DNA of 36,698 nucleotides from a virus: positions 1-36,698 of the IMG/VR virus record IMGVR_UViG_3300038425_000588. One strand, 5' to 3'. Below the pieces are notes generated by a model. The model ran no database searches, was not told the DNA's origin, and was given only the letters and a program-made list of their open reading frames with translations. The translations under genes and the position numbers were made by a program. Every line of letters begins with the position of its first letter. Position 1 is the stretch's first letter. Shown piece by piece: positions 1 through 36,698 of the stretch.

Positions 1-1347
1 TCATACTTTGATGCTTCCGAACCTTTTGGGTCTCCTGTAGTAGCTGATAGTTGTCGCCCCAATTGTGCGTTCATCGTATTTCTGGGCTCCCAGGATGCCC
101 ATCTTCTTGATTTCTTCATCAGTGCTCGCGGTAAAGACGTCAAAGTCTTCAGGTAGTGTGAGCTTTATTCTTCTAACGTATTTCATTGTGCTATTGATGT
201 CCTTGTGTCTTAGCTTTTCTTTCACTATGAGCATGTTGCCGTTGAAGAGCCATGCCAATTGTGTTCCTGCCCAATGTCTGAAACTGACGAAGCTGATGCT
301 CAGCATTCTTGGGTTTTGAAGGTTGTGAGCTAGTCTTTTTCGTAGTTTCACGTATGTTGCTAGCATGTTTCTGTAGGTGGTGGGAAAGATGAGTTTTGAG
401 GTCTTGGGTAACGCGTCGAGCATGTGTAAAAGACGGGGGCTAACCTCTAGCTCTCCGGCGTTGTGGCCTTTCACCGGATGGTTTATGGCTATGACGCTTC
501 GGTGTGCGTCTACGTCTTCCCAGCGTATGCCTAGAACTTCACTTGGGTCGCCGAAAGTTTCTTTGAGACATTGTAGGTATGTTCTCATTCTGGCGCTTCT
601 CGAGGCGTTGATGAGAGTGTCAAGTTCGTTTTCTTCAGGTAGGAAGAAGAGATACTCTTCCTGTCGGTAGGTGGGCATGGCCCAGCTTAGACCGGCCATT
701 CTTGTGAACGCATCGTAGGCGTAGCAAGTCATCATTTTTGTCCCGTCTTTCCATTTCTTCTTTCCAATGACTTCTTTGACGTTCTCAGGGTCGTAGATGT
801 TGCAGCCTTCTGAGTTTATCAGCGTTCGTATGCAGTTCACGTAACTGCAGTTTTCTCCGTAGCCTTCCTTCTGAAGGTAGAGTGAATACTGCAGCAGGAG
901 CCCTTTTGCGGTTGCCTTGTCCAGTTTTCTATCTCCAGCAACAGTCTGAGTTTCTGTTGCTGAGGCCAAATTTTTCGTTCCTTCTGCCTTCGTAACGCGT
1001 ATTTGGCTATCACTAACTATGCCAAATCTGGCTTTTAATGAGTCCCTACCAACTCTCTCAACGCGCTCAAACGTGCTGAAACTCCTCTGAACGTTTTCAG
1101 AGTCAGAAAACCGGAAGCCACAGTTGCGACAAAGCCACCTTTGGATCTTGTGCCCGAACAGAGAATTCCGCAGGCCATCCCGCCATACTTTCTGAGACCC
1201 GCATTCGGGGCATAGAGGGCTGACGCCAGCGGATGCAGCAAACACACCCGACTTTCCGCCTTTAGAACTGGCTTTGCCAAGTACGTGACCGTTACTCTGC
1301 GGTTCGATGTGAAAGTCAGCCATTCTCTCCCAACAATGCAAAATCAT
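1..1347 (-). CDS. Tyrosine recombinase/integrase with N-terminal zinc ribbon; catalytic set incomplete
   Basis: Tyrosine-recombinase family protein (448 aa) expected to integrate or excise the viral genome. Start chosen at the ATG at 1347, which overlaps the TAA of the upstream gene (TAATG); a longer frame begins at 1392. A zinc ribbon lies near residues 46-76 (CPEC and CRNC). The catalytic domain is recognisable from about residue 240: a GIRWEDVD strand after box I, Lys293, FRHW with Arg357, LRHKDIN with His381, and Tyr390 in STMKYVRR. The first catalytic Arg appears to be Asp267 (GDPSEV where GxRxSEx is usual), and the His of HxxR is Val354. The family is clear from the second half; activity is doubtful. 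It ends the minus-strand operon that includes the two upstream small genes. Confidence 0.85.
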   Translation of the reverse strand: MILHCWERMADFHIEPQSNGHVLGKASSKGGKSGVFAASAGVSPLCPECGSQKVWRDGLRNSLFGHKIQRWLCRNCGFRFSDSENVQRSFSTFERVERVGRDSLKARFGIVSDSQIRVTKAEGTKNLASATETQTVAGDRKLDKATAKGLLLQYSLYLQKEGYGENCSYVNCIRTLINSEGCNIYDPENVKEVIGKKKWKDGTKMMTCYAYDAFTRMAGLSWAMPTYRQEEYLFFLPEENELDTLINASRSARMRTYLQCLKETFGDPSEVLGIRWEDVDAHRSVIAINHPVKGHNAGELEVSPRLLHMLDALPKTSKLIFPTTYRNMLATYVKLRKRLAHNLQNPRMLSISFVSFRHWAGTQLAWLFNGNMLIVKEKLRHKDINSTMKYVRRIKLTLPEDFDVFTASTDEEIKKMGILGAQKYDERTIGATTISYYRRPKRFGSIKV

Positions 1348-1880
1348 TATTCGTTTGGTCTCGGCATGTCGACGATCTTTTTGGCCATCCATTTTTCTTC
1401 TTCTCGCACCTGGTCTTCGGTAGGCAGTGCTTGGAAATCGCTGATTCGGCCGAGCCTAGGAATAATGACGTCCTTCAGCTGCGTCTTTCCGTCTGAGCCA
1501 ACGATCCAAGGCAGAAAAGCAGTGGTTTTGTCAAACTGCATAAGGTAGGCAGCTTCCAGGAAGCTTTTGAGAAACCAGAACAGCACGCGCATTGAAACGG
1601 CCCAGTTGATCTCTTCGTTCCGTTTTCTGTTGCCTTTTGTCCATATGCGCGGAGGCTCCAATCGAACGCTTGGCTGAATGTTGCCGAAAGTTTCAGGCAG
1701 CTTGAAAAGAAGCACAACGCTGCTCTTTTCGGGGTTCCAGTCCCAGAAAACTTGGCGGATACCCCATCGAGCCAGCAAGCCGTCAATTTCAGCCTTCGTA
1801 CTCAACGGATCGATTGTCGTATTCTTGTACGGCACCAGACGGTCATCTGTGTAGATCTTCAAGCTCTCAACCTTAGCCAA
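1347..1880 (-). CDS. Hypothetical protein upstream of integrase
   Basis: 177-aa protein of unknown function. It begins with TTG at 1880 and ends in a TAATG overlap with the recombinase start, so the two are probably translationally coupled. The sequence is soluble and mixed, with a WGIRQVFWDWNPE segment near residues 39-51 followed by a short strand (VVLLFKL), and a central segment rich in W and F (AVSMRVLFWFLKSF) that may be a buried helix rather than a membrane span. No catalytic motif is evident. Its position directly before the integrase suggests a role in integration or its control, but that is only inference from context. Confidence 0.6.
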   Translation of the reverse strand: MAKVESLKIYTDDRLVPYKNTTIDPLSTKAEIDGLLARWGIRQVFWDWNPEKSSVVLLFKLPETFGNIQPSVRLEPPRIWTKGNRKRNEEINWAVSMRVLFWFLKSFLEAAYLMQFDKTTAFLPWIVGSDGKTQLKDVIIPRLGRISDFQALPTEDQVREEEKWMAKKIVDMPRPNE

Positions 1881-1923
1881 GAATGCTCTTTGTAGTCAGC
1901 ATGGATAGCTCGCTCGGCCTCGT

Positions 1924-2169
1924 TTATTTGAAGAAGACTTCGTCTCTGACGGTTTCGCCTACCCTCAGGAAGCTCCTTTCTTTTTCGCAGAATTCCAAGA
2001 TTTTTGTGAGCAGCGGGTCTATGGCGTTTTCGAATTCTTTGATGAAGCCTGCCTTTCCGGCTGACACTCTGACTTCAATGTTTTTGTCGACACCCAGTAT
2101 CTGGTAGAAACCTACCTTGTCATGTGCATATTTTGCGAAATCTTCCCATTCGTCGATAATGTTCACCAA
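1924..2169 (-). CDS. Small hypothetical protein
   Basis: 81-aa acidic, helical-looking protein of unknown function. It starts at TTG 2169 with a GGTGA ribosome binding site about 7 nt upstream. It is probably the first gene of the short minus-strand operon ending in the recombinase. A charged C-terminal part (KILEFCEKERSFLRVGETV) is the only noticeable feature. No family recognised. Confidence 0.5.
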   Translation of the reverse strand: MVNIIDEWEDFAKYAHDKVGFYQILGVDKNIEVRVSAGKAGFIKEFENAIDPLLTKILEFCEKERSFLRVGETVRDEVFFK

Positions 2170-2235
2170 ACCTGTTTCACCTTAGACTACGTTGCCGCAA
2201 GAGTTTAAGGGAATTCTGATGTCTTCAAAAGACAG

Positions 2236-2441
2236 TGTTCTTTGGACTGGTTCCCAAAGAATAGTGTTCTTTGCTGAGCGTGTTTAAGAACAGTATCTAT
2301 GAGCGGACATATCTTGGGCGCACAAGAAATGAACAGTGCAAGTCAAGAAATACGGCTATGGGAGAGTAATCCTCAGAGGTCCCATTTTTAGAGATAAGAT
2401 AAAACCAACAGTAAAATGATTGAACATATAGAACACTGTTC
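2236..2441. promoter_or_regulatory. Cluster of GAACA/TGTTC half-sites in a 480-base non-coding stretch
   Basis: No gene is seen between 2170 and 2652. Within it, the pentamer TGTTC or its complement GAACA occurs seven times: 2236, 2265, 2288, 2331, 2422, 2431 and 2437. The last two form a perfect palindrome, GAACAcTGTTC (2431-2441). An 11-base direct repeat AGTGTTCTTTG is present at 2234-2244 and 2263-2273, and TTCTTTGG (2238-2245) pairs with CCAAAGAA (2254-2261) as an 8-bp stem. This resembles an operator array for a dimeric regulator upstream of the integrase operon. The protein that binds it is not known. The rest (2442-2652) is AT-rich with nothing recognisable. Confidence 0.4.
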
Positions 2442-2652
2442 CACAAAAGTTATTTACCCCTGTTGACTTAATATCAAAACGCTATTTTTGCTCATAATGT
2501 TGGCATGCAAATTCCTTGCAAAAACCCGCATGAAAATTATATTTACGACGTATGTACCAGGATAACAGAAATAGCATGTTATACTAAGGACATTCTGACA
2601 TATAAGTTTTGTTTCCGCTCTCGCTGCAGCAACATTGAAAAGTAGAACAAAT

Positions 2653-4593
2653 CTATCTTGTTATTCTGAAAAAGGTCTTTGCTCTGATATTTTCTCTTTC
2701 CTTCTTTATCTTGTCGTCCTTTGGAACTTCCGAGGTTTGGATATATTTCGCAATTTGCTCTCTATCCTTTTCCACGTACTTCAGCAAGCATTGATACACT
2801 CTGTCGCAGAGTTTTGCGATTTCCTTGTTCTTTTCCAAGTTTTTCTCGTGATAACTGCGACCCCAACCTGAAAGTCGGATCTGTTGCTTCTTGTTGTAGA
2901 ACTTCCGGAACTTCACTACCTCCTCTTTTCTGTAGAGCATGCCGAAATTCACGAGTTTCTCGATGTCAACGAAAATGTCTGAGGGCAACTTTTCTGGTGT
3001 TCTGCCTTGCAAGTCGTATTTCTTCAATATGACTCTCTCTTTCATGGGAGAGAATATCGATTCCTTCTCTTGTATGATATTTACCAAAGCAACAAAGTTT
3101 GAAGCCCCATCTATGAACAAGTGAGAACCTTTGAATTCATTGGCCAATAGCTGATAGATTGCTTTGAATACGATTATCAGAATGTCTTCTCCTGTCACTT
3201 CAGTCTTGTGAAGAGACTTCGTCATCTTATTCAAAAGTAGGTCAACCAAAAGAAACGTGCCATAGGTTTTTTCATCAGCAAAATTCTTCAAATTCTGCTC
3301 GAATTTCTCATCGACCTTTTCATCCAGCTCCCGATATAACCTCTTGACTTCCTTAATGTCCGGGCCATTTCCGTTCTCTTTGAAAGCATACAAAGCTATT
3401 TGTAACCAAGATAAGGAAGTCTTAACAATTCCATGGACCATGGGAGTCTCTAAAATAGGAATCTTTTGCCCAGATGGATCATACACCCAAAGGTCTAAGT
3501 CCGGTAGTTTTGCTTGATTGATATCAACAAATATGTCTTTGGAGTGAGTCTTGGTCTGCAGCTGTTTGGATATTTCAGGAAGAAGATGCTTCCTTGCTGA
3601 AACTATTGAAGCATTGAACCTAGCCATCGGTGTCAGGATAGAATAGTCAAAATTATACAGCTCTCTCAATGTTTCTTTGCCCATGAGGAAATCATTAAGA
3701 GGCTTGAACTTCTCACCTAGTTTATCCTTTAGGAAATAATACAGTTCATAATCGTTCATTTCGAAAATTCGGTTGATTTCCTTCGGAAGCTCCTCTCTTT
3801 CTATGATTTTGATAGCATCTCTCAGGCTCAATGCCATCAGATAGTTGCCTGTTCTGTTCTTCTTATTATGATGAATCTTCGTGATCAAATGATATCTCCC
3901 AATTAAAAGTTGCTCCACAAAGGAAATTCCTTCTGCTTTTACTATAAAACCGAAGTCTTCATCCTTGGCAAGAATCTCACTAATGGTATTTATGTCCAAA
4001 GCGACAGGAAAGCCACAATGCAGGTTGTCCCTTAGAATATAGTCTGTCTTGTCCGCATCAATAGGGCTCTGCAAGACCGAATCAAAAATCCTATTTCCGT
4101 ATTTGCCTACTGCGAGCTTTGCAATGTCTTTATTATGCGCAACCCCCAGATGGTTCTTAATTGCCTCCGCAAGATCTTTATCTTTCATTATCTTGCGATA
4201 AGTCCAATTTTCATGAGATAGACTATCTACAGGCACTCCCTCAAACTCGCCTCTGAACATGTTAAAAGCCAATTCCAGTGTATGTGAGAATGGAGAGTGC
4301 CCCACGTCGTGCAGTAAGGCTGCCAACCTTATTAGTTGGGTATTATGTTCATCGATATCTAGGCTCTGACACATCAAAGAAGCAACGTGCATGGTGCCTA
4401 ATGAATGCTCAAACCTCGTGTGGTTTGCTCCTGGGAAAGCGAGATACGCAAGGCCAAGTTGCTTTATTCCCCTCAGGCGATTCAGGATAGGTAAATTGAG
4501 GACATCTTGCTCACATTCAGTGATCGGAATTGTTCCATATACAGGATCTCTTATCGAACTAACGAACTTTATTGACATCTGATTCAGTAGCAT
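2653..4593 (-). CDS. HD-domain deoxynucleoside triphosphate triphosphohydrolase-like protein (SAMHD1/dGTPase type)
   Basis: 646-aa protein whose N-terminal 200 residues match the HD phosphohydrolase family that includes SAMHD1 and bacterial dGTPases. Visible metal ligands are His63 (HTRFEHSLG), His95-Asp96 (LLHDVGHSPFSH) and Asp179 (SPIDADKTDYILRD). The opening IRDPVYGTIPIT is typical of this group. Such enzymes hydrolyse dNTPs to deoxynucleoside and triphosphate, and some act in antiviral defence by starving replication of dNTPs. The C-terminal 400 residues are helical and lack an obvious second domain. It stands alone, with a 220-base gap upstream and the long regulatory gap downstream, so it is probably its own transcription unit. 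ATG 4593 used; ATG 4578 is possible. Confidence 0.88.
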   Translation of the reverse strand: MLLNQMSIKFVSSIRDPVYGTIPITECEQDVLNLPILNRLRGIKQLGLAYLAFPGANHTRFEHSLGTMHVASLMCQSLDIDEHNTQLIRLAALLHDVGHSPFSHTLELAFNMFRGEFEGVPVDSLSHENWTYRKIMKDKDLAEAIKNHLGVAHNKDIAKLAVGKYGNRIFDSVLQSPIDADKTDYILRDNLHCGFPVALDINTISEILAKDEDFGFIVKAEGISFVEQLLIGRYHLITKIHHNKKNRTGNYLMALSLRDAIKIIEREELPKEINRIFEMNDYELYYFLKDKLGEKFKPLNDFLMGKETLRELYNFDYSILTPMARFNASIVSARKHLLPEISKQLQTKTHSKDIFVDINQAKLPDLDLWVYDPSGQKIPILETPMVHGIVKTSLSWLQIALYAFKENGNGPDIKEVKRLYRELDEKVDEKFEQNLKNFADEKTYGTFLLVDLLLNKMTKSLHKTEVTGEDILIIVFKAIYQLLANEFKGSHLFIDGASNFVALVNIIQEKESIFSPMKERVILKKYDLQGRTPEKLPSDIFVDIEKLVNFGMLYRKEEVVKFRKFYNKKQQIRLSGWGRSYHEKNLEKNKEIAKLCDRVYQCLLKYVEKDREQIAKYIQTSEVPKDDKIKKERENIRAKTFFRITR

Positions 4594-4657
4594 CTATGTC
4601 TGATCAAATAATAAGTGTTTTCTAAGCAAGAGAGCATCCTTGTTCGTTTCAGTTTTT

Positions 4658-4776
4658 CTCTGGACGAACAATGGCCAGAGCGCGTGCATTGATTTCATTC
4701 TAGTCGATTTCGCTATGAACCTTGAGACTCTGGAGTTCAAGTCTCCATTAATGAATTGTATCCCTCTGGTTCGTCC
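4658..4776. repeat. Inverted GGACGAAC/GTTCGTCC repeats in the gap between the dNTPase and regulator genes
   Basis: In the 224-base gap 4594-4817, GGACGAAC (4662-4669) is repeated in inverted form as GTTCGTCC (4769-4776), and a further TGTTCGTTT lies at about 4641. CTCTGG (4658-4663) can also pair with CCAGAG (4675-4680) as a short hairpin. These may be regulator sites or part of a transcription end; nothing else is visible in this gap. Confidence 0.25.
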
Positions 4777-4817
4777 TTAAGTACGTAACAGTTTTCTACT
4801 TTTGGAGAGTCGTCGAG

Positions 4818-5240
4818 TTAAGACCGATGTGAACTAGCCTCCTTGTGAGCCTGATGATTTCCCATGATCTCGATGATATCTCCAATGAGCCGGTATGCAG
4901 TTCCTTCGTTTAGCCAAGAAAGTAGCTCTTCTAAGCTAATTGCGTTGAGGAAGAGTGCAGAATAGGCCTTAGCTGCCAGGTCATATATTGATGCTTCAAA
5001 ACCAGCCTTTGTTTTCCTAGCACCTGTTATGTTCAAGTAACCTGACTCCTGAAGCTTCCTCACTCGTACGTTGACATTTGCGTATCTCATATTCCTCAGA
5101 CTTCGTAGTGTCTTCACCTGGGCGTGTATGCCGTAGATAGTCTGTGGGCCTTTGAAGGCGAGAACTTGAAAAATGGCACGATTGAGTTTGGCTTCTCTGC
5201 CTTTGAATACGGATAGCCTTGTGTTTTTGGGTTTGGGCAC
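4818..5240 (-). CDS. Winged-helix DNA-binding transcriptional regulator
   Basis: 140-aa protein starting at GTG 5240. Residues about 18-75 look like a winged helix: a first helix (LNRAIFQVLAFKGPQTIYGI), a recognition-helix region with many Arg and Asn (RNMRYANVNVRVRKLQESGYL), and a wing strand (LNITGARKTKAGFEASIYDL). The C-terminal helices (SLEELLSWLNEGTAYRLIGDIIEI) may dimerise. This arrangement is common in archaeal MarR/PadR-like regulators. The sequence upstream carries a TATA-like element and dyad repeats (5344-5393), so autoregulation is likely. It may be the switch gene for the provirus, which is inference. Confidence 0.72.
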   Translation of the reverse strand: MPKPKNTRLSVFKGREAKLNRAIFQVLAFKGPQTIYGIHAQVKTLRSLRNMRYANVNVRVRKLQESGYLNITGARKTKAGFEASIYDLAAKAYSALFLNAISLEELLSWLNEGTAYRLIGDIIEIMGNHQAHKEASSHRS

Positions 5241-5343
5241 TTCATTCGCTGACCGGCACTGTCGGTAAAATCAGAACTATGTGCGGAAGGTCCTTTTCAC
5301 GTTAATTTACACATTTTTGTGTTCACAGGTCTGGGGGAAAACG

Positions 5344-5484
5344 TTTCTGCAGGCAGAAATCTGCTAGGGGAGAAATGTTTCGGCGGGCAGATATATAAAC
5401 AGAATCTGTATCTTGATGTTGTAAGAGCGTGTCCTAGCTGGTTTCTGAAGGTGTTTTGTCGGGGGTGTTTTCTGCGTGCCGAAA
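5344..5484. repeat. Three dyad repeats, consensus TTTCkGCnnGCmGAAA, around a TATA-like box
   Basis: Three related palindromes occur at 5344-5359 (TTTCTGCAGGCAGAAA), 5378-5393 (TTTCGGCGGGCAGATA) and 5469-5484 (TTTCTGCGTGCCGAAA). The first is a perfect 7-2-7 dyad; the others each have one degraded half. The first two are 34 bp apart and lie just beside and downstream of the TATA-like box at 5391-5399 read on the minus strand. The third falls in the last codons of the next gene. The layout fits operators controlling the winged-helix gene. Confidence 0.6.
5391..5399 (-). promoter_or_regulatory. Putative archaeal TATA box for the winged-helix regulator
   Basis: On the minus strand this reads TTTATATAT, close to the archaeal box A consensus. 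Transcription would start near 5366, between two dyad repeats, giving a leader of about 125 nt before GTG 5240. The same bases could act in the other direction, but no plus-strand gene follows for 690 bases. Confidence 0.45.
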
Positions 5485-5688
5485 CGTTTTCACGGGGGAC
5501 AAAGAGATGACTGCGACATCGTTTTGCAGCTTAACGTCAATGTTGAGTTCCTTCTCCAGAAATGGCTTGAGAGTCTCGTGGAACTTCTTGGGTAAGTCTA
5601 GAGTCATGCGCTCGTACTCGTAGGTGCGTTTCGCCTTCAGGTAGTGTTTCTTTGAGACTCTGCGCTGGATTCGAACCAAATTATGCAA
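5434..5688 (-). CDS. Small conserved-looking hypothetical protein
   Basis: 84-aa protein starting at TTG 5688; a GGAG lies only about 3 nt upstream, and a second TTG at 5679 is an alternative. The N-terminus is strongly basic (RIQRRVSKKHYLKAKRTYEYER), followed by LDLPKKFHETLKPFLEKEL and a short strand (VAVISLSP). The pattern suggests a small nucleic-acid-binding or accessory protein. The third dyad repeat of the upstream regulator region overlaps its last codons. No function is assigned. Confidence 0.55.
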   Translation of the reverse strand: MHNLVRIQRRVSKKHYLKAKRTYEYERMTLDLPKKFHETLKPFLEKELNIDVKLQNDVAVISLSPVKTFRHAENTPDKTPSETS

Positions 5689-5706
5689 AAACTCCTACGT
5701 CTAATT

Positions 5707-5943
5707 CTACAGGGCTGGAACACTTGTCTCATTGCGGGATGACTGTTGGTCCATTATGGCTTTTCGCAGTAGGTCCTTGATTGCTTCGTTGACTCCGCTT
5801 GGGTAGTTGGAGTGAACTACCTTCTCGCCGAACTCTCTGAGCAGGCCTGCTGGAACATCGTAGATTGTTAAGTCAACAAACATGTCATCATCAAACTTCT
5901 TATCGTCGACCCTTTGAAAGACAGCTAGCCTCTTCCGCTGCAT
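5707..5943 (-). CDS. Small ribbon-helix-helix-like protein
   Basis: 78-aa protein. ATG 5943 is preferred because AAGGAG lies 9 nt upstream; the longer frame from ATG 6006 has no ribosome binding site. A strand (FVDLTIYDVP) followed by two helices (LLREFGEKVV, then YPSGVNEAIKDLLRKAI) fits a ribbon-helix-helix DNA-binding fold, as in CopG-type regulators. It precedes the next small minus-strand gene and may be co-transcribed with it. Its target is unknown. No toxin partner is visible beside it. Confidence 0.55.
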   Translation of the reverse strand: MQRKRLAVFQRVDDKKFDDDMFVDLTIYDVPAGLLREFGEKVVHSNYPSGVNEAIKDLLRKAIMDQQSSRNETSVPAL

Positions 5944-6090
5944 AACTTCTTTCTCCTTCTCTTCGCTTTGATTAGAACCGTTAAAAGGACAGCGTTCCAA
6001 CGACATTACCAGGCTATAGAGAGAGTAGAGTTAAAGTGACGCACGCTTTCCTGTGCGAAGGATTATCTTCTGAAACTGATAATGTAGAAA

Positions 6091-6423
6091 TTGGGATTTG
6101 CCTTGAAGACGCTGAAAATTTCTGATGAGACTCATGCAAAATTGACTTCGGTTGTTGGAAGGCTTATGGCAGAGACGGGTCAGATGAAGACCTACTCTGA
6201 TGCTGTGGAGGCATTGTTAAGCAGGTCGGTGACACTGTCTCGAGATCTTCTTGAACAGGCTGAAAGCTTCATAAAAGGCAATTCGCAATTGGGCTATGCT
6301 ACCAAGGAAGAGTTCATAGAAGATGCAATACGCTTTAGGTTGACTTGGCTGCGTGAAAAGAAGTTGCCCGACCGCAAACCCAAGAAAGCAAGAAAAAAGC
6401 ACGATATAACTAACACACGATAG
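6091..6423 (+). CDS. Ribbon-helix-helix DNA-binding protein, possibly a duplicated fold
   Basis: 110-aa protein. The frame opens at TTG 6091, but TTG 6103 gives the more typical beginning MKTLKISDETHAKL. Residues about 5-45 are a ribbon-helix-helix (KTLKISDETHAKLTSVVGRL, then TYSDAVEALLSR), a common archaeal regulator or antitoxin type. Residues 62-90 (SFIKGNSQLGYATKEEFIED) look like a second degenerate copy. The C-terminus is a basic tail rich in Lys and Arg. An AGCGCGCGCT palindrome follows 5 bases after the stop. Confidence 0.62.
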   Translation: MGFALKTLKISDETHAKLTSVVGRLMAETGQMKTYSDAVEALLSRSVTLSRDLLEQAESFIKGNSQLGYATKEEFIEDAIRFRLTWLREKKLPDRKPKKARKKHDITNTR

Positions 6424-6427
6424 TGAA

Positions 6428-6437
6428 AGCGCGCGCT
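6428..6437. repeat. AGCGCGCGCT palindrome, copy 1
   Basis: Perfect 10-base palindrome 5 bases after the stop of the upstream RHH gene. The identical sequence recurs at 10711-10720 and 15432-15441, each time at the 3' end of a gene. Confidence 0.6.
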
Positions 6438-6500
6438 GTGGATAGTAACGAAGTTCCTCAAAAATACGACCTCAATGATTGCTAGAGAAAAATTAAGAGA

Positions 6501-6508
6501 TTAATATC
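6501..6508 (+). promoter_or_regulatory. Putative TATA box for the methyltransferase operon
   Basis: TTAATATC is centred about 29 bases before the GTG start at 6534, the spacing of a leaderless archaeal promoter. It sits inside an imperfect dyad, GAGAT-TAAT-ATCTC (6497-6510), which could be a control site for the restriction-modification genes. Confidence 0.4.
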
Positions 6509-6533
6509 TCCTCATAGAATAGTAAATGGGAGT

Positions 6534-8537
6534 GTGACATACCTGGCTGAACAGAGAGTAAGTCGCAGTTCACAATTGAAGTTAGCGAAACTGCCAGGTG
6601 CCGAAGCGGAGCCAGGTTATCTTGATACACTGCTTAAATCGCTTGGTGTGTCTGAAGAACCCGGATGGCCTAATGCCTTTGGCAAAGCGTTGCGCTTACG
6701 GATAAAGGCTCTGGAATTCCCCCTTAAGACTATTAGCCTATTCACTGGTGGAGGCGGATTGGACATTGGGTTCGATGATGCATGCTTCGAGAATGTCGAA
6801 ATGGTTGAGATCGACGAGACTTTTGCCGAAACCCTAGAAGCAAATAAGAACAAGGGAACATACTTCAGGAATTCCAAGATTTTATGTAAAGACATAGGTG
6901 ATTACGAACCTCCAAGCGCAAGCAAAATTGATCTTGTACTAGGTGGACCTCCTTGCCAATCCTTTTCAGCTGCAGGTCGAAGAGCAGCAGGCGCCCCAGG
7001 ACTGTTGGATGCTCGAGGAGAGTTGTACAAACAGTTCATAGAAGTAATTGAGTCAGTTCGTCCGACTGCCTTTCTCTTTGAGAACGTGTATGGCTTGACC
7101 GGGGTGCAAAACGGTGACACATGGAAAGCGGTTTTATCTGATTTTGCAGAGCTGGGTTACACCGTGACCCACAGAATACTTGATGCTGCAGATTATGGTG
7201 TTCCTCAACATAGGGAAAGGCTTATCGCTGTTGGAGTGCAAGGCATGCAGTTCTTGTTCCCCAAGCCTACTCATGGTCCCGACTCACCCGACCAGCATCC
7301 TTATTATGTCGCTGAAGAGGCACTCCGTGATCTATGTGAGGAAGAGAAACCAGGGCCGATTGGAGGGCGATGGGGATATCTGCTAAAGGACGTGCCGCCT
7401 GGACTGAATTACTCTTTCTACACTTCCAGAATGGGCCATCCTAGGCCAATTTTCGCCTGGCGTTCGAAGTTCTCCGATTTTCTGTACAAAGCCGACCCTA
7501 AAGAGCCCATCAGGACGCTGAAAGCAACTGGCGGGTTATACACAGGTCCTTTTCACTGGGAAAATCGGCCTTTTTCTGTGGCTGAACTTAAGCGGCTACA
7601 CACAATTCCTGATGAATACATCATCGTAGGCAATAAACAAACTGCCATAACACAAATAGGAAATTCCGTGCCTCCGCAGCTGGCTCGCATGTTAGCGCTA
7701 AGTCTGCTGAAGCAGGTTTGGAAGGCTCAAATAACAGCAGATATCAAGTTGCTTGCTCCATATGAACCACTTTCATTCAGGAGGCGCAAAAGAGAACTGA
7801 CAAAGATCTACCAAACCAAGGCTACAAAAGCGATAAAACTACTTACTGCCTTGCCCACTAGAAAAACCGAAAAACTACCTTTAGACTTCTCCACGGCCTA
7901 TTATGCAAAGATGAACATGGATGACTTTACGTGGAGAGTTTGCCCAGAACGAGAGTCAGAGTTGTTCGTGACTGCAAAATTGTCCAGCAGCTTGTTGTCG
8001 GTTGAAGTCCACAGCAGAGAACTAGGTAATGAGTCAGATTCCTTAGGTGGTTGCGTTATGACGGTTGGGCCTTCAAGAGCTGGCTGGGACATTCCATTAC
8101 AAAGCGTTAGACTAGTAGGTTCACCTTTACGTCCTAAGGTGTTTACGGGCTTGTGGAAGGCTTTTGAGCAATTCTTGGTTGAGACCAACCTTAAAGCAGA
8201 TCTAGTCCAGCTCTGCGGATACTATCAATACTTACCTCACTTTGCCGTGAAGATGTCCATTGAAGACGGAGAGAATTGGCAGTTGGTAAGAAAAGTCGTG
8301 GAAGGAGTCGCGATTAGACGGATTCTTTCCCTTGAAGCACTAGCTAGCTTGTTTCGAGTATCCCAAGAACAAGTCCGGCATGGGCTGAAGCAGCTGCGCA
8401 AATTGGGATATGAGGTCCGGGGGCAAAGCACAAACTTGAACATACCACAAGGTCATTACCTTGTTCCATACTCATTCCCTACACTCAATCCTAATAGCGT
8501 GCAGTTGAGAAAACACCTAGAGGTAGATCTCTCTTGA
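6534..8537 (+). CDS. DNA (cytosine-5-)-methyltransferase with long C-terminal extension
   Basis: 667-aa protein starting at GTG 6534. All main m5C methyltransferase motifs are present: SAM-binding motif I (LFTGGGGLDIGF, 69-80), catalytic motif IV (GGPPCQSFS, Cys141), motif VI (ENV, 183-185), motif VIII (QHRERL, 225-230), motif IX (RTLKATGG) and motif X (QIGNSVPPQLA, from 374). It methylates C5 of cytosine in a target that cannot be read from sequence; the recognition domain lies between motifs VIII and IX. After motif X there is an unusual extension of about 270 residues, ending with a winged-helix-like segment near 610-645 (SLEALASLFRVSQEQVRHGL). The next gene overlaps by 4 bases. It is the modification half of a putative restriction-modification operon. 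Confidence 0.93.
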   Translation: MTYLAEQRVSRSSQLKLAKLPGAEAEPGYLDTLLKSLGVSEEPGWPNAFGKALRLRIKALEFPLKTISLFTGGGGLDIGFDDACFENVEMVEIDETFAETLEANKNKGTYFRNSKILCKDIGDYEPPSASKIDLVLGGPPCQSFSAAGRRAAGAPGLLDARGELYKQFIEVIESVRPTAFLFENVYGLTGVQNGDTWKAVLSDFAELGYTVTHRILDAADYGVPQHRERLIAVGVQGMQFLFPKPTHGPDSPDQHPYYVAEEALRDLCEEEKPGPIGGRWGYLLKDVPPGLNYSFYTSRMGHPRPIFAWRSKFSDFLYKADPKEPIRTLKATGGLYTGPFHWENRPFSVAELKRLHTIPDEYIIVGNKQTAITQIGNSVPPQLARMLALSLLKQVWKAQITADIKLLAPYEPLSFRRRKRELTKIYQTKATKAIKLLTALPTRKTEKLPLDFSTAYYAKMNMDDFTWRVCPERESELFVTAKLSSSLLSVEVHSRELGNESDSLGGCVMTVGPSRAGWDIPLQSVRLVGSPLRPKVFTGLWKAFEQFLVETNLKADLVQLCGYYQYLPHFAVKMSIEDGENWQLVRKVVEGVAIRRILSLEALASLFRVSQEQVRHGLKQLRKLGYEVRGQSTNLNIPQGHYLVPYSFPTLNPNSVQLRKHLEVDLS

Positions 8538-9871
8538 CGAAGCAGGTAAATATAGACTCGGACGAAGATCCCACTCTCCCCCATTTAAGAATATACGACG
8601 ATCGCTCAATCTTGTACGAAAAAGACGGCAGAAGACTTCAAGTCTTCCGAGAAGGAAGTCAGACAAGAGAAGCCCAAAAACGTGCAGATTACATTCGAAA
8701 GAGGTTTACTGAAGGTTTTCTCGACTCAGTTATCAAGCGTTGCAAGGAAGGCAAAGTCGATTTCGAAAGAATTAGTGATGACCACAAAGAGATGTTGAAA
8801 AAGCTCGTGGATGCCATAACAAGCGAAGTGGGAAGAGCCATTGTTGGTTTGGCAATCCTCCAGATGGCTACAAAAGCGATTGAACCAAAACAGAGCGTAA
8901 GGCTTCACAAATCCGGTCGAGGGAGCTTTTCTTGGGCGGAAGGAGTCCCTATGAGGGTTTTAGACTCAGGATTCGTTACTCCATTTCTGCGAAAAGAGAA
9001 TTTACTCAAGGTAAACAAATATGGAGTAATGATGACACGCAGTCTAGCGGAAAACTATCCCTATACGAAATTCTACAAAGCAGCTATACGCGGTGCCAAA
9101 AGAGAATGGACAGAGCTTGTCGATCTTCTGGAAGCCAATAAGATCGACGCAAAAACAGCTCTTGAATATTCCTTATGCCTTCTGATTAAGAGGTCCAAAC
9201 AATTTCAGGACCTTGCTACCGAAGTAGTCGACTTGGCTAGAAAGAAATCAGCCGCAGTCAAGAACCTTGAACAAGTTTTGACATTACTTATCAAACACAT
9301 GGCGAACCCCGGTCTGCCTGCAGCACGCTTGCTTGAGGTCGGGATGCACTCGTTGATGCAAGCTATTAAGACATTGGGTGGCTTGGGAGCATTGGAATTA
9401 AGAACCCTCTCTCAAATGAGGCAAGCGAACAAGAAGGCCGGCAATATTGCAGACATAGAACTAACCCAAGCAGACGCGATCGCTGAAGCATGGGACGCAA
9501 AATACGGAAAACCATACCTGTACGACGAATTGCTAGAATTGCATGACAAACTTTCTCAGGAGCAGTTTCCTGAACTGCGAATTGTTGGCTTCGTGACTGA
9601 GACAAAGCCGGATCTGCGCGATGATGTAACTGACAAGATGACCGAACTGCAGGAGGAATTCGAAGTGAAAATAGTCATCTTGCGCCTGCAAGAGTGGGTG
9701 ACACTACAAGCTAGCCGCTTCAAGACTACTGAAAGAGAGAAGTTAGCAAAGCTTTGGCTAGTCGCCTATGCCGAGAGCCTTGCTTTACGCAGGCCTTTGA
9801 TGGCTCCTATAGACGAACCAACAGAAACATGGCTCCAGGCTCTAAAGGAACTACTTTCGAAAACCAGTTGA
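8534..9871 (+). CDS. Putative type II restriction endonuclease partner of the methyltransferase
   Basis: 445-aa protein starting at TTG 8534 and overlapping the methyltransferase stop (TTGA). Identification rests mainly on context: tight coupling to an m5C methyltransferase and a mismatch glycosylase gene downstream. The segment after residue 125 (SVRLHKSGRGSFSWAEGVPM, then YGVMMTRSLAENYPYTKFYK) resembles what I recall of SacI-family endonucleases, but I cannot confirm this. The C-terminal part (PELRIVGFVTETKPDLRDD, then VKIVILRLQEWV) has alternating strands like a nuclease or recognition core. A clear PD-(D/E)xK triad is not obvious. Cleavage specificity is unknown. Confidence 0.62.
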   Translation: MTKQVNIDSDEDPTLPHLRIYDDRSILYEKDGRRLQVFREGSQTREAQKRADYIRKRFTEGFLDSVIKRCKEGKVDFERISDDHKEMLKKLVDAITSEVGRAIVGLAILQMATKAIEPKQSVRLHKSGRGSFSWAEGVPMRVLDSGFVTPFLRKENLLKVNKYGVMMTRSLAENYPYTKFYKAAIRGAKREWTELVDLLEANKIDAKTALEYSLCLLIKRSKQFQDLATEVVDLARKKSAAVKNLEQVLTLLIKHMANPGLPAARLLEVGMHSLMQAIKTLGGLGALELRTLSQMRQANKKAGNIADIELTQADAIAEAWDAKYGKPYLYDELLELHDKLSQEQFPELRIVGFVTETKPDLRDDVTDKMTELQEEFEVKIVILRLQEWVTLQASRFKTTEREKLAKLWLVAYAESLALRRPLMAPIDEPTETWLQALKELLSKTS

Positions 9872-9916
9872 TCTCTATTTGAAAAAAAAGGACAGGTGAA
9901 AGGTTCGCAAGCCTAA

Positions 9917-10545
9917 ATGAAATATCCGGAATTTGTTCTGAGTACTATAGGACCCGTGGTCGGCGTTATCCTTGGCGTGAGACCAAGGATCCATACACGG
10001 TTTTGTTGGCTGAGTTCTTACTGAGAAAGACTCAAACCTTCAGAGTATTGCCGGTGTTCCTTAAACTTATCCAATCATATCCCAATTTTGAAGCATTGGC
10101 CGAAGCTGATCCTACAGAAGTGTGTGCAATAATAGGACCTTTAGGTCTGTCAACAAGGGGTTCGCAGCTATCTGACATTGCCCGAGCTTTGCGAAGTAAC
10201 AAAGCAATCATAGAGTCAGGTCAATCTCTTCGAAAATTCAAGGGAGTTGGTCAATACATCGCAAACGCGGTCGACTGCGTTGCTTTTGAACGCCCGTTTC
10301 CGATGGTTGATGGAGCAGTTGGTAGGCTGCTTTGCCGAATACTTGGAAGACGCGAGGGCAGACGTGCCTATTCGGACAAATCGCTCTGGAGTCTTGTTTC
10401 GAATATTCTTCAATCATCTCCAGAGAACTCTAAGCATGTTAGTCTAGGTCTACTTGACATAGCAGCAGCATATTGTAGACTGAAGAAACCATTATGCATA
10501 GATTGCCCTCTAGCAAGCTTATGCAAATATAAACAGCAAACGTAA
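9917..10545 (+). CDS. MIG-like T:G/U:G mismatch DNA glycosylase (HhH-GPD, 4Fe-4S); 5' end frameshifted or non-canonical start
   Basis: Endonuclease III superfamily. The frame contains RRYPWRETKDPYTVLLAEF (from 9961), the usual MutY/MIG N-terminal motif, the HhH hairpin FKGVGQYIANAV with Tyr at 10255-10257 (the MIG position; Lys in EndoIII), catalytic Asp in PMVDGAVGR (10309-10311), and a 4Fe-4S motif C-x6-C-x2-C-x5-C at the end. MIG enzymes remove T opposite G after deamination of 5-methylcytosine, so its place behind an m5C methyltransferase makes sense. The frame is open from 9883 but has no ATG, GTG or TTG before 10003, which would cut off the PWR motif. ATG 9917 is in another frame and joins smoothly if one base is missing near 9939. 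It may be a frameshifted gene, a sequencing error, or start at ATT 9931. Confidence 0.85.
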
Positions 10546-10709
10546 GCCGTTTATGTATCCAACGGCTGCGAAGGTCTGTCTAAGATGAGCAACTGTTGGA
10601 TCTTCGTCACTGTACCGTATACAGATTTCAATGTAGGTAACTCTGATGAGACTGTGGCTAAGACTAGATCGTCAAAGTGTTGGCCAATCGGTGAGAGCCC
10701 TCCGCATAG

Positions 10710-10721
10710 GAGCGCGCGCTC
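10710..10721. repeat. GAGCGCGCGCTC palindrome containing copy 2 of AGCGCGCGCT
   Basis: Perfect 12-base palindrome touching the stop codon (10722-10720, minus strand) of the COG4741-like gene. The 10-base core matches those at 6428 and 15432. The preceding 165 bases (10546-10709), between convergent genes, hold nothing else recognisable. Confidence 0.6.
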
Positions 10722-11226
10722 ATTCGAGACTTACTTTTCCCGATGTGTTTATGCGTGCCACTTTCCAGTCGTAGCTGCCTTGCTTCACCGTTTTTCCCAT
10801 GGATTCAGTGACCGTTCTCATGTTTGGGCTAGGTTTTCGAGTTAGAAACGTTATTCTCCTTACCTCTTCTCCTTCGTTGAGTCCGTCGAACACGACGAAA
10901 TCTACAGGATCCATGACTGCCTTAATGTCATATGGGTCGTACTCTAGTTTGCTGAATTCAGAGCATAAGCATTTTCTCACTATTGAAGGCACTTTCTTTC
11001 TGCCGCGGTCCACAGATTGCTCGCGCAATTCCTTTTCTTTTTCTTCAAAAGCTGCCACTCTTTCCTGCAGCCTTAAGAGTTGAAGCTCATGCTTGTCAAG
11101 CCAGGTCTTAGGTGCTCTGCCACCGTATTTGAGATGAAGGTCACTCAACCTTACGATCTGATTGCGGCATGGGCACACGCAAAGAATCTTTCTGAACGTT
11201 TGGAAGACGTCGATCAGTTCCGTCAT
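10720..11226 (-). CDS. COG4741-like Holliday-junction-resolvase-related endonuclease, catalytic motif altered
   Basis: 168-aa protein resembling archaeal predicted endonucleases distantly related to Holliday junction resolvases. It has an N-terminal CVCPC cluster followed by RLSDLHLKYGG, a long coiled-coil helix (residues about 45-80), then the nuclease-like core DPVDFVVFDGLNEGEEVRRI. Where the family usually has FxExKxG, this protein has FLTRKPS: the acidic residue is Thr while Lys is kept, so catalysis may be lost. It overlaps the stop of the upstream paralogue by 4 bases (ATGA), implying a coupled pair. Confidence 0.68.
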   Translation of the reverse strand: MTELIDVFQTFRKILCVCPCRNQIVRLSDLHLKYGGRAPKTWLDKHELQLLRLQERVAAFEEKEKELREQSVDRGRKKVPSIVRKCLCSEFSKLEYDPYDIKAVMDPVDFVVFDGLNEGEEVRRITFLTRKPSPNMRTVTESMGKTVKQGSYDWKVARINTSGKVSLE

Positions 11227-11585
11227 TTGAGAACCCTCATGTCGACGTTCTTGTCCAGTACAGCGTCTCTTATCATCTTCTGATGGTTATTCAGCTTGGC
11301 ATTTCCAGACTTTATCTCCAAGAAAGTGATGCTGTCAACTTTCCTGTTCAACAACCCACTGAAAACCAAAACATCTATAGGATCGTAAAGAGGCCTGCAC
11401 TCAGTAAACTGCAGGTCAAGATCTCTGTAGGCCGGAAGGAATTTCTCTATAATCTTGCCGAACCCAACCTCGATAGCCGCGCGCGCTTCATTATATTGTG
11501 CCAGCGACAAGCCAACTTCAATAATATCTAAATGACCTAACGCATATTCCCTCAAATTCTTCTCTTCAAATGACTGACCTGACAT
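11223..11585 (-). CDS. COG4741-like endonuclease with intact PD-(D/E)xK-type motif
   Basis: 120-aa protein, upstream partner of the gene above. The core reads DPIDVLVFSGLLNRK followed by ITFLEIKSGNAKL, so the Asp and ExK residues expected of an archaeal Holliday-junction-resolvase-related nuclease are present. The N-terminal half is helical. It lacks the cysteine cluster and coiled coil of its neighbour, so the two may act as a heteromer, one providing catalysis and the other DNA or metal binding. The substrate is unknown; a role in DNA repair, recombination or defence is possible from context. Confidence 0.72.
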   Translation of the reverse strand: MSGQSFEEKNLREYALGHLDIIEVGLSLAQYNEARAAIEVGFGKIIEKFLPAYRDLDLQFTECRPLYDPIDVLVFSGLLNRKVDSITFLEIKSGNAKLNNHQKMIRDAVLDKNVDMRVLK

Positions 11586-11699
11586 TCTCGTCGCCTCAGC
11601 GCGTAGGACTAAAGTATTCCCTATCCCTATAGGCTTTTTCAGTAATGAGAATTACTCTCTCAGTTTTCCACGGAGGAGGAAGTTACTTTCAAGCGCGAC

Positions 11700-12776
11700 C
11701 TATGTCAGTTTTCGCCAAAACGTCCCATTTATCATGGTTTTTTTGCCTGGACATGGAAGGGGTTCTAGTTCAGATATCGTACTCTTTTTGAGCTGACTTC
11801 TTTCCTTCACGATGCCTTTCTCGAAGCATCTTTCTGTAGTTCGAGCATTGTTTATCATTCTTGAACGAAAATCAAGAGGTTCTGCAAATGTTCTCTCCCA
11901 ATTTCTCTTAACTTCTCCAAGAAATGAGGAATCAGGCTCCGTCAGCATAGGTTCCTTTTCTTCCGGGTTCCATAATATGTACTTCTGACTGTGAAAGAAG
12001 CCAAGAACAATTTGAAAATCGAAATTGTCAATTGACTTGCTGAGATATTCGAATTCGCCTATCGATTCGATTTGACGATTGAACAGAGTTTCATCTGCAC
12101 CCGTAAGGAGATGAAATTCAACTGGTTTACAGCCTTTCATTGAATGATGAACTAATATATTGAGCTGCGTCAGACTTTTCACAGTCTGCATGAAATCGTT
12201 TGCGGAGATCACTTTTCCCAGCGAGATACCGTTTGTTTGAATAACTAGCCTTTTCTTTTTAGGGCCGTTTCTTTTACCATAACCATGCAGCCTATTATCG
12301 AGCGTCTTGCTATAATGCGGTTCTTCAGGGTCCAATCTGTCGTCAAGAATGTTCAATATTTCGGCAACATGATTCCACCTATGTTTAGAAAGAAGGGGTT
12401 CTCCTCCTGTAATTCTAATCTGGAATGTTTCTTGAGCATCCACGTATTGGTTCAATTTCTTGGCCCTGCAAATCATTCTGTCCACTATTTCTTCAGGCGA
12501 GAAACTTGCTTTGAACCCGTAACCGTTTTGGTAACAGTTGAAATGCTCCTCATGAGGACATTGTTTTGCCCAACATGGCAAACACATTAAGTTGCAATAT
12601 GCAAAATCCAGACGCAATTCTCCGCTTGGGAATCGAAAGAAATCAACTCCAACTGGGCAGGGCTTAGAATGGAAATTTGGGTGACGGCAAGATAGTACTT
12701 TGTTATCGATACAAGGATCCTTGTTCCAATTCAGAGAGAAAAGCTCTGAAATATTGACGCAATATTCGCTATCCAT
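11700..12776 (-). CDS. Radical SAM enzyme of unknown function
   Basis: 358-aa protein starting at ATG 12776. The radical-SAM CxxxCxxC motif is AYCNLMCLPCW, near residues 58-68, and the SAM-contacting GGEP motif is RITGGEPLL near 125. Further cysteines flank the core (CRHPNFHSKPC before it, CPHEEHFNC after it, and two near the C-terminus), which could hold an auxiliary iron-sulfur cluster. It belongs broadly to the organic-radical-activating/anaerobic type of radical SAM proteins; the substrate cannot be told. A TATATT element lies about 40 bases upstream on the minus strand. It sits within the accessory block next to DNA-processing genes. Confidence 0.85.
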   Translation of the reverse strand: MDSEYCVNISELFSLNWNKDPCIDNKVLSCRHPNFHSKPCPVGVDFFRFPSGELRLDFAYCNLMCLPCWAKQCPHEEHFNCYQNGYGFKASFSPEEIVDRMICRAKKLNQYVDAQETFQIRITGGEPLLSKHRWNHVAEILNILDDRLDPEEPHYSKTLDNRLHGYGKRNGPKKKRLVIQTNGISLGKVISANDFMQTVKSLTQLNILVHHSMKGCKPVEFHLLTGADETLFNRQIESIGEFEYLSKSIDNFDFQIVLGFFHSQKYILWNPEEKEPMLTEPDSSFLGEVKRNWERTFAEPLDFRSRMINNARTTERCFEKGIVKERSQLKKSTISELEPLPCPGKKTMINGTFWRKLT

Positions 12777-12858
12777 GACCTCATCCCGCTATTTCTCTGT
12801 TCCGAAATTGTGGATAGAATATAGAAAAAGCGCGCCTTGAAAAGTTTTGCAGCAAACG

Positions 12859-14286
12859 CTATTTTTTCCAGAAAAGGTAAGCCTTTGTTTGTATCAAGAA
12901 ACTGCAGATCTTTATGAGGCTTGCAAGCTTCTCTAGGTTTGCGTTTGCTATTTCTTTCTGATAAGCATCTCTTGTGCCAAAGGGAAGGTCATTCGAGAAG
13001 CTTTTCAGAAAACGCGGATGCCTCTGCTTGGCTAAGGCTTCTCTTATTTTCGCTACTCCTTCTTCATTCAGCATTTGAAGCGTCTTCAGCACGTAGTTTG
13101 TGCTACCGAGCAGCTGAGTGTTAAACCCGAGGCCCTCGAGAACATCCATGATCCTCTCAGCTTCTTTTGGCGGGTGCTGTTCCACTATTCTCTTCATTCC
13201 GGCCTTTTCCGCAAACGGGTTATACTTTGCCATCACAGCTGACATTTCAACATAGTCTGTTCCAGCAAGGGCTAACGTCTCCCTGACAAGTCTAACGCCT
13301 AAGCCCACTGTTCTATACTTTGGATGGACAACAACCCTACTGATGACACTCAGCTTCTCATTCAGCTCCCGCATGCTCATCCTCGGAAGAACAAGCCTTC
13401 GCCCAAAGCTTGCAGACGGCGGATAACAGTACACGATCACCCCGCAAAGCTCATCGCCACGCTTCAAACAGAAAATCCTACGCGGCGCACTTATTCGGTG
13501 ACTGCGATAATGAAAACTCGCCAAGGTCCGCCAATCTTCCGTAGAACCCTCTTCAACACGCATCTCCTTGACTAAGCTGCACTCTCCGGCAGGCCCGTTT
13601 GGGAAATATCTGATGGTGATCTCTTTCCCAAACCTTTTGTGAACGTGAACACTGGGATGCAAGTCTTCAAACAGGTCCAGGTGTGTAGTCGCTGCTAACA
13701 CTGCCTTGCCCTGTTGACGTGCAAGCTTCTGAAGGTTAAAAGCCACGATCTTCGCGGTGTCTCGGTCCAAGGAAGCGGCAAACTCGTCTAGGATCCACCA
13801 CTGCTTATCGCTTTCAACAAGCTTGGCCAGACGATACCTGTATTTTTGTCCGTCGCTGAGCTGGTCGTAGGATCGCAAGAAGAGGAAAGCGTCGCCCAGG
13901 CCCACCTTAGCCAGTAGCTCAAGGCCCTCTTCAACCGTCTTGCCGACAGTCTCGATCAGCGGCTTATCATGAGGAACCTGGATATCTGCGACGTCGACTG
14001 CAATGTCTCCGAGGTCCTTCTTGATGGCGCGTAGGAGGACGCTCTTTCCGCTGCCAGAGTCGCCGGTTATGTACACGATGTCTGTGGGGTTTATTTTCAA
14101 TTCTGCATCCAGGACGGTGAACCTGTGCTCTTCGTCGACGCCGAGTCCAAAAGCCTCAGCCACAGCTGATGTTCTGGGCGTTAAGGCTACCGCTGTGTTG
14201 TACGAAATGTTGAAGGAAAACGTGTTCCGGGTCCTGTCGTAAGTCCTGCGGACCTTTCTGATGTGGAAGAACTCGTGTCTGTGCAT
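12859..14286 (-). CDS. ABC-type ATPase fused to GNAT acetyltransferase domain (COG2401-like)
   Basis: 475 aa from ATG 14286; the frame extends to TTG 14370 without a better start. N-terminal ABC ATPase: Walker A GDSGSGKS (75-82), signature LSDGQ (143-147), Walker B WWILDEF (163-169), H-loop ATTHLD (His202). From about residue 250 a GNAT N-acetyltransferase domain follows, with the acetyl-CoA loop near VVVHPKYRTVGLGVRLV. This fusion is a recognised archaeal family (COG2401) without a firmly known function. No membrane part is present, so transport is unlikely; soluble ABC ATPases usually work on nucleic acids or ribosomes. It is divergent from the HhH gene to its right. Confidence 0.85.
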   Translation of the reverse strand: MHRHEFFHIRKVRRTYDRTRNTFSFNISYNTAVALTPRTSAVAEAFGLGVDEEHRFTVLDAELKINPTDIVYITGDSGSGKSVLLRAIKKDLGDIAVDVADIQVPHDKPLIETVGKTVEEGLELLAKVGLGDAFLFLRSYDQLSDGQKYRYRLAKLVESDKQWWILDEFAASLDRDTAKIVAFNLQKLARQQGKAVLAATTHLDLFEDLHPSVHVHKRFGKEITIRYFPNGPAGECSLVKEMRVEEGSTEDWRTLASFHYRSHRISAPRRIFCLKRGDELCGVIVYCYPPSASFGRRLVLPRMSMRELNEKLSVISRVVVHPKYRTVGLGVRLVRETLALAGTDYVEMSAVMAKYNPFAEKAGMKRIVEQHPPKEAERIMDVLEGLGFNTQLLGSTNYVLKTLQMLNEEGVAKIREALAKQRHPRFLKSFSNDLPFGTRDAYQKEIANANLEKLASLIKICSFLIQTKAYLFWKK

Positions 14287-14500
14287 GGTATCCACTGACT
14301 CCAAAGTTAAGTTTGTCAAGAAAAAACTCTTCGGGGCTTGTATGGGTGAAGACGTGCCCACGTTAACCAAGGAGGCGACTCAAACCTTCGAAATAATGAA
14401 TAGTCAACGTGCGCGCACTTTCCTGCCTATTGATTAATGAGACGCGCGCTTCTAGAAATCCTAAAAGCGTACGAATTGAATCATACAGGAGTTGATCAAT

Positions 14501-15355
14501 TTGGATTTCGAGTCAAGCCAAATTCAGGTTGCCAAGAGACTGGCTGCCTTTGCCTCAGTCTATCAAAATGCGTACATTAGTGATGTATATTTTAAGAGGC
14601 AGTTTGAAAACAATTACATCGCATTAGAATGCTTTTTAGAGAACTATGCTTACGAGCGCCAAGGAAGCGCGCAAGCTTATCCTGTAATTGCAAGGCAAAC
14701 TATTGAAAAGGTATTCCAAGGTAGACTGGAGACAGTTAATTCTGACCAGTCCACTAAGGCATGGGCAATTTACTCGGAGATCGCACCCCGAGATTATAAC
14801 GGTTTAAAAACCAATCCATTACGCAATCCAATGAACAGCGACTATGGTGTTTTGACAGCAATGGCAAGGCAAAAGATCTCGAATATCGCAAATCATGTAA
14901 GGGTCCTAATAAAAGATGGAAACACGAAAACGGCTCACACGTTTATTGACGATATTCGTGGGATTGGCACCAAGATAGCTTCTTTCTACATTCGCGACAT
15001 TGCATACTTGGGAGATTTAGATGAGAGTCAAATAAAGGATCAGTTCTACTTGCAGCCTTTGGATACATGGCTGGACCAAACATATTCCATCCTAATGAAA
15101 CCAGAAAAACGAGCTACTCTTGAAGAGAAGCAAAAAACCCTTGTAGATCTCTGCAAACAAGCGGGATGTTCTCCGATTGGTTTCAACCAAGGCGCTTGGA
15201 TAGTTGGCAGCAAGATTGCTGGCGAATACGGCACCTTTAAAAAAATAGCTTTCGGAGAAGCAGAGTCCAAAGCAATTATCAAGAGCTATTTGGAAGAACA
15301 ACGAGGTTTCATTTCTGAAATAGAGAAGGTAATTGACAAGATCTATCAGGCCTAG
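14501..15355 (+). CDS. HhH DNA glycosylase/AP-lyase-like protein
   Basis: 284 aa. TTG 14501 is preferred because GGAG lies 9 nt upstream; TTG 14492 is too close to it. The centre contains a helix-hairpin-helix (IDDIRGIGTKIASFYIRDI) followed 20 residues later by QPLDTWLDQTYSIL. Aligned with endonuclease III, the Lys of GTK falls at the lyase position and the Asp of PLDTW at the catalytic Asp, the pair used by bifunctional glycosylases such as EndoIII, OGG1 and archaeal AGOG. There is no 4Fe-4S motif. Substrate unknown. It is a second glycosylase-like gene within 4 kb of the MIG-like one. Confidence 0.65.
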   Translation: MDFESSQIQVAKRLAAFASVYQNAYISDVYFKRQFENNYIALECFLENYAYERQGSAQAYPVIARQTIEKVFQGRLETVNSDQSTKAWAIYSEIAPRDYNGLKTNPLRNPMNSDYGVLTAMARQKISNIANHVRVLIKDGNTKTAHTFIDDIRGIGTKIASFYIRDIAYLGDLDESQIKDQFYLQPLDTWLDQTYSILMKPEKRATLEEKQKTLVDLCKQAGCSPIGFNQGAWIVGSKIAGEYGTFKKIAFGEAESKAIIKSYLEEQRGFISEIEKVIDKIYQA

Positions 15356-15401
15356 GCGTGAAGATTGATGCAAGAATCGTTTCAATGAATTAAGCTTGCA
15401 T

Positions 15402-15423
15402 GGGGTTAGTCTTGCCTAGCCCC
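15402..15423. terminator. Hairpin between convergent genes
   Basis: GGGGTTAG (15402-15409) pairs with CTAGCCCC (15416-15423): 8 bp with one G-T pair and a 6-base loop. It lies in the 74-base gap between the ends of the plus-strand HhH gene and the minus-strand membrane protein, so it could terminate either. No strong T-run follows. Confidence 0.4.
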
Positions 15424-15429
15424 GTGATC

Positions 15430-15687
15430 TTAGCGCGCGCTTTGTCCGATTAGAACGCCTGCGACCGTGCCGATTAAGCCGGTGATTGCAGCGAAGACCT
15501 CACTGTTCCAAGCGTGCAGGAAGGCCATGCTTGCAACTTCTATTGCTGATAAGCAGCCGGTCATGCCCAGGACAAATCTCACCGTGTAGACAAGCTTTTC
15601 GTTCGGCTCCTCGACGAGGACGGCTCCCCTGGGGCCCTTCTTGACCCGCTTGCGAGTAAGGGCCCGTCTGATCCAATCAGTCATCAT
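15430..15687 (-). CDS. Small two-helix membrane protein, holin-like
   Basis: 85-aa protein. A basic N-terminus (RRALTRKRVKKGPRG) precedes two hydrophobic segments: about 36-57 (VRFVLGMTGCLSAIEVASMA) and 65-81 (AAITGLIGTVAGVLIG). Small two-span proteins with this kind of glycine-rich second helix at the end of a tail module are often holins, which open the membrane at lysis, but no lysis enzyme is adjacent. It overlaps the upstream gene by 11 bases and is the last gene of the structural operon. The AGCGCGCGCT palindrome covers its last codons. Confidence 0.6.
   Translation of the reverse strand: MMTDWIRRALTRKRVKKGPRGAVLVEEPNEKLVYTVRFVLGMTGCLSAIEVASMAFLHAWNSEVFAAITGLIGTVAGVLIGQSAR
15432..15441. 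repeat. AGCGCGCGCT palindrome, copy 3
   Basis: Identical to the copies at 6428 and 10711. Here it encodes the last residues (Ser-Ala-Arg) of the holin-like gene and touches its stop. Related GCGCGC tracts occur at 14409-14418 (GTGCGCGCAC) and 14444-14449. Confidence 0.6.
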
Positions 15688-16066
15688 GATTCCTGATAGC
15701 TTGCTGACGCTTCTTCCGCGGAAGTGCCCTGCGGCCGCCCAGGAGAAAACTGTTAAGCATCTGCTTAGCCTCGGTGCCAGGCACGTGGTTTTTCGCTAGG
15801 ACGGTGACGCTGATGCTCCATTGGACCGGAATAGCCGTGTAGTCCAAATCGTAGAAGCCGTCCGCGTAGCGGAAATTGTTCTGGGCCAGAATGATGTGCT
15901 TCGCCTTCTCCCCGAGAATGCCTAGGTACACGCCCCAGCTTTCAACAGACACGTCGATGTCGATGCCGCTGCTGAGACTCTTACCTATGCTGGCGTCACA
16001 CCATTGCACGCGTACTAGATCGCCGAGGCTTAAGCCTTCAAGCTGCTTCTTCAAACTGTTCTTCAT
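15677..16066 (-). CDS. Hypothetical protein of the tail-end module
   Basis: 129 aa from ATG 16066, which has GGTGAT 9 nt upstream; TTG 16075 overlaps that site. It looks like a small beta-rich domain: GDLVRVQWCDASIGK, then WGVYLGILGEKAKHIILAQN and DLDYTAIPVQWSISVTVLAK, ending in a basic tail. The first part resembles a Sm/SH3-like barrel, but the family is not recognised. It follows the distal tail genes and precedes the holin-like gene, so a virion or late role is likely. Confidence 0.6.
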   Translation of the reverse strand: MKNSLKKQLEGLSLGDLVRVQWCDASIGKSLSSGIDIDVSVESWGVYLGILGEKAKHIILAQNNFRYADGFYDLDYTAIPVQWSISVTVLAKNHVPGTEAKQMLNSFLLGGRRALPRKKRQQAIRNHDD

Positions 16067-16085
16067 ATTTCTCAAATCACCCTGA

Positions 16086-16138
16086 AAAACTCGTCAATCC
16101 GTCACCCCTGGCAACTCCGGCTGAAAGAGGCGAGTTTT
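16086..16138 (-). other. 8-bp inverted repeat in the gap after the distal tail genes
   Basis: AAAACTCG (16086-16093) and CGAGTTTT (16131-16138) form a perfect inverted repeat with a 37-base loop, between the stop at 16167 and the start at 16066. It may be an RNA-processing or termination element. Confidence 0.3.
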
Positions 16139-16166
16139 CGCCGCCCCATTGGCTCATCTTTCGCAC

Positions 16167-16535
16167 CTATATCGTTTCATGAACTCTTACAGTGAAATGT
16201 CTGATGTTCTGCGTGCCCAACGGGTCAAGGCTTACGTCTATGCCGTCGATTTTCACACTTGCTGAAACATAGTACAAGTTTCCGAGATCGATAACTAGTG
16301 ATAAAGCCGTTCCTGCTGAAGCGCTATTCCGCAAAGAGTCTTCAGAGCACCCAGGATAATTCACGTTTTGCTCCAAACACTTCAAAGTCCAGTTACGAAC
16401 CAGGCCTGCGACGTACATTCTCAGTCCAGCAGTTCCAGCGCTCCAACCTTGCCATTGCGTGCCTGGAATTAGCGAGAAGCCTTCAGTGATCTGCGTGCAG
16501 CTGAGCGTCTTACCGCCGAGACTTACGCCGGTAAT
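16167..16535 (-). CDS. Tail-associated hypothetical protein with probable ATT start
   Basis: The first ATG in this frame is 16418, but the frame is open and protein-like well upstream of it (TGVSLGGKTLSCTQITEGFS, then LIPGTQWQGWSAGTAGLR). No ATG, GTG or TTG exists between the frame's beginning at 16568 and 16418. ATT 16535 lies exactly 8 nt after GGAG, so an AUU start is proposed, giving 122 aa. The protein is small, beta-rich and soluble; strands such as LYYVSASVKIDGIDVSL suggest a virion component. It overlaps the end of the upstream gene by 13 bases. If the ATG 16418 start were used, 39 residues would be lost. Confidence 0.6.
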   Translation of the reverse strand: MTGVSLGGKTLSCTQITEGFSLIPGTQWQGWSAGTAGLRMYVAGLVRNWTLKCLEQNVNYPGCSEDSLRNSASAGTALSLVIDLGNLYYVSASVKIDGIDVSLDPLGTQNIRHFTVRVHETI

Positions 16536-16816
16536 GTTTCCAGCTCCGTGCCGATGTAAGGCGTGAAGTCAAAATTCTGCGGGATGCCTGCCTGATTCTT
16601 GCGGACTTCGTTGACTATCTCGACAAGAGCCTGCTGAGCATCCGTTAACGTGAGATTCCGCCCGAGAAGCGCCGAAACCTGAACGAGCCTTTCGACGAGG
16701 CTTTGGTAACTTAGCTGAAAAGTGTAGAGTGTCCCACTGCCTTTCGGGTTATCGTATATGATGGTCAGCATAATCTGCCCGCTTGTCGTCGTGACCTGTG
16801 TAATCTTCACGGTCAT
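16523..16816 (-). CDS. Small tail-module protein
   Basis: 97-aa protein from ATG 16816, which overlaps the stop of the preceding gene (ATGA), indicating coupled translation. It begins with strands (TVKITQVTTTSGQIMLTIIY, then GTLYTFQLSYQSLVERLVQV) and continues with helices (LTDAQQALVEIVNEVRKNQA). The family is not recognised. Its position after the tape measure and a large beta-rich protein suggests a distal tail or baseplate component. Confidence 0.6.
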   Translation of the reverse strand: MTVKITQVTTTSGQIMLTIIYDNPKGSGTLYTFQLSYQSLVERLVQVSALLGRNLTLTDAQQALVEIVNEVRKNQAGIPQNFDFTPYIGTELETLPA

Positions 16817-17823
16817 CTCAAATCGACTCCTATGACTTCGATGCACCCGCCCCAGCCGTTGACAAAAAGGTTAACTTGCGAAATGTCTGGCGTGTCGATC
16901 ATGTACGAGTAGTTCATGAGTCCGGTTCCGCTTGCGCTGTTGTAATAGTCAGTTGCAGTTCCGAATGAGATGCCTCTCTGAATGCCGACGCCAATGAACT
17001 TCGTTGGGTCGTTCCAGAGCGGATTCAGAATGACGTTAATAGTGGAAAGCTGGCTGAACGTAAGATTTAGGGGAGAATGATTCACCGGGCCTAGAATCCA
17101 TGGACAAGCGACAACGCTGACGTAAACATTCGTGTTTGAGTTCCGCAGGCTGAAGGTTATCGTATGCGCCGTGCCCACAGAATACGGTAAGAAAACTCTT
17201 CCCGATACACCAAACCCGTTCGTGTTATCAGGCGAGAGCCTTTCAGTCCAATTAACCTGGACGCTGTCGATTGAGACGCTGACGCCATTTGTAAGATTAT
17301 CGCCGACGTTCTCAAGGTTCGTCTTTGCGCTCGCCGTCACGGCATAAACTTGAATGGCATATGTTGCCTGACTTAACGGGCCTAGCGGCGTGTTTCTGCG
17401 GGCTACCGTCAACGGTATTCCCGAACTGTAGACGGCAAATGTGGCCGCTTGAATGTCGTTGAACAGCGTATATCCCGCGTACATGAAGTATATGTGCGCT
17501 GAATTAGACACATAATTCCCTTCGAAAAGAACGTCATAGGTTCCCGCAGCAAGCCAGACAGCAGCGAAGAACGTTGTCTGAGAATATGAAACGCTAGTGC
17601 TCAACGCCCACACGTATATGGTACCGACTTTCAGCCTGCAATTGAATCCGCTCAGGCCTCCATCTATTGAAAATTTGAACATGACGAGGCCAGTGTTTGG
17701 TATCGTTATGTTGCCATAGTCATGTATCGTGCCTAAAGTTGATGGGAAGGCATAGGTCGTCGAATTGCTTATCAGTCCGAGGTCTAGCGCTATTAACCGT
17801 TCCTGTTCGCTTATCGGAGCCAT
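16813..17823 (-). CDS. Beta-rich virion protein, probable distal tail or receptor-binding protein
   Basis: 336-aa protein whose ATG overlaps the tape-measure stop (TAATG). It is dominated by short strands with many Ser, Thr, Asn, Gly and Tyr and few charged residues, typical of secreted or virion surface proteins. Examples are TTYAFPSTLGTIHDYGNITI, TYDVLFEGNYVSNSAHIYF and AHTITFSLRNSNTNVYVSVV. No signal peptide. In siphoviruses the gene after the tape measure usually codes for the distal tail protein or tail tip, so this is the best guess; a fibre-like receptor-binding role is also possible. The family is not recognised. Confidence 0.65.
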   Translation of the reverse strand: MAPISEQERLIALDLGLISNSTTYAFPSTLGTIHDYGNITIPNTGLVMFKFSIDGGLSGFNCRLKVGTIYVWALSTSVSYSQTTFFAAVWLAAGTYDVLFEGNYVSNSAHIYFMYAGYTLFNDIQAATFAVYSSGIPLTVARRNTPLGPLSQATYAIQVYAVTASAKTNLENVGDNLTNGVSVSIDSVQVNWTERLSPDNTNGFGVSGRVFLPYSVGTAHTITFSLRNSNTNVYVSVVACPWILGPVNHSPLNLTFSQLSTINVILNPLWNDPTKFIGVGIQRGISFGTATDYYNSASGTGLMNYSYMIDTPDISQVNLFVNGWGGCIEVIGVDLR

Positions 17824-20174
17824 TAATACGTCACAGCTCCTTGTCTGATTCTTTTCTGAGTCGTAGATGAGTAAGAGGCTGTTGGCTCGACAACGATGCT
17901 CTTCAGCTTGTCCAGAACCTGCCTCGATGCCAAATCAACTGTCGCTTTATCAGCGCTCCCTTCAATATTCACAAGAGGTGCGGTAATATGGAGCACTATT
18001 GGCGCTTTTCCGCCTGCTCCTGGCAGAGCTTCTGGGATACCGAACCCGCCGACACCAGGGAGACCTTCAGCTTGCAGCCCTTGGAACTGGGCACGAATCT
18101 TCGCGACAGATTTCTCAGTCGTGTCCTCCATCTTCTGTAGCATGTCAGTCCAAATGCTCCCCCCTACGATATTATGTTGAAGCATTCGCATAGTTGTAGT
18201 TACGTCATCTGCAATGCCATGGAAAGAGCCTGTGATCTGCGTCGTTGCTGTGTCTGTTTGGGCAGCGACTTGACTGGCGGTTTCACCTGCGAGTTTGATG
18301 GCGTCAAGGATAGTTGCTCCCGACGTGTCCCATGTCGCTGCGAGCTTCCACTCTTCCAGCTGCTTTATCATCGGGGCAACATCCGCAGCGCCCGCCGCGT
18401 AATCTTTACGCAGCGTTGCCAAGTCAGCCTCGATATTTGAGACAAGTGTATCCTGCTTGCTTGTCGCGCAATTCACGTAAGCTTGAATGTTATCCTGAGC
18501 TTGGCCGACGAGTCCCCTGCTGATTAAGTCATTCGTATCAGTGACGATCTGCTCCATACTGGCAGAAGAATCAGCTTGAAGACTTGCGAACTTCCCAGTT
18601 GCACAGTTTTGGAATGTCTGAAGGTCAGCCTGAGCTTTTCCGATAAGCTGCTCTTCAATCGTCTGCGGAATCTGCGCTTGGGCAGCCTTGAAGCTATCGA
18701 TGATTTTCTCAGCATCAGACAAACTAAGACCGTACTTATTCGCGAAATCTTGAACGATTCCAAGCGCCTTGTTAAAGTCCCCAGCGTTGAACGCGTCATC
18801 AAAAGCGGCCTTGACAGCGCCAAGATTCGTGTCCGCTGAAGCTTTCATCTCATCATACTTCGTCGTCAAATCGCTTATGAAAGTCGCGGCATCGCTTGCC
18901 GCTTTCTGCGCAGCTTCAACAGCAGCCTTCTGGCTTTCGAGACTTGGAATGGTGGCGTCAAGCTGCTTTTTCAACTCATCTTCTTTCGCAGTGAGTGTCT
19001 CGACAGCTGCTTGATCTTTCTCCTGAGCTTGCTTAGTCCAGTCAAGTGCTAGAATCTTCGCTTGAAGACCCGCTATTTCCTTGTCAAGTTCATCCTTGCT
19101 CCTTTTGTAAGCATCAGCCAGGTCACTTATTTGACCGTCGAGAACCTTGACCTCATCCCCGGCGTCTGCAGCCTTGGCCTCGTATTCGTTCAGGGTCGTC
19201 GCATTTCTCCATAGGACCTCGTCGACACCCCATATTGACGCATTCGCAGCATCAAGCTGATTTTGAAAGTCCTTAATGTTCTGCGATGTTGAGATGAATT
19301 TGTCGCCTTCGTCTTTGACAGAAGCACCTAACATCTGCACCGAATCCGCAGCCTGCTTGTTTCCGCCGGTGAAGAGGCCGATGAAGCCGTTCCAAGCGTT
19401 GCCTATGTCATTCGCAACGGTTACGATGAAGTTTCCAGCAGTCCGAAACGCGTTGACGACGGCGTCCCATGCACCTGGAATAAACGCGAGAGCAGCCACA
19501 AGGGCGCCAATCGCAGCTATGACCAAAAAGATCGGGTTCGCGTCCAACACGACATTCATCGTTGCCTGGATGCCTTCCCAAATCTCAGTAGCATGAGAAA
19601 CAGTCGTAATCATCGAGACAAGGCTTGGAATAACCGTTAGCGCCGACATAACCATGCTTGTACTCAGGTTTCTCTGGGCCATATCTGCCCTTTCAAGACT
19701 AACATTGTGCGCGTCCTCAGCGATGTTCAGCTTGTCAAGGGCAGCTTGAGCTTGAGAACTGTTAGTGCCGTACTGTTCAACAGCAGTGTTATAGTCTAGC
19801 TGCGCCTTCTCTAGGGTTTCTGTGCTACGCTGAACCATCAGGTTCGCGCGGTCCACCGCGACCTGGCGATTCTCAACATTCATGAAACTCATGGCAAGTG
19901 TGGCACCTGAAAGTGCTAAGTTATTCAGCGCCATTACGCTTTGGCCGCAGCTAGCCTGCACGTCTGCTTGACTATTCTGAAGATTCTGCCCAGCGTCGTT
20001 GACTTGATTATAGTCGTCTGCAATCTGTGAAGACGCATTATCAGTTGTCGTTACAAGGTCTTGCGTGTTTCCTTCAATGTCCGTAAAAGTTGTGGAAAGA
20101 TTAGAGCCAACGCTCTGGATCACGTTTGAAGCCTCATCGTAGGCTATCAGGTGAATCTCAACGTCTTCGCTCAT
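17823..20174 (-). CDS. Tail tape measure protein
   Basis: 783-aa protein, the largest here. It is Ala/Gln/Asp-rich with long coiled-coil stretches (about 100-170 and 300-640; repeated KAQADLQTF-type helices) and a hydrophobic region near 175-245 (LTVIPSLVSMITTVS, then FLVIAAIGALVAALAFIPGA), the usual make-up of siphovirus tape measure proteins. These set tail length and enter the host membrane during DNA delivery. It directly follows the tail assembly chaperone, as in most siphoviruses, and its length predicts a tail of moderate size. The C-terminal part has a Gly/Pro-rich linker (GLPGVGGFGIPEALPG). Confidence 0.9.
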   Translation of the reverse strand: MSEDVEIHLIAYDEASNVIQSVGSNLSTTFTDIEGNTQDLVTTTDNASSQIADDYNQVNDAGQNLQNSQADVQASCGQSVMALNNLALSGATLAMSFMNVENRQVAVDRANLMVQRSTETLEKAQLDYNTAVEQYGTNSSQAQAALDKLNIAEDAHNVSLERADMAQRNLSTSMVMSALTVIPSLVSMITTVSHATEIWEGIQATMNVVLDANPIFLVIAAIGALVAALAFIPGAWDAVVNAFRTAGNFIVTVANDIGNAWNGFIGLFTGGNKQAADSVQMLGASVKDEGDKFISTSQNIKDFQNQLDAANASIWGVDEVLWRNATTLNEYEAKAADAGDEVKVLDGQISDLADAYKRSKDELDKEIAGLQAKILALDWTKQAQEKDQAAVETLTAKEDELKKQLDATIPSLESQKAAVEAAQKAASDAATFISDLTTKYDEMKASADTNLGAVKAAFDDAFNAGDFNKALGIVQDFANKYGLSLSDAEKIIDSFKAAQAQIPQTIEEQLIGKAQADLQTFQNCATGKFASLQADSSASMEQIVTDTNDLISRGLVGQAQDNIQAYVNCATSKQDTLVSNIEADLATLRKDYAAGAADVAPMIKQLEEWKLAATWDTSGATILDAIKLAGETASQVAAQTDTATTQITGSFHGIADDVTTTMRMLQHNIVGGSIWTDMLQKMEDTTEKSVAKIRAQFQGLQAEGLPGVGGFGIPEALPGAGGKAPIVLHITAPLVNIEGSADKATVDLASRQVLDKLKSIVVEPTASYSSTTQKRIRQGAVTY

Positions 20175-20180
20175 CTAGCC

Positions 20181-20722
20181 TTAACCCTTCTGCTGTTCGT
20201 AGTACCATCTTGCCCATTCTTTCAAAAACTGAATTTGAAAAGGAGTCAGCTCACCGATCATTTGAAGTGTGTAACCGTACTCATGCGCGATGAATCCGAT
20301 GGTCTGCGCTCTTCCGTCGTTTGCGACCCATTCGGCGACGGCGTCTGAGGGCGCTGAAAAAAACTGCCCTCCATCTGAAGCTTCGTCAAGAGCCGTACAA
20401 CGACTTCGTAAGGCATCTTTCGTATGTCCTCGACTTTCAGGCCTTCATTAACTGGCTCTAGCTGCTTGAACAGAAGCTGAATGCTTCGGTCCCTGTTGTC
20501 TTTGCACTTCTCGATGATCTCGTTAAGCTCATCGTAGTTCAGCAGCACATAGCGAATCGTGCCCAAGTCCTCGTCAACGATTTCTCTAACTTCTTTAGCC
20601 TTCCGCACGATCTCTTTCGGGTCGAAGATTCTGACTCTTGCAAGCCTCTCAGCTTCAGCAGCATTAAGAGCCTCTTCCATCTCTGACGCTTTTCCCCAGT
20701 CTATCTTATCATTTTCACTCAT
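20181..20722 (-). CDS. Tail assembly chaperone, long form made by -1 ribosomal frameshift
   Basis: Reading 0 frame from ATG 20722 through the heptamer T-TTT-TTT (20363-20357) and then shifting by -1 gives 122 + 58 residues. The added 58 residues run from SAPSDAVAEWVANDGRAQTI to LKEWARWYYEQQKG and stop at TAA 20183-20181, seven bases before the tape-measure ATG. This mirrors gpG/gpGT of phage lambda, where the long form binds the tape measure and recruits tail tube subunits. The 0-frame tail after the slip site is Pro/Ser/Arg-rich and looks unstructured, while the -1 frame looks like a folded domain. I have not modelled a downstream RNA structure. Confidence 0.82.
20258..20722 (-). CDS. Tail assembly chaperone, short form (gpG-like)
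   Basis: 154 aa from ATG 20722, which has GGAGGT 7 nt upstream; the frame's upstream ATG at 20743 has no such site. It is charged and helical: FDPKEIVRKAKEVREIVDED, then YDELNEIIEKCKDN and VEDIRKMPYEVVVRLLTKLQ. Length and position just before the tape measure match siphovirus tail assembly chaperones. The last 32 residues after GSFF are Pro/Ser/Thr-rich and are replaced in the frameshifted form. The product is needed in excess over the long form and is probably absent from the mature virion. Confidence 0.8.
   Translation of the reverse strand: MSENDKIDWGKASEMEEALNAAEAERLARVRIFDPKEIVRKAKEVREIVDEDLGTIRYVLLNYDELNEIIEKCKDNRDRSIQLLFKQLEPVNEGLKVEDIRKMPYEVVVRLLTKLQMEGSFFQRPQTPSPNGSQTTEERRPSDSSRMSTVTHFK
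20357..20363 (-). other. Slippery heptamer T TTT TTT for programmed -1 frameshift
   Basis: On the coding (minus) strand the codons are AGT TTT TTT CAG, so the seven Ts are phased exactly as X XXY YYZ. Both tRNA-Phe anticodons re-pair perfectly after a -1 slip. It sits at the point where the -1 frame becomes protein-like. Confidence 0.82.
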
Positions 20723-20785
20723 GTTCATTACCTCCGAGACCATGAATTGGCGCCAAATGCGCCGAGAAAAGAAAAGGATGGATGC

Positions 20786-21187
20786 TTAGAACGTGGTTAT
20801 TATGCGGTCGCTTCCTTCGCCTGTTATCTTCTGGCCAACTATGCCCTTCTGGTCAACTTTGATGTTGTGCGCTATGAGAACGACGTTCTTGATCGTTATC
20901 TTTGGCAAGCCGACGCTTGTGCCTGCTGGGCCTATAACGAAGTCCACAACCTGGTTTCCGTACATGACTTGGGAGAAGAAGGCATCTATGTACATTCTGT
21001 CAACCGCTATCTTGAAGTGCTTGTTACCTGCTGCGAGAATGGCTGCATGGTCGCTGTTAAGCTGGAACTCTTTGATGAGGTCAGCTGTAAGGTCCTCTGT
21101 GACCCCCTGAGCGTAGCCGATAGTTGTCGCTGTGCCCCCTGAAACATATTGGACAACGGCGTTACGACCTATCAATGGAGTGCTCAT
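20786..21187 (-). CDS. Major tail tube protein
   Basis: 133-aa protein from ATG 21187 with GGTGA 7 nt upstream. The sequence is a compact beta-sandwich: VVQYVSGGTATTIGYAQGV, then LNSDHAAILAAGNKHFKIAV, FVIGPAGTSVGLPKITIKNV and GQKITGEGSDRIITTF. Size, early strands and position before the chaperone and tape measure fit a siphovirus tail tube subunit, which polymerises into hexameric rings around the tape measure. Identification rests on gene order and fold impression rather than a motif. Confidence 0.72.
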   Translation of the reverse strand: MSTPLIGRNAVVQYVSGGTATTIGYAQGVTEDLTADLIKEFQLNSDHAAILAAGNKHFKIAVDRMYIDAFFSQVMYGNQVVDFVIGPAGTSVGLPKITIKNVVLIAHNIKVDQKGIVGQKITGEGSDRIITTF

Positions 21188-21200
21188 GATATTTTCACCT

Positions 21201-21701
21201 CTATTCAGGTTTTACAAGATTCATAAGGAAGTTCGCGAGAACCATGTTCAAGAAATCTTCCTTATGAGCGCTAAAGTGTTCTTCTGGAATAGCCCCTCTC
21301 AAGTCAAAGTGCCATTGGGCAAAGACAAGTGCTAGGAACTCTTCAAGGCTTAGAGTCTCAAGAAACTTACTAACTTCTTTTCTGACTAACAGCATGGCCA
21401 ACCCGAGCCACTGCCTGTAATACCGATCGTCTTCGCTGAAGTAAACAAGCAGCTTCCGAGAGAGTTGCAGTAACCGCTGAAAGTTCCTGTCCTTCAAGTC
21501 TGCGATAGTTTGAAATGGTACGTCATCAAAACGGCCAGCGATGACCTCAGTCTCATAGACATTATTCATCTGCTGGAAGACGTGTTCAATTATCTCTGTC
21601 TGCGGATAACTCGGCTTCAACTCAGGCATTAAACGGTTGAGAATGCCCACGGCGAAGTTAACAAAGTTCTTTCGCCAGTGCAGCTTCGCCCACTTATCCA
21701 A
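21201..21701 (-). CDS. Hypothetical helical protein between tail completion and tail tube genes
   Basis: 166-aa protein starting at TTG 21701 and overlapping the upstream gp10-like gene by 8 bases. Mostly helical with aromatic residues: LHWRKNFVNFAVGILNRLMP, then FQRLLQLSRKLLVYFSEDDR and LGLAMLLVRKEVSKFLETLS. No transmembrane span or motif is evident. In many tailed viruses a tail terminator is at this place, but this protein looks too helical for that. Function unknown; a virion assembly role is inferred from context. Confidence 0.6.
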   Translation of the reverse strand: MDKWAKLHWRKNFVNFAVGILNRLMPELKPSYPQTEIIEHVFQQMNNVYETEVIAGRFDDVPFQTIADLKDRNFQRLLQLSRKLLVYFSEDDRYYRQWLGLAMLLVRKEVSKFLETLSLEEFLALVFAQWHFDLRGAIPEEHFSAHKEDFLNMVLANFLMNLVKPE

Positions 21702-22086
21702 GGACTATGCCACTCTCCTCGGCTGATTGAATAACGGCGTTAGCCATTTCCTGCGGCAGCTCACCCTGATGCTGCTCGATCGCGCGGGTCATGTACAGCC
21801 GCGCATACATCCTGAACGTGCCCCATTCCACGTATCCGGCGTATGGAGCACGAGCATAAAGCGTGAAAGCCCATCTTGCTAGGACCTCAGACCCGAGTGT
21901 GCTTAACAAGAAACCTGTGCGAACTGGGACCAAGATGCGAGCAGTATCTATGATTCTGTTTGCAACTGTCTCGATGGCAGTCATAATGTTGCGGTCAAGC
22001 GCCCCTGGGAAGGCTGACTGCAGAGCGGATGAGAATTCATCAGCATAGTTCACTGTGCACTCGATCCTTGCGCTCACAAGCATCAT
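21694..22086 (-). CDS. HK97 gp10-like tail completion (neck) protein
   Basis: 130 aa from ATG 22086, which overlaps the stop of the upstream gene (ATGA); a longer frame reaches GTG 22104. The central signature ARILVPVRTGFLLSTLG followed by FTLYARAPYAGYVEWGT is characteristic of HK97 gp10-like proteins: a hydrophobic helix, the PVxTGxLxxS motif, strands, and the YAxYVExGT motif. These proteins join head and tail. The C-terminal helix (MYARLYMTRAIEQHQGELPQ) also fits the family. Confidence 0.85.
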   Translation of the reverse strand: MMLVSARIECTVNYADEFSSALQSAFPGALDRNIMTAIETVANRIIDTARILVPVRTGFLLSTLGSEVLARWAFTLYARAPYAGYVEWGTFRMYARLYMTRAIEQHQGELPQEMANAVIQSAEESGIVLG

Positions 22087-22313
22087 CTCGAAATTGAGAA
22101 CCACTGAATCCTCTTGGACCTAGGCATCTTTGTTAGAAAGCCAAGAGTTACAAGTTGGTTTAGATATGACGACTCTATTGCTCTGCATCTTCTTGTTTCT
22201 TCAGCAACCACATCAGCATTGACCAATCCAAGCCTAATTGTTGCCACGTATGTCTTCTGAAGATGTTCTGGAAGTTCCAGAATCCTATTAGTTGTATTAA
22301 TTACAGTCCGCAT
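22083..22313 (-). CDS. Small helix-turn-helix protein within the tail operon
   Basis: 76 aa from ATG 22313 (TTG 22322 possible). The segment NADVVAEETRRCRAIESSYL followed by NQLVTLGFLTKMPRSKRIQW reads as a winged helix: helix, recognition helix with ES/SYL, and a basic wing. Such HTH proteins with RRxRAxESxYLxxLxxxG are typical of small archaeal regulators. It lies between two structural genes and overlaps the next by 4 bases, so it is co-expressed with late genes and may feed back on them. Confidence 0.6.
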   Translation of the reverse strand: MRTVINTTNRILELPEHLQKTYVATIRLGLVNADVVAEETRRCRAIESSYLNQLVTLGFLTKMPRSKRIQWFSISR

Positions 22314-22334
22314 ATCTGACAATTAAGACAGCTC

Positions 22335-22775
22335 TTAGCTTTGCACGTTGAAGCTCCTGCACTTGACAACGATTGCGAGGCGAGCGAGGTCTGGGCTTTC
22401 AACCTTCGTGTGTTCTCTCATCGGGTAAACGTCAGCGCACCCAGAGAACGCGAACTCGTTAGCGTGAATGATGCTGTAAACCTGCTGCCGCATGTTTTCC
22501 CTGGCATCTAGCGCCTGCTGAACAGTGCCAGATCCAACCTTTACGATTATGTCGATCACAACGTCTTCCACAAACTGCCAGACTTCACGAGCTAAGGCGT
22601 CGGAAGCAACTGGGCCGCCTGGGTTGTAGCAGGCTATGGCGTAAGAGTTTGCAAGCTTCTGAAAATCCATCGTTTGAAAGCGCGTCGTTGCCCAATAAAT
22701 CTGGCCAGAAGTCGGAGATGAGAGGCCCCACTTTGCTTGGAGCATCGCGCTAACAACTTGCGCAGTGTCAGTCAT
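22335..22775 (-). CDS. Probable tail terminator or neck protein
   Basis: 146-aa protein starting at ATG 22775 with a 4-base overlap with the upstream gene. It has a mixed fold: AQVVSAMLQAKWGLSSPTSG, a helix and strand around VWQFVEDVVIDIIVKVGSGT, a helix QQALDARENMRQQVYSIIHA, and a final strand ARLAIVVKCRSFN. Size and place between connector and gp10-like genes match minor capsid or tail terminator proteins. No diagnostic motif was seen, so the exact role is open. Confidence 0.55.
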   Translation of the reverse strand: MTDTAQVVSAMLQAKWGLSSPTSGQIYWATTRFQTMDFQKLANSYAIACYNPGGPVASDALAREVWQFVEDVVIDIIVKVGSGTVQQALDARENMRQQVYSIIHANEFAFSGCADVYPMREHTKVESPDLARLAIVVKCRSFNVQS

Positions 22776-22978
22776 GGATATGACACGATCTCAACTGTAT
22801 CACCGTTGTCAAGATGCTGCTGATACTGCGCGGAAGTTAGCAGTTGTCGGTAGCCGTTTACCTTCGCAACGATATAGTTCCCTGTGTAAAGCGTCTGCCC
22901 AGAAGGCGTAGATGGAACGCTGTAATCAACCGCTGTCCCGGCGCTTGATGCGAGAGTCGGCCCCATATCACTGCTCAT
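22772..22978 (-). CDS. Small hypothetical virion-operon protein
   Basis: 68-aa protein overlapping its neighbours by 4 bases on both sides (ATGA junctions). It is Ser/Thr/Gly-rich with a short beta hairpin (NYIVAKVNGYRQLLTSAQYQ, then NGDTVEIVSYP). Family not recognised. The tight coupling indicates it is a real gene of the head-tail joining set. Confidence 0.55.
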   Translation of the reverse strand: MSSDMGPTLASSAGTAVDYSVPSTPSGQTLYTGNYIVAKVNGYRQLLTSAQYQQHLDNGDTVEIVSYP

Positions 22979-23436
22979 GGACTTGCCAAGCCTCCGCGGT
23001 AAGTCGGTACCTGGCTTCCCAGCGACGCGTCACCCGTTTTCACAGGCGTGGCAATGTTTATCATCATTTTAACAAGGTCATCTTTGAGTCCCTGAATCGT
23101 TCGCTGAAGGGCAGCTGCGTATGGGGCATGCCTTATTACTCGCATGTCTCCGAGGAAATAGTCGAAAGCGCCGACAAGCACGCCTCCGCTTGAGATCACG
23201 AGAACGCGGAGACAAGCAACATTCACCGCAGCAAGCTTTGCTATTGGATAAAGCGGGTCAGTAGTCGCTAAGTCCCTGCCTAACATTCCGTTTATGTAAG
23301 TATTCGCATAGTCTGTGTGAGCTTGCATAGTCGCATCCAAAATTGAGAGACCGTATACCGTGTATGTGTGGACTCCGTCAAACGCGGCGTTAAGTTGGTT
23401 CTGAACGTCGGCTACCTGAATGTAGGTTACTGTCAT
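22975..23436 (-). CDS. Head-tail connector/adaptor-like protein
   Basis: 153 aa from ATG 23436, preceded by GGTGA about 5 nt upstream; the longer frame to 23484 runs through a repeat in the leader. Helical protein: VADVQNQLNAAFDG, a helix with LDATMQAHTDYANTYINGML, and a long hydrophobic helix (PIAKLAAVNVACLRVLVIS). The all-helical architecture and place after the major capsid protein suit a gp6-like adaptor on the portal ring. This is judged on order and fold impression only. Confidence 0.6.
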   Translation of the reverse strand: MTVTYIQVADVQNQLNAAFDGVHTYTVYGLSILDATMQAHTDYANTYINGMLGRDLATTDPLYPIAKLAAVNVACLRVLVISSGGVLVGAFDYFLGDMRVIRHAPYAAALQRTIQGLKDDLVKMMINIATPVKTGDASLGSQVPTYRGGLASP

Positions 23437-23452
23437 GTTTTCACCACGAAGT

Positions 23453-23482
23453 GATTGAGATAACTGAGATGATTGAGATAAC
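23453..23482 (-). repeat. 12-base direct repeat GATTGAGATAAC in the connector gene leader
   Basis: GATTGAGATAAC occurs at 23453-23464 and 23471-23482, 18 bases apart, with the related TGAGAT between. It lies just upstream of the connector start (23436) and just after a T-rich stretch following the membrane-protein gene. It could be an operator or part of an RNA control element. Confidence 0.45.
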
Positions 23483-23517
23483 AAAAAAGGGAAAGATTGT
23501 TTGTTTACTAGGCTTTC

Positions 23518-24000
23518 TTACGGCGTAGCTGGAGGCGACGGCGTTCCGGGCGCGCCTGACTTCGACATTTGAATGGCGTTTTGCGAGTCAAGCCAGTTGC
23601 TGTACTCGTACGTTATGAACATCAAGATGCAGACTGCGAACGATAGGCTGGCCATCTGGACAGGCGTCAGAATGAGCCATCCGAGAGCGAAGATAGCGCC
23701 TGCCATCAAGAAGACCGCTAGACCGAAGTAGATTCCGAGCACAACACCTGATAGGAAGCCGTTTGTCAAAGCGAAGATTAAGCCGCCATTATGCTGGGCC
23801 TTAAGCCATCTGCCGTACTCCATCGCCACTCCACCGAGTATGCCGTTCGCAAAGACTAGCCCTGCAAGCAGTGTCGGAGACATGGTTATGAAGCCGAGGC
23901 CAGCTGCTACTGTGCCTATCAAGAAGATGGATAGGCCGAAGAGTATTCCGAGAGCGATGCCGTATAGTAAGCCTTTTGTTAAGTTGAATACCAAAGACAT
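23518..24000 (-). CDS. Four-helix membrane protein with internal duplication
   Basis: 160-aa protein with four hydrophobic segments. Residues 7-67 and 78-138 are clear repeats: LTKGLLYGIALGILFGLSIF against LTNGFLSGVVLGIYFGLAVF, and MEYGRWLKAQ against YEYSNWLDSQ. Each half has two membrane helices and a W-containing end. The C-terminal tail is Pro/Ser-rich. Start at ATG 24000, about 10 nt after GGAGGTGA. A TATA-like box lies upstream and a T-rich stretch precedes that, so it may be transcribed separately from the capsid gene. Function unknown; a membrane or virion-envelope interaction, or a holin-like role, are options. Confidence 0.72.
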   Translation of the reverse strand: MSLVFNLTKGLLYGIALGILFGLSIFLIGTVAAGLGFITMSPTLLAGLVFANGILGGVAMEYGRWLKAQHNGGLIFALTNGFLSGVVLGIYFGLAVFLMAGAIFALGWLILTPVQMASLSFAVCILMFITYEYSNWLDSQNAIQMSKSGAPGTPSPPATP

Positions 24001-24030
24001 TTTTCTTCATTCACCTCCATTGAGGTTTTT

Positions 24031-24039
24031 TATTTAAAA
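24031..24039 (-). promoter_or_regulatory. Putative internal promoter (TATA-like)
   Basis: On the minus strand this reads TTTTAAATA followed by A-rich sequence, about 31-39 bases before ATG 24000. It comes after a likely terminator downstream of the capsid gene, so it could drive the membrane protein and later genes. Confidence 0.4.
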
Positions 24040-24065
24040 CGCGCAGCTAACGTGTGCGCAACGTT

Positions 24066-24125
24066 CCGCCTATCCAGCATGTGGACAGGCTTTGGAACAA
24101 AAATGGAAAGAAAGGGGAAAATGAG
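24066..24125 (-). terminator. T-rich tract and hairpin after the major capsid gene
   Basis: Read on the minus strand, the capsid stop is followed within 40 bases by CATTTTCCCC, TTTCTTTCC and ATTTTTG, the pyrimidine runs typical of archaeal termination. A hairpin follows: GCCTGTCCA pairs with TGGATAGGC (9 bp, one G-U) around a 5-base loop. Termination may be partial, so that capsid mRNA is most abundant. Confidence 0.45.
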
Positions 24126-24134
24126 TTACTAAGC

Positions 24135-25028
24135 TTATGTGGTTGCTAGTCCTGTTATTTGGGCGATGCATTCTCCGTTCAGCACAACTGGCGCGTATCT
24201 CGTGGTTAGCTCGATGTCAACACTGTCAAACTCTTTCTTCGGGTCCAAATCACTCATCAGTGGTCTCTTTATGACGAAGAATCCGAGCGGAGCGTAGCTT
24301 GAGCTTAAGTTCTGTCCGGTGCTTACGACGTAAGCTGTGCCTGCGCTGCAGACGTTGCTGACGTACAGGTTCAGGCCGTAGATGTTGCCGATAGCGCCTG
24401 TCTGGACAACAGGCTCTCCGTACTGGCTGGCCAGGGCGAACTGGGGCAGGTACTTCAGGTCACGAGCTTGAATCGGGTTGCAGATCAGTGAGTCAGCGAC
24501 GAAGTTTTTGCTTGCGATGTATGCGTCTGCTGCCAAGATGTCCTTAGAGCCGAGGCCGCCTGTTATGGTGAACTCTGTGCCCGTAGCGCTCAAAGTCTTC
24601 CCTGAGCCAGCTGATGAGTAAGTCGCTGCGGCTGCGATGACGTTCATGCAGTCCAGGTCTATCTGGTACGCGACACGTCTTGCCAGACGCCTCAGCTGCT
24701 GCTCGATCACCGGGATATACAAGTCTTCGATGTTCTCTCTGCTTATGCGTTCTCTTGCGCCCTTCTTATACGGCGTAACTGTCACAGTGCTAAGCGGTGT
24801 GAAGTCCATCATGATCTCTGCGCCTTCCGCGATCTCCGTGATGCCGATGCTTCTCGAGCCGTTTTCCTTGACGAAAGTTGCTGTGCGACCTGCGACTATT
24901 GGGAACTCTGGAAGGAGCCTCTTGACGACAAGGGCTGGCATTGTCAGCTCGATGATTTTCTTGTGCAAAGTCGGATACTGAACTGCTCCTGTGTCAACCC
25001 ATGATAGTGCGTCTCTTACAAAAGACAT
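24135..25028 (-). CDS. Major capsid protein, HK97 fold
   Basis: 297-aa protein from ATG 25028 with GGTGAT about 5 nt upstream. The sequence follows the pattern of HK97-type capsid proteins: an N-terminal helix, an extended loop (FVKENGSRSIGITEIAEGAE), a spine-helix region (VIEQQLRRLARRVAYQIDLD), the A-domain segment ADSLICNPIQARDLKYLPQF, and closing strands (IELTTRYAPVVLNGECIAQI). Neighbouring portal, protease and decoration genes support this. The protein forms the icosahedral shell. No long N-terminal delta domain is present, consistent with a separate scaffold. Confidence 0.88.
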   Translation of the reverse strand: MSFVRDALSWVDTGAVQYPTLHKKIIELTMPALVVKRLLPEFPIVAGRTATFVKENGSRSIGITEIAEGAEIMMDFTPLSTVTVTPYKKGARERISRENIEDLYIPVIEQQLRRLARRVAYQIDLDCMNVIAAAATYSSAGSGKTLSATGTEFTITGGLGSKDILAADAYIASKNFVADSLICNPIQARDLKYLPQFALASQYGEPVVQTGAIGNIYGLNLYVSNVCSAGTAYVVSTGQNLSSSYAPLGFFVIKRPLMSDLDPKKEFDSVDIELTTRYAPVVLNGECIAQITGLATT

Positions 25029-25042
25029 TCATATCACCTTTT

Positions 25043-25432
25043 TTACCAGAGGGCCACGATCGCAGTGCCAGAGCTATTGCCGCCTTGGAGGCAGAGGCCG
25101 AGGATCGTTGCGTTCTTGCTCGTGTTGTCCTGAATAGCGCTTCCACCTGATGCTGCTGAGCCGAATTGGTCGCCTGCGCTGAGCGAAGAGTACGGGACTA
25201 TTCTGCAGACGCCTCTTGAGACGACAGAGATTTTCTGACCGTTCTTCGCTGTTGTCAGTGTTACACCTGCGATCTTGGTGCTGTTCTGAGTAGTGCATTT
25301 CTTGACTGTGTTATCTGCCGTAACTTCGACTAGCACGCCTATCGTTAAGAGGTCTTCGCCTGCGTAGAACGTGTTGATGAAACGATCGGCTATGAGCGGT
25401 GTCGTTCCTTCTAACGGTAATGTTGTGGACAA
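25043..25432 (-). CDS. Head decoration/stabilisation protein
   Basis: 129-aa protein starting at TTG 25432 with GGTGA 6 nt upstream. It is a small beta-rich protein with many Gly, Ser and Thr: LLTIGVLVEVTADNTVKKC, KIAGVTLTTAKNGQKISVVS, and a C-terminal strand GTAIVALW. Its place just before the capsid gene, its size and the pattern of strands resemble capsid decoration proteins of the DUF2190 kind. It would cement capsomers after expansion. Confidence 0.68.
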   Translation of the reverse strand: MSTTLPLEGTTPLIADRFINTFYAGEDLLTIGVLVEVTADNTVKKCTTQNSTKIAGVTLTTAKNGQKISVVSRGVCRIVPYSSLSAGDQFGSAASGGSAIQDNTSKNATILGLCLQGGNSSGTAIVALW

Positions 25433-25443
25433 AGTTTTTCACC

Positions 25444-26610
25444 CTACTTCAAGCCTTTCAGCTTTGAATTAGCCTTCATGATATCTTTGAACCACTCATA
25501 GCTTCCCAGAACATCTTTGTTAGCCTCGTCAACTGCGACGATTCCACGGCCGCTTGCGCGCCTCGCTTCAGACTGCTTGCTTCCGTTTCCATCTTGGCCG
25601 TCGCCGTTTCCGCCGTTGCCGTCTGATCCTGCGTCTTCAGCATCTTCACTTGCATCTTCCCCAGCTCCGATGCTTTCGTCACCAAGTTTCTTGCTTAGCT
25701 CGCTGATCTTCTTGCTGAGGCTTCTCTTGGTCGCTCTCTTGGCTACTTCTGCTTCAAGGTCTGCGACACGTTTTGTCATAGCGTCATTCTCTGCGTCTGT
25801 GGCTGACGGCGCTTGCTTGATCTTGTTTTCCAGTGTAGTCAGTTGGTCCATAAGGTCCTGATACTCAACTTGCTTCGGCGCTGTTTCGCCTGGGGCTGTG
25901 TTTACGACGCCTTGTGCTTTATGTGGAGAAGCCGCTTGCTGAGCATTTTCAGCCAAGGGCTTCACCTCCTTTGTTTCAATCTGTTTGTTTTCAGGTTCTT
26001 GCAGCGTTAGCTTAGAACCCACATCTTCGTTACTTTTCAGTAACTGGGAACAATGAGCGCATGGAAACTCGATCTTCTGTGATTCATTCATCGCTGCTGC
26101 GAAGCCAACGGGCTTAAACTCGGTCTTCTGATAAGCTGGGCTCGCAACGATGCTAAGTTCTCTGACCTTCGGCTTGTGGACGATCTCCCATGCTCCTGGG
26201 CAGAGGTGAACGAGCATGCCCTCTTTCCGTGTGGGCCGCTTACACTTGCTGCATTCTACGTCATCGCTATCAACTTGGACGCTGACGTGTGTCAAGTAAC
26301 CTCGAAGAACCTTCTCAATTATCGGTAGATCGCCGATCTCCGCTCTGAACCAAGCAGTATTCCCGATCCTCTTGCCTTCAGGAACTCTACCGATAACAGC
26401 CAAGGCACTTTCTGCATGATCAATTCGTAGCTGTGAGTTTATCAGTGTCGTTACGAAAAAGTCAATGTCTTCTTCTGGTACCTGCCACTTGTTCGCGTTG
26501 ACGCTTGTGTCTATCGCTATGCCTTCAATGTTTACGAGCTTTTCTCGCAGCGCAAACTCGGCGCTTACGCCTTCTTGCGCCTTGAATGGAACGAAGTACT
26601 TTAGCTGCAT
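25444..26610 (-). CDS. Prohead protease fused to scaffold-like region
   Basis: 388 aa from ATG 26610 (GGTG 6 nt upstream). N-terminal 175 residues look like a prohead serine protease: VNANKWQVPEEDIDFFV, LRIDHAES with probable catalytic His65, LRGYLTHVSVQ with probable Ser110, and ELSIVASPAYQKTEF. A CxxC...HxC zinc-knuckle-like insertion (Cys120, Cys123, Cys137) lies within the protease and a further CAHC at 184-187. After 190 the protein is a low-complexity and coiled-coil scaffold (QVEYQDLMDQLTTLENKIKQ, acidic Gly/Asp/Glu tract), ending with a basic helix that may bind the capsid protein. Such protease-scaffold fusions are known in tailed viruses. Confidence 0.75.
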   Translation of the reverse strand: MQLKYFVPFKAQEGVSAEFALREKLVNIEGIAIDTSVNANKWQVPEEDIDFFVTTLINSQLRIDHAESALAVIGRVPEGKRIGNTAWFRAEIGDLPIIEKVLRGYLTHVSVQVDSDDVECSKCKRPTRKEGMLVHLCPGAWEIVHKPKVRELSIVASPAYQKTEFKPVGFAAAMNESQKIEFPCAHCSQLLKSNEDVGSKLTLQEPENKQIETKEVKPLAENAQQAASPHKAQGVVNTAPGETAPKQVEYQDLMDQLTTLENKIKQAPSATDAENDAMTKRVADLEAEVAKRATKRSLSKKISELSKKLGDESIGAGEDASEDAEDAGSDGNGGNGDGQDGNGSKQSEARRASGRGIVAVDEANKDVLGSYEWFKDIMKANSKLKGLK

Positions 26611-26687
26611 CTATGGCACCACAACTTACTCACTTCAAACTCTTCCTTGAAAACTCATTTTGTTTACACCTCAAAACTAGCTGGGCC

Positions 26688-27128
26688 CTAACCAGAGCCC
26701 GTTATGTCGATATTGAAACTGAAAGACGTGAACCCTACCACAGAAGAACTAACGGTCAAGATCAGCGTGACCGGTAACGAAGCATTCGGCTGAATCACTG
26801 TCCCTGCAGCGTAACTCCAGGTAAGCGTTATGTAAGTTGCTGCGCCAGTTGGGTTCCAGGAATCTGTGCCTAAGCTCAGCGTAATCGGCACATTGCTCGT
26901 GCTCTTAATGTATGTTTGATTGTTCGTTATGCTCCCAGGCGAAAGAACACCCCAGCTTATGCTTGTCACATTCTGCGAGCAGGCAGCGTCGCTGAACACG
27001 TTGACACCGACAGCCGTGATGGTGCCAGTGCTCTGTATTCGCACCATCGCAGACTGCAAGGAGAATGCAATGACAACTGACATGGCGAGGATGGCAAGCA
27101 AGATCGCTATTCCACGAGCAAAGTTCAT
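26688..27128 (-). CDS. Membrane-anchored or secreted pilin-like surface protein
   Basis: 146 aa from ATG 27128, preceded by GGAGGT 6 nt upstream; the longer frame to 27173 is less likely. The N-terminus is MNFARGIAILLAILAMSVVI, a short basic stretch, then a hydrophobic helix; Arg-Gly before the hydrophobic part fits a class III (archaellin/pilin) signal peptide. The rest is a Ser/Thr-rich beta-sandwich ending in SFSFNIDITGSG. Similar proteins are seen in archaeal genomes as surface proteins. It is odd within a capsid operon; it might be a virion spike or a modifier of the host surface. Confidence 0.65.
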   Translation of the reverse strand: MNFARGIAILLAILAMSVVIAFSLQSAMVRIQSTGTITAVGVNVFSDAACSQNVTSISWGVLSPGSITNNQTYIKSTSNVPITLSLGTDSWNPTGAATYITLTWSYAAGTVIQPNASLPVTLILTVSSSVVGFTSFSFNIDITGSG

Positions 27129-27156
27129 TTTTTGACCTCCAAAGTTTTTGATTGTC

Positions 27157-27234
27157 ACTGCTTGAAGCCGCACTGAAACCGCTCAGGAGAAAGGGAAAGG
27201 CTTCGAGAACGGAAAAAGCGCAACCTCAAGCAGT
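27157..27234 (-). other. Nested inverted repeats upstream of the pilin-like gene
   Basis: ACTGCTTGA (27157-27165) pairs with TCAAGCAGT (27226-27234), and GAAGCC (27164-27169) with GGCTTC (27199-27204); the two pairings overlap by two bases and so exclude each other. They lie between two minus-strand genes. This could be a terminator or a switch-like leader. Confidence 0.35.
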
Positions 27235-27252
27235 AACTATGAAAAAGGCTTT

Positions 27253-27567
27253 TCAGCCTTCGACTCTGCTAATATTCATGTAAGCGTTAACGAAGCGGCG
27301 GCGCCACTCATCAAACGCTTTAAAGTCAAGCACGCTCTGAATCTCGCTTTTCAGGTGCGAGTCAAGCCACTTTCTGACTTGTTCACGAGTTTTGAACGTG
27401 TTCTTCTCAAACATGTAGTTCTCGATTTCCCAACGGGCTGAGCCCCTGATGCGACCGAGGGTAATCTTGACGCCTTTCCCGAGTTCCTTAACCCGCATCT
27501 TGTCAAACTTACTCGGGTCCTGTACTCGGTAGTGCCAAACAGTCTCTCCTTCTTCAAGTCCAGGCAT
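27253..27567 (-). CDS. Hypothetical protein of the head operon
   Basis: 104 aa from ATG 27567, directly after the upstream stop (TAATATG). Charged and mixed: EGETVWHYRVQDPSKFDKMR, then VKITLGRIRGSARWEIENY, and FKTREQVRKWLDSHLKSEIQ. The middle looks like a small beta domain and the end like two helices. Family unknown. It forms a coupled pair with the zinc-binding gene upstream. Confidence 0.58.
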   Translation of the reverse strand: MPGLEEGETVWHYRVQDPSKFDKMRVKELGKGVKITLGRIRGSARWEIENYMFEKNTFKTREQVRKWLDSHLKSEIQSVLDFKAFDEWRRRFVNAYMNISRVEG

Positions 27568-27568
27568 A

Positions 27569-27850
27569 TTAGTTCGCCAACCACTCAGCCAACTCAAGAC
27601 AAGCCTTCAACAAGATTGACTTCACTTTTACGTTTCTGCGCCCATTATCAATGAAAAGGACATAGGTCGTCTGGTCAGCAGGCACTACAAGACGCATCAA
27701 ACCGTTGTAGTGATATTTTTTCGGGTCCATCTTCCCGTAAAAGAATCGTCTCACCCGGCAGTACATGCAGCTCCAATGGTAACGCTGAAGAGGATGCCCG
27801 CAGAGCGTGCGACACGGCATCTTTGGCAATAGGTCACTTAACTTTCGCAT
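27569..27850 (-). CDS. Small zinc-binding hypothetical protein
   Basis: 93 aa from ATG 27850. Four cysteines and histidines near the start (CRTLCGH, then WSCMYCRVRRFF) suggest one zinc site, followed by strands (LMRLVVPADQTTYVLFIDN) and a C-terminal helix. A start at the internal Met before PCRTLC is possible. No family recognised. Its position between portal and protease suggests a role with head assembly or host takeover. Confidence 0.55.
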   Translation of the reverse strand: MRKLSDLLPKMPCRTLCGHPLQRYHWSCMYCRVRRFFYGKMDPKKYHYNGLMRLVVPADQTTYVLFIDNGRRNVKVKSILLKACLELAEWLAN

Positions 27851-27976
27851 TCAACCCGCTAACCTTTGTCAAATTGTGCAGATTTGCCATAGCGAGGATG
27901 ACGAATTCTTTCGGGCCCCATCATTACTTTAACTCCACTCTCTCCACTCTTCTACAACGTCGCATAGACAAACGCC

Positions 27977-27983
27977 TTTTAAC
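27977..27983 (+). promoter_or_regulatory. Putative TATA box for the zinc-finger gene
   Basis: TTTTAAC lies about 27 bases before GTG 28007, fitting a leaderless transcript. No ribosome binding site precedes the GTG. The 156-base gap 27851-28006 is between divergent genes. Confidence 0.4.
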
Positions 27984-28006
27984 TCTGAAAATCCGAGCTT
28001 TCGACC

Positions 28007-28213
28007 GTGGCCAATAATCCCTTCACTAAGGCGAACCTGATGTCTAATGATTGTTTGACCAAACCATGCAGCATGTGCGGCAATCGTATTCAAGGCGGCA
28101 ACTACTACTGCCCAACATGCAAGATCTGCATCTGCTTCGGCTGCGCACTGAGAATGATCAGCAAAGACAACTATCCCCTAAAATGCCCAATGTGCGGCAC
28201 AAAACTTCAGTAA
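28007..28213 (+). CDS. Small zinc-finger protein (RING/zinc-ribbon-like)
   Basis: 68 aa from GTG 28007; ATG 28040 is an alternative. It has four CxxC-type pairs: CSMC, CPTC, CICFGC and CPMC, so it can bind two zinc ions, in a spacing reminiscent of RING-like or double zinc-ribbon folds. No catalytic domain. It is on the plus strand, opposite to the surrounding head genes, and with the next gene forms an inserted cassette. It may bind protein or nucleic acid; the partner is unknown. Confidence 0.65.
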   Translation: MANNPFTKANLMSNDCLTKPCSMCGNRIQGGNYYCPTCKICICFGCALRMISKDNYPLKCPMCGTKLQ

Positions 28214-28251
28214 CAGGAGCTGGGACATTTCTCCAGGCACTCTTGACGCGC

Positions 28252-28261
28252 TATTTTAAAT
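28252..28261 (+). promoter_or_regulatory. Putative TATA box for the coiled-coil/SHOCT gene
   Basis: ATTTTAAATA is a strong archaeal box A. Transcription would start near 28283, leaving about 15 nt with GGGAG before ATG 28298. Confidence 0.55.
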
Positions 28262-28297
28262 AAGTTGTCCGCGTGCTTAGTTTATGAGGGAGACACC

Positions 28298-29176
28298 ATG
28301 GACGAAAACATGGAGACGATGAAAAGACGTCTTGAATTTCTAATAAATGAAAGACAGCAAAAACAAGCAGAATTGGAGCAACTGGCTAAATCATCAAAAA
28401 AGACAGGCGTAAGCGGTGTTTTACACGCGATGCTAGGGGACGGTGTAGAAACACACATGCTCGAGATGCAACAGATGAAAGCGAGAGCTGCCGACCTCAA
28501 CAGTCAAATTCGAAGTCTGGATTTTGAGATTAATACGTTAAGAAGTGCCCTATCTTCAAGTTCTTCTGCAGTGGTTCCTTCCAGAACGCGTAGATTTACG
28601 TGCCCAAACTGCGGAGTCTCCAGAGACATTCCCTATAACAGCGAAGGTTATGCGAATATCAGCAAGTCTAAAGCGGGTATATGCAAGACTTGTTATAAAC
28701 CATTCAAGGTCAATGTTGACGAGAAAACGGATACGTGGTTATTTGAATCTTTACGGGAGAATCCCACGTTCTATATTCACTCTCCTTCACTTAATGCTGA
28801 TTTGGCTTACACAGAACTTCTAATGCCCGATAATGCGCGAGAGAATCTACTCAATATAGCAAAGCAACTTGAAAAGGGCGATGAGGCTGGAGCGCGAGGA
28901 GAGCTGGAAAATATCTACACAACTTATCCAGTGCAAGTATGGACGATATTGTTTAACAAAGGGTTGCATAGATTCGTCATGCCCTTCACAGTTGGTTGTC
29001 AGAGATGTGGGGTCGGCATTCCCAGAGAGAGACTAGGCAATTGTCCGATTTGCAAAGATGCAGTGGTTCAAAAGAAGACAGCTGAAGACCCAATGCAGAT
29101 ACTAAAGCTAAGGTTGGCAAAGGGCGAAATCTCTAAAGAAGAATATGAGGACTTGAAGAAAAGTGTCGAGAGTTAG
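28298..29176 (+). CDS. Coiled-coil, zinc-ribbon and SHOCT-domain protein
   Basis: 292 aa from ATG 28298, with GGGAG about 6 nt upstream; the frame's TTG 28265 lies upstream of the predicted transcript start. Order: coiled coil (about 1-85, MKRRLEFLINERQQKQAELE), zinc ribbon (FTCPNCGVSRDIP, then CKTC), a helical middle (ENLLNIAKQLEKGDEAGARG), a second zinc ribbon (CQRC, then CPIC), and a C-terminal SHOCT-type motif (ILKLRLAKGEISKEEYEDLK). SHOCT ends are common on proteins that oligomerise. No enzyme motif. It is the second gene of the plus-strand cassette within the head operon; function unknown. Confidence 0.75.
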   Translation: MDENMETMKRRLEFLINERQQKQAELEQLAKSSKKTGVSGVLHAMLGDGVETHMLEMQQMKARAADLNSQIRSLDFEINTLRSALSSSSSAVVPSRTRRFTCPNCGVSRDIPYNSEGYANISKSKAGICKTCYKPFKVNVDEKTDTWLFESLRENPTFYIHSPSLNADLAYTELLMPDNARENLLNIAKQLEKGDEAGARGELENIYTTYPVQVWTILFNKGLHRFVMPFTVGCQRCGVGIPRERLGNCPICKDAVVQKKTAEDPMQILKLRLAKGEISKEEYEDLKKSVES

Positions 29177-29186
29177 CGCGTCATTT

Positions 29187-30572
29187 TTATGCAGATTCTG
29201 TCTGCTGAAGAGGCAGCGAAATAGGCTTCGCTTGCTCAGGTTCCGTAGCAAGTGCTGTTCCGGCGCTTATCTGTTCTTCTCCTTCTTCAGGTTCAGCTGG
29301 AAGGCCTAGGGCTAGCCTTGCCTCAGATATTGTAGCAATTCCGTTCTGCACAAGAGCGACGTAGTAAGCGGCTTTCTCCTGTGTCGTCGGCTCCCAGATC
29401 GGACGCCATTTAACTGTCGGAATCTCGACGCCTTCACCAAACTTGCTTTCAATCAGCTGCCTAAACAAGTCTGTTTCCAGCGTGTCTCCCATAAGCTCCT
29501 GAAGCATCCGCAGCCTAGTGATATATTCCTGCATCACGATTTCGGCAGTCGCACGGTTCGTTCCTTCACTCTCTCCCAAGAAGATTTTCGGGACGCCTAG
29601 AACGGCTTCACGCTGCCTATGAAGGTAATCAAGCCACCATTGAACGTTGATCTCTCGCGTCATGCTCTGAATGACCTTGGCGTTCACGTCGCCTCGCACG
29701 AACACATCCGTCGCCGGCTGCCGGTCTTGAAAAGCCTGAACAAGCTGGGCTAACTGCGTATCGCCCCAAGGAATCTCCGGTGTTCCTGCTTGGACGACAA
29801 GCATCGGCTTAGTGTACACCTTCATTATGGTTGCCATGTCCGTCTGAAAATCATCGATCAACGCTTGAATCAACAGAAGCGGCCTCAACTGGCTCGTACC
29901 ATAGCTGTACTCGAACCACCAGCTCTTAGCACCCCAGCGAAAGTGCACAATGTCCTGAGCCGTGAAGACAACTGGGGGAAAAGTGAGCAGCTGAACGTAG
30001 CCGAACACGTTGCCGTAAGCATCACCACGGACCCGCATGTGAACAGGATCCAGAGGCTTAAGCCATTCTATTGTGCCATCTTCGTGCCGACAGAGTTCTA
30101 AGTATGCGTTTCCTGAAACCAGCATGTCTGTTGCGATGATCCTCAGGGTTTGAAGGATGTTCTGCTCGTCAAGCCAGTTCGTGAGCCATTCTCGAACAGC
30201 GTCGTCTCCGCCTTCGAGTTCAAACCCGTTGCTCAAAGCAAGGTTAATGGTCACATCGATTGAAGCCTTGATGTACGGCGTGAACGTGTACATGTCCTTG
30301 TACTTTGGTAGGTCCTCGACGGGTGTGGCTCCCCAGATCCGTTCCCAGTAGGCCATGTATGGCGGAGTGACGAAGCCGACGCCTGAGGCTTTAAGCATGT
30401 ACTTTGTGACGTAGCCCCACAAAGCCTGGTCCTGCTTCCAAGCAACGGGGATCTCCTCTTCGATCTGCCGCCTGCTCATGTCAGGGGGAACTTGCCGTTG
30501 AGCCTGAAACCTGCTCGTGAATTCTCGAATCGCCATAAGACCCTTCTTAACTCTCTTCGCAACGAAACTCAT
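29187..30572 (-). CDS. Portal protein
   Basis: 461 aa from ATG 30572 (TTG 30578 possible). Portal signatures: YTFTPYIKASIDVTINLALS near the start of the core, LRIIATDMLVSGNAYLELCR, WLKPLDPVHMRVR, DIVHFRWGAKSWWFEYSYGT, then VLGVPKIFLGESEGTNRATA and MQEYITRLRMLQELMGDTLE, which form the wing, stem and crown of phage portal proteins. Twelve copies form the DNA entry ring at one vertex. It lies 3' of the large terminase as in HK97-type genomes. The C-terminus is a Glu/Gln-rich tail. Confidence 0.9.
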   Translation of the reverse strand: MSFVAKRVKKGLMAIREFTSRFQAQRQVPPDMSRRQIEEEIPVAWKQDQALWGYVTKYMLKASGVGFVTPPYMAYWERIWGATPVEDLPKYKDMYTFTPYIKASIDVTINLALSNGFELEGGDDAVREWLTNWLDEQNILQTLRIIATDMLVSGNAYLELCRHEDGTIEWLKPLDPVHMRVRGDAYGNVFGYVQLLTFPPVVFTAQDIVHFRWGAKSWWFEYSYGTSQLRPLLLIQALIDDFQTDMATIMKVYTKPMLVVQAGTPEIPWGDTQLAQLVQAFQDRQPATDVFVRGDVNAKVIQSMTREINVQWWLDYLHRQREAVLGVPKIFLGESEGTNRATAEIVMQEYITRLRMLQELMGDTLETDLFRQLIESKFGEGVEIPTVKWRPIWEPTTQEKAAYYVALVQNGIATISEARLALGLPAEPEEGEEQISAGTALATEPEQAKPISLPLQQTESA

Positions 30573-30581
30573 TTTCAACGC

Positions 30582-31976
30582 CTATCGATGTGGAAGCATG
30601 AACGCGCCTCTTCCAGGAAGTGGCGCTTTGACAGAAGCGTAGACAGCTAAGGCTGCGGACCAGAAAACGTCATCGTGACCGCCCTCCGGATGGCTGAACC
30701 TCAGATGTCCTGTCTTCATTAACTCGTACTTTTCAATGTTCAACTCAGCCGTCAAGTCGACGTCTTCCAACTTTCTGGCGGGCACGTACGGAATCTTGAC
30801 CTCAGCGGTACGCATTTTTTCCCGCATAATCGTAGCCATCTCTTCCTTCGACTGCACTGTGAAGGTTATTCCCTGGACAGCCTGTATCCCGCTGCGGATC
30901 ATATCCTCGACGATGTAGCCTCCGACGCCAGTGATGTCAGCGTATACAGCTCTCACTTCATGCCACCGGTCCTGCAGACTCTTCACGTAGCCGATAACGC
31001 TTGCATACTCAGTCTTCAGCCGAAACCTGTGTACATGCACTATCCGCAGTACAGGACCCGTTTTCTGAGCCACCAGGACAACGCTGAAGTCCTGCTCCTT
31101 GCCGAAGTCAACGCCAACGTAAAACTCGCCCACGGGCCCGTCTTGAAAGTCATATGGCTGCAGTTGACTATCGATGCAGCTAACGATCAAGCTTTGCGTA
31201 AGCCAAGCGTCGACGTCCTCAACAAACTCGGCCTGAAACTCCCGCTGAAAACGTTCAAAGGGCAGCTGAGCACGCATCTCATCAATGAAACTCTGCTTGA
31301 TGAGGCCGGACTGCACGACGTCCTCGCACGTGACAACGTGCTTGCTGAACTCGCTGCTCTGGCACATCCGGTAGAAAACGCTGTCTTTGCTCCAAGGCGT
31401 GCTCGAGGCGATGAGTGTGCCATCAGTTGTCGCCAGCATAGGATACAGCACGTTGTAAAAAACAAGATCATCTTCGCGGAAGAAAGCAGCCTCGTCGCAG
31501 ACAACCTGATGAGCTGTGTAACCGCGCAGGAGCTGTGGACTGTTGGGCAGTATGACGATTCTGCTTCCATTTTTGAACCGGATTACGGTTCGTTGTTGCC
31601 TGTCTATTAGGACCCTCTTCTGCTTTTCAGGGAGGCTTGCGAGGTAGTCTTGGACCCTGTCGCCCATGATCATGCTTTGTCTGAGCGATGGCGCCACGAT
31701 AAGCGTCAAAGTCTTGCTGTTTGTCAGCGCATACCATAGGGCCCTAAGCGCGAGAGTAGTCGTTTTTCCAGCTTGTCTTGCCCAGCGGACGACGATCCGT
31801 TTTGCCTTGTCTTCGAGGAGACTTTTTTGATACTCTTTCGGTTGGAAGCTGAAGAGGGCAGCAACAAACTGGACCGGGTCTTCAGGCAGTGTAGGCTTTG
31901 GAATCGTCTCCTCGCTTCTGGTCTCCTTGAGCTTCTGCTTGACTCTCTTTAGCTTTGCTTTGTTTCTTGATCTCAT
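30582..31976 (-). CDS. Terminase large subunit
   Basis: 464-aa ATP-driven DNA packaging motor and nuclease. ATPase: FQPKEYQ adenine-binding motif near 45-50, Walker A RWARQAGKTTT (65-74), Walker B VVCDEAAF (158-164), coupling motif ASSTPW (190-195). Nuclease: Asp290 in FYVGVDFGKEQDFSVV, a second Asp in VYADITGVGG, and HDD near the C-terminus (GGHDDVFWSAALAV), together an RNase H-like metal site. ATG 31976 overlaps the upstream gene by 95 bases and has no ribosome binding site; no other common start codon precedes the ATPase domain. Confidence 0.93.
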   Translation of the reverse strand: MRSRNKAKLKRVKQKLKETRSEETIPKPTLPEDPVQFVAALFSFQPKEYQKSLLEDKAKRIVVRWARQAGKTTTLALRALWYALTNSKTLTLIVAPSLRQSMIMGDRVQDYLASLPEKQKRVLIDRQQRTVIRFKNGSRIVILPNSPQLLRGYTAHQVVCDEAAFFREDDLVFYNVLYPMLATTDGTLIASSTPWSKDSVFYRMCQSSEFSKHVVTCEDVVQSGLIKQSFIDEMRAQLPFERFQREFQAEFVEDVDAWLTQSLIVSCIDSQLQPYDFQDGPVGEFYVGVDFGKEQDFSVVLVAQKTGPVLRIVHVHRFRLKTEYASVIGYVKSLQDRWHEVRAVYADITGVGGYIVEDMIRSGIQAVQGITFTVQSKEEMATIMREKMRTAEVKIPYVPARKLEDVDLTAELNIEKYELMKTGHLRFSHPEGGHDDVFWSAALAVYASVKAPLPGRGAFMLPHR

Positions 31977-32232
31977 CTACAAGCCGTTCCAACTCAGCAA
32001 GGTCCTCATCCATCTGCCTCTCATCATAGCCGTTTGCGAGGTTACCCATGATCTGCGCGATATAGGCAGCCACGTGGGCCCACATCTGCCGCTGCTTCAA
32101 CGTTATCGGCTGCTTCTTACCGTCGACCCTTTGCCATTTCATTTGGCCACTCGCAATCTGCGTGGCGAAAGCAAAAAGCTGGTCGAGCCGCTCGATCGTC
32201 CTCGTCCTCAAACGTTGCGTGTCAAACTTCAC
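31882..32232 (-). CDS. Putative small terminase subunit
   Basis: 116-aa helical protein with an acidic/basic C-terminal tail (KKQSKAKESQAEAQGDQKRG). The N-terminal half is rich in Arg, Thr and Leu (TQRLRTRTIERLDQLFAFAT), then a helix LKQRQMWAHVAAYIAQIMGN, then a coiled coil (MDEDLAELERLVDEIKKQ). Place directly before the large terminase suggests the small, DNA-recognising subunit, though no clear HTH was found. It overlaps the large-subunit gene by 95 bases. Confidence 0.55.
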   Translation of the reverse strand: MKFDTQRLRTRTIERLDQLFAFATQIASGQMKWQRVDGKKQPITLKQRQMWAHVAAYIAQIMGNLANGYDERQMDEDLAELERLVDEIKKQSKAKESQAEAQGDQKRGDDSKAYTA

Positions 32233-32318
32233 GGTGCGTCGAAGCTGAAAAATACGGCGGCCTACCAGAACAATAAGGCCCGGATTACCCTTTATTGTTC
32301 TCTACCCTCCTCTATTTT

Positions 32319-32540
32319 TCACCGCTGAAAGCTTCCCTGGCCACGCGGGTCCACAAGAACTTCGCCCTTCAGGACATCTGGAACATCGCTCAGTTGGACT
32401 GCCTTATTTAAGAATGCGAGGACGTCTTCGCGCGTTGTCTTGCTCACCGTTTCACAGACTATCCTGTCAGTGTAACTTAGCGCGAAGATTATCCTGCGGA
32501 CCTGTCTCTGCAATAATTTGTCTTTGCTTCTTTTGTGCAA
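32319..32540 (-). CDS. Hypothetical protein at the start of the structural operon
   Basis: 73 aa starting at TTG 32540, preceded by GGTGA 6 nt upstream. Basic N-terminus (KRSKDKLLQRQVRRIIFALS) and a helical middle (TREDVLAFLNKAVQLSDVPD). Family unknown. It is divergent from the winged-helix gene at 32698 and probably begins the late operon. Confidence 0.5.
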   Translation of the reverse strand: MHKRSKDKLLQRQVRRIIFALSYTDRIVCETVSKTTREDVLAFLNKAVQLSDVPDVLKGEVLVDPRGQGSFQR

Positions 32541-32668
32541 AATACTTCACCGTGATGCCACTCAACGGCGGCCAGAATGCTAACGGGAACGAACAATCAA
32601 CCTGATATGAGGCGTATCCTAGAAAAGAAGGTTATTGCACAGAGATAAACAGTCAGCATCAACAACGA

Positions 32669-32676
32669 TAATATAC
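32669..32676 (+). promoter_or_regulatory. Putative TATA box for the leaderless winged-helix gene
   Basis: TAATATAC is centred about 26 bases before ATG 32698. No ribosome binding site is seen between, so the transcript is probably leaderless. Confidence 0.5.
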
Positions 32677-32697
32677 ACGCGCGTTCAACTGTTCCGT

Positions 32698-32943
32698 ATG
32701 CGGCGAGGCACGAAAGAAATAGCTGCTGCTGTCTTGGAAGAAGTTATTAAGGGTCCTAATCTGGCTCCAGGCAGAATATTCGCTCGAGCAGGCACAAACT
32801 ACGAGTTCAGAAAAATCGTTATGGACAACGGTTTAGTGCAGCGCGAGAAAACCGGGAAAGGAAGCACGAGATTGCATGTGACAGAGAAAGGCCGGATGTT
32901 CCTGACACATTACCGCGTTTGCAACGAGCTTTTGCCCTCTTAA
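32698..32943 (+). CDS. Winged-helix regulator (archaeal HTH_45-like)
   Basis: 81 aa from ATG 32698, chosen over the frame's TTG 32635 because of the TATA box spacing. The protein is a single winged helix: RGTKEIAAAVLEEVIKGPNL, recognition helix region TNYEFRKIVMDNGLVQREK, wing (GSTRLHVTEKG), and a last helix (RMFLTHYRVCNELLPS). The xVTEKGxxFL motif is typical of archaeal small regulators. It lies between the start of the late operon and the unknown two-gene operon and may control either. Confidence 0.75.
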   Translation: MRRGTKEIAAAVLEEVIKGPNLAPGRIFARAGTNYEFRKIVMDNGLVQREKTGKGSTRLHVTEKGRMFLTHYRVCNELLPS

Positions 32944-32994
32944 CGCGCGTGAGTTGAATATGATTAAGGCAGTTGAACACAGTTCGTTCTGAGA

Positions 32995-33945
32995 CTAGGC
33001 AGATTCTGACAATACTTTCTTGATTGCTTCTACGAAGAGGTTACTCTTATAGATTAGAACGCCGTCTGCGGCTGGTTTTTCTAAGGTGAGATCAGCCCTA
33101 GAAACGACATCAACTTTTTTCGGAATTATTTCTATGGGTAATTCATAATATTCCTTCCCTTTGTAGCAATCTGAGAACCTGAAGTCCCTAAGTACCTCGA
33201 CGTATTTCGAAAAAGTTCCTGGCACAAATAGTGCTTCCAAATCAATGAGAATTTTGAATTCACGGCCAGCAGTAGTTTCTCTCGCCAATCTGCGGAGCTC
33301 GGGAATGGCCATATGTTGTCGCCGTGGATCTTTCTCGGCCATTACAGTGAAAAATGTCTTTAGTCTTCTGATGAAGGCAGGAGGTATCGTGTTCTTGAGC
33401 TCATTGTGAACGCCAACGTCAACTGTTACATCAACTGATCTTAGATCAAATCTCCCAAACCTGTCACGCAGTACTTTAGGATGCTTCATTTGAGCAGACA
33501 TCCAATATTCGTCTTTTTGAGGTCCTCCAGGTTCATGTCCTTGAGTCCTGTCGACCAGGTCATCGAGGAGTGAAGGATCATCAATCTGGTACGTGGTTGA
33601 CATTGATATCAGATCAGATTCAGAAGGGAGCAGTTCTGGAAATAAAACATATGAAATGTGGCCATCTTCATACTCATATCGCTTGATAGCCTCTCTAACA
33701 GTTCTTGGGAAAGGGTGAAGAGAAGAGGCAGAGACTCTGACGATGGAAGGCGCACTGATCTCGATAGTATTTCTAACAGACCTAAAGTTTTGGGGTATGC
33801 TTACTGCCAATGTATATTCTACAACAGATTCAGGTACGTTTATTGTAGCTTCTTGGTTTAGAATTTTTGTTTTTGGTATCTTCTCCCAAATCTTGTATAC
33901 ATACTCTGCAATTTGGAAGAATGATTTAGCCATCCTTTCTTCCAA
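32995..33945 (-). CDS. Unknown protein, second gene of a two-gene operon
   Basis: 316 aa. TTG 33945 has GGAGGT 7 nt upstream and is preferred over TTG 33960. N-terminal helix (MAKSFFQIAEYVYKIWEKIP), then a beta-rich domain with repeated strand pairs (VVEYTLAVSIPQNFRSVRN, TIEISAPSIVRVSASSLHPF), a charged central region (DLVDRTQGHEPGGPQKDEYW), and a C-terminal alpha/beta part (GREFKILIDLEALFVPGTFS, then LPIEIIPKKVDVVSRADLTL). No enzyme motif, membrane span or signal peptide. It follows the 347-aa gene by only 5 bases, so they probably act together. Function not recognised. Confidence 0.62.
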   Translation of the reverse strand: MEERMAKSFFQIAEYVYKIWEKIPKTKILNQEATINVPESVVEYTLAVSIPQNFRSVRNTIEISAPSIVRVSASSLHPFPRTVREAIKRYEYEDGHISYVLFPELLPSESDLISMSTTYQIDDPSLLDDLVDRTQGHEPGGPQKDEYWMSAQMKHPKVLRDRFGRFDLRSVDVTVDVGVHNELKNTIPPAFIRRLKTFFTVMAEKDPRRQHMAIPELRRLARETTAGREFKILIDLEALFVPGTFSKYVEVLRDFRFSDCYKGKEYYELPIEIIPKKVDVVSRADLTLEKPAADGVLIYKSNLFVEAIKKVLSESA

Positions 33946-33950
33946 GTCCT

Positions 33951-34994
33951 TTACCTCCAATCAAATAGCTTGTGAATTGGCAGCTTAATTTCGCTTGAGC
34001 TCGTTATCTCAAACTTGGGCAATTTGATATCATCGTACGTGCCAAACACTTTGTCGGTTTGTGAGATAGCTAGGGCAATCTCGCCTCTTTTTCCGGTTAG
34101 AACAACTTCATCAAGTGGGTTAATTAGAAGAATATCTTTAGAAACTAGAGATTCATATACGTTTATGACCCTTCTGACCATCTCAATTAATTCGCTGTTC
34201 TTTGCCAATGCCTTTGAATACGCTTCAATGAACCCACGTAGGAGATTCTTATCACTTGCAAGAGCTCTTGCCATTTTGTTCAGAAACTCTGCAAGTCCAT
34301 TTCGTTCCTCTGTGGATAGTTCCTGGAATTCTTTCTTGTCCCACTCGAGCATTTCCTTAAGAGATGATCTGAATTGAGGAAAATCTTTTGCGAGATTCTT
34401 CAGTTCCGTTATAAGGTCTGCTCTAAACTTCTCTGCGAAATCTCGATGTTCAGGTGGAGTCTCAATCTTGACAGAGCTTCCCTTTGTTGTAGAAACATGC
34501 AATATTAGCACGCCTCTTCCAATATTCTTGACTCCTATTCGACCTCTAATGAATCCTGTTGAAGGATCAACTATCATTTCTTCAGCTTTGATCTTGATTT
34601 CTAGTTCAGGTCTGAACAACTTGATCTTCCTTGTCTCTTTGACCACTTCTCCATTCGACGCATGAATTGTGTATTCAACGGGAACGATAACCTCCAAGGC
34701 AGCAACTCTTACCGATTCAAATGACAAACCAATATAGCCATCTAACTCCACATTTTTTACAACGATGTTATCGCCGTGAATCTCCCAAGATCCGGCATTG
34801 AAGATCTCTTTGAATTTCAATGGAGAATGGAAAGTGACTTGAACTGAATCGACTTTCATGTTTTCCCAAAGGATGTGAGAAGGTATGTTTTCACCTTGCA
34901 GGCCCTCATTTGGCAGATAAATAGACTGTCTTGGTAGTGTGCGCGCGACTTTGAGAGGTTGCTCAGCGAGGACTAGTTCTGATTTGGTTGGCAT
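33951..34994 (-). CDS. Unknown protein, first gene of a two-gene operon
   Basis: 347 aa from ATG 34994 (TTG 35000 possible). First half is a beta-sandwich-like region: VDSVQVTFHSPLKFKEIFNA, VAALEVIVPVEYTIHASNG, and IRGRIGVKNIGRGVLILHV, the pattern of Ig-like or C2-like domains. A helical region follows (about 185-290: FRADLITELKNLAKDFPQF, GLAEFLNKMARALASDKNLL), then a small strand-rich end (LDEVVLTGKRGEIALAISQT). No catalytic residues stand out. A TATA-like stretch lies upstream. Probably expressed independently of the structural genes. Function not recognised. Confidence 0.62.
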   Translation of the reverse strand: MPTKSELVLAEQPLKVARTLPRQSIYLPNEGLQGENIPSHILWENMKVDSVQVTFHSPLKFKEIFNAGSWEIHGDNIVVKNVELDGYIGLSFESVRVAALEVIVPVEYTIHASNGEVVKETRKIKLFRPELEIKIKAEEMIVDPSTGFIRGRIGVKNIGRGVLILHVSTTKGSSVKIETPPEHRDFAEKFRADLITELKNLAKDFPQFRSSLKEMLEWDKKEFQELSTEERNGLAEFLNKMARALASDKNLLRGFIEAYSKALAKNSELIEMVRRVINVYESLVSKDILLINPLDEVVLTGKRGEIALAISQTDKVFGTYDDIKLPKFEITSSSEIKLPIHKLFDWR

Positions 34995-35010
34995 GAGCAA
35001 GTCTTCACTA

Positions 35011-35026
35011 CATATTAGATATTAAT
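35011..35026 (-). promoter_or_regulatory. Putative TATA region for the unknown two-gene operon
   Basis: On the minus strand this reads ATTAATATCTAATATG, centred about 25 bases before ATG 34994, fitting a leaderless start. The rest of the gap to 35153 shows nothing. Confidence 0.4.
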
Positions 35027-35153
35027 GTTTGCCAACTCTAGGTTAAAGTATCCTGCTCACCTTTCATAACCTCCGTAGATTTCCCAGTTTCTCCCCAGAC
35101 GAGATAAACCTCGTTAGAGCCTATTTGTGGGCACTGGCTCTGCATCCCGCCAT

Positions 35154-35432
35154 TTAACCCTGACTTTTTTTCTGCTTTTCCGCCCTTCTTAGCGTTTGGG
35201 CTTTCTTTTTTTCATATCTTAGGATTCCATGCTTGTGTCTTTTCTTCATTCTCTTCCTCTTTGAGATAGCGAAATAGCGACAAGCCTCTTTGAGTGAGGC
35301 AACGTGCTTCTGCTCAAAAAGGCAAAACCTGTTCTCTGCCACAGGCGCATCAATAAAATGCAAGCATTGTGCACATATATGACCGCGTTCTCGGTAATCG
35401 CGCCCGGGTCGTAGCGCGTGCTCAGCAACCAT
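35154..35432 (-). CDS. Small basic zinc-binding protein
   Basis: 92 aa from ATG 35432; a longer frame begins at 35465. Cysteines CAQC, then FCLF and ACRY, with histidines nearby, indicate one zinc site near residues 18-50. The C-terminal half is very basic (SKRKRMKKRHKHGILRYEKK), so nucleic acid binding is likely. No HNH signature is complete. The 154 bases between it and the next gene hold nothing recognisable. Confidence 0.55.
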   Translation of the reverse strand: MVAEHALRPGRDYRERGHICAQCLHFIDAPVAENRFCLFEQKHVASLKEACRYFAISKRKRMKKRHKHGILRYEKKKAQTLRRAEKQKKSQG

Positions 35433-35619
35433 CTTCTTCTCTTTTCCAACAGATCTACTGCCCACAGCTACCGCTGCCCCAATTTCCCTACTGTTTCTAA
35501 CGCTTATGACATTTTTTGTTCACCTTGTAAGCGAAATGCACATATTTTCCCTGTTGGCGTGCCCAATGTAGAATCTGTTTCTCGGAACAATCTGCCCTTC
35601 TCTAAGGGACCAAATTCAC

Positions 35620-36099
35620 CTAATTCTCGAAGTTACCCGCACATCCCCGATTCCGCTCAGACTCACCCCACGTATTAACCCCAAAACTAGTAAGAGCCCA
35701 GTGCCATCCTCGTTTTTCAGCGACATGCTCACCGAGTTCCCGCTCCAAACGCTTATTCATGTGCAGGATCCTTCGGCTAACCTGATGTCGCCTAACCCGA
35801 AACTGGCTGAGGCGAGTTGCAAGGTCTTTCGGTAACAAACCCGCACTGCCAGCTTCAAACAGCAGTTCGAGAATCTCCATATCAACTTCGTCGACGCAAG
35901 CAATCTTCTGGATCATAGGCTTCTCAAAATGAAACATACCCTTTAAACCCGCCAAGATCGTGCGCTGCGCAAGTTTAATCTCTTCAATGTCACGCTGAAT
36001 CCCTTTGACCAACTGCAAAGTGTACTTGATGCGACCCACTTTCACCTCTTGCAAACGCTTTTTTCCCGATGTTGGAACAGGTTCAACGTTACTTTCCAT
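35620..36099 (-). CDS. Winged-helix DNA-binding protein
   Basis: 159 aa from ATG 36099. N-terminal coiled coil (YTLQLVKGIQRDIEEIKLAQ), then a helix-turn-helix: VDEVDMEILELLFEAGSAGL, LPKDLATRLSQFRVRRHQVS and a wing (LGEHVAEKRGWHWALTSFG). The Arg-rich recognition helix (QFRVRRHQVSRRILHMNK) supports DNA binding. It could act as a viral regulator or a replication accessory. The last 20 residues look disordered. The 185-base gap to the next gene shows nothing clear. Confidence 0.68.
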   Translation of the reverse strand: MESNVEPVPTSGKKRLQEVKVGRIKYTLQLVKGIQRDIEEIKLAQRTILAGLKGMFHFEKPMIQKIACVDEVDMEILELLFEAGSAGLLPKDLATRLSQFRVRRHQVSRRILHMNKRLERELGEHVAEKRGWHWALTSFGVNTWGESERNRGCAGNFEN

Positions 36100-36284
36100 T
36101 CAGAAACGCTCACAACAGTAAAGCGGCAATGTTAAAGACAGCGTAACAAGAGCTTCCACAGTCTACATCAACAGATGCAAGAAGAGCACATGCCAAAAAG
36201 CATGGACTTTTACCATGCCTTAAAGTACTCTCATAAAAGCCGTTTGAACATGCTCCAACTGACATTTGGCTAGCTCCTTTTATG

Positions 36285-36698
36285 TTAACTTCTCTCCCTC
36301 GGCTGAGAAAGTTTGATGATTAGTTCGGCTTGTGGGACCTTGCTTCTTGCCGCCAAGGCCCTTTTCAAATGTGCAGCGCGTTGCTGAGGATTCAGAGTTT
36401 CCCACTGTTCCGCAACGGCCTTGAAAAACCTTGCAAGCTGTATATTTTTCTCCATTTCCTGCGTTTCTGCTAGCGTCAGCTGCTTGTTGCCGACGAGTTT
36501 GTCACTGTACTTTAGAACGTGTTTTTCGTAGATTTCACGGTTGATGTAGCCCATATGGTAGAGACCTTCGACCAATGGGAGCAGCCCCGCGTAGCTTCGT
36601 CCGAGACCCTTGTCTGCCTGGAGCCTGATGAAAGCAACATACAGCTCCTTGTCCAAGAAAAGCATCACTTTGTGCTCTTGAAAGCGAGCTTTACTCAT
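36285..36698 (-). CDS. Hypothetical protein at the window edge
   Basis: 137 aa; the ATG is the last triplet of the window, so upstream signals and a possible earlier start cannot be seen. Helical: HKVMLFLDKELYVAFIRLQA near the N-terminus, where a strand followed by a helix is vaguely RHH-like, and MEKNIQLARFFKAVAEQWET with QQRAAHLKRALAARS towards the end. No motif is recognised. Confidence 0.5.
   Translation of the reverse strand: MSKARFQEHKVMLFLDKELYVAFIRLQADKGLGRSYAGLLPLVEGLYHMGYINREIYEKHVLKYSDKLVGNKQLTLAETQEMEKNIQLARFFKAVAEQWETLNPQQRAAHLKRALAARSKVPQAELIIKLSQPRERS

Follow-up and report, generated by a model that had tools for sequence, protein, structure and literature searches.

The window, as the whole stretch of DNA analysed here is called, is the 36,698-nucleotide virus record IMGVR_UViG_3300038425_000588 of IMG/VR. 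Its structural genes listed here lie on the minus strand; genes for a neck protein, capsid, portal and terminase complete the module. The features referred to below are the following.

12859..14370, minus strand: ABC ATPase and GNAT cargo gene; closest relatives in Bathyarchaeota.
17823..20174, minus strand: tape measure protein, 783 aa; PHROG tail length tape measure, E 3.6e-6.
20181..20357, minus strand: -1 extension (gpT-like), 58 aa and TAA, whose first base would be re-read after slippage; from sequence and constraint.
20258..20722, minus strand: 0-frame open reading frame, 154 aa, short chaperone (gpG-like); from sequence, with a start common to relatives.
20357..20363, minus strand: predicted slippery heptamer T TTT TTT, giving 0-frame codons TTT TTT after AGT; from sequence and relatives.
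20357..20722, minus strand: shared N-terminal domain, 122 aa; AlphaFold2 pLDDT 84.7, helices and one beta-hairpin.
20786..21187, minus strand: tail tube (major tail) protein, 133 aa; model pLDDT 64.7 (modest confidence) and Foldseek.
21694..22104, minus strand: neck/tail completion protein (HK97 gp10-like); phrog_5, E 4.1e-14.
24135..25028, minus strand: major capsid protein; the query used for fetching relatives.

Relatives keep the gene order tail tube, chaperone, tape measure, which bears out the lambda gpG/gpGT arrangement that a sequence-only reading of the window had proposed. Foldseek matches of the tail tube model are tail tube proteins, including those of Haloferax tailed virus 1, SPP1, lambda and gene transfer agents. 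The chaperone has no Pfam or PHROG match above the cut-off among named chaperone families (Phage_TAC_7 reaches E 0.038 in one member). Its Foldseek matches to annotated chaperones are weak, with probability up to 0.89, and V5T690 of Methanobacterium virus Drs3 is matched at 0.97; a fold search of the PDB with the N-terminal domain gave no match, and neither chaperone nor capsid matched INPHARED phage records. No tail sheath was found among the window proteins scanned, many of which had no match of any kind, and the record is possibly a fragment.

The minus-strand codons at the site read GAG GGC AGT TTT TTT CAG CGC, and the T TTT TTT heptamer (20363-20357) is in phase with the ATG at 20722, which is the start common to relatives; a further in-frame ATG is present upstream at 20743. 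The 0-frame product has 154 residues, 122 up to the site and then a tail of 32 codons rich in Pro, Ser and Thr, with its stop at 20258. Slipping back one base would replace this tail by the 58-residue extension, closed by TAA at 20183-20181, and would give a long form of 180 residues as computed from the sequence. Thus the perfectly phased heptamer in AGT TTT TTT CAG, the lengths of the extension and of the long form and the Pro/Ser-rich tail were all read correctly from the letters, and the gap between the -1 stop and the tape-measure ATG at 20174 is six bases, not seven as first given. The annotation is corrected by this, as a conserved 58-residue extension would escape ordinary gene calling.

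Relatives were collected through the chaperone (four close ones), the capsid protein (76 loci) and, for more, chaperone profiles. With identical stretches collapsed, 88 loci (window included) have both domains; they fall into 26 clusters at 65% extension identity, within which sequences are not independent, so that counts are given here and no single p-value. The second frame is -1 in all 88 loci, never +1 and never fused in frame. At the aligned place, within the stretch that is open in both frames, each of the 88 also carries an X XXY YYZ heptamer in phase, with YYY = UUU; background rates would give about 0.09 heptamers per locus by chance. In the long open reading frames of these viruses, 152,921 codons in all, the in-phase pattern XXXYYYZ is found at 0.26% of codons, and there are just 12 cases of T TTT TTN. 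Where two heptamers overlap the most downstream one was counted, and the types are T TTT TTA (27 loci), T TTT TTT (20), T TTT TTG (16), T TTT TTC (12), G GGT TTT (8), A AAT TTC (2), and A AAT TTT, C CCT TTC and C CCT TTT (1 each). All four bases are thus seen at X and at Z, and Y is U without exception. A tree of 47 proteins implies nine or more changes of heptamer type, and the rule is never broken. The position of the 0-frame stop varies between 1 and 32 codons beyond the site, and the extension holds its length at 51–63 codons. The conservation of heptamer and extension on which the sequence-only reading had staked its case is therefore complete among the paired relatives.

The codon choice at the site is unusual because TTT and GGT are minority codons in these genomes, the former making up 38.5% of Phe codons (Phe is mostly TTC) and the latter 17% of Gly codons. 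One intact relative (L151, reverse strand, G087:C130) keeps the N-terminal domain and has neither extension nor heptamer; it reads GCT GGG TTT CTA, and its 0 frame runs to the tape-measure start. Judged by this sequence, L151 is a relative that lost extension and heptamer together, and it serves as a natural control. A second natural control is the decayed copy at locus L173, in which both frames are interrupted by stops and AGT TTC TTG stands where the heptamer would be.

Substitutions in the five closest sequences indicate which frame is under constraint past the site. In the overlap, the rates at -1 codon positions 1, 2 and 3 are 0.031, 0.025 and 0.169, and after the 0-frame stop they are 0.071, 0.033 and 0.300. 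Since the third position of a -1 codon is the second of a 0-frame codon, the constrained frame is -1, and the 0 frame changes mostly where change is most damaging. This answers, for the closest relatives, the question of constraint that the sequence-only reading had left to be checked. The lower third-position rate in the overlap than after the stop hints at some further constraint there. In smaller clades the third-position excess is weak or absent inside the overlap and clear past the 0-frame stop, and in the largest clades the overlap signal is clear.

A stimulatory stem or pseudoknot, for which folding of the downstream region had been proposed, was not detected there: across 42 sequences the mean z was 0.13, versus 0.17 for the upstream control. 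An upstream Shine-Dalgarno-like element common to all clades was not found either; the T7 clade is purine-rich just before the site and the others are not. Stimulators of either kind usually accompany programmed -1 sites, though they are not obligatory. A GAGGGC...GCCCTC hairpin spanning the heptamer was considered as a candidate and rejected: it is present in the window and in part in its closest relatives, the wider clade lacks it, and it would be melted by a ribosome sitting on the site.

The archaeal origin proposed for the virus holds, through Bathyarchaeia proviruses and the cargo gene. Profile searches of whole genomes found chaperone homologues in 8 of 257 Bathyarchaeia genomes, two of the copies lying on one 2.2-Mb contig, and in three of seven genomes of a second class of the same phylum. 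The best relatives of the window's ABC-GNAT gene are in Candidatus Bathyarchaeota, at up to 72% identity, and the gene is also on contigs of Candidatus Bathyarchaeota SRBZ_1. A scan of genome contigs by capsid alignment gave no match, and the host was traced through the ABC-GNAT gene and the whole-genome profile searches. By this homology to proviruses and to the cargo gene, Bathyarchaeia are a well-supported host assignment for the window's virus. The ABC ATPase-GNAT fusion itself (12859-14370) is found in many Bathyarchaeota genomes, some with several copies, and five A05DMB-2 contigs are among those listed.

With high confidence, the gene is read as one for a tail assembly chaperone, expressed by programmed -1 ribosomal frameshifting, in a tailed virus of Bathyarchaeia that is probably siphovirus-like. 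More widely, the compared loci indicate that two proteins are very probably made from this gene in the tailed viruses of Bathyarchaeia and in those of a second archaeal class of that phylum. Slippage, its frequency and the roles of both proteins, as we infer them, would be as follows. The majority of ribosomes would pass the site and stop soon after, giving the short form (154 residues in the window). In a minority, the P-site and A-site tRNAs held on U UUU UUU would move back by one base and pair anew with UUU UUU; these ribosomes would then translate 58 further codons to give the 180-residue form. The evidence from the aligned sites fits such tandem slippage of P- and A-site tRNAs, and the slip rate would set the ratio of short to long form. 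By analogy with lambda, from whose tail chaperones the proposed roles are taken (PMC5009743), coating of the tape measure protein would fall to the short form, and the long form would use its extension to bring in tail tube subunits. A point against frameshifting at these sites is that U_UUU_UUU and U_UUU_UUA proved less shift-prone than A_AAA_AAG when placed in E. coli constructs (PMC5009743).

The long form could also arise by transcriptional slippage, with RNA polymerase adding a base on the T run and translation then proceeding normally. The window site, a run of seven T, would suit this. However, the T run is short, three to five T, in 13 of the 88 loci (eight with GGT TTT ACA and five with A AAT TTC, A AAT TTT, C CCT TTC or C CCT TTT). 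The tandem-codon rule is moreover kept in phase at every site, whereas polymerase slippage needs no codon phase. Transcriptional slippage is accordingly judged improbable. Still less credible is the joining of the chaperone frames by bulge-helix-bulge RNA introns. This explanation draws on 29–50 nt insertions of that kind in the capsid gene of relatives and on archaeal mRNA introns having previously been mistaken for frameshifts (PMC2738675), but the chaperone frames overlap and their conserved parts meet at the heptamer, with no separating insert in the 88 loci. An intron would also leave the invariant UUU heptamer unexplained, and no common bulge-helix-bulge form appeared in the folds examined around the site.

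Equally hard to credit is separate translation of the -1 frame from a start of its own, with no fusion. GTG or TTG does occur inside the extension in some relatives, but the window offers no possible start until 32 codons into the 58-codon extension, past much of the conserved core; most loci have no start before that core, and many relatives have no start anywhere in the extension. A last explanation is that an ordinary gene with a single frame was broken by a homopolymer error in sequencing or assembly. T runs are prone to such errors and the data are metagenome assemblies, but the comparison of locus sequences has already refuted this explanation, with the same -1 relation accompanying different heptamers in 88 distinct loci, no fused frame anywhere, and a 2.2-Mb contig with two copies among the loci.

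The capsid insertions are an observation in their own right. The major capsid gene of relatives is broken by out-of-frame insertions of 29–50 nt at no fewer than four different positions, and the window's own capsid gene is uninterrupted. They were located as follows, with further ones in L058, L062, L072, L077 and L080.

L011, 8085-8115
L012, 179-209
L013, 8085-8115
L059, 8757-8806
L060, 7269-7317
L066, 8764-8792
L068, 8157-8187
L073, 8253-8284
L075, 8215-8243 and 8786-8814

Removal of the insertion restored a gapless aligned capsid protein in eight of the eight insertions tested. Most sites fold into bulge-helix-bulge-like hairpins whose bulges contain the insertion ends or lie close to them; the picture is less clear for the site in L075 around residue 73. 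They look like putative archaeal mRNA introns of the tRNA-endonuclease type, for which cbf5 was the only confirmed gene in 2009 (PMC2738675).

Further variation was seen around the tail genes. Loci L014, L018, L023, L024, L027, L054, L057, L064 and L065 have the same capsid family with a different tail module and no chaperone homologue, which suggests that whole tail modules are exchanged within one virus group; having a different tail module, such capsid relatives have no bearing on the frameshift. A second, larger tail-tube-related gene follows the first in L058 (10341-11060), L040 (9039-9758) and L041 (6647-7366). The tape measure gene is split between frames in L005 (3540-5709) and L061 (13086-14042), for which introns, errors or decay are all candidate causes.

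Compared with lambda gpG/gpGT, the system is alike in having a gene between tail tube and tape measure, an X XXY YYZ site, and, here at the level of sequence, short and long forms with a common N-terminus and a -1 shift near the end of the first frame. The slippery site of lambda is G GGA AAG. Unlike lambda, Y here is always U instead of A, the tail in the 0 frame reaches up to 32 codons, and there is no detectable sequence relation to named families. In haloarchaeal siphoviruses, -1 frameshifting has been predicted in the tail chaperones of HVTV-1, HCTV-1, -2 and -5 and Hardycor1 (PMC8211752, PMC5009743, PMC7911831). Their sites are A-rich at the A site (Y = A, PMC5009743) and their hosts are haloarchaea, whereas every member of the present family has Y = U, with hosts in Bathyarchaeia and in a second class of that phylum. 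The only archaeal -1 programmed frameshift reported from experiment, according to a 2021 review, is fucA1 of S. solfataricus (PMC8211752), which differs in being a cellular gene with an A-rich heptamer and mostly full-length homologues. The initial remark that archaeal cases are few thus stands as regards tested ones, a single cellular gene, and needs amending in that the trick had already been predicted in haloarchaeal viruses (PMC8211752). No report of this frameshift was found in the literature on Bathyarchaeia viruses covered by the search, which left out most subscription journals; the two papers on these viruses are silent on frameshifting. The mechanism is known; the novelty lies in the lineage, in how deep the evidence goes and in the U-only rule for the A site.

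The fixed UUU may owe something to an invariant Phe in the protein, and even so the codon choice is unusual. Wyosine at position 37 of tRNA-Phe has been reported to prevent -1 slippage, and in Haloferax volcanii wyosine was reported absent, with only m1G present (PMC7761594). The first wyosine enzyme, Taw1 (PF08608), is encoded in all 12 of the Bathyarchaeia genomes searched. It may be speculated, with rather more doubt than belief, that the family uses a distinct class of -1 signal in which the A site always reads UUU once the slip has occurred, the tRNA slipping there is tRNA-Phe or a tRNA-Leu that reads UUN, RNA structure plays no part, and the ratio of the two forms is set by wyosine on the host tRNA-Phe.

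So far, the case for programmed -1 frameshifting in archaea has consisted of a single cellular gene that was tested and a small number of haloviral predictions (PMC8211752). The comparative evidence is strong that archaeal ribosomes outside haloarchaea frameshift as well, drawing on 88 sequences, two host classes, four bases at both X and Z, and natural loss controls. The sites of this family are ready-made test cassettes, and the fixed UUU links the question to the wyosine modification of tRNA-Phe.
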